NCBI RefSeq assembly: GCF_020381325.1
Contig: NZ_JAGSPI010000002.1
Span: 248,001 to 312,000 of the forward strand
DNA length: 64,000 bases
Direction of reading: 5' to 3'
Origin: Providencia vermicola
Lineage (GTDB): Bacteria; Pseudomonadota; Gammaproteobacteria; Enterobacterales; Enterobacteriaceae
How positions within the stretch are numbered: position 1 is the first letter of the stretch; each line of letters opens with the position of its first letter. Below the pieces are notes generated by a model. The model did no database searches. It had not been told where the DNA came from and saw only the letters and a list, made by a program, of their open reading frames with translations. Positions 1-64,000 of this stretch are shown one piece after another. The position numbers and the translations under genes were made by a program.

Positions 1-103
1 TACCACGAGGAACAGTCAGGTTAATATTTTCAAATATTTTCCGATTACCTCGAGTAAAGGACATGTTCCGTACTTCAATTAAGTTGTCTGTCTGTGATTG
101 CAT
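1..103 (-). CDS. mlaF: Phospholipid ABC transporter ATPase MlaF, N-terminal part (cut by window edge)
   Basis: Only the first 34 codons are in the window, and the gene runs off the left edge. The minus-strand start is the CAT at 101-103. The visible N-terminus contains NLIEVRNMSFTRGNRKIFEN followed by a VPRG turn, which matches the start of MlaF, the cytoplasmic ATPase of the MlaFEDB complex that moves phospholipids between inner membrane and periplasmic carrier. The Walker A motif lies outside the window. Its position divergent from kdsD fits the enterobacterial mla/kds locus, although yrbG is not between them here. Identification rests on recalled E. coli MlaF and on context. Confidence 0.85.
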   Translation of the reverse strand, partial: MQSQTDNLIEVRNMSFTRGNRKIFENINLTVPRG

Positions 104-575
104 TATTAAATAACTCGTTATACATCATGCCTGAATATCATGTTTACCAGCTCAGATATTACCGAAAGATAAACTGAAAATCGTCTAATATCACAACGAA
201 ATAGAATTTATAGTATTATAGCGCCGAAAATGTGACTTTTAGTGTTACAACTGTGTTTTTGTATAAATAACACCGATTAAAACTAATTTATAGTCAGTAA
301 TAATTGCCTGCAATAACAGCAGACAGCTCTTAGAATATAACGCTTCATTAACGGTGAGGATACGCGAATTTATCCGCCTATTTTTGGTTCAAGATGCTAA
401 AGAAAGCAGATTTTACCTCTCCAATTGTACTTTGGATCACTGTAAAATAACAATTAGGTACAAAACTATCATTAAAGATAGCTTAACAGACAAAATACTT
501 ACTGATACTAAGTATTCGTTATACAATTCATTTTTGCTTATCCGATTCACTTAAAAGCTACGCATGGAACGAGAA
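104..575. other. Divergent intergenic region between mlaF and kdsD
   Basis: This AT-rich stretch of about 470 bases must hold the divergent promoters of the mla and kds/lpt operons. I see no convincing gene. One open frame from a GTG at 354 to 554 has no ribosome binding site and a low-complexity composition, so I do not call it. In E. coli the antiporter gene yrbG lies here; nothing resembling it is visible. Confidence 0.6.
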
Positions 576-1544
576 ATGTCAAACTTCGATTTTCAGAAAG
601 TAGGTAAAGAAGTTCTCCATATCGAACACGAAGGCTTAAAAAACCTAGAACAATATATAAATGCTGACTTTAACCGCGCTTGCCAATTAATTTTTAGCTG
701 CGAAGGGAAAGTTGTCGTGATGGGAATGGGGAAATCTGGGCACATCGGCCGTAAAATTGCAGCAACGCTAGCCAGTACAGGTACACCCTCCTTTTTTGTT
801 CACCCAGGGGAAGCTAGCCATGGTGATTTAGGGATGATCACGAATAAAGATGTGGTGCTAGCGATTTCAAACTCTGGGGAATCTGGTGAAATTTTAGCGT
901 TACTACCTGTTTTAAAACGTATTAAGGTTCCCTTAATCTGCATGACTAACAACCCTGATAGTAATATGGGGAAATATGCAGATGTGCATCTGTGCATTAA
1001 AGTACCACAGGAGGCCTGCCCATTAGGGCTCGCGCCAACGACCAGTACGACTGCAACCTTAGTCATGGGTGATGCCTTAGCTATCGCATTATTGACTGCT
1101 CGTGGATTTACAGCGGATGATTTCGCACTTTCTCACCCAGGCGGCGCACTCGGGCGCAAACTTTTACTCTTAGTTCGTGATTTAATGAATACGGGTGAAG
1201 ATATCCCCCATATTCCTAAAAGCGCGTCTTTGCGGGAAGCTTTAGTCGAGATAACCCGTAAAAAACTGGGTATGACGGTTATCTGTGATGACGATATGAA
1301 TATTGAGGGCATTTTTACAGATGGTGATTTGCGCCGTATCTTTGATATGGGAATTGACCTAAATAACGCGAAAATTGCAGATCTCATGACGCCTGGTGGC
1401 ATTCGGGTTTCACCCAGTATGCTAGCGGTTGAAGCGCTTAATTTAATGCAATCAAAACACGTGACCTCATTATTAGTCGCACAAAACAACAAATTAGTCG
1501 GTGTTTTACACATGCACGATCTGCTCCAAGCAGGTGTTGTATAA
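576..1544 (+). CDS. kdsD: D-arabinose 5-phosphate isomerase KdsD
   Basis: KdsD interconverts ribulose 5-phosphate and arabinose 5-phosphate, the first committed step to the LPS sugar Kdo. The protein has an N-terminal SIS domain (roughly residues 35-175, with GMGKSGHIGRK and SNSGESGE phosphosugar-binding loops) followed by two CBS domains (about 205-320). The ATG at 576 is chosen because GGA at 566-568 gives a ribosome binding site at proper distance and the N-terminus then aligns with E. coli KdsD. The ATG at 564 in the same frame has no such site. It opens the kdsD-kdsC-lptCAB run with a 14-base gap to kdsC. The sequence is close to E. coli KdsD over its whole length. Confidence 0.96.
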   Translation: MSNFDFQKVGKEVLHIEHEGLKNLEQYINADFNRACQLIFSCEGKVVVMGMGKSGHIGRKIAATLASTGTPSFFVHPGEASHGDLGMITNKDVVLAISNSGESGEILALLPVLKRIKVPLICMTNNPDSNMGKYADVHLCIKVPQEACPLGLAPTTSTTATLVMGDALAIALLTARGFTADDFALSHPGGALGRKLLLLVRDLMNTGEDIPHIPKSASLREALVEITRKKLGMTVICDDDMNIEGIFTDGDLRRIFDMGIDLNNAKIADLMTPGGIRVSPSMLAVEALNLMQSKHVTSLLVAQNNKLVGVLHMHDLLQAGVV

Positions 1545-1558
1545 TATAAGGAAATACC

Positions 1559-2119
1559 ATGAGTTCTCAAAAAGTGGATACTTGCTACGGTCCTGTGGCA
1601 ACATCCGTTATCGAAAAAGCCGCTAAAATTAAGCTGCTAATTTGTGATGTTGACGGTGTGATGTCCGATGGCTTGGTATATATGGGCAATAGTGGTGAAG
1701 AGCTCAAAGCTTTTAATGTGCGTGATGGCTATGGTATTCGTTGTCTATTAACGTCCAATATTGACGTCGCCATTATTACAGGCAGAAAAGCGAAACTCCT
1801 TGAAGATAGAGCAAAAACTTTAGGCATTACACATCTTTACCAAGGCCAAAGCGATAAGCTTTTGGCGTATCGCGAACTGTTAGATACACTACAGCTAGCA
1901 GAAGACGAAGTCGCTTATATTGGCGACGACCTTATCGATTGGCCAGTAATGGCTCGAGTTGGGTTATCTGTTGCTGTTGCGGATGCACATCCACTGCTAT
2001 TACCAAAAGCGAACTACATAACACGCATCGGTGGTGGTAAGGGTGCAGTACGTGAACTTTGTGACCTGATCCTTCTTTCCCAAGGTAAATTGGAAGAAGC
2101 AAAAGGCTTATCGATATAA
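1559..2119 (+). CDS. kdsC: 3-deoxy-manno-octulosonate-8-phosphatase KdsC
   Basis: KdsC removes the phosphate from Kdo-8-phosphate in the cytoplasm, releasing Kdo for LPS core synthesis. It is a compact C0-type HAD phosphatase of 186 residues, the usual family length. The nucleophile motif is CDVDGVMSDG near residue 30. Motif II is ITGRKAKL near 75, and the metal-binding motif GDDLIDWPVM lies near 120. The gene sits between kdsD and lptC. GGAAAT precedes the ATG. The gap of 16 bases to lptC implies co-transcription. Confidence 0.96.
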   Translation: MSSQKVDTCYGPVATSVIEKAAKIKLLICDVDGVMSDGLVYMGNSGEELKAFNVRDGYGIRCLLTSNIDVAIITGRKAKLLEDRAKTLGITHLYQGQSDKLLAYRELLDTLQLAEDEVAYIGDDLIDWPVMARVGLSVAVADAHPLLLPKANYITRIGGGKGAVRELCDLILLSQGKLEEAKGLSI

Positions 2120-2135
2120 CGAATAGATTGAATTC

Positions 2136-2729
2136 ATGAGCAATGCGAAGAAGTGGTTAATCATTATTTTATCCTTAGTTGTGCTGGGGCTTATCGGCTG
2201 GAATTTAGCGGGTAATGACACATCAGACTCACAGGAAAAAGTAATCAATGATGGGCAACCTAATTATCAAACTGATGATTCCGTAACTTACGTCTATAAC
2301 CCAACAGGAAATCTAGCGTATAAACTCGTTTCGGATAAAATTGATAATTATACCGAAGGAAAAATCACGTGGTTTTCGAAACCCGTTTTAACCACTTATA
2401 ATGAAGCGGGCGTGCCAACATGGACAGTCACTGCTTTTAAAGCAAGGTTAACAAACGATAGAGTGCTTTATCTGTACAGTGATGTTCAAGTCGATAGCTT
2501 AACGAAAGAGTCGCAGATCCAACGAATTACAACTGAAAGTGCAGTTGTCAATTTGACAACACAAGACGTTTCATCTGACGATAAAGTGACCATTATTGGA
2601 CATGGCCTTAATTCTACTGGTCTAAAAATGAAGGGAAATCTTCGTACTAGAACCGCAGAATTAATCGAAGATGTGAAAACTCATTATGTGTTACAACCAG
2701 AAGAGCATCAAAATGAATCAAGTAACTAA
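2136..2729 (+). CDS. lptC: LPS export protein LptC
   Basis: LptC is the bitopic inner-membrane member of the Lpt machine that receives LPS from LptB2FG and passes it to LptA. One N-terminal membrane helix (about residues 7-25, IIILSLVVLGLIGWNLAG) is followed by a periplasmic beta-jellyroll. The length is 197 residues, near the 191 of E. coli. The 3' end overlaps the start of lptA by 17 bases, as is typical for this pair. No strong ribosome binding site is visible, so translation may depend on the upstream gene. Confidence 0.92.
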   Translation: MSNAKKWLIIILSLVVLGLIGWNLAGNDTSDSQEKVINDGQPNYQTDDSVTYVYNPTGNLAYKLVSDKIDNYTEGKITWFSKPVLTTYNEAGVPTWTVTAFKARLTNDRVLYLYSDVQVDSLTKESQIQRITTESAVVNLTTQDVSSDDKVTIIGHGLNSTGLKMKGNLRTRTAELIEDVKTHYVLQPEEHQNESSN

Positions 2730-3276
2730 GAAGCGTTTTATTCAAGGAGCGGTTGCCAGTGCAATTTTGGCTCTTAGCCTCCCAGCGATGGCATTAAAAA
2801 GTGACACCCAGCAACCGATGACAATTAACTCGGTTAAGCAGTCCCTTGATCTAGAAAAGAACGTCACCACATTTACCGATGACGTCATCATTAAACAAGG
2901 CTCAATTGATATTCGAGCCAACAAAGTGGTTGTAACACGTCCAAGCAGCGACTCCGATAAAATCGTGATCGAAGCATTTGGTAACCCTGTGACCTTTTAT
3001 CAGCTACAAGATGATGGCAAACCAATTAAAGGCCATGCAAACAAAGCGCGCTATGAAGTTGATAAACAGCTCGTCACGTTAACGGGTGGTGCATATTTAG
3101 AGCAGCTAGACAGCAACATTAAAGGCGACAAAATCACCTATGTTGTGCCAACACAGCAAATGGAAGCCTTTAGTGATAAAGGCAAGCGCGTGACTACCGT
3201 GATTTTGCCAGCGCAATTGCAAGAAAAAGGCCCAGCAGCAACCAATTCATCAGCAACTACGGGTAAGAGTAAATAA
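2713..3276 (+). CDS. lptA: LPS transport periplasmic protein LptA
   Basis: LptA polymerises head to tail to bridge LptC and LptD across the periplasm and carries LPS. The ATG at 2713 (MNQVTKKRF) is preferred over an upstream in-frame ATG at 2686 because it places a classic signal peptide at the N-terminus, with a likely cut after an AMA motif near residue 27. The OstA/LptA beta-jellyroll follows. Stretches such as NIKGDKITY and [12 protein letters not shown] match E. coli LptA. The gene begins inside lptC, and lptB starts 5 bases after it ends. Confidence 0.94.
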
Positions 3277-3281
3277 TCGTT

Positions 3282-4007
3282 ATGGCGACACTAACCGCAG
3301 AGAATCTGGCTAAATCCTATAAAAAACGCAAGGTTGTTGAAGATGTCAGCCTTGAAGTTAAATCAGGCGAAATTGTTGGCCTGTTAGGGCCAAATGGTGC
3401 CGGTAAAACCACCACCTTTTATATGGTTGTGGGTATTGTTCAGCGGGATGCGGGCAAAATTTTAATTGATGGTGAAGATATCAGCTTACTGCCACTGCAT
3501 GAACGTGCGCGCCGCGGTATTGGCTATCTTCCTCAAGAAGCCTCTATTTTCCGTCGCCTTAGCGTTTATGATAACCTGATGGCCGTATTGGAAATCCGCG
3601 AAGATTTAACATCTTCTCAACGTAAAGAACGTGCTGAAGAGTTAATGGAAGAATTTAGCATCACACATCTTCGCGACAGCATGGGGCAATCGCTTTCTGG
3701 TGGTGAACGCCGCCGAGTTGAGATTGCAAGGGCTCTCGCCGCTAATCCAAAATTCATTTTATTGGATGAACCCTTTGCTGGTGTCGACCCAATTTCTGTC
3801 TTGGATATTAAAAAAATTATCCAACATTTACGTGACTACGGCCTCGGTGTTTTGATTACCGACCATAACGTCCGTGAAACGTTAGATGTGTGTGAAAGAG
3901 CCTATATTGTGAGCCAAGGCCACCTGATTGCCCATGGTACACCAACCATGATATTGGAAAATGAACAAGTGAAACGTGTATACTTAGGTGAAGGTTTCCG
4001 GTTATAA
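3282..4007 (+). CDS. lptB: LPS export ABC transporter ATPase LptB
   Basis: LptB is the cytoplasmic ATPase that powers LPS extraction through LptFG. It is 241 residues long, the family norm. Visible motifs are Walker [11 protein letters not shown] near residue 38, a Q-loop in YLPQEASIF, the signature LSGGERRR near 139, Walker [14 protein letters not shown] near 160, and the switch His in ITDHNV near 195. The FAGVD wording is typical of LptB rather than LivG relatives. It directly follows lptA and precedes rpoN by 43 bases, the standard enterobacterial order. Confidence 0.97.
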
Positions 4008-4050
4008 ACCGTATGTCGTATTCCATTGTTAGGGAGAAGAAAACAGTTTC

Positions 4051-5493
4051 ATGAAGCAAAGTTTGCAGCTCAGAGTCAGTCAACAACTTGCGATGACCCC
4101 TCAATTGCAACAGGCAATCCGTCTGCTGCAACTTTCTACACTTGAGCTTCAACAAGAAATCCAACTTGCGTTGGAAACTAACCCGCTTCTTGAGCAAGAA
4201 GAGTTAGGTTCTGAAACCGACTCGATTGATTCTCTCGATACCACAGACAGCAGTGAGCTCGATACTAAAGACGCTTTAGAAAACAATGATATGCCTGAAG
4301 AGCTTCCTCTTGATGCGGATTGGGACGAAATCTACACAGCAGGAACACCTTCAGGTACCAGCAACGATTACAGCTTCGATGAGCTCCCTGTTTACCAAGG
4401 TGAAACCACTCAAACACTGCAAGATTACCTGATATGGCAATCGGATCTCACGCCGTTTACGGATACTGACCGTGCGATTGCCACTGCAATTATTGATTCC
4501 ATAGACGACTCTGGCTATCTCACAACAACAATCTCTGATATACATCAAGGAATTGATAATCCAGAAATTAGTTTAGAAGAAGTGATTGCGGTACTTAAAC
4601 GCATCCAGCACTTTGACCCACTTGGTGTCGCTGCACAAGATTTAAAAGAGTGTTTATTAATTCAGCTTTCGCTCTACCCAAAAGAAACGGAAGGCCTACA
4701 AGAAGCAAAGTTAATCATTACCAACCATATTGATTTACTTGCTAACCGTGATTTTAGGCAGCTTGGCAAATTAACGCGTTTAAAGGAAGATGCTTTAAAA
4801 ACGGCTATCGACTTGATTCTCGCATTAAATCCAAAGCCAGGGCAGTCTATCAATACAGGTGAATCGGAATATGTTATTCCTGATGTTTTAGTGAAAAAGA
4901 TAGCTGGGCACTGGCAAGTTGAGTTAAATACAGATAGCATTCCTAAACTCAGTATTAACAATCATTATGCTTCAATGGCAAATAGTTCAGCTAGTGATGA
5001 TGATACGCAATATATTCGCAGCCACCTGCAAGATGCAAAATGGTTGATTAAAAGCTTAGAAAGCCGCCATGAAACGTTATTGAAGGTGGCAACTTGCATT
5101 GTCGAACAGCAACAAGAATTCTTTGAGCTGGGAGAGGAACACATGAAACCTATGATACTGGCGGATATCGCCTATCAAGTGGACATGCATGAATCCACCA
5201 TCTCGCGAGTGACAACTCAAAAGTTTCTCCACAGCCCACGAGGCATTTTTGAGTTGAAGTATTTTTTCTCCAGCCATGTAAGCACGGATACAGGCGGCGA
5301 AGCCTCCTCTACCGCGATTCGGGCCTTGGTGAAAAAACTGGTTGCTGCGGAAAACCCAGCTAAACCATTGAGTGACAGTAAATTGACGAGTATGCTGGCA
5401 GAGCAAGGTATTCAAGTTGCTCGTCGTACTGTTGCTAAGTATCGTGAATCGTTATCTATTCCGCCCTCAAACCAGCGTAAACAACTGGTTTAA
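4051..5493 (+). CDS. rpoN: RNA polymerase sigma-54 factor RpoN
   Basis: Sigma-54 directs RNA polymerase to -24/-12 promoters that need enhancer-binding ATPases, including nitrogen-control genes. The 480-residue protein shows the three regions in order: a Gln/Leu-rich activator-interacting N-terminus ([18 protein letters not shown]), an acidic linker (about 50-110), a core-binding domain, an HTH near residues 365-390, and the C-terminal RpoN box [10 protein letters not shown]. It is followed by hpf, ptsN, rapZ and npr, the usual rpoN cluster linking sigma-54 with the nitrogen PTS. Confidence 0.97.
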
Positions 5494-5515
5494 TTGATAA
5501 AATAAGGAAGGTTGT

Positions 5516-5803
5516 ATGGAATTTCAGATTACTGGACACAATATTGAAGTTACTCCAGCACTGCGTGAAACTGTTGAGAAAAAACTCAGTAAATTAGAGC
5601 AACTGTTTGACCGTATTAACAGTATCCAAGTCGTCCTGAAAGTTGAAAAAGTTCAGCAAATTGCTGAAGCAACCGTGCAAGTCAATGGAGCGGAGCTCCA
5701 TGCATCAGCGGAAGAAAATGACATGTATGCTGCTATCGATTTACTGGTAGACAAACTGTCGCGCCAATTAACCAAACATAAAGAAAAACTGAGACAACAT
5801 TAA
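5516..5803 (+). CDS. hpf: Ribosome hibernation promoting factor HPF (short form)
   Basis: HPF binds the 30S decoding region in stationary phase and, with RMF, forms inactive 100S ribosomes. At 95 residues it is the short gammaproteobacterial form without the C-terminal dimerisation extension of long HPF. The fold is the S30AE domain: MEFQITGHNIEVTPALRE at the start and a basic C-terminus (KLSRQLTKHKEKLRQH). AAGGAAGG precedes the ATG at good distance. A hairpin with a short T run follows, so part of the transcription may stop before ptsN. Confidence 0.95.
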   Translation: MEFQITGHNIEVTPALRETVEKKLSKLEQLFDRINSIQVVLKVEKVQQIAEATVQVNGAELHASAEENDMYAAIDLLVDKLSRQLTKHKEKLRQH

Positions 5804-5842
5804 TACATTGATGTGGCTGATTCGTTAGCCAATGAATGTTTC

Positions 5843-5876
5843 AAACCAGATGGTGGCATACATCATCTGGTTTTGT
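5843..5876 (+). terminator. Hairpin with T-tract after hpf
   Basis: AAACCAGATG (5843-5852) pairs with CATCTGGTTT (5864-5873), followed by TTTTGT. It lies between hpf and ptsN and could be a partial terminator or processing site that separates their expression. Confidence 0.6.
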
Positions 5877-5896
5877 AGTCCTAAGTGAACAATAAA

Positions 5897-6364
5897 ATGA
5901 ATAGTGATATAGAAATCCAGTTAAACGATGTTTTATCATCAGCCTGTACACGTAATAATATTGTGTGCACCAGTAAAAAAAGAGCCCTAGAAATTATTAG
6001 TGAGCTGGCTGCCGTTGAATTGGAATTACCTGAAAATACGGTATTTGAAGCATTATTAACCAGAGAAAAAGTTGGTACAACGGGTATTGGCGGCGGGATT
6101 GCAATCCCTCATGGCAAGCTGGATGAAGGCGAAAGTTCCCGAGCTGTTGGTGTATTTTTGCATTTAGAAGAACCCATTGCCTTTGATGCGATTGATAATC
6201 AGCCTGTTGACCTGCTTTTTGCACTACTTGTGCCATCTGATCAATGTAAAACGCACTTACACACGCTCTCGCTTATCGCTAAGAAGCTGGCCGATAAAAC
6301 ATTCTGTAAGCGTCTGCGCAGCGCACAAAGTGATGATGAACTATATAGTATTATTACAGAGTAA
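5897..6364 (+). CDS. ptsN: PTS IIA-like nitrogen-regulatory protein PtsN
   Basis: PtsN (EIIA-Ntr) accepts phosphate from NPr and regulates potassium uptake and other targets through protein contacts. It is a single PTS EIIA type 2 domain of about 155 residues. The phosphorylated His lies in GIAIPHGKLDEG, and DNQPVDLLFALLVP and TLSLIAKKLADKTFC match E. coli PtsN. The ATG at 5897 gives an N-terminus of the same length as E. coli. A GTG at 5885 in frame would add four residues, and neither start has a strong ribosome binding site. Confidence 0.94.
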   Translation: MNSDIEIQLNDVLSSACTRNNIVCTSKKRALEIISELAAVELELPENTVFEALLTREKVGTTGIGGGIAIPHGKLDEGESSRAVGVFLHLEEPIAFDAIDNQPVDLLFALLVPSDQCKTHLHTLSLIAKKLADKTFCKRLRSAQSDDELYSIITE

Positions 6365-6483
6365 GTGATAATTTATGTGTCTTGCTATAGCTTAATGATA
6401 TTGTTATGGTTTCTATCATTAAAAATGTGCAAAGCACAGTTTATTAAGAAAAACATCATTAGGAAACGAAAGGGAGTAAGCTC

Positions 6484-7335
6484 ATGGTGCTGATGATTGT
6501 CAGCGGCCGTTCCGGTTCGGGGAAATCCGTTGCCTTACGTGCGCTGGAAGATATGGGTTTCTATTGCGTGGATAACCTGCCAGTCGTATTACTGCCAGAG
6601 TTAGCTAATTCACTGGCTGATCGTAACATCTCAGCGGCAGTGAGTATCGATGTGCGTAATATGCCCGACAATCCAGAAGTGTTTGAAGAAGCGATTGATA
6701 AATTACCCGCTAGTTTCTCTCCACAACTCTTGTTTCTGGATGCCGATCGCAACACCCTGATCCGCCGCTACAGCGATACTCGCAGGTTACACCCACTTTC
6801 AAGTAAAAACCTGTCTCTTGAAAGCGCAATTGACGAAGAAAATGAGCTTCTAGAGCCACTTCGTTCACGGGCAGATTTAGTTATCGATACCTCTGAGATG
6901 TCTGTCCATGAACTAGCAGAAATGCTGAGAACGCGTTTAATGGGCAAACGTGAGCGTGAGCTAACGATGGTGTTTGAATCTTTCGGTTTCAAACACGGTA
7001 TCCCTATTGATGCAGACTATGTTTTTGATGTGCGCTTTTTACCAAACCCACACTGGGATCCGAAACTGCGCCCAATGACCGGCCTTGATCGCCCTGTTGC
7101 TGCATTCTTGGATAGGCACACTGAAGTTCACAACTTTATCTACCAAACCCGTAGCTATTTAGAGTTATGGCTACCGATGTTAGAAACAAACAACCGTAGC
7201 TACTTAACCGTTGCGATTGGCTGTACGGGGGGGAAACACCGTTCTGTCTATGTTGCAGAACAGCTTGCTGACTATTTCCGCTCCCGTGGTAAAAACGTGC
7301 AATCGCGCCACAGGACTCTCGAAAAACGCAAGTAG
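6484..7335 (+). CDS. rapZ: RNase adapter protein RapZ
   Basis: RapZ binds the small RNA GlmZ and presents it to RNase E, thereby setting GlmS levels for cell-wall precursor synthesis. The 283-residue protein has an N-terminal kinase-like domain with Walker A GRSGSGKS (residues 8-15) and a C-terminal domain with the conserved [18 protein letters not shown] segment. The basic tail [10 protein letters not shown] is the RNA-binding end. It is almost identical in layout to E. coli RapZ and is 5 bases from npr. GAAAGGGAG precedes the start. Confidence 0.97.
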
Positions 7336-7340
7336 CTGAA

Positions 7341-7613
7341 ATGACTGTAAAAGCAACCATAACGCTAAAAAACCGCCTTGGAATGCATGCAAGACCGGCT
7401 ATGTTACTTTATGATTTAGTTCAACAATTTAACTCTAAGGTTATTTTGCGGAATAATAGTCAAATTGAGGCAGAGGCGGATAGCGTTATCGCAATGTTGA
7501 TGTTAGACTCGGAACAAGGCAGTAAAATTGATATTGAAGTGAGTGGTGCAGATGAAAATCAGGCATTATCCGCAATTGTTAACCTATTCGAGAGTGGGTT
7601 TGATGAAGAATAA
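7341..7613 (+). CDS. npr: HPr-like phosphocarrier NPr
   Basis: NPr passes phosphate from EI-Ntr to PtsN in the nitrogen PTS. The 90-residue protein is a single HPr domain with the phosphorylated His16 in LGMHARPAMLLYD. The Ser46-equivalent region reads ADSVIAMLMLDSEQGSKIDIEV, in line with NPr. It is the last gene of the rpoN cluster here. A strong GC-rich hairpin lies downstream. Confidence 0.95.
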   Translation: MTVKATITLKNRLGMHARPAMLLYDLVQQFNSKVILRNNSQIEAEADSVIAMLMLDSEQGSKIDIEVSGADENQALSAIVNLFESGFDEE

Positions 7614-7742
7614 GCCTATTTCTACCTAACAATAAAAATATCAATATGCGTATTTTTACAAAGGCAGGCTTGGAGATCGTGATCCTGATCTCTTCCCTTT
7701 AAAGCGCATAGCGCCTAATATTTTAAACAAATTTATTTATAG

Positions 7743-7780
7743 CAACACCCCCTACCTTCTGGGTGGGGGGTGTTTGCTTT
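7743..7780 (+). terminator. Strong hairpin terminator after npr
   Basis: GCAACACCCCC (7743-7752) pairs with GGGGGGTGTTTGC (7765-7777) and an inner ACC/GGG part tightens it. A short T run follows. It probably ends the kdsD-npr transcript. It also lies just ahead of rnk and could act in the rnk leader. Confidence 0.65.
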
Positions 7781-7803
7781 GTACGTCTCTATTGGAGTGT
7801 GGT

Positions 7804-8214
7804 ATGACAAAGCCAACAATTATTATCAATGATTTAGATGCTGAACGCTTAGATGCACTAATGGAACAGCCGGCTTACGCAGGCACCCCTGTTGCTGAAG
7901 CGCTCAATGATGAACTTGACCGTGCGGATATTCTTAGCCCACAAGAAATTCCTGCTGACGTGGTCACAATGAACAGTACGGTTCGCTTTTTAGACCTCAT
8001 TAGTAATGAAGAGCGCACACGTACATTAGTTTACCCTGCCTCGCTAAAAGACAGTGCAGAACAGTTATCTGTTATGGCGCCTATCGGTGCTGCACTATTA
8101 GGTATGCACGTTGGCGACGAAATTAGCTGGGAGCTGCCAAACGGTGTGCAAACACGCGTTCGTGTTCTTGAAATTGTGTATCAGCCAGAAGCTGCTGGTG
8201 AATTTCACCGTTAA
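7804..8214 (+). CDS. rnk: Nucleoside diphosphate kinase regulator Rnk
   Basis: Rnk is a GreA/GreB-related protein that binds RNA polymerase and was named for its effect on nucleoside diphosphate kinase. The 136 residues comprise a short N-terminal coiled coil ([20 protein letters not shown]) and the FKBP-like C-terminal domain ([36 protein letters not shown]). The ATG at 7804 with GGAGTGTGGT upstream matches the E. coli start. An in-frame TTG further upstream is not needed. A clear terminator follows. Confidence 0.93.
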
Positions 8215-8291
8215 TTTCGACTTGCTGAATTAAGGATGGCTTAGCGAAAAAAGTTTTCTTGAGAAACTCAGGCAAGTCCTCTGGCATATTC

Positions 8292-8316
8292 AGGCACTCA
8301 ATGAGTGCCTTTTTTG
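8292..8316 (+). terminator. Rho-independent terminator of rnk
   Basis: AGGCACTC (8292-8299) and GAGTGCCT (8303-8310) form a perfect stem with a three-base loop, followed by six T residues. It lies about 80 bases after the rnk stop. Confidence 0.88.
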
Positions 8317-8341
8317 TATCTAGTTGTCTTGATGGATAATA

Positions 8342-8809
8342 CTAAGGTTTTTTCGTTATACGCAGTAACCTTTTGTGTTGCCACTGGCGAAAAAATTTGT
8401 CCAATAAAAAGAGTCTAATCGCCTTTATCGCTAATAACCCACCCCAAATAGACATCACCCAAATTGGCCAATCGCGCTGCGGAGTATAAAAAGAGTTAAC
8501 GGCATACAATACGGCACACACAATAATCGCAATGATGATGTTCTTCAGTAATTTTGCTTCATCACTGACCCGCTTTTTCGCCTCTTCTATACGACTGTCC
8601 AACTCATAACTTTCGAGTAAGGGCTCAGAGGTTAGCTCTGATACACTCACATTAAAAACGGATGCGAGTGCACTCAGTGTTTCTAAACTTGGCACTTCAT
8701 TATTTTCAATGCGTTGAATCGTTCTTGTACTTAGGGATGACAATTGAGCAAGCTGTTCTTGCGACCAAGCCCTTGCCAATCTGAGCTGTTTGACTTTGTT
8801 TTCCATCAT
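8342..8809 (-). CDS. XRE-family HTH regulator with a C-terminal 2TM segment
   Basis: This 155-residue protein has an N-terminal XRE/Cro helix-turn-helix (about residues 5-60, with WSQEQLAQLSSLSTRTIQRIENNE). A charged linker follows, then two hydrophobic helices (about 88-106 and 117-135). It therefore looks like a membrane-anchored transcription factor, possibly a 2TM-domain type. An ATG pair at the start allows an origin at 8809 or 8806; AGGTT precedes it on the minus strand. No partner gene is adjacent: rnk converges on it and pmbA lies upstream in the same direction behind a terminator. Its target and signal are unknown. DNA just upstream contains repeated CGACAG/ATGACG elements that could be its own operator. 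Confidence 0.82.
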   Translation of the reverse strand: MMENKVKQLRLARAWSQEQLAQLSSLSTRTIQRIENNEVPSLETLSALASVFNVSVSELTSEPLLESYELDSRIEEAKKRVSDEAKLLKNIIIAIIVCAVLYAVNSFYTPQRDWPIWVMSIWGGLLAIKAIRLFLLDKFFRQWQHKRLLRITKKP

Positions 8810-8865
8810 AACCTACCTTAAAAATTAAATAGTCTTAGGGTATGACCATACTGTCAGTACAATAC

Positions 8866-8917
8866 AATGACGACCACGACAGCATGCCGACAGAATGACG
8901 GCACCGCAATGACAGCG
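8866..8917. promoter_or_regulatory. Possible operator repeats upstream of the XRE gene
   Basis: CGACAGCATGC (8877-8887) is followed directly by CGACAGAATGA (8888-8898), and ATGAC units recur at about 8867, 8895 and 8909. Closely spaced direct repeats just upstream of an HTH gene suggest an autoregulatory site. No binding consensus is known to me. Confidence 0.3.
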
Positions 8918-8951
8918 ATAAAATTGATAAAAGTTTTGTTTATTTTATAGA

Positions 8952-8987
8952 ATAAAAAACGCCCAATAACATATTTCGTATTGAGCG
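8952..8987 (-). terminator. Likely terminator of pmbA
   Basis: On the minus strand, CGCTCAATA (8979-8987) pairs with TATTGGGCG (8960-8968) and is followed by TTTTTTATT. It would end a pmbA transcript whose 3' untranslated part contains the repeat array at 9047-9323. Confidence 0.75.
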
Positions 8988-9046
8988 CATTCTTGGATTA
9001 TAAAGCAAAATAATAATTCAAGCTCCTGTGGGGAGAGATAACCTAA

Positions 9047-9323
9047 CCAACAACGTCACCATTCGAAATATGATTCACATTAAATACTCTAAATAGTTCG
9101 AAGGGTGACTAGGCGGCAAGAGAGGATATCCCGGGGAGCATACACAAGTATGTGACTCGGGTAGCTGAACGCAGCCAACAACGTCACCATTCGAAATATG
9201 ATTCACCTTAAATACTCTAAATAGTTCGAAAGGTGACTAGGCGGCAAGAGAGGATATCCCGGGGAGCATACACAAGTATGTGACTCGGGTAGCTGAACGC
9301 AGCCAACAACGTCACCATTCGAA
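9047..9323. repeat. Tandem 128-bp repeat array (two full units plus an end fragment)
   Basis: Two 99-bp elements occupy 9097-9195 and 9225-9323, separated by a 29-bp spacer. The tail of a third element with the same spacer precedes them (9047-9096). Each element is bounded by TTCGAA(A/G)GGTGAC and its near inverse GTCACCATTCGAA. Each contains TAGGCGGCAAG near the left end, an inner palindrome CATACACAAGTATG, and GCAGCCAAC near the right end. The period is 128 bases, and I see only two differences between the complete copies. A relative lies at 55866-56041. Both sites lie directly downstream of a minus-strand stop codon and upstream of a terminator, so the repeats are probably transcribed as 3' UTR structure. 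Confidence 0.9.
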
Positions 9324-9335
9324 ATATGACGAGTA

Positions 9336-10676
9336 TTATTCCCCTGCAATACTCATTTCGGGGATCAACACAGAGCCACACTGAATATTACTGCGAGTTT
9401 CGATATCATCAGCAATAGTGACCATATTGGCCCACATATCTTTTAGATTACCTGCAATAGTGATTTCACTCACTGGGTATTGGATTTCGCCGTTTTCGAC
9501 CCAAAAGCCTGATGCACCACGTGAGTAATCCCCTGTAATGCCGCTCACACCTTGCCCCATTAACTCAGTAACGACTAAACCTGTTCCCATTTGTTTGAGC
9601 AATGCATCAAAAGAAAGCCCTTGCCCAGCGATACGCCAGTTATGAATTCCCCCCGCATGGCCTGTACTCTGTAAACCCAGTTTGCGAGCAGAATAACTGG
9701 TCATTAGCCACGTTTGTAGAACGCCATCTTCCACGATATTACGCTCAGTTGTGCGTACACCTTCGCTATCGAAGGGTGAAGAGGCTAAACCACCAATTAA
9801 ATGTGGCTGCTCATTAATGGTTAACCAGCTTGGTAAAATTTGTTTGCCAAGGCTGTCTAATAAAAAAGACGATTTACGGTAAATGCTGCTGCCGCTGATT
9901 GCCCCAACAAGGTGACCAAACAACCCTGTCGCCACTTCTGACGCAAAAATGACGGGGGCTTTCATCGTTGGCAGTTTTCTTGGGGATAGACGCGCTAACG
10001 TGCGGCGAGCGCATTCTTGACCCACCCACTCAGGGGATTTCAATGCATCCACACTGCGACCAATGGTGTAAGCGTAGTCACGCTCCATATCACCATTATG
10101 CTCTGCAATAACGCAGCTCGACATAGAATAACGGCTTGAACAATAGCTTTGCAGCATGCCATGGGAGTTCCCAAATACGCGCACACCGTAGTGACCGTTA
10201 AAACTACCACCCTCGGTATTCACAATACGCGAGTCCGCATTGAGCGCCGACATTTCAGCGATAGATGCTAAACGAATGGCTTCTTCAGGGGAGAGCGCTG
10301 TCGCTTGGAATAATTTAAGGTCAGGCGCTTCAAACGCCAGCAATGATTTTTCTGCTGGGCCCGCACAGGGGTCTTCAGAGGTATAATTTGCAATATCGAT
10401 AGCGGCTTGAACGGTACGCTCGATGGCCTCAGGGCTTAAGTCTGTTGACGATGCGCTTCCTTTACGCTGTTGGTGATAAACAGTGATTCCAAGGGCGCCA
10501 TCACTGTTAAATTCAACATTTTCAACTTCGCCTTGACGGGTACTAACGCTTATCCCTGTGCTTTTATTCACAGCCACTTCCGCGGCATCACAACGTGACT
10601 TTGCAAATTCTAATGCGTGCGCAACTGCATCTTCGAGTTTTTTACGTTGTTCTGTGACTTGTTCGGTTACACTCAT
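9336..10676 (-). CDS. pmbA: Metalloprotease TldE (PmbA) subunit
   Basis: PmbA (TldE) pairs with TldD to form a heterodimeric zinc protease that degrades unfolded or leader peptides. In E. coli it is needed for microcin B17 maturation and CcdA turnover. The 446-residue protein is the family length and shows the conserved [17 protein letters not shown]-terminal strand and a C-terminal half with [38 protein letters not shown] and TIAGNLKDM. TldE lacks the HExxxH site of TldD, and none is seen here. It is divergent from darP as in E. coli. Its partner tldD lies at 13793-15238, and the repeat array begins 12 bases past its stop. Confidence 0.95.
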
Positions 10677-10855
10677 GCATTCAATCCAATAATGTGGGGA
10701 AAATGTTTTTCTGCCCTAACATGCAAATGCTAGGTAGTCATAAAGGGGTTTTCCCAGTTACAATAGATAATAGTCAAATGTTAACACTCACAACGCAGTA
10801 AATCATATTAATTACATGTAATTTCACGACTGTGTTTGAAAAAAGGAAAATCGAT

Positions 10856-11401
10856 ATGGCCAAACAGCCTGATGACTGGCTGGATGACATCCCAGCGCCG
10901 CAAGACGAAGAAGACGAGGAGATCATTTGGGTCAGCAAAAGCGAAATTAAACGCGATGCTGAGATCCTCAAAAAACTGGGGGCTGAACTCGTTGATTTAA
11001 GTAAAAGCGAGCTTGAACGTATTCCATTGGACACTCAACTACTTGAGGCCATTGAGCTCGCTCAAAAAATTAAACGTGAAGGTCGCCGTCGACAATTACA
11101 GCTTATCGGTAAGTTATTACGTTCACGTGAAGTGGAACCGATTACCGAAGCCCTTGATAAACTGAAAAACCGCCATAACCAGCAAGTCGTTATTCTGCAT
11201 AAATTGGAAGATTTACGCACCCGTTTGCTGGAAGGGGGTGATGATGTGATTGAAGAAGTGGTGACGCTGTTCCCAACAACGGACAGGCAACAACTGCGCG
11301 CCCTTGTGCGTAATGCGAAAAAAGAACGTGAAGGCAACAAACCGCCAAAAGCGTATCGTCAAATATTCCAATATTTGAAAGACCAATCTGAAATCGCCTA
11401 A
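10856..11401 (+). CDS. darP: Ribosome biogenesis factor DarP (YjgA)
   Basis: DarP associates with late 50S precursors and helps peptidyl-transferase-centre maturation. At 181 residues it matches the family. The conserved [34 protein letters not shown] and [11 protein letters not shown] segments are clear. The ATG at 10856 ([10 protein letters not shown]) has AAAAGGAAAA upstream and aligns with E. coli YjgA. An upstream in-frame GTG at 10832 is not favoured. Just after its stop the 3' hairpin is split by a small mobile element (11432-11600). Confidence 0.94.
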
Positions 11402-11431
11402 TCGTTTTCCCCTATGCCTATTTTGGGCTAG

Positions 11432-11600
11432 GGGCTGTTTATCTTTGCTGCTGATTTTTACCGCTAAAAAGGCCAAAAAACAATTAAGACAATGATAAAT
11501 GTGTCAATCAAGATGACTGACTATTATCTACGTTAGCTATTGTGCTTAAACGCTGCCCTGCGGGTTCGATTAAAAATTGACCATCAAAGATAAACAGCCC
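11432..11600. mobile_element. MITE-like element, 169 bp, with 16-bp terminal inverted repeats and CTAG target duplication
   Basis: GGGCTGTTTATCTTTG at 11432-11447 and its exact inverse CAAAGATAAACAGCCC at 11585-11600 bound a 169-bp non-coding segment. CTAG stands immediately outside both ends (11428-11431 and 11601-11604), which reads as a four-base target duplication. IS5-group elements are known to prefer such targets, so a deletion derivative of an IS5-family element is plausible. No transposase fragment is seen. With the element removed, the flanks TTTTCCCCTA and TAGGGGAAAA would come together as a hairpin after darP. Confidence 0.75.
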
Positions 11601-11729
11601 CTAGGGGAAAATCCTAAAAAACACGCCTTCCATTGATAGCCCGCGTAAAGCCGCGTACTATTCGCCTGTTAGTCATACTCTGACCCGTATTATCGCGGCT
11701 GCTGAACCCCGATAAATCATGAGGAAGAT

Positions 11730-11960
11730 ATGGATAATACTCGAAATAGAGCATGGCGCAGAGCCCAAGCTCGTACCAATAAATCACGTGATCAACTGAA
11801 CGCTCGCCTCGTCGACTGTTATGCGCCAGAAAAAAACTGGAAACAGATGTATGGGCGCAGTGAAAAAATGATCCGCGCAGCCCAACTTGGCATGGCCTAC
11901 CCGCAAGTAAGCAGTGCCAAACTTGTGCGTAATAGCCTTGATGAGATCCAAGAAGATTAA
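11730..11960 (+). CDS. Small basic protein of unknown function, upstream of a tyrosine phosphatase
   Basis: I do not recognise this 76-residue protein. It is rich in Arg, Asn and Gln, has no signal peptide or membrane segment, and starts MDNTRNRAWRRAQARTNKSR. ATGAGGAAG gives a good ribosome binding site ahead of the ATG. Its TAA overlaps the ATG of the next gene (TAATG at 11958-11962), so the two are translationally coupled, which is the main evidence that it is real. A role linked to the phosphatase, such as substrate or partner, would be inference only. Confidence 0.75.
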   Translation: MDNTRNRAWRRAQARTNKSRDQLNARLVDCYAPEKNWKQMYGRSEKMIRAAQLGMAYPQVSSAKLVRNSLDEIQED

Positions 11961-12292
11961 TGAATATTTTATTCATTTGCAGTAAAAATCAATGGCGTAG
12001 CCCAACCGCTGAACAGATCTGGCGCAATCATGCAAGCTGGGTCACCCGTTCAGCGGGAACCAGTCGCCACGCCAAACGCCCCGTTAATGCCGATTTAATC
12101 CGTTGGGCTGATGTCATTTTTGTGATGGAACAAAAACACAAAAACCGCCTTAAGGCTGATTTTTCGCGCCTACTTGAGCACAAGCCCCTCCATGTTCTGG
12201 ATATTCCTGATGATTATCAGTATATGGATCCTGAACTGATAACCCTACTGGAAGATGCTGTGCCTCACATCCTTAACCAAACTGCTGTTTAA
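11960..12292 (+). CDS. Low-molecular-weight protein tyrosine phosphatase-like protein
   Basis: The 110-residue protein carries the CX5R phosphate-binding loop at its N-terminus (CSKNQWRS, residues 7-14), directly after a MNILFI strand, as in small tyrosine phosphatases. It matches the short predicted PTP family (COG4551 type) rather than the 145-residue Wzb/Etp type. The usual C-terminal DPxx Asp may be in LDIPDDYQYMDPEL. The gene is coupled to the preceding small ORF. Its 3' end overlaps the convergent hydrolase gene by 20 bases. Family fit is good, but the substrate is unknown. Confidence 0.85.
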   Translation: MNILFICSKNQWRSPTAEQIWRNHASWVTRSAGTSRHAKRPVNADLIRWADVIFVMEQKHKNRLKADFSRLLEHKPLHVLDIPDDYQYMDPELITLLEDAVPHILNQTAV

Positions 12293-12860
12293 TTGCCTCA
12301 AGCAAGGTAGGAAACGTCGTATAACCTTCCCTATCCAGAAAATGCCCTGCATTCTCTTCTATGATAACCTGTGTTTTTAATGCCTCCGCCAGCGCTTTTG
12401 ATGACGATGGTGAGACAATTTCATCATTGGTCGATATGATTGAAATTCGCTTATCAGCCAGATCAGTTAATGTTGCATAGTCGAGTGGGCTCAAGGTATG
12501 ACTACGCAGCTCAGGTAGCGTCTGTTGCTCTTCATCGAAGCCAGACACTAAGACATACCCCTTAACCGCTTGATTTTTATTTTGTAAAAAACGCAATGCG
12601 GTAACGCAGCCAAGGCTATGGCCAATCAATACAGACTCTTCGTCAATGTCAAAAGGAAGCTGTTGCAAACGCTGCTGCCATTTTACTGGATCGGGGGATA
12701 AAGAATCTGGCATGTCTGGCACATCAACTTTCGCACCAAGCGCTTCAAGCTGACTTTTTAGCCATGGGAACCAATTTTTTTCGGGGGATGCGGTATAGCC
12801 ATGAATAATAACGAACTTTTGATTTATTAATGGCCGTAACGTCGAAGTGAAGCTGCTCAT
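12273..12860 (-). CDS. RBBP9/YdeN-family serine hydrolase
   Basis: This is a 195-residue alpha/beta hydrolase of the RBBP9/YdeN family, a group of small serine hydrolases of mostly unknown substrate. Visible are the HGYTASPEKNWFPWL oxyanion region, the nucleophile elbow GHSLGC near residue 82, an Asp in STNDEIVSP, and the catalytic His in ENAGHFLDREGY near residue 171. No signal peptide is present, so it is probably cytoplasmic. AGGA lies ahead of the ATG on the minus strand. It converges on the phosphatase gene and may be a separate unit. Confidence 0.87.
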   Translation of the reverse strand: MSSFTSTLRPLINQKFVIIHGYTASPEKNWFPWLKSQLEALGAKVDVPDMPDSLSPDPVKWQQRLQQLPFDIDEESVLIGHSLGCVTALRFLQNKNQAVKGYVLVSGFDEEQQTLPELRSHTLSPLDYATLTDLADKRISIISTNDEIVSPSSSKALAEALKTQVIIEENAGHFLDREGYTTFPTLLEAIKQQFG

Positions 12861-12919
12861 CTTAGAATTCCTATCAACTCAGTTATCTTGCTTAGACTTT
12901 ACCATGAGTGATTGGAGAA

Positions 12920-13207
12920 TCAGTTAGCACTTTTTGTTATATCTAACGCAAAAACAAATTCGTCTTCCCACATATCTTGTGCATCATTCATCACATCAAT
13001 GACATCGGCAAATTCGATGCGTTGTTCTGCACTCATATGGCTAAAAATAATGGTTACGGGAAGCTCAATGCCTGCAGAAACCATGTCCCACAAAGCATCG
13101 AGGTTATGACCAAACCAATCTGGAAGCGAAAATTGCTGAGCAAATTGCTGATAAAAATCATTCAGTGTGTTTATCTGACGAAAATCAAAGCTCACCTGTT
13201 TGCTCAT
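12920..13207 (-). CDS. Barstar family ribonuclease inhibitor
   Basis: Barstar-type proteins bind and block barnase-type RNases inside the cell. The 95-residue protein starting at 13207 (MSKQVSFDFRQINTLNDFYQ) has the barstar core: LPDWFGHNLDALWDMVSAGIELPVTI near residues 35-60, matching the inhibitor helix that inserts into barnase. AAAGGA precedes this ATG. An upstream in-frame ATG at 13264 would start inside the RNase gene and is not preferred. It follows the barnase gene by 13 bases on the same strand. Confidence 0.9.
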   Translation of the reverse strand: MSKQVSFDFRQINTLNDFYQQFAQQFSLPDWFGHNLDALWDMVSAGIELPVTIIFSHMSAEQRIEFADVIDVMNDAQDMWEDEFVFALDITKSAN

Positions 13208-13220
13208 CGCGATGCTTCCT

Positions 13221-13706
13221 TTAATTGACTTGTTTAAAGCTCTTATAATGGTCGTGGGTAACAAAAATCATCCCATCTGAAGAGTATAGCAAACGATCGG
13301 CCCCGCGGTGCCCACAACGATAGTTGATATCCGCTTCAAACCATTGGCGATTATCTGCGATAGGCAATGATTTTTCACGATTCGAAAAACGATCCCCCCC
13401 AATTGCTCGCCCTGGTAAGACATCGCAAAGATTGCCTTTTTTGGCATCCCAACCCGCTTGTCTTGCCTCTTTTTTTGTTAGATAAAATGCAGGAAGTTTT
13501 TGGTATTTCTGCATATAACTAACGACATTCTGTTGCTCAGTCAGTTGGTCAATAGTTTTAGGAAGGGCATTTTCTCGGGCGATTGTTTGTTCTGAAGTCG
13601 CTGGCTTGTCTGATTGTGGTTTATCTTGAACATCACCGCTACGAAAGTATAGGCTCAGTACAATCAAAACAGCCATCAACACCAGTGATATGACTCTTTT
13701 ATTCAT
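13221..13706 (-). CDS. Exported barnase-type ribonuclease
   Basis: This 161-residue protein has an N-terminal hydrophobic segment (about residues 5-22) that could be a signal peptide or anchor, a spacer, and a barnase domain. The domain shows GWDAKKGNLCDVLPGRAIGG and, near the end, FEADINYRCGHRGADRLLYS and THDHYKSF. Compared with Bacillus barnase, the catalytic Glu73 (in FEADINY), Arg83 and Arg87 (in HRGADR) and His102 (in THDHY) are all kept. It should therefore be an active guanyl-preferring RNase of the microbial RNase family. The barstar gene lies immediately downstream and would protect the producer. No secretion or contact-delivery domain is seen. Confidence 0.93.
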   Translation of the reverse strand: MNKRVISLVLMAVLIVLSLYFRSGDVQDKPQSDKPATSEQTIARENALPKTIDQLTEQQNVVSYMQKYQKLPAFYLTKKEARQAGWDAKKGNLCDVLPGRAIGGDRFSNREKSLPIADNRQWFEADINYRCGHRGADRLLYSSDGMIFVTHDHYKSFKQVN

Positions 13707-13728
13707 TTATTACCTTTATGATGACAAT

Positions 13729-13762
13729 AACGGCAACCCATACTGACGCAAAGGCTGCCGTT
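13729..13762 (-). terminator. Hairpin after tldD
   Basis: On the minus strand, AACGGCAGCC (13753-13762) pairs with GGTTGCCGTT (13729-13738), followed by a weak T run. It sits between tldD and the barnase gene and is a probable terminator. Confidence 0.55.
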
Positions 13763-13792
13763 TAACACACTATAACGTGGAGTATCGCGAAA

Positions 13793-15238
13793 TTATGCAG
13801 TACCACCCACCGTCATTTTGTCTAATTTCAAGGTTGGTTGACCGACACCCACTGGCACACTTTGGCCTTCTTTACCACAAACGCCGACACCTTTGTCTAG
13901 TGCGAGGTCATTACCCACCATGGAAATTTGCTGCATCGCCTCAACACCTGAGCCAATCAGTGTAGCCCCTTTCACTGGCGATGTGATTTTCCCATTTTCA
14001 ATTAAGTAGGCTTCAGAGGTTGAAAACACAAATTTACCCGAGGTGATGTCAACCTGACCGCCGCCAAAATTCGGTGCGTAAATACCTTTGTCGACGCTAG
14101 CAATGATTTCTTCTGGTGTTGAAGAGCCTGCTAGCATGTAAGTATTCGTCATGCGCGGCATTGGCAGGTGCGCATAAGATTCACGACGTGCATTACCTGT
14201 TGGCGAAACGCCCATCAGGCGTGCATTCAGTTTATCTTGAATATAGTTACGTAAAATACCATTTTCTATTAGGACGTTATATTGCCCTGGTACCCCTTCA
14301 TCATCGATAGCAAGAGAACCACGACGACCTGCAATCGTGCCATCATCCACCACAGTACACAGCGGAGAAGCCACTTGCTCCCCCATTTGCCCAGAAAATA
14401 CAGATGTCCCGCGACGGTTAAAGTCACCTTCAAGGCCATGGCCAACCGCTTCGTGTAACAGCACGCCTGGCCAACCCGCTCCCAGTACCACAGGCATCAT
14501 ACCCGCAGGTGCTGCAATGGCAGATAAATTCACCAATGCCATACGTACCGCTTCACGGGCATATTGTTCTGCCACAATTTGGCCTTGATGTAATTCTAAG
14601 AAATATTCATAACCATAACGGCCACCGCCGCCACTGGCACCACGTTCACGCTTGCCATCATGTTCAACTAATACACTGACCGAAAGGCGCACTAATGGGC
14701 GAATATCTGCCGCCAGTGTGCCATCAGTTGCGGCAACCAGTACTTGCTCGTAAACACCTGTTAAACTCGCATTCACCTCGATAACACGCGGGTCTTCAGC
14801 ACGGGCGACTTGGTCGACACGGTGCAATAAATCAATTTTTTGTTCGCGCGACAGGCTCTGTAACGGATCGACTACGGAGTACAGTTTTTTGTATTCAACA
14901 TTGCTTAAAACGCGTGATTTACCCGAGCCTTGTTCGTTCACAATGCTTCGTGCTGCGGTAGCGCTTTGCATCAGCGCTTGCAGTGAGATTTGGTCAGCAT
15001 AAGCAAACCCTGTTTTTTCCCCGCTTACCGCTCTTACACCAACACCTTGGTCAATATTGTAAGAGCCATCTTTGATGATCCTATCTTCAAGTACCCAAGA
15101 CTCATGAAAACTTGACTGAAAAAACAGATCCGCATAATCCAGATGGCGCTCAGATAATACCCCTAAAATGTCATACAGATTTTCTTGCCCAAGGCGGTTG
15201 GCGGCCAGCAAATGTTCGCTGACAGAAGCTAAACTCAT
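13793..15238 (-). CDS. tldD: Metalloprotease TldD, catalytic subunit
   Basis: TldD is the zinc-bearing subunit of the TldD/TldE protease. The metal site [11 protein letters not shown] is present near residue 262, and the C-terminal Cys of the TldD type lies in [20 protein letters not shown]. The protein is 481 residues, as in E. coli. It is preceded on the same strand by yhdP and a nitrilase-like gene with only 5 bases between, so they form one operon. The partner pmbA lies 3.1 kb downstream, which is unlike E. coli where the two are far apart. Confidence 0.96.
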
Positions 15239-15243
15239 ATTCG

Positions 15244-16098
15244 TTACTCTTTAGTTGCGTCTTTTTTAATCAGAGAGGTCAGTTGCGGTCTGAAGCGGTT
15301 ATGTTTAACGACTCGAATTTGCTCACGCATGACACTCAAACTGTCTGTTTTAATATTCAATACCGTCGATGCCACTGCATCCACGTTCTTTTTCATCACT
15401 TTACCCCAACCATCAACGGCAAGGCTATGGCCCCACGTGCGGCGGGTTCCATGAACACCCACTTGAGCAGGTGCCAAAATATAACATTGGTTTTCAATCG
15501 CACGAGCACGCAATAATGGCTCCCAGTGCGCTTGACCGGTATAACGGGTAAATGCGGCTGGAACAGAAATAATTTCCGCACCTTGTTCTCGCAGCGCTTG
15601 GAACAAGCCAGGAAAACGTAGATCATAACAAATCGTCATCCCTAACCGACCCACCGGGGTATCCACCACAGTGATATGTTCTCCGCGTTGATAAATCACA
15701 GACTCATTATAGTTCCCTTGCTCATCTTCAATATTCACATCAAACATGTGAATTTTATCGTAGCGAGCTTTAATATTGCCTTCAGAATCAAATAATAAGC
15801 TGCTGCTTGTAATACGTTCGGGATCTTCACGGCTGATCATCGGCATAGACCCAACGAGGATCCACACATTATACCGTTTTGCCATGGCGCTGATGGCGTC
15901 TTGTAGCGGGCCTTTTCCTTGAACCTCAGCTTGTTTACGGTAAGTCGCCGCGTCCGCAAAGAGCAATGCATTTTCAGGTGTCAAAACTAACTGAACAGTC
16001 TCTGGCAACTGTTTGATTTGCTGCTCGATCTGCGCCAAATTGTGCTTAGTATTATTTCCGCTACATAACTGCAAAAGTGCAACGTTACCATTTTTCAT
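15244..16098 (-). CDS. Carbon-nitrogen hydrolase, deaminated glutathione amidase-like
   Basis: The 284-residue protein belongs to the nitrilase superfamily, close to the NIT1 branch that hydrolyses deaminated glutathione, a repair reaction. The catalytic triad is visible: Glu in LTPENALLF (about 41), Lys in [10 protein letters not shown] (about 115) and Cys in [14 protein letters not shown] (about 157). No signal peptide is seen. It overlaps the yhdP stop (TAATG) and is 5 bases from tldD. An omega-amidase or other nitrilase substrate cannot be excluded from sequence alone. Confidence 0.85.
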
Positions 16099-19000
16099 TA
16101 CTCTTGAGTCTCCTTTAGTTGACGTAATACTTCATCAATTTTTGGCTCGTCCAAGCTACCTGTTACACGATAACGGATAACAGAAACTTTGCTCCATAAT
16201 GGACCGAGCACTTTCGTCGCCGCGAATACCGCAGCGCCTGCAAATGGGTTGACCACAAATGCGGTTGCTACCCCTACTGTAGCAGAAATTTCAGGTGTAA
16301 TGACCGCTTCTAAGTTAATTTGGCGTTTAACAAGGTCAACCTCACCATTTAAAGCAATATCCGCGACCAAACCATCCACAACTGTGTTTTTTGATGTCAT
16401 TACGCCATTGTGAAGGGTTGCATCCCCTTTAATCGAGTCAAAGTCGAAATCGTTGTTAAACGTATCGCGAAAATCGAACTGTAACTTCCGTAATAAGGCG
16501 TCGAAGCTGACTAAGCGCAGGATCTGCCCTGCACGCCCACCGCCCATCTTCGCTATTGCCCCTTTACCCAGTTTTGCCGAGAGCTTGCCGTTTAATGAGG
16601 CAACGTCTGGTGACCACGGCAAATTGCCCCAGTCTAAATTAAATTCAATCGTATAAGGGGACTCAATAATTGGCACTAACATACCGAAATAAGCCGCCGT
16701 TTCATCGAAAGCTTCCCCAGTTAAGGAGCCCGCCACTTCGGTTTTATTGCCATCACCGCTGCGCCAAATAGCATCCAATTTTAGCTGCATTGCACTATTG
16801 TTTAGCACACCATCAGTGAGTTGCAACGCATTACCTTGTGGAATGATATTCGCGCTAAACTCACCCAGTTTTTGCCCCACTAGCCAGCACTCTTTACAAA
16901 CCACATTCAGTTGGGGCCAGTGGCTAAAATCAAAGCGCTCGGAACCCGTTGTACTTTCTGCGGTTGAACTTGGGTTGTAATACAGGTAATCAATCTCGAC
17001 TTTCCAAGGTTGTTTGGCATAAATTTCCAGCGAACCTTTTAGATTTTCACTATCTACGCTAACAACTTGGTCATCCCGTTGTAAATCATACGAAAAGTTT
17101 AAATCTTTCCAATACTGCCCACCAAGGTAAATAGAAGCCAGTTTGACCTCCAGTACTTCAGGAAGGCGAATATTCACGCCACCTTGACGGCTATTTGATG
17201 AAACTAACAACCCAGCGAGTTTGTCCCAGTCCATGGCCTTAATAGGGGGAAGAGAGACAACAATCGCCGTATTTTTCGGTAATTCAGGTGTTTGGTTTTG
17301 CCATGGGGCAATGTGGGCTTTGAGTAGCCTTAACGGCTTATCACTCAAGTTCCATACTGTATTAAAACCAAGACGTTTGCCAATATCACCACCAATGGTC
17401 AGTTGCTCAGTATCGCCTTTTGCTTGAACATTAATTTGCCCTAATTCTGCCAGTAACTGACTATTTAGCGCAGGTAATTGGCTTTGTAGCTGCTTCAAGC
17501 CTGCAGTGACATCAATTTGCAAACTCACTTTTTCTTTTGCCGAGTCAGGTAAATTTATCGTGACATGACCTTTCCAATCACTGGTACCAGACACTTTCTG
17601 TTTAATTTCTTCAGGGATCATCGCCAATTTATTCAGCGCCCAATTCCCCGCGATGTTCACATCAACCTGATAATCTTTCGAGCCCGTCAACGTTGTAAAA
17701 TCAACAGAGATAGGTTGCCCAAACCACTGCCCCTGTAGCTTATCACCAACCAAGTCGCCATTATTAAAGCTGAAACTGCCTGTTAATGACGAAATAGTGC
17801 TATCAATAGGCTGAATGAATAAATCATTTTTATTAAGGTTAACTTTCCCTTTTGCGACAACATCTTTCCCCGCACTTAATGGGATAGACAAACTGAGCTG
17901 TCCATTCACGATGCCACCAATTTGTAACTCTTCCAAGGTATCACCTATGGAATGTTTCATCGGTGTGTGCACAAAATATTGCTGAATTTGCGTTCCTGTG
18001 CCGCTAATATCCGCATCGATATACAGCATCTCGTCGGTGTAATCACGGATAACCGCATCAAGGTTGGTTGCGGTTGCCTCTGCCAGTTTGACCGTTGGCG
18101 CATGCATATACAGACCTGCACGGCGAAAATCTAAATCCATGTCCAAGTTGAGTAACGCTGGCCATTCGCTGTCATACTCGAAAGTGGCATCTCTTAGCGG
18201 CACATACACTTGGAATTGACCATCATTGTGGTCATATGGGAAATTGGCAGGGTCGCCTTTATACACCAATGTGGCGTTGTCGACCTTTCCTGCAATAATC
18301 GCTTTTGTCAGGTAGTCAGCAACATCTTGCCCCATTAATTTTTGAGGGAAATAGCGCCATGCATCTCCTGCATCATCCAGTCGAATACCCGATAGAATCG
18401 CTAAATCGGCATAATTGCCTTTTTTAGCTTTGGCATAACGAAATTCGCCGTTTGCCCACAGCGATGTGGCTTGTACATCTAAGGCAGGGCTCCAAAGCTT
18501 AAATTCACTGTCGTTATCGACCCAATACAGCTGTCCTTTTGCAGTGGAAATAGTAAAAGGCGCTTTAAATTCATCACGGTAATCGACTTCGCTGTCTTGC
18601 AGGTTGAAAGAGAGCCCACCACTTTGCATTCCCCCTATCAATACACCAGAGAAATGATCCACAGAAGGAAGCGCCTTCCACTTTTTCCAGCTAACATCCT
18701 GCCAATCTAAGCTAACTTGCAAAGATTCGGGCCTATTTTGCGTCGCATCCAGCGCAAATTCGCTCACGATCCCAGTTGGTTGCCGATGTTGCCAATCTTG
18801 TACCATGTCTGGTGTGAGAAATGAAAACGTTGGTAAGACTTCACTTAGACGCTCAAGCTCAATATTCTTTGCTCGAACACGCCAATGGTCGTTATCTTGA
18901 TATTTTTTCGATGCAGGTAAATACAGCACCGACACACTACCTTGTGGCCAAATGAACTCATTGGTTTTTAATGTATCAAGCTCAGGAATATTAAATAACC

Positions 19001-19880
19001 AACCATCTCCCTGCCTTTTCATTCGTAGCAGTAAATCATTCACTTGCAAATTCTGAGCTAACTCTCCCGTCCCCCAGTTAGCCTCCCCTTGACGTAGTTG
19101 AATCAAGCCACTTTCAATACGGTTATCTTTTAAACTGATCCAAGAAGATAGGCTAAAGTTCGCATCACGTAATGATGTGTTATCTCGTAACCAGCGACTT
19201 AACCAAGGCTGCATATCAATATTGTCGGCTTGAAGATAAAAAATGCCATCACTCAATGCACCATTTTTATCTGATACATCCAGTTTAACTTGCAGATACC
19301 CATGCTGTTTATTAATGGTTTCAAGGCTGACAAAACCTTGAGCGCGGTGACGTTCATTTTCATTCAGCCAAGAAAGTTCTGGCAGAATTAACGTGGTTTT
19401 TTGCTCTGAAGGCGTTAAAAAGGTCAGTTGACTGTCTTTTAACGTAAAATGGTCAAATTGACGTAAAAATAGCTCTTCAACGCCATCTAATGACTCACCT
19501 TCAGGGGAGCCTTCAAATGAAAAGGGAATTTTGTAATCGACATTGAGTTGGTAGAAAGTCAGGTCGCGAAAGCGCCAACGCAGGGAAAAAAGTGAGTTCC
19601 AAATATCCAGTTCAATGTGAATTTGCTTGGCGCTTACATCCGTTGTTTCATTTTGCAACGTGATATCAGATAACGTAAGAATAGGGCCAAAATAACGCCA
19701 TGCCCCTTCAATTTTACCTATTTGCACCGAAACATCGGCCTTTTTTTCGATATAAGCAATAAGGTCGGGGCGATAACTATCAATATTTGGTAAAAGGAAA
19801 CGCAGCCCTGTCAGCACCAGCGCGCACAGCAATAAAATAACCGCAGTGGTCACCAGTACTACACGTGGCAGTCGTTTCAC
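16098..19880 (-). CDS. yhdP: AsmA-like envelope protein YhdP
   Basis: YhdP is one of the three large AsmA-like proteins (with TamB and YdbH) that carry phospholipids from inner to outer membrane. The 1260-residue protein has one N-terminal membrane helix (about residues 7-29) and a long periplasmic beta-rich body with a DUF3971-type central part and an AsmA-like C-terminus (MGGGRAGQILRLVSFDALLRKLQFDF, FAGAAVFAATKVLGP). Translation probably begins at a GTG (19880), with GGAGAAGTAA upstream. It follows rng by 24 bases. Size and layout match E. coli YhdP. Confidence 0.93.
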   Translation of the reverse strand: MKRLPRVVLVTTAVILLLCALVLTGLRFLLPNIDSYRPDLIAYIEKKADVSVQIGKIEGAWRYFGPILTLSDITLQNETTDVSAKQIHIELDIWNSLFSLRWRFRDLTFYQLNVDYKIPFSFEGSPEGESLDGVEELFLRQFDHFTLKDSQLTFLTPSEQKTTLILPELSWLNENERHRAQGFVSLETINKQHGYLQVKLDVSDKNGALSDGIFYLQADNIDMQPWLSRWLRDNTSLRDANFSLSSWISLKDNRIESGLIQLRQGEANWGTGELAQNLQVNDLLLRMKRQGDGWLFNIPELDTLKTNEFIWPQGSVSVLYLPASKKYQDNDHWRVRAKNIELERLSEVLPTFSFLTPDMVQDWQHRQPTGIVSEFALDATQNRPESLQVSLDWQDVSWKKWKALPSVDHFSGVLIGGMQSGGLSFNLQDSEVDYRDEFKAPFTISTAKGQLYWVDNDSEFKLWSPALDVQATSLWANGEFRYAKAKKGNYADLAILSGIRLDDAGDAWRYFPQKLMGQDVADYLTKAIIAGKVDNATLVYKGDPANFPYDHNDGQFQVYVPLRDATFEYDSEWPALLNLDMDLDFRRAGLYMHAPTVKLAEATATNLDAVIRDYTDEMLYIDADISGTGTQIQQYFVHTPMKHSIGDTLEELQIGGIVNGQLSLSIPLSAGKDVVAKGKVNLNKNDLFIQPIDSTISSLTGSFSFNNGDLVGDKLQGQWFGQPISVDFTTLTGSKDYQVDVNIAGNWALNKLAMIPEEIKQKVSGTSDWKGHVTINLPDSAKEKVSLQIDVTAGLKQLQSQLPALNSQLLAELGQINVQAKGDTEQLTIGGDIGKRLGFNTVWNLSDKPLRLLKAHIAPWQNQTPELPKNTAIVVSLPPIKAMDWDKLAGLLVSSNSRQGGVNIRLPEVLEVKLASIYLGGQYWKDLNFSYDLQRDDQVVSVDSENLKGSLEIYAKQPWKVEIDYLYYNPSSTAESTTGSERFDFSHWPQLNVVCKECWLVGQKLGEFSANIIPQGNALQLTDGVLNNSAMQLKLDAIWRSGDGNKTEVAGSLTGEAFDETAAYFGMLVPIIESPYTIEFNLDWGNLPWSPDVASLNGKLSAKLGKGAIAKMGGGRAGQILRLVSFDALLRKLQFDFRDTFNNDFDFDSIKGDATLHNGVMTSKNTVVDGLVADIALNGEVDLVKRQINLEAVITPEISATVGVATAFVVNPFAGAAVFAATKVLGPLWSKVSVIRYRVTGSLDEPKIDEVLRQLKETQE

Positions 19881-19904
19881 TTACTTCTCCTTTAAGCAAA
19901 CAGG

Positions 19905-21374
19905 CTACATCATCACAACATCAAAGCGTTCTTGGCTGTATAACGGCTCAGTCTGAACTTTCACTTGCTTCCCAACGAAGATTTCCACTTCAGCTAGTGC
20001 GTGTGATTCATCCCCTTTAAGAACATCCACCACCGCTTGTGATGCATAGACTAAGAAGCGATCAGCATCGATCGTGCGGTGAACTCTCACAATTTCACGT
20101 AAGATTTCATAACATACCGTTTCCACTGATTTCACCGTACCACGGCCTTGGCAAGTTGGACAATCATCACACAATACGTGTTCAAGGCTTTCTCTTGTCC
20201 GCTTACGGGTCATTTCCACTAAGCCAAGTTGCGAGAAACCGTTGATCGTCGTTTTAACTTTATCTTTGCTTAACGCTTGTTCCAGTGATGCTAAGACACG
20301 ACGGCGGTGCTCAGCATCGGTCATATCAATAAAGTCGATGATGATAATCCCGCCTAAATTGCGTAAGCGTAACTGACGTGCAATCGCTTGAGTCGCTTCA
20401 ATATTGGTATTGAAAATGGTTTCTTCGAGATTACGATGGCCAACAAATGCCCCCGTATTGATGTCGATGGTGGTCATGGCTTCAGTTTGATCGATGATCA
20501 GGTAACCACCTGATTTCAATTCAACTTTTCTGTCCATCGCCCGTTGAATTTCATTTTCAACATCAAATAAATCGAAAATCGGCTGATTACCTTGGTATAA
20601 CTCCAGCTTTGCCGTCATTTCTGGCACATACTCTTCGATAAATTCTTGTAATTGAGTATAGGTCAAACGGGAGTCAACGCGAATTCTATCGAGATGAGCG
20701 CCTGCAAAATCACGGATAATCCGAAAAGCGAGCGCTAATTCACCGTAAATCTTAGTGCGAGTCACATTACGTTTTTTCCGTTCAATAACTTTTGCCCAAA
20801 GACGTTTTAAGAAAGCAGCATCTTGCTTGACTTCATCTTCCCCCACACCTTCCGCTGCGGTACGAATAATAAAGCCACCATTTTCATCACAATATTGGGC
20901 AACACATTGCTTTAAGCGTTCTCTTTCTTCTTCACTTTCAATGCGTTGAGAAACCCCCACGTGGGAAGCTCCTGGCATGAAAACTAAATAGCGTGAAGGC
21001 AGAGTAATGTCTGTCGTCAACCTCGCGCCTTTGGTTCCTAACGGGTCTTTTACCACTTGTACAATCAAGTCTTGACCCTGTTTAACCAGCTCGGCAATAT
21101 CCCTGACATGAAAGTTTTTTTGCTCATCACCCGCAATGCATTCGGTGTGCGGCATGATATCGGATGCATGCAAAAAGGCGGCTTTATCCAGACCAATATC
21201 AACAAAGGCCGCCTGCATTCCAGGTAGAACGCGGCTCACGCGGCCTTTGTAAATATTCCCTACAAGTCCTCTTTTTGCTTCTCGTTCAACATGTATTTCT
21301 TGTAAAATCCCACCGTCAATATAAGCTACGCGCGTTTCAGATGGTGTAATGTTCACTAGTAGTTCCGCTGTCAT
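19905..21374 (-). CDS. rng: Ribonuclease G
   Basis: RNase G is a single-strand endoribonuclease of the RNase E family that trims the 5' end of 16S rRNA and cuts selected mRNAs. The 489-residue protein has an N-terminal S1 domain ([27 protein letters not shown] is split over about residues 35-61), the catalytic DNase I-like region with the Asp pair in [11 protein letters not shown] and TIDINTG, and the zinc-link CPTCQGRGT near residue 407. It lacks the long RNase E scaffold tail. The ATG overlaps the maf stop (ATGA), so translation is coupled. Confidence 0.96.
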
Positions 21375-21958
21375 GACTTCCCCTTACCATCACCTAACGC
21401 TAAAAATCGTTGAATTAATTCATTTGTTTCGACCAAAGGTAAACCCACTACGCCGTGGTAACTGCCATTAATTTTACGAATAAAACGACCACCAAGGCCT
21501 TGGATAGCATAGGCACCCGCTTTGTCCATAGGCTCACCTGACTGTATATAATCCTGTATTTCAAGTAAAGATAACCCGCTGAATGTCACATCTGTCACAA
21601 TCAACTCATGTAATGTTTGTTGGCGATCGGAAAGTGCTATCGCTGTCATCACTTGGTGAGTTTTACCGGATAGCGCGCTGAGCATCTCTTGAGCGTGCTG
21701 GTTATCTCTTGGTTTTTCAAGGATTTTTCCATCGAGAACTACAATCGTATCAGCCCCTAAGACAGGCTTATCTTCTGGTGCCATGGCAACACCCGCTAAG
21801 GATTTATCACGCGCTAGTCGCTGCACATAACCTTCTGGCGTCTCACCCTGTTGCCACTGTTCTTCTACCTCAGGACGTAAAATTTCAAAAGAATAGTCAA
21901 GATATTGCACCAATTCGCGTCGACGAGGTGAACCCGATGCCAAATAGATTAAATTCAT
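21371..21958 (-). CDS. yhdE: dTTP/UTP pyrophosphatase YhdE (Maf family)
   Basis: Maf proteins hydrolyse non-canonical or excess NTPs to monophosphates. YhdE prefers dTTP, UTP and modified pyrimidines. The 195-residue protein has the N-terminal SGSPRRREL phosphate motif, the [18 protein letters not shown] catalytic segment near residue 67, and the C-terminal [11 protein letters not shown]. It belongs to the mre-maf-rng cluster of enterobacteria: mreD ends 37 bases upstream and rng begins within its stop codon. Confidence 0.94.
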
Positions 21959-21995
21959 AAAAAATATTTCCCGTCAGATACGACAGTTAAAATCC

Positions 21996-22484
21996 TTAAC
22001 ACACTGAAAACTGTCGACGAATTTTTCGTAAAAGCAAAAATAACCATGGCCACAGGATACCATTGACGAGACTATTCCAGAATACTTGCGGATGGAATAA
22101 TACCTGAGATGATAAAAATTCAGCCCAAAATACCGCCAGATCTTGAATAATAGTCAACAACATAATTACGAGCGCTTGTTGCCATAGCGCCATATTGCGT
22201 AATAATTGATGTTTATAAGCGACGAGATAACAAATAATACTGAAGGAAAGCGCATGAACGCCCAGAGCAGAGCCTTGAATGGAGTCAACAACAATACCCA
22301 AAATAAAGCTAGTGCCAACACTAACCCGGTGTGGTAATGCCATCACCCAATACGCTAAAATCAATAGCAACCATGATGGCCGATAAAAACTAAGCTGTTC
22401 TGGCCAAGGCATGACTTGCAAAATCAGTGCAATAATAAAGGATAGCCAGATAATGGCACGCCCATTACCACGGTATTCATCCAT
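21996..22484 (-). CDS. mreD: Rod shape-determining protein MreD
   Basis: MreD is an inner-membrane member of the elongasome that works with MreC and RodA/PBP2 in side-wall synthesis. It has 162 residues with five to six hydrophobic helices, and the conserved [22 protein letters not shown] stretch (read across about residues 37-58) is present. It lies 45 bases after mreC and before maf. Confidence 0.94.
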
Positions 22485-22529
22485 TTAATTCATTCCTCCT
22501 ACCCATAACCATAATAATATTTCCTTTAC

Positions 22530-23492
22530 CTATGGTTGCGGTGCCATTGATGGTGGCAATGGTGGCCCTTGAATTTCACTTGGATTCGGTAAAACTTGCG
22601 GGAGCACTTTCATTAAGCGTTCATTTGCTGCACGGTACACTTCTGATGGCTGTAACGGCGTTTTCGGGTCACTATCATTACCCCATAAAAGCAAAAGATA
22701 ACGTAAACGTTGTAGCTCAGCGCTTGGTCTGGCGCTAATGATGGTATATGCACGTTGTGTATCATGTTTCACCGCAGAGACTACACCAACGGGGTAACCT
22801 TCAGGAAAACGCCCACCTAGGCCAGAAGTCACGAGCACGTCTCCCACACGAATATCCGTATTTTCAGGTAATGGCTCAAGCTGTAAATCATCCGCACACC
22901 CTGAACCCGCGGCAATGACACGCACATCATTGCGCAGAACCTGTACTGGAAGAGCATGTGTGGTATCGCAGATTAATAATACGCGGCTATTAAAGTTGCT
23001 CACTCCCACCACTTGGCCGACAACGCCTTTATCACTAATAACGGGCTGCCCTTCATAAACACCTTCATTACTGCCTTTATCAATCACCACTTGATCACGA
23101 TAAGGCGTGTTCGCACCTGAAATAACTTGCGTCACCATCATGTGTTCATCTTGGCGTAATGGCGAACCGAGAAGCTCCCTTAAGCGCGCATTTTCCTGCT
23201 TAAGTTGTTCCAGTAATAGGTTATCGGCTTTTTTCAGTAGCAGCTCTTGGCGCAATGCTTTGTTTTCAAATTGCAGCTGTTCTCGTGAAGAGAAACTTTC
23301 TGAGATATTGTCTAGGAACTGACGTGGGCCATTAGCTAAAAAATAGAATGGGCTGACCGCCGTGTCTAAGTAGTTACGGACTTTATTGAAGGGCTCGAAT
23401 CGATGGTCAATCACCACCAGCACAAGTGCAATAATTACCGCAAAAAAAATGCGTAACTGTAGGGATGGACCTCGCCTAAAAATGGGCTTCAT
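22530..23492 (-). CDS. mreC: Cell shape-determining protein MreC
   Basis: MreC links cytoplasmic MreB to the periplasmic peptidoglycan machinery and activates PBP2. The 320-residue protein has one membrane helix (about residues 13-28), a coiled coil (about 65-110, LQFENKALRQELLLKKADN), and the beta-sandwich periplasmic domain with VISGANTPYRDQVVIDKGSNEG. The C-terminus is Pro-rich. A hairpin separates mreB from mreC, which suits the lower expression of mreC known in E. coli. Confidence 0.95.
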   Translation of the reverse strand: MKPIFRRGPSLQLRIFFAVIIALVLVVIDHRFEPFNKVRNYLDTAVSPFYFLANGPRQFLDNISESFSSREQLQFENKALRQELLLKKADNLLLEQLKQENARLRELLGSPLRQDEHMMVTQVISGANTPYRDQVVIDKGSNEGVYEGQPVISDKGVVGQVVGVSNFNSRVLLICDTTHALPVQVLRNDVRVIAAGSGCADDLQLEPLPENTDIRVGDVLVTSGLGGRFPEGYPVGVVSAVKHDTQRAYTIISARPSAELQRLRYLLLLWGNDSDPKTPLQPSEVYRAANERLMKVLPQVLPNPSEIQGPPLPPSMAPQP

Positions 23493-23535
23493 GTGTGGCT
23501 AAGTTTCGCTAATGTCAGAGGATCAAAAATAGTCA

Positions 23536-23563
23536 AAGCAGCTAGGCACCAACCTAACTGCTT
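23536..23563 (-). terminator. Hairpin between mreB and mreC
   Basis: On the minus strand, AAGCAGTTAGG pairs with CCTAGCTGCTT (one G-U pair), and ATTTTTG follows a few bases later. It is a likely partial terminator that lowers read-through from mreB into mreC. Confidence 0.55.
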
Positions 23564-23575
23564 ATAGTTGGCCAT

Positions 23576-25226
<1,651 letters not shown>

Positions 25227-26210
25227 ATGAAAGCTCTCGTCCTAAACAAATCCGATGAAAAAATCACCGCTAATATCCAATCTCTGACAACAGAAATGCT
25301 ACCTGCCGGGGACATTATAGTCGATATTCACTGGTCCACACTAAATTATAAAGATGCGCTCGCTATTAATGGTAAAGCGGGTGTAGTAAGACAATACCCG
25401 ATGGTGCCTGGCATCGATTTTTCTGGCGTCATTCACCACAGTGAAGACCCTCGTTTTCAAGTTGGGCAGCATGTTTTATTGACAGGTTGGGGTGTTGGTG
25501 AAACCCATTGGGGGGGCTTGGCCTCACAAGCCCGTGTCCCTGCGAATTATTTAACCCCTCTTCCCCAGCAGCTCTCTTTAAAACAGGCGATGATTATTGG
25601 CACAGCCGGTTTTACCGCTATGCTGTGTGTTCAGGCTCTAGAAGATGCAGGCATTACACCAGATAAAGGCGAAATCGTTGTCAGCGGGGCAAGCGGTGGT
25701 GTCGGCAGCACCGCGGTTCAATTGTTATCTTTATTAGGCTATGACGTGGTCGCCATTTCTGGACGTGAAGAAAATAACGCTTATTTGCAGACGTTAGGCG
25801 CAAAACGCGTTTTACCGCGCAGTGATTTTACACATCCTGCAAAACCACTCGATAAACAGCTTTGGGCAGGGGCTATCGATACCGTTGGTGGTGAATTGCT
25901 GGCTAATTTGCTGGCACAAACCCATTATAATGGTGCCATTGCCGCTTGCGGCTTGGCTGGTGGTTTTAACTTACCGACCAGTGTGATGCCATTCATTTTA
26001 CGTAATGTACGCCTACAAGGGGTCGATTCTGTCTATTTCCCTGCGGCAAAACGCGCGAAAGTCTGGGAACGCCTTGCACAGTTGCTGCCAGCTGCTTTCT
26101 ATGAGCAAGTATGCTCTGAAATCAAATTGGAAGATGCGGCAGAATATGCAAAAAAACTCTTAAAAAATGAAGTGACTGGACGTACTCTAGTCAATCTTTG
26201 CGAAAAATAA
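25227..26210 (+). CDS. acuI: Acrylyl-CoA reductase AcuI (YhdH)
   Basis: AcuI reduces acryloyl-CoA to propionyl-CoA with NADPH, detoxifying a reactive intermediate. The 327-residue MDR-family protein lacks the zinc-binding Cys pattern of alcohol dehydrogenases. It shows STLNYKDALAINGKAGVVR near residue 35, the Rossmann GASGGVGSTAVQLL near 155, and YFPAAKRAKVWERLA near 275, all typical of YhdH. AGGAGTGAACG precedes the ATG. It sits before aroQ-accBC, as in related enterics. Confidence 0.93.
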   Translation: MKALVLNKSDEKITANIQSLTTEMLPAGDIIVDIHWSTLNYKDALAINGKAGVVRQYPMVPGIDFSGVIHHSEDPRFQVGQHVLLTGWGVGETHWGGLASQARVPANYLTPLPQQLSLKQAMIIGTAGFTAMLCVQALEDAGITPDKGEIVVSGASGGVGSTAVQLLSLLGYDVVAISGREENNAYLQTLGAKRVLPRSDFTHPAKPLDKQLWAGAIDTVGGELLANLLAQTHYNGAIAACGLAGGFNLPTSVMPFILRNVRLQGVDSVYFPAAKRAKVWERLAQLLPAAFYEQVCSEIKLEDAAEYAKKLLKNEVTGRTLVNLCEK

Positions 26211-26441
26211 CCGAATACGTGCGGCTCTCTTGCAAAAATACGGATTACCGCACATTTCACAAAATAAATTCGGGTAATTTCTCTGATAAGACCAGTATTT
26301 TGCTGCTATATGCCACGAAATAATTATAATAGCGTCCTTTGTCGGTAGAAATTCCATTTATTTTTATGATAAAAGATGACAAACGCTCAACATCGCGTTA
26401 TGTTGTCGGACTATTGATATATCGTCGGAGTTAGCAGCATA

Positions 26442-26906
26442 ATGGCAGAAGATATTCACATTTTACTCTTGAACGGGCCAAACCTAAACCTGCTAGGTAC
26501 ACGGGAGCCAGACAAATATGGCAACCAGACTCTTGCTGATATCGTCGCAAAATTGGACGTTGAAGCAGGCCAATTAGGTGTAAAATTGAGTCATTTTCAA
26601 TCAAATGCAGAGCATGAACTGATCGATAGAATTCATGCAGCACGCCATGATGTTGATTTTATACTCATCAATCCGGCTGCATTCACACATACTAGCGTAG
26701 CTCTACGTGATGCGTTACTGGCGGTGTGTCTCCCGTTTATCGAGATCCACCTGTCTAATGTGCATGCGAGAGAACCATTTCGCCAACATTCTTATTTCTC
26801 CGACCAAGCTGTCGGTGTAATTTGTGGTCTAGGTGCTGATGGCTACCGTTTTGCTTTACAGGCAGCGGTTAACCGCCTGCGCCTAATTAATTCAATCCAA
26901 ATATAA
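26442..26906 (+). CDS. aroQ: Type II 3-dehydroquinate dehydratase
   Basis: AroQ converts 3-dehydroquinate to 3-dehydroshikimate in aromatic amino acid synthesis. The 154-residue protein is a clear type II enzyme: [19 protein letters not shown] at the start with the catalytic Arg and Tyr, [17 protein letters not shown] in the middle, and [20 protein letters not shown] with the catalytic His. E. coli uses type I (AroD), but placing aroQ before accBC is common in Yersinia and Morganellaceae. accB starts 18 bases on, so they are probably co-transcribed. Confidence 0.96.
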
Positions 26907-26924
26907 GAGTACGGAATCATATCC

Positions 26925-27395
26925 ATGGATATTCGTAAAATTAAAAAGTTGATCGAGCTGGTCGAAGAGTCTGGCATTTCTGAACTGGAAATTTCTGAAG
27001 GTGAAGAGTCAGTACGTATCAGCCGTGTCGCTCCTGCTTCTCAAGTTATGGCTGCACCTCAACAATTTTACTCAGCACCTGTTGCACAACAACCTGCGCT
27101 GGCAAATGCTGTTGCACCATCTGAAGCAATGGCAACACCAGCTGCTCCTGCAACCGTTGCAGGGCACCAAGTTCGCTCACCAATGGTAGGAACGTTCTAC
27201 CGTGCGCCAAGCCCAGAAGCGAAAGCATTCGTTGAAATTGGCCAAACTGTGAGTGTTGGTGACCCACTTTGCATCGTTGAAGCGATGAAAATGATGAACC
27301 AAATCGAAGCAGACAAAGCAGGCGTTGTTAAAGCTATTCTGTTGCAAAACGGTGATGCAGTAGAATTTGACGAGCCATTAGTTGTCATCGAATAA
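26925..27395 (+). CDS. accB: Acetyl-CoA carboxylase biotin carboxyl carrier protein
   Basis: AccB carries the biotin that shuttles carboxyl groups to make malonyl-CoA. It is 156 residues long with an N-terminal [20 protein letters not shown] segment, a Pro/Ala/Gln-rich linker (about 40-75), and a biotinyl domain. The biotin Lys122 lies in [11 protein letters not shown], and the protruding thumb of the domain is present ([15 protein letters not shown]). accC follows after 12 bases. Confidence 0.97.
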
Positions 27396-27407
27396 CGAGG
27401 CGTCTCC

Positions 27408-28754
27408 ATGCTGGAAAAAATTGTCATCGCAAACCGCGGGGAAATCGCACTACGTATTTTGCGTGCCTGTAAAGAATTAGGCATCAAAGCTGTAGCGGTT
27501 CACTCCACGGCTGATAGCGATCTAAAACACGTGTTGCTGGCTGATGAAACTATCTGTATTGGCCCAGCAGCCTCTGCAAAAAGCTACTTAAATATCCCTG
27601 CGATTATCTCTGCAGCAGAAATTTCAGGTGCACAAGCGATTCACCCAGGATATGGTTTCCTGGCTGAAAACGCTGATTTTGCAGAACAAGTTGAAAATTC
27701 AGGCTTTATTTTTATCGGCCCAAAAGCTGAAACCATCCGCCTAATGGGTGACAAGGTTTCTGCGATTAACGCGATGAAAAAAGCAGGTGTTCCGTGCGTG
27801 CCAGGTTCTGATGGCCCGTTAGGTAATGACACCGAAAAAAATAAAACCATCGCAAAACGCATCGGTTTCCCAGTGATCATCAAAGCATCTGGTGGTGGTG
27901 GTGGTCGTGGTATGCGTGTGGTTCGCAACGAAAAAGATTTGGAATCTTCCATCAATCTGACGCGTGCTGAAGCGAAAGCCGCTTTCAATAACGATATGGT
28001 TTACATGGAGAAATACCTTGAAAACCCACGTCATATTGAAATTCAAGTTATGGCTGATGGCCAAGGCAACGCGGTTTATTTAGCAGAACGTGACTGTTCA
28101 ATGCAACGTCGCCACCAAAAAGTGGTTGAAGAAGCACCTGCACCAGGGATCACCCCTGAAATTCGCCGTAGCATCGGTGAACGCTGTGCAAATGCCTGTA
28201 TTGAAATCGGTTACCGTGGTGCAGGTACCTTTGAATTCCTGTTCGAAAACGGTGAATTCTACTTTATCGAAATGAATACTCGTATTCAGGTTGAGCATCC
28301 AGTGACTGAAATGATCACCGGTGTTGACTTAATCAAAGAGCAATTACGTATTGCTTCGGGTTTACCATTATCAGTGAAACAGGAAGATATTGTGGTTCAC
28401 GGTCATGCGGTTGAGTGTCGTATCAACGCAGAAGATCCAAAAACCTTTATTCCTAGCCCAGGTAAAATCACACGCTTCCACTCTCCAGGTGGCTTCGGTG
28501 TACGTTGGGAATCTCATATCTACGCAGGCTATACAGTACCTCCGTACTATGACTCAATGATTGGTAAGCTGATCACCTATGGTGAAACCCGTGAAATTGC
28601 TATTTCTCGTATGAAAAATGCATTGAATGAGTTAATCGTTGATGGCATCAAAACCAACATCGAACTGCACCAAATGATCATGAACGATGAAAACTTCCAA
28701 AAAGGTGGAACTAACATCCACTATTTAGAGAAAAAACTGGGCATTTCTGAGTAA
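27408..28754 (+). CDS. accC: Acetyl-CoA carboxylase biotin carboxylase subunit
   Basis: AccC carboxylates biotin on AccB using bicarbonate and ATP. The 448-residue protein has the N-terminal pre-ATP-grasp domain ([20 protein letters not shown]), the Gly-rich ATP-grasp loop [14 protein letters not shown] near residue 160, and the catalytic region [20 protein letters not shown] near 285. Length and motifs match E. coli AccC. A terminator follows 40 bases after the stop. Confidence 0.97.
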
Positions 28755-28795
28755 TTTTGAAATTGTCTGTTTGACTCATCGTCAATTAATGCCGC

Positions 28796-28820
28796 AAAGC
28801 CCTGCTTAGCGGCTTTTTTT
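28796..28820 (+). terminator. Terminator after accC
   Basis: AAAGCC (28796-28801) and GGCTTT (28811-28816) form a stem, flanked by an outer GCCGC/GCGGC alternative, and the T run extends to 28820. It separates accBC from yhdT-panF. Confidence 0.82.
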
Positions 28821-28928
28821 TGCGTTAAATACCTTTTCTCGCACTTTTATTCTGCCTTTTCTTACACTCTACCTGCGGATTATCGTACAATCCCTGATTA
28901 TTTTTCTGTGAGTGAGGAGGAATAACGG

Positions 28929-29171
28929 ATGGATAAACGTTTTCTTCAATCCAATAAGGAAGCGCGTTGGTCTCTCTATTTGACTATCGCATACATGATA
29001 GGCTGGATAATTAGTGCCTATTTACCCGACAATACGCGTGGCATCACTGGCCTACCGTTATGGTTTGAGTGGTCATGCCTTATTGTCCCCGTCATTTTTA
29101 TTTTGCTCTGCATTATGATGGTCAAAATCATTTTTAAAGATATTCCTCTGGAGGAGAAGGATGCAGATTGA
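28929..29171 (+). CDS. yhdT: YhdT family small membrane protein
   Basis: An 80-residue inner-membrane protein of the YhdT/DUF997 family with two predicted helices (about residues 15-35 and 48-70). Its function is unknown, but it is consistently encoded just before panF and overlaps it here by 11 bases. It is probably an accessory subunit of the pantothenate symporter; that role is inferred from linkage. GAGGAGGAATAACGG supplies a strong ribosome binding site. Confidence 0.9.
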   Translation: MDKRFLQSNKEARWSLYLTIAYMIGWIISAYLPDNTRGITGLPLWFEWSCLIVPVIFILLCIMMVKIIFKDIPLEEKDAD

Positions 29172-30600
29172 AGTTCTTCTACCTTTAATTGGTTATCTAG
29201 CGCTGGTTTTCCTGTTATCCGTCTACGCCTATAGAAAACGGACGAAAGGGGAATTCCTCAATGAGTACTTTTTAGGTAACCGTTCCATGGGCGGCTTTGT
29301 CCTAGCCATGACCATTACAGCAACCTATATTAGCGCGAGCTCATTTATTGGTGGGCCTGGTGCAGCGTATAAATATGGCCTAGGCTGGGTGCTCCTTGCT
29401 ATGATCCAACTCCCTGCTATTTGGTTATCTCTCGGAGTATTAGGGAAAAAATTCGCTATCTTGGCGCGTCGCTATAATGCCGTGACTCTAAACGATATGC
29501 TGTACGCTCGCTACCAAAGTCGATTCTTAGTGTGGTTCGCCAGTGTTAGCCTGTTGATTGCCTTCTTTGGGGCAATGACTGTACAGTTTATTGGCGGGGC
29601 AAGGCTACTCGAAACCGCCGCAGGTATTCCTTACACATATGGGTTAATTATCTTCGGTGTCTCCATCGCGCTATATACCGCGATTGGCGGGTTTAGGGCG
29701 AGTGTGTTAAACGATGCCTTACAAGGGCTCGTCATGCTGCTTGGCACGGTGATTTTACTCGTTGCCATTATTTATCACGCAGGTGGTTTACCCGCAGCGG
29801 TTGAAAAAATGCAAGCCATTGACCCGAAACTGGTCTCCCCTGAAGGCGCTGACGACATCCTAAGTGGGCCATTCTTAGCCTCGTTCTGGATTTTGGTCTG
29901 TTTTGGCGTGATTGGTTTACCGCATACGGCAGTACGTTGTATTTCCTACAAAGACAGCAAAGCGGTTCACCGAGGGATTATTTTAGGCACCATCGTGATG
30001 GCAGTATTGATGTTTGGAATGCATTTCGCAGGCGCATTAGGCCGAGCAATCTTACCCGACCTAACCATCCCTGACCAAGTTATCCCAACCTTGATGGTAC
30101 AAGTACTACCGCCTTTTGCCGCTGGCATTTTCTTGGCGGCACCTATGGCAGCAATTATGTCCACCATTAATGCTCAGTTACTGCAATCTTCAGCAACCAT
30201 CGTCAAAGATATCTACCTGAATGCAGCGCCTGAACAAATAAAAAATGAGAAGAAACTCGCACGGATCTCCAGCTTTTCTACCCTGATTTTGGGCGCATTA
30301 CTCCTCATTGCTGCGTGGAACCCACCACAAATGATTATTTGGCTAAACCTGTTAGCCTTCGGTGGGTTAGAAGCCGTTTTCTTATGGCCACTAGTACTGG
30401 GACTGTATTGGGAGAAAGCCAACGGAACGGGCGCGGTTAGTGGCATGGTTGTCGGAGGAGTAAGCTATGCAATCTTAGCAAGCTTCAAAATCGAAATCAT
30501 GGATTTCCACGCCATCGTACCATCACTGATTTTTAGCCTAATTGCGTTTCTTGTCGGTAATCTTTTTGGCAAAAATCCAGTACAATTGGCGACAAATTAA
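29161..30600 (+). CDS. panF: Sodium/pantothenate symporter PanF
   Basis: PanF imports pantothenate with sodium for coenzyme A synthesis. The 479-residue protein is a solute:sodium symporter with about 12-13 membrane helices. It has the SSS-family ATYISASSFIGGPGAAYKYG near residue 55 and the Na+-site region APMAAIMSTINAQLLQSSAT near 325. It overlaps yhdT and is followed after 116 bases by prmA, as in E. coli. Confidence 0.95.
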   Translation: MQIEVLLPLIGYLALVFLLSVYAYRKRTKGEFLNEYFLGNRSMGGFVLAMTITATYISASSFIGGPGAAYKYGLGWVLLAMIQLPAIWLSLGVLGKKFAILARRYNAVTLNDMLYARYQSRFLVWFASVSLLIAFFGAMTVQFIGGARLLETAAGIPYTYGLIIFGVSIALYTAIGGFRASVLNDALQGLVMLLGTVILLVAIIYHAGGLPAAVEKMQAIDPKLVSPEGADDILSGPFLASFWILVCFGVIGLPHTAVRCISYKDSKAVHRGIILGTIVMAVLMFGMHFAGALGRAILPDLTIPDQVIPTLMVQVLPPFAAGIFLAAPMAAIMSTINAQLLQSSATIVKDIYLNAAPEQIKNEKKLARISSFSTLILGALLLIAAWNPPQMIIWLNLLAFGGLEAVFLWPLVLGLYWEKANGTGAVSGMVVGGVSYAILASFKIEIMDFHAIVPSLIFSLIAFLVGNLFGKNPVQLATN

Positions 30601-30716
30601 TTTAGAGACCTGTTTTTAACATTGTCTCGTCATATGACATTCATGCTCTAAATAGTGTGGGCTATCTGCACCAATTACGCGATAGCCCAAAACATAGTGA
30701 GCATTTAAGGAATACT

Positions 30717-31601
30717 ATGCCTTGGATCCAAATCAAAATTAACTCCACAGCCCAACACGCTGAAGCACTGGGTGATGAACTTATTGAAACAGGCGCAGTC
30801 TCTGTAACATTTCAAGACAGCCACGATACCCCTGTTTTCGAACCGCTACCTGGGGAAACCCGCCTGTGGGGTGATACTGATGTAATTGGCTTATTTGATG
30901 CAGAAACGGAGATGAAATTCGTTGTTGCTCAATTAGAAAATAGCCCACTACTGGGTACGGGTTTTGCCCACAAAATCGAACAGTTAGAAGACAAAGACTG
31001 GGAAAGAGAGTGGATGGATAACTTTCATCCAATGCGCTTTGGTGAGCGCTTGTGGATCTGCCCAAGCTGGCGAGATGTCCCTGATCCAACTGCGGTAAAC
31101 GTGATGCTTGATCCTGGCTTAGCATTTGGAACAGGAACTCACCCAACCACATCTCTGTGTTTACAATGGCTTGATGGCCTTGATTTAGAAGGTAAAACGG
31201 TGATTGACTTTGGTTGCGGATCTGGGATTTTAGCGATCGCTGCACTCAAACTCGGTGCTGCTCATGCCATCGGGATCGATATTGATCCTCAAGCGATTAC
31301 AGCAAGCCGCGATAACGCTGAACGTAACGGCGTTTCAGAGCGTTTATCTCTCTACTTACCGAAAGACCAGCCCCAAGAGCTCCAAGCGGATGTCGTCGTC
31401 GCTAACATCCTTGCTGGCCCATTACGTGAATTAGCACCAATGATTAGCGTGCTACCGCGTGCAGGTGGGTTACTAGGACTTTCGGGTGTTCTCGCAACAC
31501 AGGCGGAAAGTGTCGCAGATGCTTACCGTACAACCTTTGAAATCGACCCTATTGCCGAGAAAGAAGAATGGTGCCGCATCACGGGTGTCAAGCATTTTTA
31601 A
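30717..31601 (+). CDS. prmA: Ribosomal protein L11 methyltransferase PrmA
   Basis: PrmA trimethylates several amino groups of ribosomal protein L11. The ATG at 30717 ([11 protein letters not shown]) has TAAGGAATACT before it and matches E. coli PrmA, giving 294 residues. An in-frame ATG at 30657 would add 20 residues not found in the family. The N-terminal L11-binding domain is followed by the class I methyltransferase fold with the SAM loop [20 protein letters not shown] near 162 and the catalytic-site NILAGPL near 230. Confidence 0.95.
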
Positions 31602-31666
31602 TAGAAAAATTATAAAAATCAGAGAATAATTTCTTTGAAAATAAGCGCAGAATAGATTATCTTATA

Positions 31667-31880
31667 GCTCAAATATTGCTCAGTTGCTGGCGATAATCTG
31701 TTCTGCACGAGATTTGAACAGCATAACAGTTATTTTAATAAATGGTTACGTAGTTATCTTAACTATTTGTTAAATATAACTAATTTTAAAATTGCAAAAA
31801 TGCAAGATAAAAAAATTAGTGATAAATAACCGTTTGCTCAAAGTTTGTCCTTTCATATCTCGTAAAAAATGCGTAATATA
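31667..31880 (+). promoter_or_regulatory. dusB-fis promoter region with two putative Fis sites
   Basis: GCTCAAATATTGCTC (31667-31681) and GCTCAAAGTTTGTCC (31836-31850) each match the degenerate Fis consensus at 13 of 15 positions by my count. TAATAT at 31874-31879 is a plausible -10 box and is followed by the GC-rich discriminator ACGCGCCC typical of stringently controlled promoters. The -35 region is weak. E. coli dusB-fis is known to be repressed by Fis and controlled by growth rate. The stretch from 31602 to 31917 otherwise holds no gene. Confidence 0.6.
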
Positions 31881-31917
31881 CGCGCCCTTGCAGTCACAGT
31901 ATGGCCCCCATTTAGAT

Positions 31918-32901
31918 ATGCGAATCGGACAATATCAGTTGAGAAACTGTCTTATTGCTGCCCCCATGGCAGGCATTACAGATAAACCGTTTAGGTCGCT
32001 CTGTTATGACATGGGTGCTGGGATGACAGTATCGGAGATGCTTTCTTCTAATCCTCAAGTTTGGAAGACAGACAAATCTAGACTCAGAATGGTTCATCGT
32101 GATGAACTTGGGGTTCGTTCTGTTCAAATAGCTGGCAATGATCCCGATGAAATGGCTGCCGCGGCTCAAATTAATGTTGAGAGTGGCGCTCAAATCATCG
32201 ATATCAACATGGGCTGTCCAGCTAAAAAAGTGAATCGTAAGTTTGCTGGTTCTGCACTGTTACGTTATCCAGACATCGTTAAATCGATTCTCGAAGGCGT
32301 TGTTAAAGCAGTGGATGTTCCCGTTACGCTTAAGATCCGCACAGGCTGGTCACCTGAAGAGCGAAACTGCATAGAGATTGCCAAATTGGCCGAAGATTGT
32401 GGCATTCAAGCCCTCACTATTCACGGCAGAACTAGAGCCTGTCTGTTTAATGGGGAGGCTGAATATGACAACATTCGGGCAGTTAAGCAGACTGTTACCA
32501 TTCCGGTTATTGCCAATGGCGACATTACTGACCCGCATAAAGCCAGAGCAGTTCTAGACTACACAGGGGCGGATGCCTTGATGGTAGGCAGAGCAGCTCA
32601 GGGAAGACCCTGGATCTTTCGGGAAATCCAGCATTATCTGGACACAGGTGAGCTCTTGCCACCAATGCCTATGGCAGAGGTACAACGCATTATGCTCGCG
32701 CACGTACAGGAATTGCACGACTTTTATGGTCAAGGCAAAGGAGCCCGTATCGCGCGCAAACATGTTTCTTGGTACTTAAAAGAACATGCACCTGATGACC
32801 AGTTTCGGCGCTCATTCAACGCCATTGAGGATGCCAGCGAACAGCTGGAGGTGTTGGAAGCATTTTTTGAAAATTTTTGCGTAAATAAAGATAAGAGCTG
32901 A
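31918..32901 (+). CDS. dusB: tRNA-dihydrouridine synthase B
   Basis: DusB is an FMN enzyme that reduces U17 to dihydrouridine in tRNA. The start at 31918 ([10 protein letters not shown]) aligns with E. coli DusB and gives 327 residues; a longer frame reaching 31792 runs into the promoter and is rejected. Motifs are [12 protein letters not shown] at the N-terminus, the catalytic Cys in [13 protein letters not shown] near 100, and the FMN-phosphate loops VIANGDITD and [13 protein letters not shown]. fis starts 7 bases after the stop. Confidence 0.96.
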
Positions 32902-32908
32902 CAGAACT

Positions 32909-33205
32909 ATGTTCGAACAACGCGTAAATTCTGACGTACTAACCGTTGCTACTGTAAATTCACAAGATCAAGTAACTCAAAAACCGTTACGTGACTCAGT
33001 TAAGCAAGCACTGAAGAACTATTTTGCTCAATTAAATAATCAAGATGTTAACGATTTATATGAGCTGGTATTGGCTGAGGTAGAACAGCCTTTGTTGGAC
33101 ATGGTTATGCAATATACCCGTGGAAACCAGACCCGTGCAGCCCTGATGATGGGTATCAACCGCGGAACTCTGCGTAAGAAACTGAAAAAATACGGCATGA
33201 ACTAA
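32909..33205 (+). CDS. fis: DNA-binding protein Fis
   Basis: Fis is the growth-phase nucleoid protein that bends DNA and controls rRNA, recombination and many other promoters. The 98-residue protein is the exact E. coli length, with an N-terminal beta-hairpin arm, [19 protein letters not shown]-type helix A ([20 protein letters not shown]) and the [23 protein letters not shown] near residues 73-92. It is the second gene of the dusB-fis operon, and a terminator follows. Confidence 0.98.
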
Positions 33206-33235
33206 TCCTAGTCGGTTAATGCAGTGTTTTTAAAG

Positions 33236-33266
33236 GCACTTCTTGTTCTTCAAGGAGTGCTTTTTT
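33236..33266 (+). terminator. Terminator of dusB-fis
   Basis: GCACTTCTTG (33236-33245) pairs with CAAGGAGTGC (33251-33260) with one G-U pair, followed by six T residues. Confidence 0.88.
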
Positions 33267-33319
33267 GTTATCCCTCCCCTCAAAAATTCTGCTCACCATC
33301 TCTTGGCACCCATTGCGGT

Positions 33320-33501
33320 AATCAGCAATATCGCCCCATGACAAGCGATTTCAAAAAATAAGCACAAGGCAATGTGTTAAGTCTGATAAACAAGTCAGTG
33401 ATGGCTTATATTCTTATAGCCCCCTGAGTGGTTTACAATTAGAAACTGACTTTGAAGCGTTCCTCAGTCAAATTGACCAAAACACCTACGCAAAGGAATA
33501 A
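33320..33501 (+). pseudogene. Possible 3' remnant of a gene, unrecognised
   Basis: After the fis terminator, a plus-strand frame is open from about 33320 to a TAA at 33499-33501 without a start codon or ribosome binding site. Its last 37 codons read like protein, for example GLYSYSPLSGLQLETDFEAF. The composition suggests a coding tail left by deletion, at the edge of the variable region. I do not recognise the family, and it may be chance. The remainder of 33267-33551 holds nothing I can name. Confidence 0.22.
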
Positions 33502-33551
33502 GATAATTTAATAAATACAGTTAGTTATCCTATTCCTCTATTTCAGCTTAA

Positions 33552-33581
33552 TCAACTAACGGGTTACACACTCGTTAGTTG
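33552..33581 (-). terminator. Inverted repeat overlapping the chemoreceptor stop codon
   Basis: TCAACTAACG (33552-33561) and CGTTAGTTGA (33572-33581) are perfect inverses around the stop codon of the chemoreceptor gene. No T run follows on the minus strand, so it may stabilise the mRNA end or terminate weakly. Confidence 0.4.
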
Positions 33582-35114
33582 AAACTTTCTAACCCCCTGC
33601 TGTAATTCCTGGGTTTGCTCAGCTAATGAACTGGCTGCCGTTGCCACTTGCTCAACTAAAGAAGCATTTTGCTGTGTAACGCTGTCCATCTGTGTAATCG
33701 CCACACCAACTTGAGCAATACCTTTACTTTGCTCTTCAGAAGCCACCGTTATCTGCTTCATAATCGCAGTCACTTCATTGATACCTTGCAGAATGTTTTC
33801 CATGGTTTTACCCATTTCATTAACTAGTCCTGTCCCTTTTTCAACACAGGCTCCTGAATCCGCAATCAAACGTTCGATTTCCATTGCCGCATCCGCGCTG
33901 TGACTCGCTAACTTACGGACTTCAGCCGCAACGACCATAAAACCGCGGCCATGCACCCCCGCCCTTGCCGCTTCAATGGAGGCATTTAGCGCTAATATAT
34001 TGGTTTGAAAACTAATATCGTTAATCATGTTGATGATATCTGCAATTTTTTGTGAGCTTTGGGATATCTCATTCATTGTCACAACAACTGAATCAACGAT
34101 AGTATTTCCTTTGTTTGCTACAACAAACGCTTCACTTGCTAATTGGTTCGCTTGAAGAGTGTTTTCCATATTTAACTGCACAGCCGCAGTAATTTGTTCC
34201 ATACTCGCCGCCGTTTCTTCTAACGCTGCCGCTTGCTCTTCCGTTCTCGATGAAAGATCACTGTTTCCATTGGAAATTTCACTCGCCCCGAGATAAATAT
34301 TTTCACTGCCCTGCCGTATCATACTTACTGACCCGCGCAAGCTTGTTTGCATCTCTTCAAGCAACGGAAATAGTTTGCCAACACAATTGTTTCCGAAAGG
34401 CTTAATTGAATGACTTAAATCCCCTTTCGATATTTGCGAAAAATATTGTCTCAGTAAATCCAATGGCTTTTGCATCATAGCTGCAAGATAGCGATCGGTA
34501 AAAATTAAAGTTAATACCCCGAGTACCGTCGCAATAATCATCACAACACTCGTAATATCCATTTGGTTATCAACTTGGCCACGTGTTGCATTGATCATCC
34601 CTTCGGCTGATTGATTAAACTTTTGGATTGATGCGCCAAATGTTCTGCTCAATGCAGGGGTCACATTATGTGCGTGGGTTAAATATTCCTGTGAATTATC
34701 TCCCATACCTAGAACTAACTGTGGCTTAACCCCCTCATCAAGTAGTGCTTGCCAGCTATTAATCACTTGCTCAGAAATTTCAGTATCCATTGGCCCTGGC
34801 GAAATCGCTTTCATCTGCTCAAGATAGCTTGCCATATTCTCCATCGCATCTTTAACAGGTGCATAATCAATAGCTTTTCCCTCATTTTTACTTTCCATCA
34901 CACGCGTTAACCGTGTGACAAAACGAAAATATTGGTCATTTCCTTGACTGAGTACTGTCATCTGTTTCACTAATTGTCTATCGATATCATTACCATCAGC
35001 AATCCTAGACAAAGACCAACCGCTATAGAGACTGGTTCCCCCCAAGATCAAGCATAGGAGCCCTAATAAAACGAGCATAACAGCACGAATTGAGTAGTTT
35101 CGAAGTTTCTGCAT
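33564..35114 (-). CDS. Methyl-accepting chemotaxis protein
   Basis: This 516-residue chemoreceptor has a first membrane helix (about residues 11-31), a periplasmic four-helix-bundle type sensor (about 32-190), a second helix (about 191-212), a HAMP linker, and a cytoplasmic coiled coil. The signalling tip has the conserved INMINDISFQTNILALNASI and ARAGVHGRGFMVVAAEVRKL segments. The C-terminus ends QLTSV and lacks the NWETF-type CheR/CheB tether of Tar and Tsr, so adaptation would rely on other receptors. A sigma-28 promoter match lies upstream. The ligand is unknown; nearby tna genes make an aromatic compound possible, but that is only context. Confidence 0.92.
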   Translation of the reverse strand: MQKLRNYSIRAVMLVLLGLLCLILGGTSLYSGWSLSRIADGNDIDRQLVKQMTVLSQGNDQYFRFVTRLTRVMESKNEGKAIDYAPVKDAMENMASYLEQMKAISPGPMDTEISEQVINSWQALLDEGVKPQLVLGMGDNSQEYLTHAHNVTPALSRTFGASIQKFNQSAEGMINATRGQVDNQMDITSVVMIIATVLGVLTLIFTDRYLAAMMQKPLDLLRQYFSQISKGDLSHSIKPFGNNCVGKLFPLLEEMQTSLRGSVSMIRQGSENIYLGASEISNGNSDLSSRTEEQAAALEETAASMEQITAAVQLNMENTLQANQLASEAFVVANKGNTIVDSVVVTMNEISQSSQKIADIINMINDISFQTNILALNASIEAARAGVHGRGFMVVAAEVRKLASHSADAAMEIERLIADSGACVEKGTGLVNEMGKTMENILQGINEVTAIMKQITVASEEQSKGIAQVGVAITQMDSVTQQNASLVEQVATAASSLAEQTQELQQGVRKFQLTSV

Positions 35115-35155
35115 ACAATTTCTCTTTTGGTGGGATAAAATGACGATATTTAACT

Positions 35156-35182
35156 TTATCGGCGATAAAGAGAAAAAAATTA
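35156..35182 (-). promoter_or_regulatory. Sigma-28 (FliA) promoter of the chemoreceptor gene
   Basis: On the minus strand TAATTTTT (35182-35175), an 11-base spacer, and GCCGATAA (35163-35156) match the flagellar class 3 consensus TAAAGTTT-N11-GCCGATAA, with a perfect -10 and 6 of 8 bases in the -35. It lies 42 bases before the start codon. Confidence 0.8.
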
Positions 35183-35433
35183 GCTTCTTAAACAGGTTAT
35201 TTAATAGACAAAAATCAGTAAATTAAGTAAAAACACTTACAATTCAACAGGGTTATTATTTGGTTTTAAGGAAATTAATTTTGTATACGCTATAAATTAA
35301 TTTTATAAGTTTGATAAGGATCGCTAAATACAAATACGCCACTTATTAAATACGTTCGTTATTCCCAAAAGAAAGCATTAACATCCCTCTTCAAAATGAC
35401 ATATGCTCTAGCATTCTCTGCGCCATTAAGCAG
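35183..35433. other. AT-rich intergenic DNA between the chemoreceptor promoter and the tna terminator
   Basis: No ORF, repeat or recognisable site is visible in this stretch. Confidence 0.5.
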
Positions 35434-35465
35434 AAAAAAGGTACAGCAAACCCCGCTGTACCTTT
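35434..35465 (-). terminator. Terminator of the tna operon
   Basis: On the minus strand GGTACAGC pairs with GCTGTACC around a GGGGTTT loop, extended by outer AAA/TTT pairs, and six T residues follow. It lies about 30 bases after the tnaB stop. Confidence 0.88.
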
Positions 35466-35493
35466 ACAGTTAGCTTAAAACAAGATTGAAAAA

Positions 35494-36741
35494 TTAACGG
35501 TATATCGGTAACAAATTAAACTGAGCGAGTAATTGGCAGATAATCCCCAAAACACCAAAAGCAATAACGGCATAGATTAACCCTTTACCACCCCATACTT
35601 TAAATTTTGAATCCGGGAAACGCTCTCTGACTTTCAATGCCATAATAGCAGGGCAGATTATCGCCCAAATACATGCTGCCATACCAGCATATGCTATTGC
35701 GATCAAAAAGCCATTTGGGAATAACATGCAAAGAATTAAAGGGGGTAAAAAACAAAGTAATGCTGATTTCATTCTCCCTGATGGGTTATCTTTAAAGTTC
35801 AAAGAAGCAAGTATGTAATCAAATAACCCAATAGCAACACCTAAGAATGAACAGAATACAGCGCTAATAGAAAACCAAAGTAAAAATGTCGCAATGTGTT
35901 TACTATTAAGAACGGAATAAAGTGATTCAATAAATGCGTCTAAATTACCGCCTTTATTTATTATTGTTAAAAACTCAGTTCTTGGTAGATTACCCATTGT
36001 CCCCATAATCCAAAGAAAATAAAGAACGAGTGCTAATACACAACCAATCACACAGCTCTTAACCACTTTTCTTTCATTTTCATGATATAGCTTGTACAAA
36101 CTGCACACATTACCATGATAACCAAATGAAGTAATTGCATAGGGGATAATAATAAATACAAAAGGTAATAATGCGGTTTGCCCACCTTCAACAGGCGATG
36201 TTAATAATAAGTCCGTTTTGACAATCAAAAACAATCCAGAGAACGCGAGGATAAACAAAATAATTTTTATAAATAAAAATAATGATGTTAAACGACTCGC
36301 ACCAACACCACTCCACCAAATACTCGCACCGAGTATTAATGTGAAGGAAATAAATATAACTCTTAAGTTAATGTCATAACCATAAATAGCCGCAGCTTCT
36401 TTAATAACAGATCCCGCTGCAGATATATAGGCATAAATTAATATATAAAGGACAAATATTAATGCCATATTAGCAATATAACAGGCCCATTTTGGTAAAA
36501 GTTCTTTTGATATAAAAAAGTAATTCGTCCCTGCGCCATATTTAGAGATACATTCTAAAATATAAATCCCTGAGTGAAACATAAAAAAACAAACAACTAA
36601 CAAGATAACTACAGAGTTAATAAACCAAGCTCCAGCCATAATAGTTGGCAAGCTAAACATTCCCGCCCCTATCATGGCACCGCCTAGCACAAAACCCCCT
36701 ACCATTATGGAGGGTTCTTTCTTGGCTGCCGAATTATTCAT
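35494..36741 (-). CDS. tnaB: Low-affinity tryptophan permease TnaB
   Basis: TnaB imports tryptophan for TnaA. The protein belongs to the HAAAP aromatic amino acid family with 11 helices. Starting at 36741 (MNNSAAKKEPSIMVGGFVLG), with AAGGTG seven bases upstream, it is 415 residues, the same length as E. coli TnaB. Conserved pieces include MIGAGMFSLPTIMAGAWF, SFGYHGNVCSLYKLY and WIMGTMGNLPR. It is 67 bases after tnaA and before the operon terminator. Mtr or TyrP would be the alternatives, but operon position favours TnaB. Confidence 0.92.
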   Translation of the reverse strand: MNNSAAKKEPSIMVGGFVLGGAMIGAGMFSLPTIMAGAWFINSVVILLVVCFFMFHSGIYILECISKYGAGTNYFFISKELLPKWACYIANMALIFVLYILIYAYISAAGSVIKEAAAIYGYDINLRVIFISFTLILGASIWWSGVGASRLTSLFLFIKIILFILAFSGLFLIVKTDLLLTSPVEGGQTALLPFVFIIIPYAITSFGYHGNVCSLYKLYHENERKVVKSCVIGCVLALVLYFLWIMGTMGNLPRTEFLTIINKGGNLDAFIESLYSVLNSKHIATFLLWFSISAVFCSFLGVAIGLFDYILASLNFKDNPSGRMKSALLCFLPPLILCMLFPNGFLIAIAYAGMAACIWAIICPAIMALKVRERFPDSKFKVWGGKGLIYAVIAFGVLGIICQLLAQFNLLPIYR

Positions 36742-36808
36742 GGTGTTCACCTTAAGAATAAGGATAAGGTTCCCGCATTGCACGGGAACCATAAGATATA
36801 CCTATTTT

Positions 36809-38212
36809 TTATTTAATAGGTTTTAATCTTGCTGTGAAGTGTCTTAATACTGGTGGCTCATATTCAAAATCTAACCCTTTTAAGGTTGCAAATTTATCTT
36901 TTAAGCCAATCAGAGCATCTGCAATGTAATCCATGTGGTCATTAGTATAAACACGTCTTGCGATAGTTAACCGCATGAATTCCATGTCTGCATGTTTTTG
37001 TTTCCCAGTTTCAGGGTCACGTCCTAACAAGAACGACCCAATCTCTACAGCACGAACACCTGACTCTAAATATAGTGCGTTAATAACAGCTTGCGCTGGG
37101 AATTGATCACCTGGAATATGTGGAACCAGTTTTTTACAGTCAACAAATACGGCATGTCCACCTGTAGGGTATTGAATTGAAATTCCACCTTCACGTAAAC
37201 GGTCACCTAAATATTTTACTTGGCCAATACGATAATGTAAGTATTCTTCACCAGCACCTTCCTCAAGGCCTTGCACCATCGCTGCCATATCACGGCCCGC
37301 TAAACCGCCGTAAGTTACAAAACCTTCCATCGGAACACAGCGCTGCCTTGCTAGTGTAAAAATATTTTCATCATTTTTAATACAAACTAATCCACCGATA
37401 TTTAATAACGGGTCTTTTTTCGCTGACATCGTTAATGCATCGGCATATTTGTACATATCAAGAATGATTTCTTTAATCGTAGCGTTTTTATATTTCGGAT
37501 CACGCTCTTTAATAAAATACGCATTTTCACAGAAACGTGCAGAGTCCATAACAACAAAAATGTTATGTTGTTTTGCGATTTCATACACTTCTTTCAAGTT
37601 AGCCATAGATACTGGCTGGCCACCTGCACTATTACAGGTGATAGTAGAAACAATCGCAACAACGTTTTCTGCACCATGCTGCGCAATATTATCTTTCAAT
37701 TTTTGAATATCAAAGTTACCTTTCCAATCATCATAGGTATCTGAGTCATATGCTTTTTCTGTGACGATATTGATTGCTTTACAATGGTTTAACTCAACGT
37801 GGGCTGCTGTTGTATCAAAGTGGAAGTTAGAAATAAATACAGGTTTTTTCGCTCCACCTTGTTCCTGTTTGACTTTCAGTAATACAGGGAACAACATATT
37901 TTCAGCGCCGCGGCCTTGGTGAGCGGGAATGACATAATCGTAATCAAACATCTCTTTAACTTTATCTTTTAAATCATAATAGTTACGAGACCCTGCATAT
38001 GCTTCATCACCAGTGATCATCGCCGCCCACTGGTGATCACTCATGGCATTGGTACCAGAGTCAGTTAAGAGATCGATATACACAGCACTGCTTGGTAATA
38101 AAAATGGGTTATATCCCGCTTCTTTTAATGCAGCTTCACGCTCTTCTCTTGATGGGATACGGATATTTTCTACCATTTTAATACGGAATGGTTCTACGAT
38201 TCTTTTAGCCAT
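36809..38212 (-). CDS. tnaA: Tryptophanase TnaA
   Basis: TnaA is a PLP enzyme that splits L-tryptophan into indole, pyruvate and ammonia. The 467-residue protein matches the Proteus vulgaris enzyme as I recall it almost throughout. Visible features are [20 protein letters not shown], the cofactor loop HQGRGAEN, and the PLP Lys in [15 protein letters not shown] near residue 266. Tyrosine phenol-lyase is the closest alternative, but the [16 protein letters not shown] segment, the TnaC leader and tnaB support tryptophanase. AAAGGTATTATC precedes the ATG. Production of indole follows from the family. Confidence 0.96.
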
Positions 38213-38308
38213 GATAATACCTTTAACTTTTCATTAAATAATAAATATAAGAATTCGAACTTATAAAAAATAAGCTAACGAAGTTTTAAAATAGGAAAAT
38301 TTGAAAGG

Positions 38309-38410
38309 TTAATTATTAGGGAAAAAGAAAGCTAGGGAGATATCAATATTGAACCATTTCTTCATATAGAAGAAATACCTTGATATTAGTGACTCATTTA
38401 ACAAGAACAT
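38309..38410 (-). CDS. tnaC: Tryptophanase leader peptide TnaC
   Basis: A 33-codon ORF lies upstream of tnaA with a strong AGGAG ribosome binding site (TAGGAGTCATAGT before the ATG at 38410). It contains KKWFNID, and the key Trp19 and Asp23 are followed by Pro31 at exactly the spacing of Trp12, Asp16 and Pro24 in E. coli TnaC. Stalling of this peptide with free tryptophan blocks Rho access and lets tnaA be transcribed. Here two Asn codons follow the Pro before TAA, whereas in E. coli Pro is the last residue, so the stall would be at elongation rather than at release. The remaining spacer to tnaA is about 96 bases. Confidence 0.9.
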   Translation of the reverse strand: MFLLNESLISRYFFYMKKWFNIDISLAFFFPNN

Positions 38411-38500
38411 ACTATGACTCCTATCAATAAGGAATTAGTACAACCATCTGCATTATATATATAACAGTTATATTCTTAAATTAACCCCTATTGTCATGTT

Positions 38501-38559
38501 ATTATACTTATATCACATAATTTAGGGTAAGTAACATAATCCCTTTGAGCTCAGTCACA
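38501..38559 (-). promoter_or_regulatory. tna promoter with class I CRP site
   Basis: On the minus strand TGTGACTGAGCTCAAA (38559-38544) fits the CRP site well in its left half and partly in its right. TATAAT (38506-38501) is a consensus -10 box. By spacing the CRP centre falls near -60 from the expected start, as in the E. coli tna promoter. The -35 hexamer is poor, as expected for CRP dependence. Catabolite control of tnaCAB is inferred. Confidence 0.68.
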
Positions 38560-38670
38560 GTGTTTATACTATGTGATTTAAGTGTTAAAAATTTTTGTAT
38601 TAATTAACTTATTCCAGAAAAATAATAATAGAAAATGTAATTTAACTTAATATAAAAATACCTTAATTAA

Positions 38671-38709
38671 AACTACATGGATAAAGCCTAACAATAAGGC
38701 TTTATCCAT
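38671..38709 (-). terminator. Terminator of the CsgG-like lipoprotein operon
   Basis: ATGGATAAAGCCT (38677-38689) and AGGCTTTATCCAT (38697-38709) are perfect 13-base inverses with a 7-base loop. On the minus strand a GTAGTTTTAATT tail follows. It ends the three-gene operon 15 bases after the DUF799 stop. Confidence 0.8.
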
Positions 38710-38723
38710 CGCTTAACTAACCG

Positions 38724-39380
38724 TTACTGAGCATCTTTCCCATACTTTGGTGACCTTGGGCCATATAAGATCCCATTAGGTTTACCTGCAGATAATAACC
38801 GAACACTTGTTATACCTGCTATTGAGTAACTTTTATCTGTCATCGTATCTGCTATTTGATTCACCACAGCAGAAACCAGCGCACCTAAAATACCATTTGA
38901 AGAGGAGTTATTTTCCATACTTGATGCAGTTGCCGAGCCACTCCACAGTATAGTTCCCGTTCTTGCGTCGAGGAGTTTTGCGCTCGCAGTTACGCGTGTA
39001 TCACTTGCAATCACTTGGTAGCTCGTCCCATACTCCGTAATATCCAAATAAAGAATAGCGTCAGCACCAAAAATTTCATGTAACTTAACAGGTGGAACAG
39101 CTTGGATATCCCCTGCGTTTATCATGCCATTTTGTTTAAAGGTTTCTTCAACAACAGCAACAGGAAAAACATAATATCCGGCTTCAGCTAATGGGAGCGC
39201 AGTTTGTGATAATAAGCCATGACTTGCTTGAACTTCTGGTGAGCTATTTTGTGGCAACAGCACTAAAATACTTTTAGGCTTACTTTGATGAAATGCAGTG
39301 TAATCAACTTTGACTGGCTGCGCACATCCCGTTAATAACCAAGCAACCACAAAACTGCTGAGTATTAATAAGCGTCTCAT
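38724..39380 (-). CDS. DUF799 (GNA1162-like) lipoprotein
   Basis: A 218-residue lipoprotein: signal peptide with lipobox LLTGC (Cys at 19), then a domain resembling GNA1162/DUF799 with KPKSILVLLPQNSSPEVQA, GADAILYLDITEYGTSY and LDARTGTILWSGSA. The family fold is TolB-like, and members are outer-membrane or periplasmic lipoproteins of unknown function. Its ATG overlaps the DUF4810 stop by 4 bases, so it is the last gene of a tight three-gene operon with a CsgG-like protein. Confidence 0.85.
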   Translation of the reverse strand: MRRLLILSSFVVAWLLTGCAQPVKVDYTAFHQSKPKSILVLLPQNSSPEVQASHGLLSQTALPLAEAGYYVFPVAVVEETFKQNGMINAGDIQAVPPVKLHEIFGADAILYLDITEYGTSYQVIASDTRVTASAKLLDARTGTILWSGSATASSMENNSSSNGILGALVSAVVNQIADTMTDKSYSIAGITSVRLLSAGKPNGILYGPRSPKYGKDAQ

Positions 39381-39733
39381 TTAATTTTCCCTTTATTCTT
39401 CATTAGAAAGTCCATGTAAGCTGCTGATTCTGGATATAATGCTTTTTCAGTACTGAACTCTTTCATCGCTAAGTCAATTGAACCTATTGTTGAATAAAGT
39501 AACCCTAAATGCGCATGTAAACCTGGAGGAGTGGCAAGGCTTTTCGCTTTGCTCATTTCAATGTTTTTTTTCAGTTCTTCAATTTGATCTTGAGGACTGC
39601 TTTCTGTTTGCTGATAATATTGATAAACCGTAGTTTGATAACCATCCCAGTTATATAATGGCTTAGGTTCATTTGCACAGCCATTTAATAAAGCAACGCC
39701 TGTAACAAGCAACAGTAGTTTAAATTTCATCAT
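39377..39733 (-). CDS. DUF4810 lipoprotein
   Basis: A 118-residue lipoprotein with lipobox LLNGCA (Cys about 19) and a helical, TPR-like body (LYNWDGYQTTVYQYY, then GLHAHLGLLYSTIGSIDLAM). This fits the DUF4810 family, which is nearly always encoded between a CsgG-like and a DUF799 lipoprotein. It is 6 bases after the CsgG-like gene. The three products probably assemble into one envelope complex. That is inference from the conserved gene order. Confidence 0.85.
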   Translation of the reverse strand: MMKFKLLLLVTGVALLNGCANEPKPLYNWDGYQTTVYQYYQQTESSPQDQIEELKKNIEMSKAKSLATPPGLHAHLGLLYSTIGSIDLAMKEFSTEKALYPESAAYMDFLMKNKGKIK

Positions 39734-39739
39734 ATTTCC

Positions 39740-40414
39740 TTATTTCGCTGGCTGCCATGCACCGTTTTCAATCCCTGAAACTAAATTATTTACCGCTTCT
39801 CTAATAGCCAGATCCAATACTTTTCCATTTAACGTTGAGTCATAACTTGCAGTCCCACCAAAACCAATAACTTCTCGGTTTGATAATTCGTATTCACCAG
39901 CTCCTTGTGAAGAGAAGACCACTTCAGACGTTTGAACATTCACCACATTTAAATTGACTTTTGCATAAGCAACTTGTGTTTTACCACGGCCTAAAATACC
40001 GAATAATTGACGATCACCCACTTCTTTTCTGCCGAACTCTGTTACATCACCTGTGATAACATAAGTTGCACCTTTTAGTTGCTGAGTTTGGCCTTTAATT
40101 CCTGCCTCTTCTTTTAATTCTTGCATATTTGCACGGTCTAATACATTAAATCGACCAGTTTGCTGAAGGTGAGTCATTAAAATCGTTTTTGATTGATTTC
40201 CTAAGCGGTCAACACCATCAGAGAAAATACCATTCATATAACTCGAACGGTTATCAAATTTTCCTATTGATATTGGACTTTTAGGGCCTGAATAATTTGT
40301 ATTGTATGTTGCAACTTTTTCAACCTCTAATGAGCGAGAAGATTCTTTTGCACAACCACTAAGTACTGCGCTTGCAATAAAAATGAATGCAATGCTGAGT
40401 TTTGATATATTCAT
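39740..40414 (-). CDS. CsgG/HfaB-family lipoprotein
   Basis: A 224-residue lipoprotein with lipobox LSGCA (Cys about 21) and a CsgG-type domain: ISIGKFDNRSSYMNG, MTHLQQTGRFNVLDRANMQELKEE, ATYVITGDVTEFGRK and a C-terminal AIREAVNNLVSGIENGAW. CsgG itself (about 277 residues) forms the curli secretion pore. This protein is shorter, and no curli subunit or chaperone gene is nearby, so curli export is not indicated. It heads the operon with DUF4810 and DUF799 genes. Whether it makes a pore is unknown. Confidence 0.88.
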   Translation of the reverse strand: MNISKLSIAFIFIASAVLSGCAKESSRSLEVEKVATYNTNYSGPKSPISIGKFDNRSSYMNGIFSDGVDRLGNQSKTILMTHLQQTGRFNVLDRANMQELKEEAGIKGQTQQLKGATYVITGDVTEFGRKEVGDRQLFGILGRGKTQVAYAKVNLNVVNVQTSEVVFSSQGAGEYELSNREVIGFGGTASYDSTLNGKVLDLAIREAVNNLVSGIENGAWQPAK

Positions 40415-40960
40415 TTAGCTATCTCAATTAAATTTAATTAGAATTAATTTTTTGCAAGTCTATTTTGCATCAATTATTGAGTAGAATCTAGTTATTATTA
40501 CTCATTCACTTTGATTAATAAAGCCAACAGTAATTGAATGGGTATTTAAAAACCGTAAAACTATTGTATTAATTATTTAATCGACGTAAAAACCCCATTA
40601 AGCCCATGTCATCATCATTAATGATGACTCAATTAAAATCATCATTAACATTCTATTTATATAAATACGATGAAGTAAACAAGGTTAATAATTGTCGATA
40701 ATAAAATTATCATCTAAAGTGAAGTCAATTATTCTATTTATGTTTTATATTATTTTTGATTATTTTTTACTCATATGCATTCTATTAATTATTACTGTTA
40801 GATATCTATGAGATATAACCCTATAAAATTTATACATGTCCCCGAACTATCCAATAGGGTTTTCTGCACACTATATCCATATCCTGCATTATTTTAACTT
40901 TTTATTAACATTAGTGATTGTGCTTTCTCTCAGAAACAGTAAGTGTAGGGAGGAGATGTT
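40415..40960. other. AT-rich divergent region between the lipoprotein operon and the MFS gene
   Basis: No gene is visible. A palindrome GTCATCATCATTAATGATGAC-like stretch (40608-40628) with a further CATCATTAAC copy just after could be an operator. The promoters of both flanking units must lie here. Confidence 0.5.
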
Positions 40961-40996
40961 ATGACCATAAAAATAAAAATTATTAAACCCTCATGA
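40961..40996 (+). CDS. Possible 11-residue leader peptide ahead of the MFS gene
   Basis: GGGAGGAG followed by five bases and ATG is the best ribosome binding site in the neighbourhood, yet the frame is only 11 codons (MTIKIKIIKPS). Its TGA overlaps an in-frame ATG of the transporter (ATGA at 40993-40996). It could couple or attenuate translation of the transporter. It may also be a chance frame. Confidence 0.4.
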   Translation: MTIKIKIIKPS

Positions 40997-41010
40997 GAAG
41001 AGAGTTAATT

Positions 41011-42306
41011 ATGACGATGCAAACAATCGCTGTGAAATCATTCACTTCCACAAAAACAACATCAAAAGTTTTGCTGATTTGCTGGATGAGTATTTTGTTT
41101 GAAGGATACGATGTTGGCGTAATGGGGGCGGTACTCCCTACCCTTGCCGAATACAAGCAATGGAGTTTATCGCCTCTTGAGCTAGGAGCTCTAAGTAGTT
41201 ATGCATTAATAGGTATGTTTTTTGGTGCCTTTATTATCGGCACACTAAGCGAATTATATGGTCGGCGGCGCATGTTATTAGCCTGCGTAACGTTATTTTC
41301 AGTCACCATGTTAGGCGCTGCATTGGCGCCCACACCATGGGTTTTTGGGATTATGCGTTTTATTGGTGGAATTGGTTTAGGGGGGGTAATTCCTGTTGCC
41401 GCAGCTTTAACCATTGAATATTCCCCCAGTGAAAAACGCTCATTTAATTATGGCATTATGTATTCTGGTTATTCATTGGGGATCTTAAGCGCAGCGCTAG
41501 TCGCTATATGGTTGCTTGAACAATTCGGCTGGCGAAGCGTGATTGCTTTTGGTGCATTACCATTATTACTTATTTGGCCAATGGCACGCATTCTCCCTGA
41601 ATCACTCGAATATTTAACCCATAAAGGCTTACACAGTGAAGCCAAGGTATTAGCTAAAAAGCTTAATATTGATTACCAACCGACATCGGAACATGTGCAA
41701 CATAAACACCAAAGTATTAAAGAAATTGTTGCCGTTGTTTTTGCTTGGCGCTACTTACGAGCTACAGCTTGTTTTTGGATAGCTTTATTCTGCGGTATGT
41801 TATTAGTCTATGGATTAAATACTTGGCTACCTTCTATCATGCGTAAAGAAGGATATAACTTAGGTTCTAGTTTAACATTTTTAATTGTATTTAGCTTAGC
41901 CTCTGCACTGGGGGGATTATTCTTAGGAAAAATTGCAGACAGATATGGTGTTCGGAATTCTGTGGCCTTTTTCTTTTTACTTGGTGCTATTGGTGTGGGA
42001 AGCTTGATATTCAAGCAAAATATTTATATGAACTATGTGCTCGTCGCCTTTGCAGGGGTCGGTAGTATTTCAGCTGCATTGATATTAACAGGTTATATTG
42101 CCAATTATTACCCATCCAATGCGCGCGCATCTGCAACGGGTTGGGCACTTAGCTTCTCGCGGATTGGTGCTATGACAGGACCAATGTTTGGTGCATATAT
42201 TGCGAGCCTTGGAATTGCCACCAGTTGGAATTTCATTGCATTTGCTATTGTTGCCATTATTGCTGCGATTGCTGTTATCTTATTACCAACCAAACAGATC
42301 GCATAA
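41011..42306 (+). CDS. MFS transporter of the aromatic acid:H+ symporter type
   Basis: A 431-residue major facilitator with 12 helices. The first helix carries ILFEGYDVGVMGAVLPTL, typical of the AAHS group (PcaK, MhpT, BenK), and the loop motif GTLSELYGRRRML is present; the second half has GKIADRYGVRNS. Substrates of this group are mostly aromatic carboxylates, but the actual one cannot be read from sequence. The ATG at 41011 has AAGAGAG upstream. The ATG at 40993 in frame overlaps the stop of a short leader frame and could be used by coupling. No catabolic genes lie next to it. Confidence 0.85.
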   Translation: MTMQTIAVKSFTSTKTTSKVLLICWMSILFEGYDVGVMGAVLPTLAEYKQWSLSPLELGALSSYALIGMFFGAFIIGTLSELYGRRRMLLACVTLFSVTMLGAALAPTPWVFGIMRFIGGIGLGGVIPVAAALTIEYSPSEKRSFNYGIMYSGYSLGILSAALVAIWLLEQFGWRSVIAFGALPLLLIWPMARILPESLEYLTHKGLHSEAKVLAKKLNIDYQPTSEHVQHKHQSIKEIVAVVFAWRYLRATACFWIALFCGMLLVYGLNTWLPSIMRKEGYNLGSSLTFLIVFSLASALGGLFLGKIADRYGVRNSVAFFFLLGAIGVGSLIFKQNIYMNYVLVAFAGVGSISAALILTGYIANYYPSNARASATGWALSFSRIGAMTGPMFGAYIASLGIATSWNFIAFAIVAIIAAIAVILLPTKQIA

Positions 42307-42313
42307 TATGATT

Positions 42314-42345
42314 AAAAGGATAGAATATATTCTATCCTTTTTAAA
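42314..42345 (+). terminator. Terminator after the MFS gene
   Basis: AAAAGGATAGAAT and ATTCTATCCTTTT form a perfect palindrome (42314-42341) with extra T residues after it. It can act on both strands. Confidence 0.82.
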
Positions 42346-42517
42346 ACTCCATCAATTTTAATGCTAATCTAAATAATAGTATTAGCTTTAAAATAATGAA
42401 CAGGGTGTATGTGAAGTAAAAAATAAAAAAACAGAATACTTAATTCATTAAATATTGTTTAATAGTATCAATCTATTATGAAAATATTAAAACATTATGT
42501 AATTATACTATTAAATA

Positions 42518-42537
42518 GAGGTGTGATAACACACCTC
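42518..42537 (-). terminator. Hairpin after the unknown membrane-protein pair
   Basis: GAGGTGTG and CACACCTC form an 8-base stem with a 4-base loop. On the minus strand TATTTAAT follows. It lies 15 bases past the stop of the gene at 42552. Confidence 0.65.
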
Positions 42538-42551
42538 ATAGATTAGCTATA

Positions 42552-43682
42552 TTAAAAAGCAGATTGGTAAGAAACCTGAGCACCTTTAGTGAGAGTCCCC
42601 TCATTTGAGTAAGTACTTTCTACTTCAATAAAAGACTGGTTTTCCCCATTAAATATTTTATTGTATAGTGGGAGATCTGGACGATAGCGGATTTTCTTTG
42701 TAGCAATATCCATCATCAAATATTGTTGCGAACCATTACCTGAAATCGAAACAATTAATCCTTGGTTGCCAACGTTTAAACTATGTAAATTGTTATAGCC
42801 ACTCTCTGCGATTAATTCGAAGTTTCCATTGGGGTGAAATTGCATTAACGAAAACAATCGGCGAGACGGTTCTTGAGCAATAACAAAAATATCACCATTG
42901 CGATTTTGTGCCACTTCATTAATACGTACTGGTAGCCATTTACTGCTAATCACCTGCTTGCTTGGAATATCCATCACCACTTCCAGTGATCCCATTTGAT
43001 GGCCATAGCTATACCACATGACGATTTTGTCTCTATAAGTAGCAAAATTAAATTCAGATCGACTATCAATTTCTTCAGGATACAATGACTTAGCTAATTC
43101 ACGAACATCCATAAAATGTTCCCATGACATGCCTTTATCTTGACTGATAAAAATCTTTTCATTACTCGCCACAACATAAGCTGGATAATTTTTAGATTGA
43201 TAAATTTTACCGGTTATCAATGCAGAAAATTGAACGCCTGATTTATCTTCCCATGGAATAATTTCACTTGCTGATAGCGTCGTTAAATCAATAATTTGGT
43301 AGCCATCTCTAAGAAATAATAAGCATTTTTTTCTCTCGCATATCGCATTATAGAAGCTTTTATCACCACGAGTAATAAAACGAACACCTTGATTATCTGC
43401 AAATAATACTTGATAGTCATATTCTCTTTCATATGCGTATGGATTATATGATGAGTAGTAATAATTTGAACTCTGGCTTTTTTGCGTCACAATTAATGTG
43501 CCATTTTCAGCAGGAAAAGTCGTCGCCCAATCATAATTAGTAATTGCAGAGCGGTTTTCTTGATGATGTTCTATTTTCCAAGCAATACTGCCGCCTCGCA
43601 CAAAAATTAAAACGGTCGATAACAAACTTAATGTAAAAACTACAGTTAATAAAATAAAGCGCTTGCTAAGAAAGGGGTTCAT
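42552..43682 (-). CDS. Unrecognised membrane-anchored protein with a beta-propeller-like body
   Basis: I do not recognise this 376-residue protein. One N-terminal hydrophobic helix (about residues 8-28) is followed by a large, probably periplasmic region. That region has repeated Trp/Tyr/Asp-rich strands such as YVVASNEKIFISQDKGMSWEHFM, whose SxDxGxxW pattern is like the Asp-box of sialidase or BNR repeats. It therefore may fold as a beta-propeller. It overlaps the upstream gene by 4 bases (ATGA), so the two are made together. AT content is higher than in the core genes. Confidence 0.7.
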   Translation of the reverse strand: MNPFLSKRFILLTVVFTLSLLSTVLIFVRGGSIAWKIEHHQENRSAITNYDWATTFPAENGTLIVTQKSQSSNYYYSSYNPYAYEREYDYQVLFADNQGVRFITRGDKSFYNAICERKKCLLFLRDGYQIIDLTTLSASEIIPWEDKSGVQFSALITGKIYQSKNYPAYVVASNEKIFISQDKGMSWEHFMDVRELAKSLYPEEIDSRSEFNFATYRDKIVMWYSYGHQMGSLEVVMDIPSKQVISSKWLPVRINEVAQNRNGDIFVIAQEPSRRLFSLMQFHPNGNFELIAESGYNNLHSLNVGNQGLIVSISGNGSQQYLMMDIATKKIRYRPDLPLYNKIFNGENQSFIEVESTYSNEGTLTKGAQVSYQSAF

Positions 43683-44932
43683 GAACGCACCTCCGTCACA
43701 TAATCTGTTTGACCATGTTGGCGACGTAAATGTTTCAAAATATATTGTGACTGGTAATAAGCATTACCTCGTCGGGAAAATTGGTAATATATTGCAACGC
43801 CTAAACCAATTGAAAAGCTTATCCCCAATAAAATGGTTGTTGTAACGCTAATATACATCCCCCCTGTATCTAGGATATTAACCCAATCCCAATAGTCCCA
43901 ATAATTGCCTTTTTCTATTGTTTCAGAAGTCGTCAGACCGACAGCAATAAGAACAAAGAAAATTAAAAGAAAGCAGGTAAATCCCCATAAGCCGAAATAA
44001 AAACCACGTTCTTGTGGAGCACCTCGGCCAATTAGGCTGTAGGCAAGCCCGTCTTGGTGATTATAGATGCCAAATATTGCCTGCTCATTTGAATGGTCTC
44101 GAATATTTTTATGGAGAACTTCGAGTTTATCCCCCTGTGCGATAAATAAGCTATGATTATTAAATAAAGGCTCATTTGCCGAAACCAAAACATCCATATG
44201 ACTTTTATTTATTTGTAAACTAATAAGGTTCAGTGCTTGTTCTGTGTCCCCTGCTTTAACAGTCAAACTTCGGTTATCCGTAATATTTACTTTGCCACAA
44301 GTCACCGATAATGATGTTTCATCCATGTTAACATCGACTGCCTTGCTTATTTTACTGGCCTTAGATGTTGCATTTTTAATACTATCAATCTCAATCAATG
44401 GGCTATGTTCATTAATTTTAAATCGCCCTTCTATGACGAGATCTAACGCGGTTAAAATTCGTTTTCTCCTCGGGCTCATAATGCGCTTCGTTTCGGCAAG
44501 CGCAAGGCCAAACAAAACAATACCACAAAAAGCGGCACAACCCAGAATTGCCACCAGCGCTATCATTAGAAAGCTATCTTCAGCAGCCATAAAGCAATAA
44601 TACACTACAGGGATTAAGGCCATTAACACGAGCGAAATGATATATTGCTTACCAAGAGAGCGTGTAAAACTCACATTTCTATCGGGCTCTAATCGACCAT
44701 GTTTTTCATGATAGACCCATTCTAACCAATAGCTGCCATCGTTCAGTTCTTCTGCACAAATAATCAAAGAGTCGCCTTCTTGTAGGCGCTCCAAAAAAAT
44801 CCTACTATTTTTAAAGTCATCTTGATTAAAGAAAAAAACCTTCCCTGACGCTATCAGCCTTGCCATACCAATTGGACTGACATTTTGATAATCACACTGA
44901 GTAAGATTGACATGGAAATATTGAACTCGCAT
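43679..44932 (-). CDS. Unrecognised polytopic membrane protein
   Basis: This 417-residue protein is not recognised. It has a soluble N-terminal part of about 90 residues (with WLEWVYHEKHGRLEPDRNVSF), two adjacent helices (about 97-118 and 123-147), a hydrophilic middle (about 150-315), and two more helices (about 318-340 and 358-385) before a basic tail. The arrangement recalls proteins with a DUF3592-like or YcgL-like membrane core, but I cannot assign one. It is coupled to the downstream propeller-like gene by a 4-base overlap. Together they look like a two-gene envelope module. Confidence 0.7.
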   Translation of the reverse strand: MRVQYFHVNLTQCDYQNVSPIGMARLIASGKVFFFNQDDFKNSRIFLERLQEGDSLIICAEELNDGSYWLEWVYHEKHGRLEPDRNVSFTRSLGKQYIISLVLMALIPVVYYCFMAAEDSFLMIALVAILGCAAFCGIVLFGLALAETKRIMSPRRKRILTALDLVIEGRFKINEHSPLIEIDSIKNATSKASKISKAVDVNMDETSLSVTCGKVNITDNRSLTVKAGDTEQALNLISLQINKSHMDVLVSANEPLFNNHSLFIAQGDKLEVLHKNIRDHSNEQAIFGIYNHQDGLAYSLIGRGAPQERGFYFGLWGFTCFLLIFFVLIAVGLTTSETIEKGNYWDYWDWVNILDTGGMYISVTTTILLGISFSIGLGVAIYYQFSRRGNAYYQSQYILKHLRRQHGQTDYVTEVRS

Positions 44933-45120
44933 GAATAATGCCTATTTCGCTAAGTAAATTTAACATTATGATAATAAATAAAGGCATATTGCCCTAGCGA
45001 AACTTATCTTATAATAAAATAATTCAGATAATGACGAGTGCCCTTAAGCACCTATTTTTCGAGGTTTTATACTTCTAAATACGCGCCATCTACTAGTAAA
45101 GCCAATAATTACTGATAAAC

Positions 45121-45151
45121 TTGCACTCACAAAAAAGTCTATACATATAAT
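45121..45151 (+). promoter_or_regulatory. Putative hutC promoter with HutC-like operator
   Basis: GTCTATACAT (45137-45146) differs by one base from the GTATATACAT sites upstream of hutU and overlaps a consensus -10 TATAAT (45146-45151). This is where an autorepressor would bind. The start codon is 58 bases further on. Confidence 0.5.
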
Positions 45152-45208
45152 ATGGCAATAGAATCGATTTACTCGGCCTTCCTCTAACGACAATTTTGAA
45201 TAAAAGCG

Positions 45209-45922
45209 ATGACATCACAACCTGCTTATAAGCAAATTCAGTCTTACATTTTACGCAGCATTGATTTGGGTATTTTTAAACCCGAAACACAGATTCCCAC
45301 AGAGCTTGAGCTATGTGCGCAGTTTAATGTCAGCCGTATGACAGTAAACAAAGCCATTTCTGAATTAAGCCAAAAAGGGATTTTAAACCGAATTGCAGGT
45401 AAAGGTACTTTTGTTGCGACACAAAAGCATGAGCTTCCAGTGACAAAAGCATTTGATATCTTTGATGAAATATCTCTAAGTGGTAAGAAGTATAGTGGGC
45501 ACCAATTGCAATTAAAAGTCATCCCTGCATCTGCAGAAATTGCGCTACAACTCGGAATTAGTGAAGGAAGTGAGGTCGGCTATTGTAAAGTGCTACATTT
45601 TGAAAATGATATCCCTCTCATGTTGGAAGAACGCTACGTTAACCACGTAATCGTTCCTGAATTTGTTAAGCAAAAATATGGGGATACAGAAACACCAAGT
45701 GGCTATTTACAACGCCATTTCCCTGTAAGTGAAATGGAACACACCATAGAAGCGGCATTAGCCACAAAATCTATCGCGCAATCATTATCGATTAAAGAAA
45801 ATTCACCTTGCCTGCAACTTAGGCGTCGAACCTGGACTGGAAATACGCTGATTAGCTACGTCAATATGGTCACAGCAGGTTCTCGCTACAAATTAAAATT
45901 ACATTCGCGTATTGAGAATTAA
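45209..45922 (+). CDS. hutC: GntR/UTRA-family regulator, HutC-like
   Basis: A 237-residue repressor with an N-terminal GntR winged helix (IPTELELCAQFNVSRMTVNK, about 26-45, then GILNRIAGKGTFVA) and a C-terminal UTRA ligand domain (from about residue 80, with VGYCKVLHFENDIPLMLEERYVN). Sequence and length match HutC, which responds to urocanate in other bacteria. It converges on a seven-gene operon headed by hutU. GTATATACAT-like sites lie upstream of both. HutC-type assignment is likely, but the true ligand could be urocanate or a relative such as imidazolepropionate. Confidence 0.85.
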   Translation: MTSQPAYKQIQSYILRSIDLGIFKPETQIPTELELCAQFNVSRMTVNKAISELSQKGILNRIAGKGTFVATQKHELPVTKAFDIFDEISLSGKKYSGHQLQLKVIPASAEIALQLGISEGSEVGYCKVLHFENDIPLMLEERYVNHVIVPEFVKQKYGDTETPSGYLQRHFPVSEMEHTIEAALATKSIAQSLSIKENSPCLQLRRRTWTGNTLISYVNMVTAGSRYKLKLHSRIEN

Positions 45923-45931
45923 TGCAAAGAT

Positions 45932-45956
45932 AAAAAAATGGGGCAAAATTGCCCCA
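45932..45956 (-). terminator. Terminator of the hutU-ETF operon
   Basis: On the minus strand TGGGGC and GCCCCA pair around AATTTT, and seven T residues follow. It lies 60 bases past the ETF-QO stop, in the convergent gap with hutC. Confidence 0.85.
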
Positions 45957-46015
45957 AAGCGACTGATAAATATAAAAAAGACATCAAGCACATCTACATC
46001 ACAACAAATTTGTTT

Positions 46016-47704
46016 TCACATCCCCTGATATATTGGCCCTTCCCCACCTTGCGGTGCAGTCCAAGTAATATTTTGCAGTGGGTCTTTAATATCGCAAGCT
46101 TTACAATGCAGGCAATTTTGCGCATTAATCTGTAACTTCTCTTGGTGTTGCTCGCCAATAATTTCATAAACCCCAGCAGGGCAATAACGCGTTTCTGGCG
46201 CAGCATATTTCTCTAAATTGACTTGAATCGGTACATTTATATCTACCAGTTTAAGATGGCAAGGTTGATCTTCTTCATGGTTAGTATTTGATAAAAACAC
46301 AGAAGAGGGTCTGTCAAAGGTCAGTTTTCCATCAGGCTTAGGGTAAGTGATTGGTTTGAAGTTTTTAGCTTCTTTCAATCTTTCATGATCCGCTTGTTTA
46401 ATCTTTAATGTCCATGGGCTACGGCCTTTTAACAATAATTGCTCTACACCAAATAACATTGAGCCCATCACTAATCCCTTTTTCATATAAGGTTTAAAGT
46501 TACGAGTCTGGTAAAGCTCTTGATATAACCAGCTCTGCTCAAATCTTTGGCGATATTCAAGTGTAAATTGAGTAAAATCAATCGACTGATTTTTAAAGCA
46601 CGCTAAAAAAGCGTCTGCAGCCAATGATCCACTTTTTACTGCGCAATGCGTTCCTTTAATTCTGGCCCCATTAAGAAATCCAGCATCATCACCGATTAAT
46701 GCGCCCCCAGGAAAACTCAATTCAGGGAGTGCGGATAATCCTCCAGCAACCATCGTTCGTGCGCCGTAACTAATCCTTTCCCCACCCGATAAAAAAGTAC
46801 TAAAGGAGGGGTGTGTTTTTAAGCGTTGAAACTCTTCAAATGGGGATAAATACGGGTTTTCATAATTCAGACCAACAACTAGCCCTACCGCAACTAAATT
46901 CTCACCGTAGTGGTAGGCAAACCCACCGCCGTAAGTGTGGTTATCTAACGGCCAACCAACAGAGTGAATAACTAGTCCTGCTTGATGTTGTTCTTTCGGG
47001 ATCTGCCAAATTTCTTTAATTCCTAAACCATAGCTTTGTTTGCTGCTATTTGAATCTAAATTAAAATGATTTATCAATTGCTTACCTAATTGACCACGAC
47101 ACCCTTCGGCAAAAAATGTCATTTTAGCCAGTAAGTTCATTCCAGGTTGGTACATCGCTGTTGGGTTACCCGATTTATCTAACCCCATATCACCCGTTGT
47201 CACACCAGTGACCTGGCCAGCATCATCAAAAAGTACCTGCGTTGCAGCAAAGCCAGAAAAAACGTCAACCCCCAAATCCTCGGCTTCACCAGCCAAAGCC
47301 GCGCTCACTTGCCCTAGACTACCAATTAGATTTCCTTTATTTTTTAGACAATTAGGTAATAGTGGTAACGGTAATTGGCTTGAGCTATTTGCTTTTAACC
47401 ATAAAAAACTGTCCTGACTGACGGGGGTTAGCGGCGTCGAAATTTTATCTTGCCAATCAGGTAATAATTCATTTAATGCACGAGGATCTATCACTGCACC
47501 TGACAGAATATGGGCGCCTATTTCTGCACCTTTATCAATCAAACATACTGACAGTTCAATATCTTGCTCAGCAGCAACCTGCTTTAAACGGATCGCCGCT
47601 GATAATCCCGCAGGCCCACCACCGACAATCAGGACATCAAATTCCATCGATTCCCGCTCAGGAGCCTCGTTTACATTTTCTCTATTGTCGATAGCCATAT
47701 GCAC
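46016..47704 (-). CDS. Electron transfer flavoprotein:ubiquinone oxidoreductase
   Basis: ETF-QO takes electrons from reduced ETF and passes them to ubiquinone at the inner membrane. The 562-residue protein has the FAD-binding GGGPAGLSAAIRLKQ near residue 28, membrane-surface and quinone-pocket regions such as SFPGGALIGDDAGFLNGARI, and the C-terminal 4Fe-4S ligands in CPAGVYEI and CLHCKACDIKDP. It is a full-length ETF-QO rather than the shorter FixC. It is last in the operon, 3 bases after etfA. Its presence points to an oxidative, respiration-linked acyl-CoA dehydrogenase pathway. Confidence 0.93.
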   Translation of the reverse strand: MHMAIDNRENVNEAPERESMEFDVLIVGGGPAGLSAAIRLKQVAAEQDIELSVCLIDKGAEIGAHILSGAVIDPRALNELLPDWQDKISTPLTPVSQDSFLWLKANSSSQLPLPLLPNCLKNKGNLIGSLGQVSAALAGEAEDLGVDVFSGFAATQVLFDDAGQVTGVTTGDMGLDKSGNPTAMYQPGMNLLAKMTFFAEGCRGQLGKQLINHFNLDSNSSKQSYGLGIKEIWQIPKEQHQAGLVIHSVGWPLDNHTYGGGFAYHYGENLVAVGLVVGLNYENPYLSPFEEFQRLKTHPSFSTFLSGGERISYGARTMVAGGLSALPELSFPGGALIGDDAGFLNGARIKGTHCAVKSGSLAADAFLACFKNQSIDFTQFTLEYRQRFEQSWLYQELYQTRNFKPYMKKGLVMGSMLFGVEQLLLKGRSPWTLKIKQADHERLKEAKNFKPITYPKPDGKLTFDRPSSVFLSNTNHEEDQPCHLKLVDINVPIQVNLEKYAAPETRYCPAGVYEIIGEQHQEKLQINAQNCLHCKACDIKDPLQNITWTAPQGGEGPIYQGM

Positions 47705-47707
47705 CTC

Positions 47708-48664
47708 TTACGCAAGCGCTTTATCAAGTTCAGGTAAGATTTCAAACAGATCACCGACAATACCGTAATCTGCGACTTGGAAGATTGGCGCTTCTGGATC
47801 GCTATTTATGGCAACGATCACTTTGCTCTCTTTCATCCCTGCAATATGTTGAATTGCACCAGAAATCCCAACGGCAATGTATAACTCTGGCGCGACAATT
47901 TTCCCTGTCTGCCCCACCTGATAATCATTGGGCACATACCCTGCATCTACCGCAGCGCGGGATGCGCCGACAGCAGCACCTAATTTATCTGCGATGGTTT
48001 CTAATAACGCAAAGTTTTCACCCGAACTTAACCCCCTCCCTCCCGAAATCACGACTTTCGCTGAGCTCAATTCTGCGCGACTAACTTGTGTGAGTGACTG
48101 GCTTTTCAGTTGAGCCCGTTGAATAAGTTTATTTGGTGTGATGTGTTCAATTTCTGCGCTATGTTGTGCTTCACATACGCCACTAAATGCCGAGCTGCGT
48201 ACAGTGATCACCACCTGCTGCCCATTATTTTGTACCGTTGCCAACGCATTCCCTGCATAAATAGGTCGAATAAAATTTTGATCATCAATGACTTGTGTGA
48301 TGTCAGAAATTTGTGCGATACCTAATTTTGCGGCAACACGTGGGGCGATATTTTTACCAAAGGTTGTCGCAGGAAACAGTAAATGGCTATAATTTTGTGC
48401 AACAGAAACAATCGCACTGGTCATGGGTTCCGCCAGTTGGTCTTTCAAAGCATCTGATTGAATCGTTAATACTTTATTTACACCTTTTAAGCTCGCTGCT
48501 TGTTCCACCACGTTTTCAGTGTTGTCTCCCGCAACAAGTAAATGCAATTGTCCACCCACAGATAGAATATCCAGTGCAGCCGTAATACTATGAAAAGTTG
48601 ATGATTTTATTGTTTGGTTATCATGCTCAACAATAACTAAAACTGATGATTGGCTCATTGTCAT
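47708..48664 (-). CDS. etfA: Electron transfer flavoprotein subunit alpha
   Basis: EtfA binds the FAD of the ETF heterodimer that accepts electrons from acyl-CoA dehydrogenase. The 318-residue protein shows the C-terminal FAD motif: VVISGGRGLSSGENFALLE, GASRAAVDAGYVPNDYQVGQTGK and YIAVGISGAIQHIAGM. It is of the housekeeping (group I) type by length and motif. It lies 9 bases after etfB and 3 bases before ETF-QO, so all three are translated from one message. Confidence 0.95.
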   Translation of the reverse strand: MTMSQSSVLVIVEHDNQTIKSSTFHSITAALDILSVGGQLHLLVAGDNTENVVEQAASLKGVNKVLTIQSDALKDQLAEPMTSAIVSVAQNYSHLLFPATTFGKNIAPRVAAKLGIAQISDITQVIDDQNFIRPIYAGNALATVQNNGQQVVITVRSSAFSGVCEAQHSAEIEHITPNKLIQRAQLKSQSLTQVSRAELSSAKVVISGGRGLSSGENFALLETIADKLGAAVGASRAAVDAGYVPNDYQVGQTGKIVAPELYIAVGISGAIQHIAGMKESKVIVAINSDPEAPIFQVADYGIVGDLFEILPELDKALA

Positions 48665-48673
48665 TCCCCTTGG

Positions 48674-49429
48674 TTAAATCACTTCTTTTGCTTGTAAGGT
48701 GCTCACTAATGCCGCTGCATCATTGAGTAAAGTACATTGCCCTGCCCGTTTTTTCGGTTCAGACACCTTGATAGTTTTGGTTTGCCCCAAGGGAGAGAAG
48801 TTCATATTCGAAATATCGATGATATCTAACGGCTTTTTCTTTGCTTTCATGATGTTCGGCAAAGTTGCATAACGGGGTTCGTTGAGGCGTAAATCGGTTG
48901 TCACAACCGCAGGGAGTTCCATTGCCAGCGTTTCCAAACCGCCATCAATCTCACGAGTAACTTGCAGTGAATTACCCTCAACAACAATTTGTGATGCAAA
49001 TGTCGCCTGACCACAATCTAATAATGCGGATAACATTTGCCCTGTTTGGTTACAGTCATCATCAATCGCTTGTTTGCCTAATAAAATTAAATCAGGTTGT
49101 TCATTTGCCACCACTTGCTGCAATAAACGAGCGATATCAAGTGATTCTAAAACTAACTCTGTTGGGCGTTGAATTAAAATGGCGCGGTCTGCCCCTATCG
49201 CCATCGCACTGCGTAAGGTTTCTTGATAACTGATATCCCCAATAGAAACGGCAATAACTTCAGTCGCTTTACCCGCTTCTTTTAAGCGCACCGCTTCCTC
49301 AACCGCAATTTCATCAAAAGGATTCATCGCCATTTTGACGTTAGCTAGCTCAACTCCCGAACTATCGGCTTTAACTCGTACTTTAACGTTGTGGTCAATC
49401 ACTCGCTTCACTGCGACTAAAATTTTCAT
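48674..49429 (-). CDS. etfB: Electron transfer flavoprotein subunit beta
   Basis: EtfB pairs with EtfA and binds AMP. The 251-residue protein has the family signature [20 protein letters not shown] at the start, the ETF-beta signature [21 protein letters not shown] near 165, and the partner-recognition loop [16 protein letters not shown] near 190-205. It follows the NCS1 permease gene by 152 bases, long enough for an internal promoter, although none is obvious. Confidence 0.95.
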
Positions 49430-49581
49430 AGCAACTCCTATCCCAATTCTATTAACGATTGGCTTTTATAAAGGTGGTTTGAATCGTTTTTAGGTTGAAG
49501 GAAGCCTTAGCAGTGAGAATTTCACTGCTATTGGCTAGCTCAATGTGTTCTTTTATTAATTAAATCAAATAATGTATTTGG

Positions 49582-51021
49582 TTATTTCGAGGTTGGTAAT
49601 ATCAACCTATCCGCCACAGACATTGGCCATATTTTAATCGCGATATAATAAATAATACTGGTCGCAACTAAGCCCACAATCCATGAAATATCCACGCCAC
49701 CAAGTTGTTCGACTAGTGGGCCAGTGTAGAAACCCGTTGAGATAAATGGCATTTGGATCAGTACGCCAATGATGTAAGTGAAAATCCCCACTTTGTTCCA
49801 GCGACCATAACGACCGTTCGGGTTTGCAAGTTCAGGCACATCGTAGCGGCCCTTTGTCACCCAGTAATAGTCAACCAAATTGATCGCACTCCATGGAGTG
49901 AAGAATGCCAGTAAAAACAGTAAGAAAGCGGAGAATAGTTTTAAGAACGAGTGCTGGCCAGCTAACCCTAATAAGGTTGAAAAACTCACCATTAAAACGA
50001 TAAAAAACAATCTTTGCCCTTTCGTAATGGTGTTTTTCCCTCTAAAACCGCAAACAATCGCTGCCATTGACATAAAACTGCCATAAGCATTTAATGCCGT
50101 GATGGTCACTTTCCCAAAGAAAATAGTGATATACAAAAGCGCTGCAATTAACCCTGTACTTCCCAAGCCCACAATGTAGGAAACCTCATTACCCGCAAAC
50201 TTATCCCCTGCTAAGGCTGCAGCAAATACCCCTAAAATCATTGACGCTTGCGTTCCGATAACAGTCCCTGAGCCTACCGCCATAAAGGCTTTAATGGTTG
50301 GTGTTTTGGTGGGTAAATAACGGGAATAATCAGCAACATAAGGGCCGAAAGCAATTTGCCAAGATGCCGAAAGGGACATCGCTAGCAAGAAATGTGTCCA
50401 ATCAAAATGGCGATTTTCCATTAATATGGATACATCATTCATGTAAAACAGACGGAAGAATAGATAAAAGAATGCAATGACACCAACTACGCTCGCGACC
50501 TTACCTAAAATATGAATGATCCGATAACCACAGATAGTGATCCCAATAATCACCGCACCAAAAATTAAGATCCCAACCCAATCCGTCACATGAAGCAACT
50601 GCCCAACCGCTTGGCCTGCTAATACCGTTCCACTGGCAGAAAACCCAACATACATCATACAAACCAATAAGATAGGAATAACCGCACCATAAACACCAAA
50701 TTGTACACGGCTTGAAATCATTTGAGGCAGTCCCAGTTTAGGCCCTTGCACCGCATGCAATGCCATCACAGCTCCACCTAATAATTGACCAATTAATAAA
50801 CCAATTAATGACCAAAACACATCGCCACCAAGCACAACAGCGAGCGCCCCTGTAACGATAGCGGTAATTTGTAAGTTAGCACCAAACCAAAGTGTAAACT
50901 GGCTAGATAAGGTGCCATGGCGTTCAGATTCAGGAATGTAATCGATGGAACGCGCTTCAATAAGCGGGACATTGTCCTGCCGACCTTTTTGCCCTGTTGC
51001 GATGTCGTTTGAAACTGTCAT
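49582..51021 (-). CDS. NCS1-family permease (purine/cytosine/allantoin type), possibly for urocanate or a related imidazole
   Basis: A 479-residue permease with 12 helices. NCS1 features are the N-terminal FTLWFGANLQITAIVTGAL, SRVQFGVYGAVIPILLV and the middle WQIAFGPYVADYSRYLPTKT. Family members carry nucleobases, hydantoins, allantoin or thiamine, and members of this kind occur in some hut loci where urocanate uptake has been proposed (recalled, not checked). Here it stands between the acyl-CoA dehydrogenase and etfB genes, so its substrate is probably the operon's starting compound. A 283-base gap precedes it. Confidence 0.85.
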   Translation of the reverse strand: MTVSNDIATGQKGRQDNVPLIEARSIDYIPESERHGTLSSQFTLWFGANLQITAIVTGALAVVLGGDVFWSLIGLLIGQLLGGAVMALHAVQGPKLGLPQMISSRVQFGVYGAVIPILLVCMMYVGFSASGTVLAGQAVGQLLHVTDWVGILIFGAVIIGITICGYRIIHILGKVASVVGVIAFFYLFFRLFYMNDVSILMENRHFDWTHFLLAMSLSASWQIAFGPYVADYSRYLPTKTPTIKAFMAVGSGTVIGTQASMILGVFAAALAGDKFAGNEVSYIVGLGSTGLIAALLYITIFFGKVTITALNAYGSFMSMAAIVCGFRGKNTITKGQRLFFIVLMVSFSTLLGLAGQHSFLKLFSAFLLFLLAFFTPWSAINLVDYYWVTKGRYDVPELANPNGRYGRWNKVGIFTYIIGVLIQMPFISTGFYTGPLVEQLGGVDISWIVGLVATSIIYYIAIKIWPMSVADRLILPTSK

Positions 51022-51304
51022 GGTAACTCCTCTTTAAGCAGGCTGGCTTAAAGAATGAACCAATTAACTGTAATGAATCCGTAAAAACTGTGACGGTAAG
51101 TACAGTGATTACACATTACATTGGGTGATGTTTTATCTGTTATCCACCCATAATCAATAATTGAAATACATTCTTAAACCTGATTGTTGTTGTGTTTTTA
51201 ATTCCATGATCCTGTTGTCAGGTAGTGCTTCCTATGTTGCTTGACTCGCGAGTAGCCGCCTGTCCCGTCTACCCGCTTCTGGTAAAAATAATGATTTCAA
51301 TGAA

Positions 51305-52444
51305 TTACACTGCATCCAATACAGCACGCGAAATAATAATTTTTTGAACTTCGGATGTGCCTTCAAAGATACGCAAAATACGTGCGTCACGAACATACCG
51401 CTCAAGGGGTAAATCACGAATATACCCATATCCCCCATGAAGTTGCAGCGCAGCATCAGTGACAAACCCCGCACACTCTGCCGCAAACAGTTTTGCTGTC
51501 GCCGATTGCAAACTAAAACGCTCACCTGAATCACGCAGCTCTGCAGCACGCCAAGTCAACATCCGAGCAGCTTCAAGCTGTGTATGCATATCCGCAAGGC
51601 GCCATTGTGTGCCTTGGTATGCCGCTAATGGTTTTTTGCCAATTTGACGCTCTTTCACCCAGCCCAGCGTGCTTTCCATTGCCGCACGAGCAATGCCCAG
51701 TGACGTTGCAGCGACTTCAACACGGCCTTTGTCTAAGACTTCCATTGCAGTATGGAAACCTTTATTTTCTTCACCGAGTAAAGCAGATTCAGGTAACCAG
51801 CAATTCAGTGCTAGCTCGTAAATTGTACTGCCGCGTAACCCCATAGTTTTTTCTGGCTGAGAAAATGCCACACCCTCAGTACCTTTTGGGATCATAAATG
51901 CGCTAATACCCCGAGCCCCCGCTTCAACATCTGTTTTGGCATATAACACAATAAAATCCGCTTCTTTGGCGTTAGTAATATAGTGCTTATTCCCGCGAAT
52001 ACGCCAGCCACCATTTTCACGCGTTGCAACAGTGCGCATATCTGCAGGGTTCGAACCCGCAGCGGGCTCCGTTAAACCAAAAGCACCCAGTAACTCACCT
52101 GAAGCCGCTTTCGGTAACCAATACGCTTTTTGTTCTTCCGTTCCACCAATCAAAATAGAGTCAGTGGCTAAAAAATGAGCGGTTAAAGAGGATGATGTCG
52201 AGGCACAAGCTGCCGCGACGGCTTCAACAATCATACTCATCGCAATACTGCCAAGGCCAAAACCGCCATATTGTTCAGGTAGGTTAATTCCCCAAGCGCC
52301 CATTTCGCCTAATGCGGTTAAGCTTTCTGCACAAAATGTTTCCGTTTCATCGTAACGCTGTGCGTTGGGTTGCAAAATATCGCGACACACTTTTTCAATC
52401 GCATCCACAATAGCTTGTTCTGTTTCATTAATTTCAAAACTCAT
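51305..52444 (-). CDS. Acyl-CoA dehydrogenase
   Basis: A 379-residue flavoprotein of the acyl-CoA dehydrogenase family. The FAD-binding FGLTEPAAGSNPADMRT segment lies near residue 127, the second FAD region is QLHGGYGYIRDLPLERYVRDAR (about 335-356), and the catalytic Glu is in RIFEGTSEVQ near 365. It resembles short-chain and medium-chain enzymes that use ETF, and etfBA and ETF-QO are in the same operon. It overlaps the CoA-transferase gene by 4 bases. With hutU in the operon, imidazolepropionyl-CoA is a reasonable proposed substrate. Ordinary short-chain acyl-CoAs remain possible. Confidence 0.92.
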   Translation of the reverse strand: MSFEINETEQAIVDAIEKVCRDILQPNAQRYDETETFCAESLTALGEMGAWGINLPEQYGGFGLGSIAMSMIVEAVAAACASTSSSLTAHFLATDSILIGGTEEQKAYWLPKAASGELLGAFGLTEPAAGSNPADMRTVATRENGGWRIRGNKHYITNAKEADFIVLYAKTDVEAGARGISAFMIPKGTEGVAFSQPEKTMGLRGSTIYELALNCWLPESALLGEENKGFHTAMEVLDKGRVEVAATSLGIARAAMESTLGWVKERQIGKKPLAAYQGTQWRLADMHTQLEAARMLTWRAAELRDSGERFSLQSATAKLFAAECAGFVTDAALQLHGGYGYIRDLPLERYVRDARILRIFEGTSEVQKIIISRAVLDAV

Positions 52445-53625
52445 TGTACGGCCTCCCTATTTTTGCTTGTTGTTCTTGCCGATTTATACAGTGCATTTGC
52501 TTCGCCCAAAACAGGAGCTCTTCGTGTTGAATGGGGTTTTTTGCCATTAAAGAACACTGGCTGAGAGATCAGTGGAGTCCCACCATCATTCAGGTGTGTA
52601 AGAACCTGCCGAACTTGAGCATGCTCGCTTTGTGTCGCTTGCTGTAGGTTATGAATTGGCGAGGCGGGAACCCCCGCATTTAGCAGTAAATCACACACTT
52701 CATCTACCGTTTTTTGCGCAGTCCACCCCTCAATTTCCCCCCTTAACTCCCCATGGTGGCGTGTACGGCTTGGGTCATCTTGAAAGCGTGAGTCCTGACA
52801 TAAATGCATTTTTCCCATACATTCACAAAAACGTTGGAACAGTTTTTCACTTGCAATGGCTATCACCACTAAACCATCTTTGGCATGGTAAGTATCAAAT
52901 GGTGTGGATACAGGGTGACGATTACCCACTAAACTCGGTGCTTTATCATGTGCAAATAGGTTAGAAAGTCCCGTTAGTTGCATACTGAGCAAAACATCCA
53001 CCATCGCAACATCGATATATTGCGCCTCTTCGTTATGGCGCTCTCTGGCAAATAACGCACTGCTAATCGCCCAAGAAGCAAACATCCCCGCACACACATC
53101 GCCAATAGATTCACCACTGCGCGTAGGCCCCGTTTCAGGGAAACCCGTCACGCTCATCAACCCTGACATGGCTTGTGCCACTATGTCGTAAGCGGGGTAG
53201 CTCGCGAGTGGGCTATTTTGTCCAAAACCGGAAATGCTCGCATAAATTAATTTTGGGTTGTGTTGCTTTAAGCTGTCAAAATCGATGCCAAGGCGCTTCG
53301 TGACGCCAGGGCGAAAGTTTTCAACTACCACATCACTTTCTTTAACTAGCTGAAATAAAATGGCGCGATCTTCCTCTGCTTTGAGATCCAGCTCAATGCT
53401 GCGTTTTCCTCGATTGATCAACCCGTAATAAACACTTTCCCCCCCAATAAAAGGCCCTAAGTGACGGCTATCATCACCATGATCGGGCACTTCAATTTTG
53501 ATCACTTCTGCACCGAGGTCGGCCATCATTCCTGTGCAATAAGGCCCTGCTAAAACACGACTTAAATCAATAACTTTGATCCCAGCCAGTGGCCCTTGTC
53601 TTTTCTGAGTTGACGCAGCATTCAT
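52441..53625 (-). CDS. CaiB/BaiF-family (class III) CoA-transferase
   Basis: A 394-residue family III CoA-transferase. It has the N-terminal KVIDLSRVLAGPYCTGMMADLGAEVIKIE stretch (read over about residues 17-45), NRGKRSIELDLK, VVENFRPGV, and the probable catalytic Asp176 in SGESIGDVCAGMFA. Such enzymes transfer CoA between carboxylates through mixed anhydrides. In this operon it could load the incoming acid from the product CoA ester (urocanyl-CoA), so no ATP is needed after priming. A CaiB carnitine role is unlikely because no other cai gene is present. Confidence 0.92.
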   Translation of the reverse strand: MNAASTQKRQGPLAGIKVIDLSRVLAGPYCTGMMADLGAEVIKIEVPDHGDDSRHLGPFIGGESVYYGLINRGKRSIELDLKAEEDRAILFQLVKESDVVVENFRPGVTKRLGIDFDSLKQHNPKLIYASISGFGQNSPLASYPAYDIVAQAMSGLMSVTGFPETGPTRSGESIGDVCAGMFASWAISSALFARERHNEEAQYIDVAMVDVLLSMQLTGLSNLFAHDKAPSLVGNRHPVSTPFDTYHAKDGLVVIAIASEKLFQRFCECMGKMHLCQDSRFQDDPSRTRHHGELRGEIEGWTAQKTVDEVCDLLLNAGVPASPIHNLQQATQSEHAQVRQVLTHLNDGGTPLISQPVFFNGKKPHSTRRAPVLGEANALYKSARTTSKNREAVQ

Positions 53626-53676
53626 ACTGAATTCCTTATTTTCCAGAAAGTTACCGACCTAAGTCGGCAAACGACA

Positions 53677-55344
53677 TTACTTCACCATTGGCAAATTCAA
53701 ACCTTGCTCTTTCGCACACTTAATGGCGATGTCATACCCCGCATCCGCATGGCGCATCACCCCTGTCGCAGGGTCATTGTGCAGAACACGCGCTAAGCGC
53801 TTATCCGCAGCATCAGTACCATCACAAACAATCACAACGCCCGAATGTTGAGAGAAGCCCATGCCAACGCCACCGCCATGATGCAAACTCACCCATGTCG
53901 CACCACCTGCTGTATTCAGTAGTGCATTCAGTAGTGGCCAATCAGAAACTGCATCAGAGCCGTCTTTCATGGATTCTGTTTCGCGGTGAGGACTAGCAAC
54001 AGAGCCTGAATCTAAGTGGTCACGGCCAATCACAATAGGGCCTTTTAGCTCGCCATTTTTCACCATTTCGTTAAAAGCGCGTCCTAATCTTTCGCGGTCT
54101 TTTAAGCCAACCCAACAAATACGCGCTGGTAGCCCTTGGAAAGCAATTCGCTCACGCGCCATGTCTAGCCAGTTATGTAAATGCTTATCGTCAGGCAGTA
54201 ATTCTTTGACTTTTTGGTCTGTTTTATAGATGTCTTCAGGGTCGCCAGACAACGCGACCCAACGGAATGGGCCAATGCCTTCACAAAACAGAGGACGAAT
54301 ATAGGCAGGAACAAAGCCTGGGAAATCAAAGGCATTTGCGACACCTTCATCTTTTGCCATTTGGCGAATGTTATTACCGTAATCAAACGCGGCCGATCCA
54401 CGTTTTTGCATGGTTAACATGGCATCCACTTGCTCGGCCATACTTTTTTTCGCAGCGCTGGTCACTTCAGCGGGTGCAGTTTCTTGTTTTTCGCGCCATT
54501 GGCTTAATGTCCAACCTTGCGGTAAATAACCATGTACTGGGTCATGAGCACTAGTTTGGTCGGTGACTGAGTCAGGTGTGATATTGCGTTTCACTAATTC
54601 GCTATACACATCCGCTGCATTGCCTAATAGGCCAACAGAAACAGGCTTGCCAGAAACTTTGGCTTCCTCAATGTACTGCAGCGCTTCATCAAGAGAAGTC
54701 GCTTTTTTATCCACATAACGTGTTCTTAAACGGAAATCGATACGGCTTTCATCACACTCGACAGCAATCATACTAAACCCAGCCATAGTGGCCGCTAATG
54801 GCTGTGCACCGCCCATCCCGCCTAATCCACCAGTTAGGATCCAACGCCCTGCGGCCTTACCATTAAAATGTTGTTTTGCTAGTGAAACAAAGGTTTCGTA
54901 AGTACCTTGGACGATCCCTTGGGAACCGATGTAAATCCACGATCCTGCCGTCATTTGGCCGTACATCATCAAGCCTTTACGATCTAACTCATTGAAGTGA
55001 TCCCAATTTGCCCAGTGTGGTACGATGTTGGAGTTAGCAATCAGAACGCGAGGCGCATCAGCGTGGGTTGGGAATACACCAACAGGTTTACCTGACTGGA
55101 CTAACAGCGTTTGGTCGTCTTCCAGTGTTTTTAGCACTTCTAAAATTTTGTCGTAACACTCCCAATCACGGGCTGCACGACCAATGCCACCATACACCAC
55201 AAGGCTTTGCGGGTGTTCAGCCACTTCAGGGTCAAGGTTGTTTTGGAGCATGCGGTAAACGGCTTCAGTCAGCCAACTTTTGCAGGTTTTTTCGCTGCCA
55301 CGGGGTGCGCGGATCACACGTGTTGAGTCAGTACGGTTTAACAT
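53677..55344 (-). CDS. hutU: Urocanate hydratase HutU
   Basis: Urocanase adds water to urocanate, giving 4-imidazolone-5-propanoate, using tightly bound NAD+. The 555-residue protein is full length. It shows [37 protein letters not shown], the NAD-binding [18 protein letters not shown] near 172, and the active-site [10 protein letters not shown] with its conserved Cys near 409. The ATG at 55344 has AGGGG upstream and is preferred to an ATG six codons earlier. It heads an operon with CoA-transferase and acyl-CoA dehydrogenase genes rather than with hutH, which is unusual. Confidence 0.96.
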
Positions 55345-55537
55345 GGTTGTATCCCCTATCATCCATTTTTAATTAACGCTAAATTAACAACTTTTGGTGA
55401 TAATAATCTGTGAGGTACTTTGTTAGTGACTGTACACTTTTATTTTAAGTCGATTAATCAATTGAAAATCAATTAATTAATGATTCACCAACTTGCTCAA
55501 AGCTATTTATTCACTGAAGCTATTTCTCTTGCATTTA

Positions 55538-55693
55538 AATATATATACATTTACTTCACAAAGTATATACATTTAATTTTGAAATTTTATACGAAGAGTG
55601 GAGGTCTGAAGGAAAGGGGAGTTATACAACAATAAGTAGCTCTCTGTTTCTATAGGAAAAGTTGTATATACATTTAATTTTATGTATATAAAC
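55538..55693 (-). promoter_or_regulatory. Array of HutC-like operator sites upstream of hutU
   Basis: ATATATACAT (55541-55550), GTATATACAT (55563-55572), GTATATACAT (55664-55673) and the inverted copy GTATATAAAC (55684-55693) lie in the hutU leader region. The last two form an inverted repeat around TTAATTTT. TGTATATACA-type palindromes are what HutC-family repressors bind, and the hutC promoter has a near match. Two groups about 100 bases apart could allow looping. The operator role is inference. Confidence 0.6.
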
Positions 55694-55784
55694 AAGCAAA
55701 TAATGGATTTGCGAGTCGCTTCACAGAACCTTGCAACAATGTATAGAGGTCAAATTTAAAGCCTCCTCCAAAATGCAGTACATA

Positions 55785-55824
55785 AAAAAACAAAAACGGG
55801 CCATCTATATTCATAGATGACCCG
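55785..55824 (-). terminator. Terminator of the liv operon
   Basis: CGGGCCATCTAT (55797-55808) and ATAGATGACCCG (55813-55824) form a stem with one G-U pair and a four-base loop. On the minus strand a T-rich tail (TTTTTGTTTTTTT) follows. Read-through from livF would cross the repeat at 55866-56055 first. Confidence 0.85.
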
Positions 55825-55865
55825 ATAACCAAAAAAAGTGATTGATGACTTAATTTTCTAAATCA

Positions 55866-56055
55866 TTCGCGTTGTGGCTAGGCGGCAAGTGAAGCTAAGC
55901 CCTAGGAACATACACAAGTATGTGACTAGGGTTAGCGAGTGAAGCCAACACCGCCACAGCACGAAGGATGACGAAAATTGGGAGCATACACAAGTATGTG
56001 ACTAGAGTTAGCGAATGAAGCCAACACCGCCACAGCGCGAAGGATGACGAAAATT
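55866..56055. repeat. Second locus of the 3'-UTR repeat family (one full and one partial element)
   Basis: A complete 100-bp element (55866-55965) runs from TTCGCGTTGTGGC to GCCACAGCACGAA, with TAGGCGGCAAG, CATACACAAGTATG and GAAGCCAAC inside. A partial copy (55980-56041) repeats the right half with the same GGATGACGAAAATT tail (55966-55979 and 56042-56055), a 76-base period. It ends exactly at the livF stop codon. Core and layout match the array at 9047-9323 although outer arms differ. Confidence 0.85.
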
Positions 56056-56757
56056 TTAGCCACCGAGATAAGCGCTGCGTACTGCCTCATTAGCCAATAA
56101 CGCTTTCCCGCTATCTTCCAGCACTATGTGCCCATTTTCCAATACATACCCACGGTCAGCGAGTTTTAGGGCTTGATTCGCATTTTGCTCCACGAGGAAA
56201 ATTGTCATTCCCTCTTCTCGCAGCTGCAAGATAGTGTCAAATATCTGCATAATGATGATTGGCGCTAGCCCCAATGAAGGCTCATCCAGTAGCAACAATT
56301 CAGGTTGGCTCATCAATGCTCGTCCGATTGCCAACATCTGCTGCTCCCCACCAGACATCGTCCCTGAACGCTGAGTACGACGCTCATATAGCCTAGGGAA
56401 CAGCTTATACACTCGCTCAATGCGTTCTAGATACTGTTGGCGCGTGGCAAAAAAGCCGCCCATGGCAAGGTTTTCTTCCACAGTCATACGGGAAAAAACT
56501 CGTCGCCCCTCTGGTACAAGCGCAATATCTTCACGCATTATTTTTGAGGTCGGTAACTGAGTAATATCCACATCACGATACAATACTTGCCCTTCAGAAG
56601 CCCTTGGATCACCACAAAGCGTGCTTAAAAGCGTGGTTTTACCCGCCCCATTTGCCCCAATCAGGGTGACAATCTCCCCCTTTTGGATATTTAAGCTAAT
56701 CTCATGTAATGCTTGAATTTTCCCATAATGAGCAGAAACTTTTTTAAACTCTAACAT
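56056..56757 (-). CDS. livF: Branched-chain amino acid ABC transporter ATPase LivF
   Basis: LivF is one of the two ATPases of the high-affinity leucine/isoleucine/valine importer. The 233-residue protein shows Walker A GANGAGKTTLLSTLCG, signature MSGGEQQMLAIGRAL, and Walker B LLLLDEPSLGLAP. The typical LivF wording VPEGRRVFSRMTVEENL is present. Its start overlaps the livG stop by one base (TGATG). The repeat element begins right after its stop. Confidence 0.95.
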   Translation of the reverse strand: MLEFKKVSAHYGKIQALHEISLNIQKGEIVTLIGANGAGKTTLLSTLCGDPRASEGQVLYRDVDITQLPTSKIMREDIALVPEGRRVFSRMTVEENLAMGGFFATRQQYLERIERVYKLFPRLYERRTQRSGTMSGGEQQMLAIGRALMSQPELLLLDEPSLGLAPIIIMQIFDTILQLREEGMTIFLVEQNANQALKLADRGYVLENGHIVLEDSGKALLANEAVRSAYLGG

Positions 56758-57536
56758 CAGTAAGCTTCCCCCAAATAGGCTTTAATAACATCAGGATGCT
56801 GACGTATTTCACTTGGTGTGCCATTCGCCAATGGTGTGCCCTGATTGACGACGTAAATGCGATCTGAAATCCCCATGACCAGCTTCATATCATGTTCAAT
56901 CAATAAAATTGCAACATTATGATGAGTACGTAATTCGGCAATTAACTCATCCAAGTCATTGGTTTCTTTTGGGTTAAGCCCTGCTGCGGGTTCATCTAAC
57001 ATTAAAATTTCAGGGCGTGTCACCATGCAGCGTGCAATTTCTAACCGACGTTGCTGCCCATACGCCAAGTTACCCGCTTGCCGATTGGCAAATGGCAGTA
57101 AATCCACTCGTTCTAACCACTTAACCGCATTATCTAAAGCCGCAGACTCTGCACGGCGAAACGCTGGGGTTTTCAACAGCCCTGAAAAAATGCCACTTTT
57201 TAAATGCTGATGCTGCGCGACTAGCAGGTTTTCGATGACAGTCATTTCTTTAAATAACCGCACATGTTGGAATGTACGGATCACACCAAGACGCGCAATA
57301 GCTTGCCCTGTTAGACCTTCGAGATGCTTTTCTCGATACAAAATCGTTCCACTAGTTGGCTTATAAAACCCTGTTAAGCAGTTGAAAATAGTTGTTTTTC
57401 CTGCGCCATTGGGCCCGATTAGAGAAACAATTTCCCCTTGATTAATGGTTAGCTCAACATTATTCACAGCAAGTAGACCACCGAAGCGCATGGTTAAACC
57501 GCTGACTTGTAATAAAGGCGTGGTTAATTGGCTCAT
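56757..57536 (-). CDS. livG: Branched-chain amino acid ABC transporter ATPase LivG
   Basis: LivG is the second ATPase of the Liv importer. The 259-residue protein has Walker [17 protein letters not shown], the family-specific [21 protein letters not shown], signature [15 protein letters not shown], and Walker [17 protein letters not shown]. The C-terminal [11 protein letters not shown] is also typical. It overlaps livM by 4 bases and livF by 1 base. Confidence 0.95.
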
Positions 57537-58804
57537 ACACCCTCTCCTTCAGGTATTTTTTTCACCTGAACCTGACGGCGTTTCATCGGCAATAAGCCTT
57601 GCGGCCGCCAAATCATCATTAGCACCATCAATGCCCCCAGCAGTAACATGCTGTATTGGTTGAGGTCACGCATCATCTCCCTTGATACAACTAAGATAAT
57701 CGCCGCTAAAATAACAGAGGTTTGTGAGCCCATTCCACCCAGTACCACGATGGCTAAAACAAACGCGGACTCAACAAATGTAAATGATTCAGGGCTAATA
57801 AACCCTTGCCTTGCGGCAAATAACGTTCCCGCAAACCCCGCAAATGCGGCACTGATAGTGAATGCAGTGAGTTTGATACGCGTCGGGCTTAAGCCAAGTG
57901 AACGGCACGCAATTTCATCTTCACGCAGAGCTTCCCAAGCGCGGCCTAATGGCATCCGCAGTAATCGATTGATCACAAATAGGGTTAAAACCACCAGCAA
58001 TAAAGCGACAAAATAAAGGAAAATGATCCGATCGCCTGGATTGTAATCTAACCCAAAAAAGTTATGGAAAGTATCCCAGCCATCTTTTGCTGTTCGGCTA
58101 AATTCAAGGCCAAAAAATGTCGGTTTTGGCAATTGGCTGATCCCATTCGGCCCTCCCGTAATCTCCGTATTATTCAGTAATAAAATACGAACAATTTCCC
58201 CAAAACCCAACGTTACGATGGCGAGGTAATCTCCCCTTAACCTTAGAACTGGAAAGCCCAGTAAAAAACCAGCCAATGCGGCTGTTAGCCCTGCTATTGG
58301 TAAGCTTTCCCAGAAACCAAAGCCATAATAATGGTTTAGCAAACCAAAGGTATAAGCGCCAATCGCATAAAAGCCGGCATAACCTAAAACCAATAAGCCA
58401 GATAAACCCACAACCACGTTTAACCCCAACCCTAACATTACATAAATAAGGGTTAAGGTGGCGATATCAACGCTTCCACGTGAAACAATAAATGGCCAAA
58501 TGATGGCTGCGATAATGATAACAACAGCAAGAATTTTTTGCTTAGTCGTCGAGCCGTCAAAATCAGGGATCGACCACGCTTTTTTAGGTACACCTTGCCA
58601 AACCTTGCTTAAGGTTGGGCGAACCAATTGATAAACAAAAATGATCGCAATCCCAGCGATGATCCAGTTCCAACGAACAGAATCTCCTACTGTTACCACC
58701 AACTTTGTACCATCCAAGGAAAGCTGTAAGCCCATCATAAATAAGGCTAAAATAAAGAAGGTTACCGATGCCACAATGGCATTAATCCAATTTTCTTTTC
58801 TCAT
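57533..58804 (-). CDS. livM: Branched-chain amino acid ABC transporter permease LivM
   Basis: LivM is a transmembrane subunit of the Liv importer. The 423-residue protein has an extra N-terminal pair of helices before the core, as in E. coli LivM (425 residues). The core has [26 protein letters not shown], the coupling-helix region [18 protein letters not shown], and [15 protein letters not shown]. It overlaps livH and livG by 4 bases each. Confidence 0.95.
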
Positions 58805-59727
58805 ACCTTTTCGACCTCCGGACGTCCCAGAATGCCGGTTGGCATGATTAACAGAACACCAATTAATAAACCAAATGACACAACATCCTTGTATTCAGTA
58901 CTTAAATAAGCAGAAGTCATCGCCTCTGCAACTCCAAGGATCAAGCCACCTAACATAGCACCTGGAATACTGCCAATCCCACCTAATACTGCAGCAGTAA
59001 AAGCTTTCATGCCTGCCATAAAGCCAATGTAAGGATTGATCACACCATAAAATTGCCCCAATAAAACCCCTGCCACAGCAGCCATTGCAGCACCGATCAC
59101 AAAGGTGAGTGAGATAACACGGTCAGTATTGATCCCCAATAAACTGGCCATTTTGAGATCTTCAGCACAAGCACGGCAAGCACGCCCCATTTTCGAATAA
59201 CGAATAAAAAGGGTTAATGCCAACATGGCAAGGAGCGTAACTACCCAAATAGTGAGCTGCATTTTTGTCACAGTTGCTTCAAAACCGTCGCTTTCCCCTA
59301 ATATCCACTGGCCTGTAATTAAGCTAGGTAGTGCAAGATCGCGGGAGCCTTGAGACAAACTAACGTAGTTTTGCAAGAAGATTGACATCCCGATCGCTGA
59401 GATTAATGCGATCAGACGTTTAGAATGGCGTACTGGCCGATAAGCAACTCGCTCGATGCTCCAACCATAAGCACTGGAAACGATGATCGCCGCAATAAAG
59501 GCAGCTGCTACAAGGATCCAACCAACATCAATCCCTAGCATCATCAAACCTGCAATCACGATAAAAGAGACATAGCTCCCGATCATATATACTTCACCGT
59601 GGGCGAAGTTAATCATCCCAATGATGCCATACACCATCGTATAACCAATAGCGATCAACGCATAGGTGCTGCCAAGGGTTAATCCATTAAGAAATTGCTG
59701 AATAAAATAAAGAATTTGATCTGACAT
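58801..59727 (-). CDS. livH: Branched-chain amino acid ABC transporter permease LivH
   Basis: LivH is the partner permease of LivM. The 308-residue protein, with about eight helices, has [23 protein letters not shown] at the start, [18 protein letters not shown], the coupling region [21 protein letters not shown], and [17 protein letters not shown]. It matches E. coli LivH in length. It is separated from the binding-protein gene by 103 bases that hold a stable hairpin. Confidence 0.95.
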
Positions 59728-59771
59728 AAGACTTTCCTTTCGAACTGCTTGTCCTGAATAGAGAACAGAAG

Positions 59772-59797
59772 CCGGAAGCGAGTCAACTCACTTCCGG
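59772..59797 (-). other. Stable hairpin between the binding-protein gene and livH
   Basis: CCGGAAG (59772-59778) pairs with CTTCCGG (59791-59797), with an inner GAGT/ACTC stem. On the minus strand no long T run follows. Hairpins here commonly shield the binding-protein mRNA from decay or reduce transcription of permease genes. Confidence 0.6.
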
Positions 59798-59830
59798 TTA
59801 TTGTTCACTACGTTGGAACACTACTGGGTA

Positions 59831-60940
59831 CTATTTTATAGGAGTGGAAGTCCCATCTTTGTGCCATTCAAACACGCCAAATTCGAACCCTTTCAGGTCA
59901 CCATTTGGTTGCCAGCTCAGTGTGCCCATTACGGTATCTACTGGATTTGCTTTCAGATCTTTGACTAAATCTTCAGGTTCAATGCTCCCTGTACGTTCCA
60001 TTGCTGTGGTTAAGCCTTGGATTGCTGCATAAGTTGTCCACACAAATGGCCCCGTTGGGTCTTCTTTTTTCGCTTTGATGGCATCAACAATTGGTTGGTT
60101 AGTTGCGACTTGGTCATAACGTTTTGGCAATGTCACTAACATCCCTTCAGACGCATCACCTGCAATGTTAGACAGCGAAGAGTTACCCACACCTTCAGGC
60201 CCCATAAAGCGAATATTCAGGCCTGCCTGTTTTGCTTGGCGTAAAATTTGCCCCATTTCTGGGTAGTAACCACCAAAGTAAACAAAGTCCACGTTCTCTT
60301 TTTTCAGCTTCGCAACTAAAGCAGAGAAATCTTTATCTCCAGCCGTGACACCTTCAAACATCACTTCTTTCGTACCTGCTTTATTGAGGCTTTCACGAAC
60401 AGAACGCGCTAAACCTTCACCATATTGTTGTTTATCATGAACAACAGCGATACGTGATGGCTTAATTTCTTCAAGAATATATTTCGCTGCCGTAGGGCCT
60501 TGGTCAGAGTCCAATCCCGTTGTACGCAGCACCATTTGGTAACCACGTGTCGTTAAATCCGCATTGGTTGCCGCAGGCGTGATCATGATAATGCCTTCAT
60601 CTTCATAGATATCCGATGCAGGTTGTGTGGAAGAGGAGCATAAATGACCAATAACATGGCGAATTCCGTCATTGATGACTTTGTTTGCAACCGCAACCGC
60701 CTGTTTCGGGTCACATGCATCATCGTATTCAACGGCAACTAATGTGTTGCCATTGATCCCACCCTTTGCATTTATATCTGCAATCGCTTGGCGAGCACCT
60801 GTAAACTCCATATCACCATATTGTGCGACAGGGCCAGACATCGCACCCACAACGGCTATTTTAATTTCCTTCGCCCATCCTGCTGAGCTGAACGCCATTG
60901 CGATACAGCCCGCTAATAATGCTTTATTCATATTCTTCAT
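59831..60940 (-). CDS. livK: Branched-chain amino acid-binding protein (LivJ/LivK type)
   Basis: The periplasmic receptor of the Liv importer. The start at 60940 ([17 protein letters not shown]) gives 369 residues with a signal peptide cut near [10 protein letters not shown]; a longer frame upstream is rejected. The mature protein has [41 protein letters not shown] and the C-terminal [20 protein letters not shown]. Only one binding-protein gene is seen here, whereas E. coli has livJ and livK. Specificity for leucine versus all three residues cannot be told. Confidence 0.93.
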
Positions 60941-61319
60941 TTTATCGTCCCCGTCTTCATGGTTCTGAGTGTTTGTGTTTGATTTATAATCGTTTATTAT
61001 GGTTGACAGGTACAATGCCTGATATTTCAAAATACAGCTAATAAGGCTATATATTTCATGGTATTAAACAAGATAATTATGCTAAATAGCAAATGGATAT
61101 GGTAGGTTATTACGTTAGATGCAGAATAAAAAACTGATGTGTTTAAGTAGGTTTTTTGTAAATACTAGTGTTATATTCTAGTTAAATTTAAATTAATCCG
61201 AGCGAAACTCGGAAAATGCAGTCTGACAAAATTTTTCTCTCTAAAATCAAAAAATCGGTTACAGATCACTCTGGCAGGACGAGTAGCTGCAACCCTTGCA
61301 GGGAAACAGATAAAACATC
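60941..61319. other. Divergent region between livK and panM
   Basis: No gene is visible. A small hairpin CCGAGCGAAACTCGG lies near 61198-61212. CTGCAACCCTTGCAG just before panM is another small inverted repeat. The livK promoter should be in the AT-rich part. Confidence 0.5.
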
Positions 61320-61745
61320 ATGAGACTCACTATTATCCCTTTGGTCAATCCTACTGAGCAGCAGTATCAAGACTTGGATAAAATCTGGCCAGACCAGAAC
61401 ATTGATAAACGTGTACAACCGTTCGGTGAAATGCACTTAATTTATGCAGCCCGCTTTAATGATAGATTACTTGCCGCAGCAAAAGTCACCATTAACCAAA
61501 GACAAGGCATTATTGATGATTTTTGCGTGCGAGAAGTTACTCGTAGGCGCGGTGTTGGCCTTTATTTATTACAAGAAATACGCCAAGCACACCCAGAAGT
61601 CATGGTATGGCAATTTAAGTTTAATCAGTTAGATGAAAAACAAGTTCAAGTCATGCATGCATTTTTAACCACTTGTGGATTTCACACCACTTCACAGACT
61701 GGTGTATGGGAATTCATCGTAGGCCATTTTAATGAAATTAAATAA
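61320..61745 (+). CDS. panM: PanD regulatory factor PanM (PanZ)
   Basis: PanM is a GNAT-fold protein that triggers self-cleavage of pro-PanD (aspartate decarboxylase) and represses it when CoA is high, controlling pantothenate synthesis. The 141-residue protein has the acetyl-CoA-binding REVTRRRGVGLYLLQEI loop and the conserved IYAARFNDRLLAAAKVT. It is next to liv as in E. coli. It is slightly longer than the 127 residues of E. coli. The next gene starts 14 bases before its end. Confidence 0.9.
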   Translation: MRLTIIPLVNPTEQQYQDLDKIWPDQNIDKRVQPFGEMHLIYAARFNDRLLAAAKVTINQRQGIIDDFCVREVTRRRGVGLYLLQEIRQAHPEVMVWQFKFNQLDEKQVQVMHAFLTTCGFHTTSQTGVWEFIVGHFNEIK

Positions 61746-62121
61746 AATTCACCATATTGCGATTATTGCTTCCCACTATGAAGTCAGTAAAGATTTTTAC
61801 TGCCGCATTTTAGGGCTGAATTTACTTAGTGAACATTATCGCCCTCACAATGACTCATGGAAGGCCGATTTAGCATTTGGTGAACACTATCAAATTGAAT
61901 TATTTGGCTTTCCAAACCCACCAGCAAGGCCTAGTTACCCAGAAGCAGCAGGGCTTCGCCATTTGGCTTTTAGCGTTGATAAGTTAGATGAGTGGATTGC
62001 CTATTTAACAAAACAAGGTATTGCATGTGAAGCGGTGAGAACTGATCCCTATACACAAAAACGATTTACGTTTTTTGCTGACCCTGATGGCCTGCCATTA
62101 GAGCTGTATAGCGAAGAATAA
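61732..62121 (+). CDS. yaeR: VOC/glyoxalase-family protein YaeR
   Basis: A 129-residue vicinal oxygen chelate protein close to E. coli YaeR. It has HHIAIIASHYEVSKDFYCRILGLNLLS-like first module (residues 6-32), metal-ligand positions His7 and Glu56 (in YQIELF), GLRHLAFSVDKLDEW, and a final DPDGLPLELYSEE with the last Glu ligand. The enzymatic reaction is not established. Overlap with panM suggests co-translation, which is different from E. coli where yaeR lies elsewhere. Confidence 0.88.
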   Translation: MKLNKIHHIAIIASHYEVSKDFYCRILGLNLLSEHYRPHNDSWKADLAFGEHYQIELFGFPNPPARPSYPEAAGLRHLAFSVDKLDEWIAYLTKQGIACEAVRTDPYTQKRFTFFADPDGLPLELYSEE

Positions 62122-62160
62122 ATAAGAAATATAATCTGTTATATAAACGAATGAAAACAA

Positions 62161-62203
62161 TTATCTGCATCTATATCCCCTTAAAGGCAATAAATGCAGA
62201 TAA
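62161..62203. terminator. Bidirectional hairpin between yaeR and rpoH
   Basis: TTATCTGCAT (62161-62170) and ATGCAGATAA (62194-62203) are perfect inverses with a 23-base loop in the convergent gap. The T runs are weak, so the confidence is moderate. Confidence 0.5.
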
Positions 62204-62220
62204 CTTTAGAATGAAATAAA

Positions 62221-63096
62221 CTACATTTCGTCGTCGCTTTCTTCCATCGCTAAACGCAATTTTTTCATTGCGTTTTTTTCCAACTGACGAACACGTTCCG
62301 CAGAAACACCGTATTTATCGGCTAATTCCTGTAATGTGGTTTTGTTGTCGTCATCTAACCAACGAGCACGAATGATATCTTGGCTGCGCTCATCTAATGA
62401 GTCTAGCGCATCCGCTAAACGATCAGTTGCATGACTTTCCCAGTTATCATCTTCAATTGAGCCAGCAAAGTCAGATGATTTATCCTGTAAAAATAATACA
62501 GGCGCGACAGGGCCTCCGAAATCAGCACTGTCATCGTCATCTGACATATCAAATGCCATGTCTTGCGCCGCCATGCGTGATTCCATTTCGCGGACATCTT
62601 TGGTACTCACACCAAGCTCTTGGGCAACCATATCGACTTCGTCTTGATTAAACCAACCAAGACGCTTCTTATTTTTTCTTAAGTTGAAAAATAATTTACG
62701 CTGCGATTTTGTGGTGGCAACTTTAACAATTCGCCAATTACGCAGAACATATTCATGAATTTCCGCTTTGATCCAATGCACAGCAAAGGAAACGAGGCGC
62801 ACTCCCACTTCAGGGTTAAAACGGCGCACAGCTTTCATCAGGCCGATATTGCCCTCCTGAATTAAGTCCGCTTGCGGTAAACCATAACCTGCATAACTAC
62901 GAGCAACGTGAATAACAAAGCGCAAATGCGATAAAATCAGTTGCTTTGCAGCATCCAGATCGCCGTTATAATGCAGCCGTTCAGCAAGTTCCTTTTCTTC
63001 CTCAGCGGTGAGCATTGGGTAAGCATTAGCAGCCCGAACATAGGCTTCAATACTTCCTTGCGGAACAAGCGTTAATGATTGCATGTCTTTGGTCAT
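62221..63096 (-). CDS. rpoH: RNA polymerase heat-shock sigma factor RpoH (sigma-32)
   Basis: Sigma-32 directs transcription of heat-shock genes. The 291-residue protein has region 2 with [20 protein letters not shown] and [20 protein letters not shown], the RpoH box [19 protein letters not shown], and region 4 ending in [20 protein letters not shown]. In E. coli the mRNA 5' part folds as a thermosensor and a segment near residue 54 is bound by SRP and FtsH-linked control; the conserved [20 protein letters not shown] region is present. The C-terminal tail is somewhat longer and more acidic than in E. coli. Confidence 0.97.
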
Positions 63097-63308
63097 TCAG
63101 ATCCTCTATAAATATTAGGAATGAAATTTATTCGATGTTGATAACCATATAGGTTAACAATGAAAAAACGATATGCTGTAAACAAGTAGATAGTCTACCA
63201 GTTTCACCGCATTAAATAAATTATATACAAGAATTGTTAACGGTGGGTCAATATAGGACAAAACAATTCAGACTAAGTTCATTTTTAAAGCCAATATCTA
63301 ATATAATC

Positions 63309-63342
63309 AAGGGCTAGGGTAACATAACCACCAATAGCCCTT
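63309..63342 (-). terminator. Hairpin after ftsX
   Basis: AAGGGCTA (63309-63316) and TAGCCCTT (63335-63342) can pair on the minus strand 27 bases after the ftsX stop. The T run after it is weak. Confidence 0.4.
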
Positions 63343-63368
63343 ACTAAAAATGACAAGAAAACAAACGG

Positions 63369-64000
63369 TTACTCAGGTGTAAAATGACGTAAATGTTGTA
63401 ATGTGGCTAACCATGCTGCAATCCACCCCACCATCGCTGACAATAAAAGGATTAATAGGGATTCTTCCCAAAGTAACCCCTCAATATGAAATTGTGTGCC
63501 AAACACACTCGCGACTTGTGCCACACCACTACCTAGTTGCCAAACCAATAAGAAGGTCATGATCAGCGAAATAATCGCCCCCACACCACCGAGCACAATG
63601 CCGCCATTTAAGAATGGCCGCATAATAAAGCCATCTGTCGCACCAATTAATTTCATTACATTAATGGTGTCTCGCCTTGCGAAAATGTTGAGACGAACAC
63701 TATTACCTATCACTAAGAACAAAGACACAATCATGAGAATACCAATGACTGAGGCTATTTTGCCCACCAGGCTCGTCAAGGCAGCAAGCCGCGCAAACCA
63801 GCTATCATCCATACGTACTTCTTCAATACCATCAACTTGGCCGACTCTATCCCTTAATGTCGTTAAGACATCCGACCCTTCAAAATCAATTTTGGGTGTG
63901 ATGATAGCCACAGCAGGCAATGGGTTTTCTTCTAACATATCCAATGCGGTACTAAAGCCTGACCAGCTGCGAAACTCGCTCATGGCTTGATCCCGTGATA
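63369..64000 (-). CDS. ftsX: Cell division protein FtsX, C-terminal part (cut by window edge)
   Basis: FtsX is the membrane subunit of the FtsEX complex that activates periplasmic amidases at the septum. The visible 210 residues contain the end of the periplasmic loop ([40 protein letters not shown]), three membrane helices, [20 protein letters not shown] between the first two, and the conserved C-terminus [11 protein letters not shown]. The gene continues past base 64000. The frame is open to the window edge, so the Met at 63983 is internal. ftsE and ftsY would follow outside the window. The order ftsX-rpoH is standard. Confidence 0.96.

Follow-up and report, generated by a model that had tools for sequence, protein, structure and literature searches.

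Orientation of ERIC elements follows the replication strand in Providencia: a copy adjoining the livF stop codon and its relatives

ERIC elements (IRU, RU-1) have been known since 1990-91 and are a common typing target; we know of no established mode by which they move. In Yersinia they reportedly overlap or adjoin stop codons when lying in one orientation and are found elsewhere when lying in the other. The papers PMC2229807, PMC2267715, PMC10969869, PMC3733652, PMC3049150, PMC3091717, PMC6267812 and PMC2759123 treat the element as a TA-ended MITE and deal with RNase E and with effects of orientation. Two of these (PMC2229807, PMC2759123) give the element as a 115-nt core with two 6-nt ends, 127 nt altogether. 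MITEPlu5 of Photorhabdus, an ERIC relative, appears in a section of PMC6267812 as a 123-bp element of high copy number and strong fold, for which a TA target duplication and a likeness to IS630 ends are reported; that section makes no mention of how the element is oriented to replication. The same paper reports 47 indels between Photorhabdus TT01 and DJC. REP/BIME sequences, as outlined in PMC3733652, are palindromic, of high copy number and mostly downstream of genes. Their units are 20-40 bp long and are associated with RAYT transposases. Of the pneumococcal BOX, RUP and SPRITE elements, 61-63% are placed on the leading strand, mirroring the genes, according to PMC3049150.

The DNA analysed here is a 64,000-nt stretch of the Providencia vermicola genome (the window). 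The repeat lying 3′ of livF in this window was confirmed as one full copy followed by one partial copy, together spanning 55852-56055 (Table 1). An initial annotation had described a partially duplicated repeat at 55866-56055 that starts at the livF stop codon. Its right end and the duplication hold, position 56055 directly adjoining the stop codon TTA (56056-56058), whereas its left end has to be moved outwards by 14 nt. The two copies are 95% identical where they correspond (55981-56055 compared with 55905-55979), and copy 1 carries at 55973-55979 the same right arm GAAAATT as is found at the outer end. Together with the terminator-like hairpin, the stretch 55795-56058 folds far more strongly than shuffled controls, with z values of -7.6 and -8.6 for the two strands. 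Searching the window against Rfam gave 0 matches at gathering score.

The same repeat had also been claimed for the pmbA locus, and this proved right: TAGGCGGCAAG, CATACACAAGTATG and GCCAAC occur at both loci. A repeat search placed 55905-55979, 55981-56055, 9135-9209 and 9263-9337 in a single family of 75 nt, whose members are 71-100% identical to the reference copy; it also grouped 55852-55897 with 9083-9128 and 9211-9256. A 75-mer of one locus matches the other locus at 53 of 75 positions, whereas across 20 shuffled windows its best match without gaps was 38/75. The second pmbA copy ends in the right arm GAGTATT, which runs into the pmbA stop codon (9336-9338). In genome G018 the pmbA site carries no ERIC and has a different sequence from the stop codon onward; its flanks are too diverged for a target duplication to be read. 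Elsewhere in the window, 40-nt arms at 11420-11459 and 11573-11612, 83% complementary and 113 nt apart, possibly belong to another large hairpin element.

Table 1. Features of the livF and pmbA loci (window coordinates)
Feature	Position	Strand	Remark
ERIC copy 1 (livF)	55852..55979	+	128 nt; element '+' reads CTAAAT...ATGACG
Partial ERIC copy 2 (livF), 3′ part only	55980..56055	+	76 nt
Left terminal arm AATTTTC	55852..55858	+	7-bp boundary from family arm pairing
Outermost right terminal arm GAAAATT	56049..56055	+	adjoins livF stop codon
Apical hairpin CATACACAAGTATG	55909..55922	+	within copy 1
livF (LivF, 233 aa)	56056..56757	-	NF008626 matched to its last position
Terminator-like hairpin	55797..55824	-	downstream of element in livF sense
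ERIC at pmbA, first full copy of tandem pair	9083..9209	+	repeat search
ERIC at pmbA, second full copy	9211..9337	+	repeat search
Remnant, right part of further ERIC copy	9047..9078	+	by eye; also inside a repeat-search family
pmbA (446 aa)	9336..10676	-	NF008268 over 1-446 of 446

Judged by its sequence, the livF repeat is an ERIC (IRU/RU-1) element. Copy 1 is identical to the E. coli RU-1/ERIC consensus (PMC2759123) at 92 of 128 positions and the Providencia family consensus at 98/128, the maximum for shuffled ERIC being 72 in 300 trials. The family also has the build given for ERIC in the papers cited above: it is a long imperfect palindrome, mostly intergenic, with a 7-bp terminal inverted repeat beyond which pairing stops, and exactly 115 nt separate the conserved C and G in 69 of 120 full copies, that is, 127 nt in total. 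The likeness to REP/BIME units that had been suggested at first was not upheld. The sequences are unrelated, and REP/BIME and RAYT were rejected on this ground and because PF01797 (the Y1 transposase) was not found in the P. vermicola genome, the same search being positive in 5 of 14 control genomes.

Unlike the elements described as ERIC so far, those of this Providencia have terminal 7-mers that vary from locus to locus and rarely end in TA, yet are paired. All 7 positions are paired in 45 of 66 clusters and at least 6 in 59. Among the 66 left arms 45 are distinct, and there is no conserved terminal sequence. The arm as a plain copy of the target was considered and rejected, because arm positions 1, 2, 3 and 5 are constrained. 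TA is present at both ends in 7/66 copies of the P. vermicola genome, 1/14 of G018, 17/27 of Yersinia and 6/18 of Buttiauxella.

The family is dispersed, with 93 BLAST matches in the P. vermicola genome and 245 loose motif matches compared with 39 for the reversed control motif. Among the matches listed, ERIC was found in at least 21 of 24 Providencia genomes; a 22nd (G021) has 2 motif matches. The P. vermicola genome and P. rettgeri YPR31 are 85% identical over 7 kb, in keeping with the host genus. Further afield, 66 stretches with ERIC were collected in Providencia, Yersinia, Citrobacter, Buttiauxella, Dickeya, Serratia and others, and of 79 genomes sampled from the family, 34 had a motif match.

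Tandem arrays are frequent in the P. vermicola genome, a further difference from ERIC as described. Of the loci at which both flanks could be located in G018, most are shared, in several cases with a different tandem copy number: 5 copies compared with 1 in G018 at L036:18259-18897 and at L071:7596-8405, and 3 compared with 6 at L039:11503-11858 (L numbers are our labels for stretches of the genome). These three arrays are possible typing markers. Among the same loci, four of which were read closely, none gave a cleanly empty counterpart of one recent copy. At L035 (about 13180-13330, contig C3) two ERIC remnants lack their cores between short ACTC repeats where G018 has three copies, which looks like a deletion across the hairpin.

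ERIC copies are oriented by the replication strand, not by the adjacent gene. Clusters were called from matches to a central motif in which as many as 2-3 mismatches were allowed. In the P. vermicola genome the strand of the matches is nearly uniform within most contigs, and the sign of orientation is opposite to the local GC skew in 69 of 79 clusters (p=5.5e-12), a tally of orientation and gene context that keeps a few probable false in-gene matches such as that at 43695 of the window. With |skew|>0.02, 65 of 71 clusters are opposite. With a leading-strand gene on either side the element is antisense in 29/30 cases, and with a lagging-strand gene on either side it is sense in 9/10; the tandem contexts of G018 give 4/4 antisense and 2/2 sense, respectively. 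Stretch L036 (C3:203000-222999) has a local GC skew of 0.002 to 0.022, yet its ERICs are all '+', and skew alone therefore misjudges some copies. The three Providencia misfits of the fold comparison given below include one in this same stretch (L036:18813), where skew is near zero, and L077:16945, with 4 of 7 arm pairs, which is probably a false match.

Chromosomes assembled as a single contig allow the rule to be followed around the circle. A fitted two-block split, evaluated by permutation, accounts for 43 of 45 clusters in G002, 29 of 30 in G011 and, among the first 40 places listed, 19 of 19 in G014, and dif lies inside one strand switch in each of the three. In the P. vermicola genome dif is on contig C6, between '-' and '+' copies. 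When the split was placed from dif alone, without fitting, 46 of 48 clusters obeyed the rule in P. rettgeri YPR31, both misfits remaining misfits by local skew.

The same unfitted split in P. rettgeri PROV023 (G105) left 24 of 28 clusters in agreement, and all 4 misfits fall at 3.07-3.12 Mb. Around them, between about 2.99 and 3.19 Mb (about 2985000-3190000), GC skew has the reverse sign, and homology to contig C7 of the P. vermicola genome changes direction at both ends: the segment is an inversion of about 200 kb. Seven ERIC copies inside it still match the old strand. One '+' motif match, at 3051038, agrees with neither the old strand nor with what local skew would predict; its region is homologous to L044 of the P. 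vermicola genome, whose copy at 10186 also misfits. Because the inversion keeps old-strand copies, ERIC orientation is inherited and tracks the historical replication strand, and the persistence of the seven means that misoriented copies are not immediately lost. ERIC orientation is thus a marker of past inversions, flagging that of PROV023 just as GC skew does.

Buttiauxella and Yersinia follow the rule more loosely than Providencia. In Buttiauxella agrestis 42 of 51 clusters, from all listed places, fit a two-block split fitted in the same way (p=0.0015), and dif (3539485) falls within the switch 3414217/3661218. In Yersinia proxima the count was 38 of 53 (p=0.0022) over three contigs (C1, C4 and C10 only, some probable reverse-echo matches being left in), and the mean GC skew has the expected sign on each. 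One further genus (G049) gave 18/23, which is not significant (p=0.27). Because the stretches from Buttiauxella and the first 20 from Yersinia had been picked to include misoriented copies, the orientation tallies from these stretches (10/18 and 18/27, respectively) are biased and were left unused.

The position of the elements relative to genes is likewise one-sided. Of 66 full-length clusters, 24 have their right end at -3..+1 nt from the stop codon of the gene reading in, a count that becomes 40/94 with G018 and partial clusters added; the left end lies within 10 nt of a stop codon in 0/84 (1/66 with a slightly different choice of copies). Orthologous G000 and G018 loci were counted together in the tallies 0/84 and 40/94. 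Right ends at -3..+1 were found in 2/27 of the Yersinia sample and 4/18 in Buttiauxella, where left ends near stop codons lie at -14, -14 and +6 among 18. No TAG occurs among the 24 stop codons adjoined by ERIC (background 115/907, P=0.039). Clusters within -3..+12 of a stop codon obey the orientation rule in 29/29 cases (|skew|>0.02) and those away from stop codons in 26/29; because the latter obey too, stop-codon adjacency and the orientation rule are separate facts.

Gene truncation as a cause of the adjacency was examined with NCBIfam models on 20 genes within -3..+5 of an element and was rejected. Eighteen genes had a match and 2 had none; 16 of the 18 were above cut-off and within 4 positions of the model end, as in LivF (237/237), PmbA (446/446), HemN (454/454), ErpA (115/115), SerB (323/324), CysS (465/466), GlnS (524/524) and Slt (644/644). 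The L074 transporter and the L036 LysR-type gene matched below cut-offs only.

These counts bear on the proposal, made from the livF and pmbA loci, of a family settled in 3′ untranslated regions in the order stop codon, repeat, terminator. Dispersal and a peak on one side of stop codons are borne out, whereas the facing of the element is set by replication and not by the gene. The terminator is present at livF on the minus strand (55824-55797), but as a rule it does not extend to the family: a strict detector called one after the element in 4 of 31 cases, and called none at pmbA either. Neither a random placement relative to genes nor arm changes that destroy pairing were encountered.

That the outer arms co-vary had been proposed from two loci and is now seen across the family: the stem, including the locus-variable 7-bp arm, was shown to be kept by double changes. 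In 51 non-redundant fixed-length copies, 94.4% of the 2193 cells of 43 stem pairs are paired. Double changes affect 33 of the 43 pairs compared with 24.4 in shuffles, and 405 cells compared with 124, a number reached by 0 of 500 shuffles. When partners are slid by one column, pairing falls to about 30%; at the ends, 7 positions pair at 63-88% before background is reached. Column pair 17/117 exchanges G.A for A.G (30 and 17 of 51), with no A.A or G.G. At the livF locus itself, followed across 8 species, 15 of 41 stem pairs have double changes, and the terminal types TTTTC, TACTC and TACGC occur each with its complement; the left arm has decayed in G005 and G006. Replacement of copies could also account for this locus, instead of change in place.

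The fold is not equivalent on the two strands. Over the 43 pairs the '+' strand has 108 G.T and 22 A.C wobbles, 32 of the G.T coming from pair 24/110, and over the 39 pairs with at least 70% Watson-Crick pairing the numbers are 50 and 21. The G.T excess persists where the '-' strand is cotranscribed with both neighbours (33 compared with 12). Computed as DNA, the fold of '+' is the stronger in 65/66, 14/14, 27/27 and 18/18 copies of four genomes and in 48/53 of a larger Yersinia set. Combined with the orientation rule, this makes the better-folding strand the leading-strand template in nearly all cases, and its weaker partner the lagging-strand template. The base of the element carries a conserved internal loop, C-TAA-AT / AT-GAC-G (55858-55863 with 55968-55973), which we take to resemble the RNA UAA/GAN motif; such a likeness would favour an RNA role for the '+' strand.

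To account for the pattern we lean, by a little, towards entry at the replication fork followed by upkeep of the stem, with an effect on livF mRNA included. A copy would enter the chromosome at the fork, where its orientation would be imposed, and selection or stem-copying repair would afterwards keep the hairpin paired. The livF mRNA would carry the opposite strand of the element, folded into a long hairpin that follows the stop codon at a distance of 0 nt. If Yersinia ERICs are a guide, terminating ribosomes would open the base of this hairpin, lowering the level of the upstream mRNA. A bolder form of this proposal, which we advance tentatively and consider rather unlikely, is that ERIC is not a passive IS630 MITE and spreads through a replication-coupled, folded '+' strand intermediate (RNA or single-stranded DNA), recognised by its structure, entered in a fixed relation to the fork and preferentially at stop codons of leading-strand genes. 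If so, the gene-relative orientation rule of Yersinia would be a shadow of replication.

Insertion may instead take place in both orientations, misoriented copies then being lost or selected against through a hairpin in the lagging-strand template; we see this as a real contender, with a probability clearly below even. Long single-stranded gaps on the lagging strand would let the better-folding strand form a hairpin, which would be cut or skipped. In its favour, '+' folds better in nearly all copies and the rule keeps '+' off the lagging-strand template, and ERIC cores are missing between short repeats at L035. Misoriented copies fold more weakly in Buttiauxella, whether assigned by local skew (-20.3, n=5, compared with -25.6, n=7; p=0.034) or by replichore (-21.7, n=5, compared with -24.6, n=13; p=0.10), a difference that loss of misoriented hairpins would explain just as well. 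In Providencia the values are -18.7 (n=3) and -26.5 (n=55; p=0.11), but two of these three misfits are the doubtful L077:16945 and L036:18813 discussed above, and in Yersinia the difference is small (-18.5 compared with -19.9, p=0.22). Yersinia copies with the canonical TATAC arm, presumably young, are no less biased than others (14/16 compared with 24/37; p=0.11, not significant). This contrast and the seven copies that persist in the PROV023 inversion, an event perhaps of too recent a date to be informative, were counted for insertion over loss, and a bias at insertion is the reading that we favour.

Two kinds of mobile machinery were considered as rivals. We judge it improbable that ERIC is a passive MITE moved at TA sites by an IS630/Tc1-type transposase, independently of replication. 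PMC2229807 and PMC6267812 describe ERIC and MITEPlu5 as having TA ends and resembling IS630, and more than half of the Yersinia copies have TA at both ends, but few P. vermicola copies do, the orientation rule is not predicted, and the IS630 DDE_3 domain (PF13358) was not found in the P. vermicola genome and is present in 1 of 24 Providencia genomes, a distribution unlike that of ERIC and a point of difference from MITEPlu5. An ancient or lost IS630-type source is possible. Single-strand transposition of the REP/RAYT or IS200/IS605 kind, with the folded strand entering the lagging-strand template, strikes us as very improbable. A hairpin element with a replication bias and no conserved terminal sequence would suit it, but a well-folding '+' strand acting in this way would be expected in the lagging-strand template and the opposite is observed, and Y1_Tnp was not found in the P. 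vermicola genome. Given the scarcity of DDE_3 in Providencia and this negative search for Y1, we know of no mobiliser here. Finally, we give hardly any credence to orientation as a by-product of transcription, whereby elements would be kept only when facing a stop codon as 3′UTR regulators and genes are mostly leading-strand: the adjacency to stop codons and the full agreement of near-stop clusters suit it, but it is already contradicted by the clusters off stop codons, which obey too, by the reversal of the element with respect to its gene where both neighbours are on the lagging strand, and by the genes themselves, only 483 of 826 being leading (343 lagging).

The literature, in a largely open-access search and in wider searches at the level of top-ranked titles, yielded no account of a replication-strand rule for ERIC. 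The Yersinia ERICs of De Gregorio 2005 were reportedly analysed with respect to genes. Here the direction of replication gives rise to the same pattern, and the rule offers a simple reason for the one in Yersinia. An orientation rule obeyed at about 95% in Providencia, together with covariation that identifies the strand whose fold is kept, reduces the number of possible ERIC mechanisms and is easily tested. Orientation relative to replication provides a new handle on how ERIC elements spread and are maintained.
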